A DNA stretch of 64,000 bases from Chrysomallon squamiferum (lineage: Eukaryota > Mollusca > Gastropoda > Neomphalida > Peltospiridae), in assembly GCA_012295275.1 (NCBI GenBank), contig CM022679.1, positions 18,420,842 to 18,484,841 on the forward strand. Direction: 5' to 3'. The translations under genes and the position numbers were made by a program. Positions 1-64,000 of the stretch are shown here, piece after piece. The first letter of the stretch is position 1; the number at the start of each line of letters is the position of its first letter. The notes beneath the pieces are model-generated. The model was not told the DNA's origin, did no database searches, and saw only the letters and a list, made by a program, of their open reading frames with translations.

Positions 1-5861
<5,861 letters not shown>

Positions 5862-6135
5862 TATTCCGTGGTATTTAGTTAGTTAGTGCATGATGTATAT
5901 TAAGAAAGATAATAAGTACTTGAAATTTCGAATTCTGATTGGCTCGGAAAGAAAAATTCTTTAAAATATCACATTTCACTTTAGATGAGCAATCTATAGA
6001 CGTCTTCTCTGCTTTGAATAATTCAGTAAAATCTGTTTTTTGTTAATTAAATATTTAAGAAAGAGTAATATCAGTGGACTATTTTGATATCAGGTTTCAT
6101 GTACTGAAAGAGAAAAGATGAAAAAATCAGTTAAA

Positions 6136-6166
<31 letters not shown>

Positions 6167-6412
6167 TAACAAAAATATACACATAAATAACACATACACA
6201 GAATTCGTGTATGTGTTATTTATTTATATATTCTTGGCGAGTTTTTCTTTATTAAAAAGTAAATGATAAATAACTATTTAACAGTAGGACTTAGGCCATA
6301 TGGCATACTTTTATAAAGAGAAAGAAATATGTCATTAACTGTGGTTTCATTTAGCTTTGTGCGAATGTATTTTTTCTTACAATTTTATATAGCTAAACCA
6401 TGTATGTGTGTG

Positions 6413-6454
<42 letters not shown>

Positions 6455-8490
6455 CGTGGGGATGGAGTGCAGATGTATGTATATGTACGAATTGGTAGAT
6501 AAGCGACAAGTCGCCCCTCGCCAGTTGTTCAAGCATTTAGTAGTGAGTTTGTCAGCCATCTTTAGATTTTTTTTAATGTCACCTTTGCACCATTTGTAAT
6601 ATTTTCATTATATTATTATATGTTTATACAGGATATTATTATAAACATAATAAAGGAAATCTGCTATAATATACATTACTTAAGTTTGGATATTGTAAAT
6701 ATAGTTATAACAAATTTAAATTTTAGTTTATAAAGGAAAAGCCAACTTATTTTTATTTTTAATATCTTAATTTGACTAATTCGAACATATTACATAACAA
6801 AAAAATACAATCGTACTGTAAAGTATGAAATTATAAATGAAATATTAGTCTTTGAAATTGGGAACACTAGTGTAGTGAACGAGACTGTTCCTAAGTCCTC
6901 GTGGTCTTTTAACAAATAGGACGTTTAATGGGGACTGCCTGTACTAAGTACTTTTTAACTGAAAGAAATTAAATAATAATGAGGCTATTAAAGAAACAGA
7001 GATATGAAATATTGCTATTACTGTCGGAACTAGTACTACTACTATTGCTTATTATTATCATTATTACAACAACATCGGCAACTACTTCAAAGGACAAAAT
7101 AAGGACAGAGGAAAGCAAAAAAAAAAAAAAAAAATAAAAAATAAATAAATAAAAAATAAAAAATGTATAAAAACAAAAAGAAAAAAACCCATTTTCCTAC
7201 TCAATAAGTATGCAACAAATATTGTTTTGAATCACTGCTAGAATATAAAAGTTAAAAATCATTTCTGATGTGCTCATATTTTTTATTACTGTATACTTTT
7301 AAAATATTTATGTAATTTAACATTCTATTCAAAAATTATTATGATAAAAGTGATATTTTTAAGTAGTGATGGCGTATTGAATTTACTCGCTTACCACAAT
7401 CAACATCCAAGCGTCCAGTGACAACATGTCACATTAGAGTTATTTCTTGATAATAACACTGACATCAGCACAGTGAAGATATATATTTTTGTTTATTATT
7501 CTCAATTAGTTAACTGCTGGTAAATGGGGATTTGTTTAACATGATGTGAGTATAGTTTTATTTTACATTTTCTAAATATATAATTTTAAATTCCCTGCTA
7601 AATGGTGTAGAGTACAAAAGTTATTATCGAAATGCTCATTAGTGATGTTAATAAAAAACGTACTTTCTGTCTCTCACCCCACCCCCGTACACACACACTC
7701 CAGTTGCTACAAATACATTTTGGTTCACTATATTTTGGAAGAATCCAAATCAGTTCGTCAAACTTATACTGTCGTGATGCCTGTGCTAAGGTGTTCGTTT
7801 ACATGTTTAAGGGTTCAGGTTTTTCGAACACTAGTAAATTTACGAATGCCAGTAATTTATTTTCATGACGTATAATATATGCACTAGATAAATAATACAT
7901 CATTAGGAGTGTAGTTCAAGTTATTTATTTATCTTCTAATAGTAAGGAAATTTTATACCGTATCTTATTCATAGCTGCTTTTTTGAACATTTTAAATTAC
8001 ATACATGATAAGGCAAATGGCACAACATCAAAATACACATAACATAGTTTTGTAAATGCATAACTAAGAAAATATTTTGAGGCACATCATCTATAATATT
8101 CCATACACCAATTTATACATATATAAATAAAAACGAATATTAAAAACGGCCTAAGAATGTTTATTCTGTGGGCAGTGCCTCAGTGATGAGAATAAATACC
8201 CTTGAAGTTGTAAACTCCAATAGAGTACTAGTAGATTATCTTCTTTAGAATGATCACTGGCTGGCTGGTTGACTTCATGCGTGGAAGTGGAAGTCGTGTC
8301 TCTTATCTCTCTGTGAAAGTATATAATGTTTATTAATATTAAAGGTATTTTGTCTGTTTTATCAATGTAAATTACTGCTAAAGATACGTCAGTATGCAAC
8401 ATGAAATGAAAAAAAGGAAAAAATAAAAAAATAAGAGTAAAAATGTAAGTGGAGAAAGTGAACAGAAAATAAGGATAAGCAGTAGCAAAG
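5862..8490. other. Intergenic: upstream of gene B, no gene seen
   Basis: AT-rich sequence between the gene B start and the LINE relic. It holds (TA)n at 6145-6170, (TG)n at 6423-6452, poly-A with TAAA runs at 7115-7160, and no supportable exon. It should contain the gene B promoter, but I see no convincing core element. Confidence 0.5.
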
Positions 8491-8892
8491 ATGGTCAAGA
8501 GGTCGCCATACCGAGGATGTCAAATACACAAAATAACGAACTTGGATGTTCATCTGTACCATTTTATCAGTCCACACCAATTCAACAGTATGTCGCTACC
8601 CAACAACCTCAGCAGTCACAATATCGACAATATGGACAGACCTGTGGATCCAACTGTCAGTATAAAATTAGATACTTTAACTAGAAAGTTAGATATAATG
8701 TGTGATAAGCTGGACAAATTGGATATGATCGAAAAACGACTGAATAGCATGGAAATAACTGTACAAGATATGAGTGGTAAGATTATTGATATTAAGAAAA
8801 AAGTACAAGGTATGGAAACGGGTATGAATTACATTAACGAACAGTTTGAAAGGAATAAAAAAGATATCGGAGATATAAATCTGTTGTGTTAG
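8491..8892 (+). pseudogene. LINE ORF1-like coiled-coil fragment
   Basis: 133 codons from an ATG. Residues about 50-125 form a coiled coil (LDKLDMIEKRLNSMEITVQD, KIIDIKKKVQGMET) like that of L1-type or jockey-type ORF1 proteins. The reading frame breaks at 8890, and homologous sequence seems to continue in another frame (MNSSTREMRDNNNSMKQQI). The RNA-binding part is missing. Probably not a functional gene. Confidence 0.6.
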
Positions 8893-9813
8893 ATATGAAC
8901 AGTTCTACCCGTGAAATGAGAGATAATAATAACAGTATGAAACAACAAATATGTGAATTAAAAACCGAGTTTTGAAACTTAAGAAAAAACCATAATGACC
9001 TACAAACTCGCTTCATGCGTGATCAGTCATTGCCTGATCATGTAACACCAATAGAAGAGTTACACACTCAAAGCCAAGAAACTACTAATGATATTTTGAA
9101 CAAGCCTTTTTCAGCCGAGGAAATATCTAGAGCAATAAACAGACGCCATTGTAATCGATCAGCTGGAGAAGACTTTATTATTAATGAATATATTAAGCGT
9201 ACTGCTAATGTTATGTTACATTTATATGTACTATTGTTTAATGTTATGCTTGACACAGCAATTATACCATCCGATTGGTTAATGGGACTCATCGAGGTGC
9301 TCGAAATGACCCTGAAAATTATAGACCTATTACATTATTAAGCGGTTTAGGTAAATTATTTACATCTGTATTTAATTCTAGATTAAACAGCTATGCAGAT
9401 GAAACAAACCTGATTCTAGAAAATCATGCTGGATATCGTAAAAATTATTCAACGTCAGACCATATATTTTCTTTATACTCGTTAATTATTTTAATGAACA
9501 AATGTAAAAAGAAATTGTATTGCCCTCTCAAAAGAATGCTAATGACGTATGTAAATTTAGAACCGCGAATGCTAAACTTCCTACTGAAACTAAACGATGG
9601 TCTACTTTTCTAAGAGAAAACAGAAAATGTCATATCAGTAATCTTAACAAAACTGGAGATGAATATCATTATGTATTTGAATGCAATGATCCTATATTAT
9701 TAAATGCGAGAAAAGGTATACCAGATAAATATATGAGACATACAAATATAATTTCATATAATAATTTGTTTAACACTAAAAATATATTTGTATTAAAAAA
9801 GCTATGTTGTTAA
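8491..9813 (+). mobile_element. Decayed non-LTR retrotransposon (LINE) with internal deletions
   Basis: Three pieces in element order. (1) 8491-8892, ORF1-like: a start, then a heptad-rich coiled coil (LDTLTRKLDIMCDKLDKLD), continuing after a frameshift to LQTRFMRD near 9020, which resembles the ORF1 junction after the coiled coil. (2) 9021-9520, ORF2 reverse-transcriptase fingers: FSAEEISRAINRRHCNRSAG, then in another frame DPENYRPITLLSGLGKLF and HAGYRKNYSTSDHIF. (3) 9540-9813, the ORF2 C-terminus with a CHI..LNKTGDEYHYVFEC zinc-finger-like motif. The endonuclease domain, the RT palm with its catalytic aspartates and much of the C-terminal region are missing. The copy cannot mobilise itself. 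Confidence 0.75.
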
Positions 9814-10705
9814 TAACAACTATATGTGAGAGAGTATGTCCTCCTTCCACGCATATGTATTTTAATTTTCTTATTATATAGCTGTAATACATTCTTCTCT
9901 GTACTACAGTGTCTTTCTCCTCGTTGTTCTCCGTGGTCTCTGGGCTCTTTTGTCTTTTACTTAAATAAATATGTCGCGGACTTCCTTGAATACATATTTA
10001 ATTAATACTTACTGTTAGGAATATTTGTAGAAACGAATGGGAACATATTTACTTACTTTAATCATATATGCAGGTTAATTTCGAGATGTTAGACTGTATT
10101 AAAGTAAGCTATTTAGGTAAATACTAAATATGTTACCGAAATTCTCAAATTCTGTACCTTAATACTAAAACAGTATAAAATATTATAATAAGAAAAAAAA
10201 GCTACAAGCGGATTCTACAAGTAGGTATAATCTAAATTGCGATCCGTGGTTTAATAAGGAAATTAGGACCATTTTTCTAATTTAAACAAACACAGAAAAC
10301 ACTACATCTAAATATCGCTGAGAAAACTTTCTACAGCTTGATTGAAGCCCTAAAGTCATGGACAGAGCTAAAATGGAAACAACGCCAATTCCTAAAATTT
10401 ACGCCGATGAGATTTCTAATCTCAGGAAAAACCACGACTTTGTTCGTAATGAATAGTTAGCCGAGATTCCACGTTTTAGTGCCATTAAGACGATACTGTA
10501 TCGACAGTGACACAAATCCCTACCCCGACTACCCCAGACAAAACAGGATATCAATTTAGAAGGAGAGAGGACCCGCACCGAGGGAGGAGATCCTTTTCTA
10601 CACCGAACTGAAGGAGGAGACCTAATACTGATCTTCACAACTGACAAGAACTTGGAGTTGTTGTGTGACGCAGATGTTGTATTACCAGATGGATCATTTA
10701 TTTAC

Positions 10706-10740
<35 letters not shown>

Positions 10741-12548
10741 TTAGTACTGTAATACCCAAAACGTAACCAGCGATATGAATTCGGATTAACCTCGATCGGT
10801 AGAGCCTTTCTAATGGGATCGAACCTTCTTAGTGGACCCATTGGGGTGTTTTTGTTTTTGTTGTTATTGGTGCGTGTATGTGTGAGAGAGAGAGTGAGAG
10901 AGAGCGAGAGAGAGAGAAAGTGGAGGCACTGAAGATGAATTCTTATGCATCAAATGTTTATTTTATAATATTTAAAGAAATATTTATATACAAGACCATC
11001 TACTTTTAACATAATCAATCTTTTGTCTTCAAAAAATAAAAAAACAAACTTTAAGGAATTTTGATAAATATGTAATTTAGTTTGCAACTATATACATATA
11101 ACAACTATATGTTTATATTTTTATCATCCTAATTCTTACGTTTAACTTGTTTTCCTGTGTTTGTATACTGTAATCTATTACACAACTGTTTCTGTTTTAT
11201 ATCTACATTCTGGTGTGTTTTGTGTTTATAGTCATGCTGACTTTGGCAAATACATTTACTGAACTGAAATTGAATTGTAATAATAATAGTAGTAGTAGTA
11301 ATAGATGCGGTACAGTATCATCTCGTTGTTACCTTTTGACTGCGCACACCGTCAGCCAGGTAAAACGGCAATTAACGAGTACAGGGACATCGACAGATCA
11401 TCACTGGTACATTTCAGCTTTATCCACTAAGTAGACAAATTTTAAGATCATTTATACAAGTTGTCGACTTCGAGGGCCATAACCATATGGTTAAGGGCCC
11501 TACTGTTGGAGGTAAAAAACGGTTTACCGTAATACTAGGGTGCTTGTTATCAAGTCTAGGGAATATAGGCGTTTAGAACAACACCACAGGGATTAGTTTT
11601 AAACTATGATAGTTACTTATTATCATGATGGTATGATATTTCCACTAGATAAATAACAAATTAACAAGAATGCAGCTAGTTTTTTTTTTTTTTTTTTTTA
11701 ATTTACAAACACATTTTATAATAATATACAAGAAAATAAACACAACTAAATTATTATGGTTTTGGGAAAAACTGAGCTTGAATACAAAATCAGCTGAATT
11801 CTAATTAAAGACGGAATCGGTAACGTGAGAATTCAGTAATTGTTAATATCAGTTTATATATAAGTTAATGACACAAATTACACTGCCTAATGACGGTATA
11901 AAAAACCAATGGAGAAAAGTATATTACCACAACCCCTCTGACAAATGCTTACCAAAACAAGGCCAAAGTTTCAAGATGTTCTTCCGTGACCATAACATAC
12001 ATCATACGTAACCAACATGTTGTGCAACGGCCCTCTAGTCGCCTCTGCTTCTCAGACCCAGAACCCCGAGTTTTCGTTGATACCAGTATATACTGGCTTC
12101 CTGCCGACGTCGTGAAAACCGCGGAATCAAAGAGAAAACAAAAGCCAATTGGTGGACAAATCTCAAAGTTGTATCAGTTTGTCTCACGAAAGAAGCTATA
12201 TCATGGCCGCCTATTTACTTTAGAATTTAAAAAATACCTTCAGTATTTCGTCAACGCGTATTTTCCCGTAAAAGTGTATTATTGATAGTCAAACAGTACT
12301 TAATTATTTGCCTAAATCCGCAGTCAAAGGCAGTTTATTTAGTTATTATAAATACATATTTATTTAATATTTGTCGTTGATTTATCTTTTCTCTATTTCA
12401 CATATAGAGACCAGACAATCTGAAGATTATATTCGCATACAAATTAGCACTTTAATAAAATATCTGTCGTATTTGCAAAAGAAATATTAAACAAAGACGA
12501 GATTATCCATCTTTGTCATTAATATATTTTTTTCTTCTTTTACTACAG
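9814..12548. other. Intergenic upstream of gene C: TE scraps, no clear exon
   Basis: It holds a GC-richer fragment (10330-10680) with no intact frame, an (ATTT)n tract (10695-10743), a minus-strand GGTTCGATCCC B-box-like element near 10825, poly-T at 11680-11699, and another GC-richer stretch (11940-12270). That stretch is open on the plus strand but has no ATG start. Any upstream exons or the promoter of gene C would be here; I could not recognise any polycystin sequence in it. Confidence 0.4.
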
Positions 12549-13193
12549 ATAAATCATGTTTCAACAACAAAGGAAAGGAAAAGAAAAACAAGAAGTTTAA
12601 CCTTTGGACTTTATGAAATAAAAATGAAACTCGTGGAAATATCTTCATCTGAAGACAAGCAGTCACTACCAGCAAATACAAAAGCTGTAGGTCTACATGG
12701 TCAAAACATCACTCAAGTGAAGATTTCTGAACACTCAGATACTTCAGATTATGATGTCTGTGAATCATATCATAGCGATGATGACAGTATTGACATACAT
12801 AGTAACTACGGTTACACAACTGCTTTACATGCTGTATATGAACGAGAAGAGATATATTCTATAACCAGTAAATACGACAATACAGCTGAGTCCTACAGTA
12901 ATAAGTGTCGATTAAAACAGTCGGATGTCATATCCACCGAAAGATCACAGTGCAGCTTGCATTATAACGACAAAATCAGTGATGATTGCCAACAGAAAGT
13001 CCCCGATGTTGAGAAGATAAAAGAGAAACAGATGTTGAAAGTAATGCAAGAGATTGTTCTCTACGTCGTTTTTCTTTTATTACAAATGAGTGTGACGTAC
13101 AGGACTGTGACGCCAGAGAGTTATCTGATGAGTGTGAATTTAGAAAATATATTTATTAATGAGAAAGCCAACACACAAATGTTATTTAACAAC
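12549..13193 (+). CDS. Gene C first recognised exon: acidic cytosolic N-terminus and S1
   Basis: 645-nt exon. The 75 nt before the ATG read INHVSTTKERKRKTRS in frame, so this could be coding after an upstream exon or 5' UTR. The region after the ATG has acidic clusters (SDTSDYDVCESYHSDDDSID) then a basic stretch KIKEKQMLK before S1. It is much longer than gene A's counterpart (exon 34, 254 nt) and starts in a different phase, so the upstream intron is not shared. Ends at donor GTAAGTAC. Confidence 0.75.
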
Positions 13194-15849
13194 GTAAGTA
13201 CTTACACATACACATACATATAAACATACATACATACATACATATTCTTGTATTAGAAATTTCATTATTTTAATAATGATTGTCATTTACAGTATCAGTT
13301 TTAATGTTTGATATATATATATATATATACATATATATTTTATGATTAATAAATTATATCTAAACATATGAGAAATACCAGTAAATAATTCAAGTATTAT
13401 GGAATATAGTGGATGCTTTAGAGAGAAACCGAAGATCACAATTTGAATTTACACAGAAAAATGTACTTGTCGGTTTATTAGTGTAGTTTTTGCCTTACCA
13501 TGCTCTTCCCAGTAAATTTAATCATAGTCATGCTGACAGACACCATAATACTTTCTTTTTTTTAACTAAAAATGTTTCTGAAAAGAATAAGTTAGAATCA
13601 TTATAGTTTAATAGATTTTTTTCTTGATATTTACTTACAAAATTATTAACAACTTTTTTTCTTCAGATGAGGAACGTGGATGAATTCTGGATGTGGGTTC
13701 GCACTGGATTTCTGAACGGTTTGCAGGTTAACAGAGAATACAATAGCGTTTCTCCTTCAACACTTCCAGGCTATATCAATGACGGAGTTTCCTTCATTGT
13801 GGGATTTGCAACAATGCGACAACTGCGTGTAAGACCAGGTATATTTTTATTTTATAAATATAATCTCTAGGTAGAAACAAAAACAAAACATTAAAAAAAA
13901 TAATAATAATAAAAAAAATTAAAATAACCGAACAACTCCTCCCCGAAGAAGAAAAACACAAACGATTCAGCCAAAATGAACATGTTTACCTTTTATTTTT
14001 TAGTTTAATCCAGGCATGAATAAATTAATATAGTACATCTTAGAAAAGACATGGTAAAGGCAATAAAGTATGTACGGCACAACGTGAGCTTCTGGCACAT
14101 TGGAATATTATTTAAAAAGATGAAAAATAATATAGAATATGCAATGAAATATTAACAATAATTACTTATTAAAACGTTGTATGTATACAACTGTTGATGT
14201 AGACCTTGATGAAATCAATATAGAAGAAAAGGGGAATCTAAAAAAAAAGAAAAATAAGGAATAAATGATAAATCATTTTGTTTCAGTCAACCGTAATTTC
14301 TATTTTTTTCATAGGTTTATGCAAGACATCTTATCTACTTAGAGACATCATACATGAATGTAACGATTATTACAAATCTTCTAGAAAAGATAGACGCACA
14401 TATGGACCTGGCTGGGTATCACTTCCAAAAAATGTGACAGCTGACAACTCCAAGAAAACACCATATATATATCGATCAGCTCACACCATCCAGGGGTATC
14501 CATACTGGGGACAACGCCAAGTTTATGGAGGGGGTGGCTACTTGGTGGAACTCAAAGGAAATCGTAGCGCTGTGCAGCAAGTGCTTGCTACTCTAGAATC
14601 TCAAGGATGGATCGACCAGTACACAAGAGTTGTGTTTATCGAGTTTACAGTGTATAATCCTAATGTTAATTACTTTTGTATTGCTACTATTCTGGTAGAA
14701 TTTGAACGCACGGGAGCTACACTTCAATCATATCGTTTCGAGCCAGCCATGCTACTGACATATAGGTCTCACGCCATGATATTTCAAGTGATTTGTGAAA
14801 TAGCATTTTTTGCATTCACTGTTTCATTTCTTGTCATTCAGATTCGTAACATTATCCGACAGAGAATGAAATATTTTAACTATTTTTGGCACTACTTTGA
14901 ACTTACTACGATATTTTGTGCCATAATAGCTATCGTGGTGTATTTTTACCGATTTGCTGCGACGAAACAATTGACTCGACAAATAAATAAAACTCGTGGA
15001 ACAAAGTACATAAAATTTCAATATGTTGGTTACTGGAATGCGTTCTTCTACTATATATTTGGATGGGTAGTTTTCTTTGGCGTTCTAAAATTCATAAAAC
15101 TCCTACGTTTTAACAAGAGAATGTTCATGTTGTCCGGTACATGGAGATATGGCGCAAAAAGTCTTTCTCATTTTGGGGTGATTTTCTGGTTAACTTTCAT
15201 GGCATTTGCTCAGCTATTCTACTTAACATTCATGTCAACAATGTATTCCTTCCGGCATATCATGGCGTCCACTGAATCATGTTTTACCATATTGCTCGGC
15301 ATTTTCGATATTTACACAATGACAGTGATTTCACCAATACTCTCCAAGTTCTATATCTTTTTTTTCGTTCTAACCATTGGATTTGTCGTTCTCAATATGT
15401 TTATGTCCATTCTCAATGAAACATTTGCTCGTGTCAGAGAGGAAATACAGAGAAGACAAAACAAATATGAAATTATCGAATTTCTTGGCCAAAAAATTCG
15501 AACAACACCAAAACATTTGAATAACAAACTAAGACAACTGGCACGCTCGAGTAAACGACTTAAATTAAATAAGATGGATAATTTCTTGAACAGCATGTAC
15601 AAGTCACGGGTCCGCATGCACAGAGAGGAACTAAGCCAGACAATGAATAGGAAACAGCTTTCACAGGTAATAAAATTCAAAAATGAGGATTCAGTGGTTG
15701 CAGATAAACTGGAGGGGAATATTAACTCAAATAATGTACAAAAACAGATTTGCAAGTCAAACGATCCAGTTTATACTTTGCAGATGTGTCATGCTGTTTG
15801 TGCAAAATTCGATTCCGTGAAGCCAGCTGAGAAACCAGCTGTCATTTAA
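12549..15849 (+). CDS. Gene C: short PKD1-like channel (six-helix polycystin channel domain)
   Basis: Exons 12549-13193, 13667-13838 and 14315-15849; 758 residues if translation starts at the first in-frame ATG (12624), though the frame stays open to the acceptor CTACAG at 12548. N-terminal about 140 residues are Ser/Asp-rich and cytosolic. S1 is IVLYVVFLLLQMSVTY. The TOP domain has YPYWGQRQVYGGGGYLVEL. S2-S6 follow (S6 YIFFFVLTIGFVVLNMFMSI). The filter reads LLGIFD (about 573-578), lacking the TRPP2 acidic residue. Both introns match gene A, and the middle exon is 172 nt in both. There is no GPS, PLAT or REJ in frame. The tail is basic and lacks EF-hand and coiled coil. Either a genuinely short channel subunit or the 3' end of a gene with unrecognised upstream exons. 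It converges on gene A and diverges from gene B. Confidence 0.88.
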
Positions 15850-16003
15850 AGATGATGTCATACAATTATAATTATTTAGCACAAATTTATATATATACAT
15901 TATTTGCTAAAAGACTATTTTCTCTAATGCACCATATGAAGTAAAAATGTTTTAGTTTCTATCACCGAAAATTATGAAGATTTCTTGTTGATTTCTTTGT
16001 CTA

Positions 16004-16077
16004 AATAAAACATCATTTTCTTTCTTTCTCTTTAAACTTGCTTTTCAGGTTTGTGTTTGTTTTTGTGTTTGTAGATA
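16004..16077 (+). terminator. Poly(A) signal and GU-rich element of gene C
   Basis: AATAAA at 16004-16009, 155 nt after the gene C stop, followed about 40 nt later by a GT/T-rich run (16047-16077). Signal plus downstream element is the expected layout of a metazoan cleavage site. Confidence 0.65.
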
Positions 16078-16667
16078 TTTTTTAAGTTCTGCTTTCTATT
16101 TCTTGCATTGTTTCCATGCTTAAGATTTGTCAGCAACTTCAAGACATTTTGAAAAGGAAAAAAACAACAAATTCTGATTAAATATTAATGCCAGAAAATT
16201 CAACTTTTCTTATTGATTTTTGTCATTTAAACGTCGGTATTATATTTTTCGAAATTGATTTCATAAATAATTACATGTAATTTGATAGTGATATCCTTTG
16301 TACGTGATCGATTTTAATACGGAAACAAACTGGTTTTAACATAATAACTGATAAAGCAAAAGAGTAAACCCATTTAATCAGCAGCAAAAACTATTTAGTG
16401 TATTTGTGTTACGTATATGATACATATGAATGCATACACACACACACACACAGAATCATTTGCACTCTCGCACGCATGTATTATATATGCACACATCCAT
16501 CCTTCCACCCTTCTATCTATATTTGGTCTTTAAGAATAATAATAATAATTAGCGGTAATGATAAAGCTGATGTTATCAAACACTTCAAACGTTAACAAAA
16601 ACAAACAAACGATTGACGACTATTTTATTGATTATTATCTGTAGCATACAAAGCAATTTCATAATGT

Positions 16668-16706
<39 letters not shown>

Positions 16707-18866
16707 CCGTATTTACTTGTGTGTAAGTAGCACTTTTTAAATTCCTAAATGCAGTATATAAAGTTGGGATGTGCTTAAAACAGATATCAAAATCACGGTG
16801 ATTATTCAAAAATCTTTATATTATTGCCCGACCGATATGTTCATCCGATTTTTTAGCTTTGTTTATGATAAATACAATAAATATATTCACTTTAAATTTT
16901 TTATATAATTACATAGTATTTATCAAAAGTGTCTACGTTACAAAATTATTTTATGTAGTATTCATTAAATTATTTTAGTCCAATTTTCTTCTTCAAAACA
17001 ATACTCCTAAGAGTAAACAGGGTAATAATTTTAATTAACGAAATATTTAAATTTAATTTAATTTAATTATTATTATTATTACTTAGCTAAAGCTAATATA
17101 GACACAGCATTATAAAATAGGCCGTTTGAACTACTGTGTAATTAATTGTACAGTAAAATACGAAGAATTAAAAACATTTGTAAAGCATCACAAATCCCAT
17201 TACCATTCAAAGCCAAAAATATGATAATATTTACGAATGTAAAAATAATTTCAGATTAATTTGTTATTAACGTCGTTTTATTACTGCCCATTTTTTAAGA
17301 TGTTAAATTTAGAAATTTCTTTTAATGGCTACATTAATGACAAGAACAGAGAAGTGGAACATCTAATATCGATTGATACATTTGATAGCCACTCTGTATG
17401 ACGAAGACTTTTTAAAAGTGGTCTAAGCGTCACTGACATATCTGCTAATTCAAAGCTGCGCAAATTTGTGGAAGGAATGTTATAAGAATAAACAGGTCAA
17501 CAGTTGCTTATCGAAATTGAAAAAAACCCACAAAAACAACTGAAATATATTTATGAATCAAAACTTTATCGCAAGTGTAATTTTATAACTTTTTAAATGA
17601 TCGTAGATGCAGTAATATTATTGTTACGGTAATATTTATTATTTGGTATAATGAGTGGAAGTAAATAAAATGTTTTCGTTAATACCTACACACCTTCATA
17701 AAATGGCTTTACATCGATCGTAACATAATTAACACGTGACAGCTTTTTCAGGTCGACGCACGCGAAAGGCCGGAAGATTAGCCTAAAAACAATACAGAGT
17801 AACAACAACAACAACAACAAAACCATATAAATAACACACTAAAAAACACAAAAACAAAAAAAAATTGGGAGAGAGAGAAAGGAACAGTATGAACACCTTC
17901 AAATAAATTTCATCAGATTAGAAATAAGAAATGTATGTATATGGCTATAATCATTTGTTAAACTTTGTTGACTGTTTTTGGAATCATTAATAATAATGAA
18001 GAGCTATTTTCAACTTTTTAAATTTATTTACTGATTACAGCATTAATAAAGGATATGCCGAAATTTTATTATTAGAAAGACATCTATAATAGACACAATT
18101 AGCTAATTACTAATAACTAATTACTAAATAAATAGATCAAGGTAATTATCCTTTCGTTAAATTTAGCAAATATAAATCTATATTGAAGACGATATACAAC
18201 ATTAAACTTAACAAACAAAATAGCAGCAAATATCAAAAACTGCTTTAACTGTTAATTTCCTGATCATTATTGTTTTTATGTTTAAACGGATTTATAAAAA
18301 TGTATATTTTAGAAGTAATTTTAAAATAGTAATGTTTCAGTTAATTGATTGGTAACCAAATTTTGTCCATAATATAAAATGTATTAAATACTGACATAGC
18401 GAATTTTATTTACATGTTAGGAAATTAACAAAATTAGTCATAAAAATTGAGAAATTTAATTATTATAACGTTAACCTGAAAGAAACATTTACCTGTCATC
18501 AAATACAACACATACCAACATAAAATCCAGCAGTTTTACCACATTAGCGTCAGAAATGACTTCAGAGACAAAATCTGGATGTCACTGACTAACTAATGTA
18601 TCTATTACGTTTACAAAACAGATACAACATAAATACTGCAGAAATAAATACTATTAAAACAGTAACTACTTTTACGAATTAGAACAACTATTACAAACAA
18701 CTTTCTTCTAACAAAATATTAATAAAATAGAAGAACTTTTAGATTGCTTTCCAAAATAAATCTTAATCGGTAAGTGGAAATGAATTAATTTATTATAGGA
18801 ATTAATGTTTTTAATTTTAATTTTTAATTTTTCATATTGTTTAGAGAACTGGAATATAATTGTATC

Positions 18867-18872
18867 TTTATT
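18867..18872 (-). terminator. Candidate poly(A) signal of gene A
   Basis: AATAAA on the minus strand about 100 nt after the gene A stop codon. It is the best-placed canonical hexamer seen downstream, but the region is AT-rich so chance matches are common, and no clear GU-rich element follows. Confidence 0.45.
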
Positions 18873-18969
18873 AGTAACTGTGACCAAATAAGTCCAAAAG
18901 TAATATCCATGCTCATTCAGAAGTCAAAAGTTGTGTCTTCAAGTTTCTTTTGGTAACGTCCAATCCTGT

Positions 18970-58649
<39,680 letters not shown>

Positions 58650-61600
58650 TACTTCATTGTTGTGTTGTTCTTCCGAGTCAGATGGCTGATTTCTCACCTT
58701 GCTGTTTGACATGGGTTCATAAACCTGTCGGAATTGATACGTAATAGGAATTCTTTGATTCGATTGGTCCGTAGTCGACTCTATCGATACGAACTCTGGC
58801 AAGAATGCGGCGAGGCGTAACCAGCAACAGAAGTCGGTCGATTAAAAATTACCCGGCCTGACTGCTTAACGACGATATTTTTAATGAAAGAGAACAATCG
58901 AATGTGATGTTGTCAATATGAATGTGGTTCTATCGATGCACTATAACGATCTACTTTCACAGATCATTATATGATGGATGAAAATGTTTTATTCAACGAC
59001 GCACCGAACACAGTTTTATTATGGTTTGCATGACATGGTTAAGGACCACTCAGATAGCGAGAGCGAAAACCGCCGCAACATAATTATATTCATTTAGCTT
59101 CAGCGAATATCTTAAATTATACATTTACCAATAAAGAATATCAAACTGTTTTCGTTCGCTCCTCATATATATTATTAATGCACTAGAATTACCACTATGT
59201 AATCGAAATCGGCGCAAAATGCACTACAATTCACATTTCATATCTTAGCCACCAAGTTTACCTAGGTAACGAAATATTAGTGAAAAGCACGATTCTGTGT
59301 AGCAGAACAAGTACCACGAGTTGCATTATTGTAAAGGGATCTATTTGATTGGCACCTTTTTGGTAGCCTTTAAGCGGAATGCGCTTAAGTTGTCGGTGTT
59401 ATATTGATTATTAGCTCTGCAGAATTGATGGAAAACAAAAATATTTGTTAATCTCTTAACTGAAATGGCTTTGATCACATATCATTTCTACTGATTTATT
59501 TTTACCAAATTTCTTCAATTTTTATTAGGACTTATTATTTCTTCCTTGTTAAAACAATTATTATGTCTGTTGCTATGCTTTAATACTGTTGACATGTATA
59601 TGCAGAATGCTGTATGAAAAACATACGTATCTTATATACCGTTTGAAAATAACCATGTCTGTTTAAAAATATAGTGTACATGCTAAACAAATGTATGCAT
59701 ATAAACGTACATATGTATATTATGTACTTATGAAAATAAACATGTATGTCATTGTACAAAAAGTGTACAAAAATAAATGTTTAATATTGTATGAAAATAA
59801 ACGTATCTATTAGATTCTGACACCAAAACACATAACCTTTCAAAGTAAAATTGATAGAATCATAATATAACTAATATCTGGTAATGTTTCTGGTTATTTT
59901 CAAGAGTCTGTGCACTGTCAACCACACCATCATAGCAATAACAACAATAACGGCGACAACAATAATAATAATGATAAAGAGATTTAGAAGCATGCATTAC
60001 ATTTCAGTCAGTTGTATATAACTTGCAAACATAAATCTATTTGGATAAACTGTGGTTGCCAAACTTTGTGGAAGCATACAAAACCTCAAAGATTTTAATA
60101 TCTCCTTTGGCATAAAAGCGAGTCATATTCTGATTTTTTTCTTGAATGTAAGGTTGTATTCATTAAAATATTTAAAAAACAAGTCAGATTTCTTTGCCAT
60201 CGACATTAAAGGGGTTCAGAAAAAATAATCTTAATAAATTATATTCAATCTGGCCCCATTTATGGTTCAGGTTTAGACATTTTGTGTTTAAATATAAATT
60301 AATTAGATTCTTGTTATAGCAGCATATTGATCCATGGAAAGCAGGGTTACACAAACAGTATTTGTTTCAAGTATTACACTGTGTTTTCATTGTATTTGCA
60401 ATCTGAATTCTCCAGGTTTATTCGTACAAAATAAAAAACTCTAGCCAGAAACAACTGAATATACAGAAATCCTGTAAGTTAATTCTTGGGTTACTAAAAT
60501 CCTTATGTCTTTATGTCTATATGTGACAATCTGTCTCTCTGTCTGTATTTATGTGTTTATCTGTGTATGCATGTGTTGAATGTATAGAAATATTCAGTGT
60601 TGTCGTTACTGTTGTTATTTTAAAATGCTTCTGAAGCATAATTAGAAACTACTACCCTGAGTTGATTAAATGGGGTGATTTTCTTTCGTTATCTAACCAT
60701 TAGTAATTTCTTTACCGATAAAACTACGCCTTCTGTCATATGATGTTAAATTATAATCTACATTGTGTTACAAATCCGCTATGTACCAGGATCAAAATAA
60801 TTGACATTTTATTTAATGATTTGTTTCTTTTTAATATGGTGAAAAATGAAAATAATTGTTAGTGCTATTAATATATCTTTATTGATTAAATCCCATTTTA
60901 ATTCTGTATAAAACTGTATATTCATAGGGATAGTTCCTAAGTAATATTCTCTACAGTGTGGGGTACACGGAACCAATAACTACTGTTTGTTGTTCCTTGT
61001 TGGTCGTTAAAAAATTATTTTCAGTTATATTTATTGTTCTGAATAATGATCTAACCATTAACAGACGATTAATGATTTTAATGCAGTGAAAGATATTTAT
61101 TTTTTTTTTTTTGATTTTTTGTTCTACCAGCATTCTTTTAATATTTTTATTTTATATAATTAATATTTTCTTTTTTATTTACTAGTAAAATTGCTATTGT
61201 CATCCATCACCATTACAGACATTATTACTGTTAAACTGATAATTTTGTTATACTTAAAAACATAAGAAATGATAATATACATAATGATGCATTTATCGAT
61301 CTGGCCTTTCTTTTCTGTTCCTAACCTTTTCTCTTTTGTTAGATGGATCTAACTTTTCCTGTCATAAGAGGTTTATCTAAACACAAGAATGCGATATCCT
61401 TTATATTTATGACACTGTCATAGCAATTCCCTATTAACAGATCAATGAGAATCATTGTCGTATTTTTCTTCTCTTTTTTTTTCGTATATTAAGCACGATA
61501 AAAACATGTATTACTGGCAAACATCCCAGTTCGGAATTATGAAAATCGATAAAGAGATAGAAAAAAAAAAGAAAAAAAAAAAGCACTGAATAGAATTTTG

Positions 61601-62755
61601 TAATACTGGACGAAGCACGCAAACACTTCACCGTCAACACGACAAAGCAGTGATCAACGACAATGGTTATACCAAACAATGAAACAGAGTTTTATCAGAG
61701 ATGACTTTTGTTTAAAACTCGTTAACTCAGAGGTGAGGCAGCAAATGATAGCTTTGCTACACATTATATAATTATTGCTGTCATCATTAAAAAATCAGTA
61801 TTGATCAGCAGTGCATCTCTGTATCAAAACTGCTTCGCTACACAATTTTATTGAATGTTTGCCGACGTTAATTTTCGTCTTAATAATAGTACGTATAGAG
61901 GTAAAAATTTGGTAGTATACTTTTACTTATAACACATGAATAATAATAAGAAGAATTATGACAGTTTCATGCTGCAACAGAGGTTCTTGATAAGTACCTC
62001 CGTGGCATTAATGTAAATCACTGACTTAATAATTTGGGATGTTTCTGTTTCGGTCGGTTTCATTTAGTTTCAAATAGCTGGTAGATCCAATCAACCCGTT
62101 AGATAACACATTTTAAATATATTACCTTTTTAACCTCTCTACATGCTGGGATACTTCAGCGGTGATGTAATAGCAGAAGACAAAATCAAAAAATAATAAT
62201 AATATACATATTATCCCTCGCAGAGAAAAAGTCATAGTGACTTTGTTACTTTGCATTTCTAGGGGGATTTAACTTCTTTATTACATTCTAGTGTATCCAT
62301 CAATCAACATTCTTGTTTAAAACTGAACATTCCTTGGACAGTAAATCTCAAATTAAATAATTTTCTGATGGATAAAACAAATAATTAGCCATACGCCTAT
62401 CTGCAACAAACAAATTACGGTTAGCAGTGTATTTTAAACAGTTAGTGTGTTGACAAAAGGATAATTAACTTACTGAGGCTTCCAAGGAGCGATTACGTTC
62501 ATTGAAATATTTCAGACAGTATTCCCTTTAATAAATAGGTAGTCTTAGAAAAATGGACTAAATGTTCTGAATTCAATATAAAGAAATAAGAAAAGAAAAA
62601 AAAAAATCAAATAATATGTCATTGAATTTAGGGATTTAGTAACCAATGAAATAATTATAATGACACCATGATAATATATATATATATATTAATATATATT
62701 TATATACATTAAATGATAAATCTAAGCAAATTGTTGTTGATGAATAAACAAAGAA

Positions 62756-62795
<40 letters not shown>

Positions 62796-64000
62796 CATGC
62801 TTTCTTAGTTTATTAAGTTAAGCGGAATATTTTAACTGAATGCCATTTCGTGTAGCCTTCGCGTGTTCCTGTTCTGTGACAAAACAAAATATATGACTGT
62901 ACTGTTAGTGTCCCAGGGACCAAACGCCTTTAAAGTCATGTAATCATGTACAATTTATTTAATAAATACTAACGTCTTCCACAAGAGGAGACAATGCCGA
63001 ATACTCAGTTTCCTTGCATAATTCTTATTTATTTATTTTATTTATTTATTTTTTTTTAAATTTATTTATCTATTTATATTTATATTTATTTTCATTTTTA
63101 TTTTATTTTATTTTATTTTTTAATTGTTGTTCCTGTTTTATTGTGGGTTTTTTTGGGTGTAGGTTGGGGTTTGGTGTTTCCTTTTATTATTTATTTATTT
63201 ATTTATTTATTTATATGATTTTATTTTATATTTTTTTTTTTTTTTTTTTATTATTATTATTTTTTTTTTTTAAATAACTACATTTTCCTTCTGTCAGTAA
63301 GATATATTTGGTATACAGTTTCTGATAGAAAACCATAGATCGCATTCTTTGCTACATCCTTGGATGAAATGGAACCTTCTTTAAACAAAGCGGATCATTT
63401 GCACAGAAGCATCTACAGTGACGTCAAATTTCGTAGATAAACAACATTAATATGTCTTCTGCGCAATCGCTGTCAAGTCTGTTTAATTATTACTGAAGTC
63501 CATCAAGTGACGGTAATCGAGGTAATTGATGGTGCATTTACATAACTGCCATTTTAAAAGCAAATACCCTAGCACTGGGCTATGGGAATGTAACAAATCA
63601 GTTCACGAAGTGGTGTATGGTGGCTAAATAATTAGAAGCAGGGAAGAGATGTATCACTAATAGGTCGCATAAAGATATATCTACTTCTACGCCCTAAAAC
63701 TGAATATCAAAGGATATGTACGTGCTTTCATCTGTGTACGATATGTATATAAAAAATATCTTATAGACTATTAGGACAGAGCTGGGTTAAGATTTTGTAG
63801 GCCCCGGCTTCAGTCAGTGTATGATATTTATCTACATTCTTCAGCCAAGAGTTACGAACTTCGATATACTATTTAACTAAACCATCACTCTTAAACTGAT
63901 ATTTAGAGGTGTCCGAATTTTAAAGTACGTAACGTAGTTCATTCGAAGACAAACAGAGAAAGAGGTGACAATACAATAGTCAGAAGTTGTTTGTTATTAT
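58650..64000. other. Upstream flank of gene A, no gene seen
   Basis: 5.3 kb of AT-rich DNA with no supportable exon on either strand. It must contain the gene A promoter, but no convincing TATA box or initiator could be assigned. Contents worth noting: (TA)n tracts at 62675-62710 and 62760-62790, and a T-rich (TTTA)n low-complexity region at 63025-63270. Confidence 0.5.

What the first reader, a model, noticed from the sequence alone, without database searches (positions are those of the whole stretch)
12549..15849. Gene C: a polycystin-1-type channel reduced to the TRPP2 body plan
Gene C keeps only the six-helix channel and TOP domain, like polycystin-2. However, its intron positions, including the 172-nt exon, match the 3' end of gene A exactly, and it has no EF-hand or coiled coil. 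It looks like an independent conversion of a PKD1-like receptor into a small channel by loss or partial duplication.
Basis: partly seen in the sequence, partly recalled or inferred. Interest (0 to 1): 0.75.

Follow-up and report, generated by a model that had tools for sequence, protein, structure and literature searches.

The report
Snail polycystin-1 gene cut to its channel
Next to two long polycystin-1-like receptor genes, this snail genome carries a small gene that appears to encode only their ion-channel end; it matters because it looks like a natural stand-alone version of a fragment so far known mainly as a protein cleavage product and a laboratory construct.

Summary
Gene C is real. 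Exons 12549-13193, 13667-13838 and 14315-15849 are open for 783 codons; both introns, with phases and the 172-nt exon, match neighbours A and B. The protein has only the polycystin (TOP) domain and six-helix channel: no EF-hand, PLAT or GPS found. In a 75-row tree, C and an unnamed orthologue (P0001) sit with gene A inside gastropod PKD1-like proteins; joining them to PKD2 is rejected (p-AU 1.45e-7). Donor B instead of A is not excluded (p-AU 0.138). PLAT homology lies upstream of the channel in A, B and 13 of 17 other fetched loci (two of the other four are PKD2-type), but was not found in about 42 kb upstream of C. Corrections: 12549 is a strong splice acceptor, so an upstream exon is likely; coding score turns positive at ATG 12624 (758 aa). 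C is TRPP2-like in layout only: the filter residue is Asp in 18 of 18 PKD2 rows, in 0 of 57 other rows, and Ile in C and P0001. Most likely C is a PKD1-type subunit of PKD2 heteromers, a gene-encoded counterpart of P100 or PKD1L3-CTD. No transcript was available. The genome is probably the scaly-foot snail's.

The parts
12549..13193 (+). Gene C exon 1: strong splice acceptor just before 12549; about 75 nt probable 5'UTR, then a Ser/Thr/Tyr-rich cytoplasmic N-terminus and S1 helix; donor GT at 13194, phase 0
12624..12626 (+). Most likely start codon (context AAAAATGAAA); codon score of the frame is negative just before it and positive after it
13041..13097 (+). S1 helix (residues 165-183 of the 783-codon reading)
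13667..13838 (+). Gene C exon 2, 172 nt, first part of the polycystin (TOP) domain, ends in phase 1; same length in genes A and B
14315..15849 (+). Gene C exon 3: rest of TOP domain, S2-S6, C-tail, stop
14767..15432 (+). PKD_channel domain (residues 424-645)
15295..15303 (+). Filter triplet Leu-Gly-Ile; Ile stands where the PKD2 rows have Asp and gene A has Lys
15487..15849 (+). C-tail and stop: basic (24 K/R, 10 D/E), partly conserved with P0001, no EF-hand found, no clear coiled coil
16004..16009 (+). Polyadenylation signal AATAAA
21016..21269 (-). Gene A S1 exon (254 nt), counterpart of C exon 1
20641..20812 (-). Gene A 172-nt exon, counterpart of C exon 2
18970..20399 (-). Gene A last exon, counterpart of C exon 3; its stop is 3,120 nt from C's stop, tail-to-tail
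21527..25014 (-). Gene A GPS, PLAT and TM1-5 exons, not found upstream of C
3235..3852 (-). WSC+PKD 5' exon of gene B, which runs leftwards out of the window to about position 18391.7k of contig C15

Best explanation
Gene C is a short protein-coding gene made from the last three exons of a PKD1-like receptor gene, most likely A, by a partial inverted duplication (or a duplication followed by loss of the 5' exons) before the split from P0001's species. It has no ectodomain, GPS, PLAT or first five helices, and encodes a six-helix polycystin subunit of about 758 aa with a new cytoplasmic N-terminus. Most likely it assembles with PKD2 as one subunit of a heterotetramer, as the C-terminal fragments of PKD1 and PKD1L3 do, giving the pore one Ile beside three Asp filter residues. 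That would alter cation selection or dampen Ca2+ entry with no receptor end attached. Shown here: gene structure, PKD1-side descent, Ile at the filter position, signs of purifying selection. Inferred: short transcript, partner, stoichiometry, effect. Rough odds: PKD1-side origin 0.95; truly short transcript 0.8; heteromer with PKD2 0.5.
For: Intact 783-codon reading. Introns and the 172-nt exon shared with A and B, while the own-genome PKD2 match (L018) is broken into several tblastn pieces, so introns, inside what is one exon here. Tree: C+P0001 100/100, with A+P0019 100/97, among PKD1-side rows; PKD2 rows apart, 100/100; C+P0001 with PKD2 rejected, p-AU 1.45e-7; a 32-row tree again puts A as sister, 99/97. 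C-A codon positions differ 0.40/0.28/0.65 over 517 codons. P0001's best match in this genome is C (71%; A 51%), and among the 104 proteins then at hand P0001 was the only one over 50% to C. PLAT homology upstream in A, B and 13 of 17 other loci, none on the + strand upstream of C better than E 2.8. Filter: Asp in 18 of 18 PKD2 rows, 0 of 57 others, Ile in C and P0001. Published: truncated PKD1L3-CTD with PKD2L1 keeps channel activity, 1:3, filter K+3D (PMC8357825, passages).
Against: No transcript was available. The strong acceptor at 12549 means an upstream exon probably exists, and whether it codes is unknown. P0001 is seen only as a last exon, so it is not known to be short in its own species. 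Donor A rather than B is not proved (p-AU 0.138 and 0.177). C shows no clear coiled coil, and the PC1 coiled coil is described as required for binding PC2 (PMC2925899, passage). Solved-structure searches by sequence and fold match PKD2 chains better than PKD1 or PKD1L3 chains, which would also suit a homomer.
Confidence: 0.55

Rival explanations
1. C is a short PKD1-derived gene but works alone as a homotetrameric channel, a true functional convergence on TRPP2.
Against: The filter would be four Ile instead of four Asp. No EF-hand found; no clear coiled coil. PKD1-side proteins are described as assembling with PKD2 proteins (PMC8357825, passages).
Confidence: 0.22
2. C is the 3' end of a full-length PKD1-like gene whose upstream coding exons lie far away, interleaved with gene B on the other strand.
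For: The acceptor before 12549 scores in the top 0.3% of AG sites, and the reading frame is open upstream of it to 12459.
Against: No plus-strand GPS/PLAT/TM homology better than E 2.8 in window 1-12548 plus L009-L011, about 42 kb, where the same search gives 18 minus-strand matches (gene B). A and B keep these exons within about 6 kb of their channel. Coding score turns positive at ATG 12624.
Confidence: 0.13
3. C is a decaying fragment or pseudogene left by a duplication.
For: It evolves fast (stem 0.77 against 0.19 for A) and lacks most of the gene.
Against: 783 open codons; third-position excess against A; an orthologue 71% identical; good splice sites and an AATAAA.
Confidence: 0.06
4. 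C is an ordinary PKD2 (TRPP2) gene.
For: Best solved-structure matches by sequence are PKD2L1 and PKD2 (E from 1e-63), ahead of PKD1L3 (1e-37) and PKD1 (1e-14); same domain layout.
Against: Tree and AU test, intron pattern, filter residue and no EF-hand found. The genome has separate PKD2-type loci at L018 and L028.
Confidence: 0.01

Closest known systems
Gene A of this window / its Gigantopelta aegis orthologue P0019 (LOC121379844)
   Same: Channel sequence 46-49% identical; gene A has the same two intron positions and phases and the 172-nt exon
   Different: P0019 has WSC, PKD, GPS and PLAT and REJ (listing); gene A has a Lys filter; C keeps only the last six helices
P100, cleavage product of mammalian polycystin-1 (PMC2925899, passages read)
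   Same: The PC2-like C-terminal part of PC1, starting in the third intracellular loop
   Different: P100 is cut from the full receptor and keeps PC1's coiled-coil tail; C would be made directly by its own gene
PKD1L3-CTD construct, PDB 7d7e/7d7f (PMC8357825, passages read)
   Same: [quoted passage not shown] non-Asp filter residue
   Different: Engineered; filter residue Lys2069, not Ile; not from a mollusc
Eliosin, alternative 3' transcript of human PKD1 (PMC12574933, abstract and outline read)
   Same: A short product made from the last exons of a PKD1 gene with its own transcription start (intron 40)
   Different: Transcript of the intact locus, 47 kDa, skips an exon; not a separate gene
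PKD2/TRPP2 family
   Same: TOP domain plus six helices, similar fold
   Different: Separate clade, other introns, Asp filter, EF-hand and coiled coil

Membership tests
PKD1-like (polycystin-1 side) by descent | Channel domain groups with PKD1/PKD1L proteins | tested here: met
   C+P0001+A+P0019 100/97 among PKD1-side rows
PKD1-like (polycystin-1 side) by descent | Intron positions of the PKD1-like 3' end | tested here: met
   Both introns and phases equal A; B has the same 254-nt and 172-nt exons, of which C keeps the 172-nt one
PKD1-like (polycystin-1 side) by descent | GPS, PLAT and 11 helices | tested here: not met
   Not found in C or in about 42 kb upstream on its strand; so C is PKD1-derived, not filed as a PKD1-type receptor
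PKD2 / TRPP2 | TOP domain plus six-helix channel | tested here: met
PKD2 / TRPP2 | Groups with PKD2 in a tree | tested here: not met
   p-AU 1.45e-7 against
PKD2 / TRPP2 | Leu-Gly-Asp filter | tested here: not met
   Leu-Gly-Ile; 18 of 18 PKD2 rows have Asp
PKD2 / TRPP2 | C-terminal EF-hand | tested here: not met
   No Pfam EF-hand at E up to 0.1; control P0123 has it
PKD2 / TRPP2 | C-terminal coiled coil | tested here: inconclusive
   Home-made heptad score: C 61/300, P0001 10/300, A 119/300, two PKD2 controls 0/300 shuffles
PKD2 / TRPP2 | Forms a homotetrameric cation channel | not testable with these tools
   Needs electrophysiology

The most novel reading that the evidence does not exclude
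A snail lineage has turned the channel half of a PKD1 receptor into an independent, conserved gene. Its product enters PKD2 tetramers as a dedicated pore-tuning subunit with a hydrophobic (Ile) filter position, separating channel modulation from ligand or force sensing; the fragment known as P100 became hard-wired in a genome.
Probability: 0.4. Interest if true: 0.7.

Novelty: new variant of a known kind. Interest (0 to 1): 0.55.

Why it matters
What the channel half of PKD1 does by itself is an open question in polycystic kidney disease biology, studied so far with cleavage products (P100), alternative transcripts (Eliosin) and truncated constructs. A natural gene that makes that half alone, apparently kept under selection beside two long paralogues, would offer a direct comparison: same genome, same PKD2 partner, with and without the receptor end. 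The changed filter residue makes a concrete electrophysiological prediction.

Tried and rejected
PKD2 origin: rejected by tree, introns, filter and EF-hand.

Pseudogene: disfavoured.

Hidden upstream exons: tblastn at E up to 10 with the GPS-to-TM5 parts of P0019 and P0030 gave four plus-strand matches, E 2.8 to 10, over about 42 kb, against 18 minus-strand matches. A home-made exon chain linked C to stretches further upstream; not believed, because these are a simple repeat, ORF pieces that look like a retrotransposon, and short stretches that gave no PKD1 homology.

Whole-genome PLAT search: it listed no PLAT near A or B either (their PLAT is split over exons), so its silence near C says nothing. 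It did show a PLAT match, with one stop inside, about 16 kb upstream of the L020 channel.

Donor B instead of A: A preferred, B not excluded (p-AU 0.138, 0.177). Holding A, B and C genes together is not rejected either (p-AU 0.457).

P0001's contig and species: one scan of genome contigs and one of viral contigs found no relative. That P0001 comes from another neomphalid snail is inference.

Sigma-type promoter scan: made for bacteria, not informative here.

Prior report of such a gene: the listings of full-text searches showed none for molluscs; listings are capped, and only open-licence PubMed Central papers are held. A cephalopod TRP survey (PMC13402157, passages) did not resolve non-vertebrate TRPP into PKD1 and PKD2 sides, unlike my tree. 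An oyster 'polycystin' paper (PMC12677090, passages) concerns a PKD2 with EF-hands.

Limits: the tree used 75 rows: 58 chosen from 223 protein hits, P0001, and 16 own-genome readings with A, B and C among them. Nine long end branches were flagged and kept; the tuna PKD1 row (branch 6.35) missed the BLAST cut and was added with a profile of the others; P0100 was not used. Three own-genome rows (L016, L017, L024) were joined from two pieces each. The final codon score was trained on gene A exons only; the earlier version also used C. In the AlphaFold model only exon 3 was folded, mean pLDDT 75.4, residues 455-510 under 50.

Full report
What was given. It read this as a PKD1-like receptor converted into a small channel.

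Where the window lies. The window is G000:C15:18420842-18484841 of a 404.6 Mb genome in 22 contigs.

The observation. Exons 12549-13193, 13667-13838 and 14315-15849 join without a stop for 783 codons. Gene A, on the minus strand, ends in exons of 254, 172 and 1430 nt with the same phases 0 and 1. Gene B starts at 3852 on the minus strand with a WSC domain; its channel exons lie about 26-29 kb left of the window (L009), and its S1 exon is 254 nt and its middle exon 172 nt. The acceptor before 12549 beats 99.7% of the 3305 AG sites of the window. The coding score, trained without C, is negative in the frame from 12549 to 12623 and positive in the seven following 75-nt windows from the ATG at 12624, negative in the one after that; a second frame scores about as well in two of the positive windows, so this is moderate evidence. 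The likely product is 758 aa, and the 75 nt before it are likely a leader behind an upstream exon not yet located. AATAAA lies at 16004.

What it lacks. Pfam finds three families in C, all of the channel. tblastn with polycystin proteins finds GPS, PLAT and TM exons for A but not for C. In the own genome I fetched 17 further regions around PF08016 matches. Thirteen gave a PKD1-type channel with PLAT homology upstream within the 10 kb read; two are PKD2-type (L018, L028); two were undecided (L019 no match, L020 partial), and for L020 a PLAT match lies about 16 kb upstream. With A and B that makes 15 PKD1-type genes with PLAT, and C without. A sensitive search of about 42 kb upstream of C gave no plus-strand match better than E 2.8.

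Descent. In a 75-row tree of the last-exon region, the 18 PKD2 rows form one side of a branch at 100/100. C and P0001 join at 100/100, and join A and its Gigantopelta orthologue at 100/97, nested among gastropod PKD1-like proteins. Holding C and P0001 with PKD2 costs 90.7 log-likelihood units, p-AU 1.45e-7; holding them with B costs 12.1, p-AU 0.138, not rejected. A second tree of 32 rows over the whole channel agrees (A sister 99/97; B p-AU 0.177). Against this, plain sequence comparison ranks solved PKD2L1 and PKD2 above PKD1L3 and PKD1. Gene A was not tested against solved structures; vertebrate PKD1 looks fast-evolving (tuna PKD1 end branch 6.35), so the ranking may reflect rate. The introns agree with the tree: the own-genome PKD2 match is broken into several tblastn pieces inside the stretch that is a single last exon in A, B and C.

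Age and selection. P0001 is an unnamed 566-aa reading on a 337-kb ENA contig that covers only the last exon, 66% identical to C and 48% to A. Its best match in this genome is C at 71%, next A at 51%. The C-A comparison over 517 codons shows differences of 0.40, 0.28 and 0.65 at codon positions 1, 2 and 3, as expected under selection on the protein. The shared stem of C and P0001 is long (0.77 against 0.19 for A), so the gene changed fast after it arose.

Origin. C's stop lies 3,120 nt from A's stop, tail-to-tail, and A is its closest long relative in the trees. An inverted partial duplication of A's 3' end is the simplest account; a full duplicate that lost its 5' exons is also compatible with the data.

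Verdict. 'TRPP2 body plan' is right for layout, but the filter and tail are not TRPP2's, and the start needs transcripts. On rechecking I mended small points (exon phrasing for B, the strength of the coding score, the S1-S6 count, a repeat length); none changes the odds.

Noticed in passing
own genome C8:24.31-24.61 Mb and C15:28.36-28.49 Mb: Two further arrays of PKD1-type channel loci (six and four matches) with varied filter residues (Glu, His, Gln, Lys), far from the A/B/C group in the tree.
   Followed up: partly
window 8479-9341, + strand: Open reading pieces that look like a non-LTR retrotransposon between genes B and C; judged by eye only.
   Followed up: no
P0030 (Gigantopelta LOC121379847), N-terminus: Many tandem repeats of a unit of about 28 residues, probably a gene-model artefact; the protein is gene B's likely orthologue.
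   Followed up: no
window 5535-5730, + strand: Long GA/TC simple repeat that reads as a run of Arg-Glu in an open frame.
   Followed up: no
P0004, P0007, P0016: Other short unnamed polycystin channel proteins (541-628 aa) in public data without an Asp filter; could be fragments or further reduced genes.
   Followed up: no
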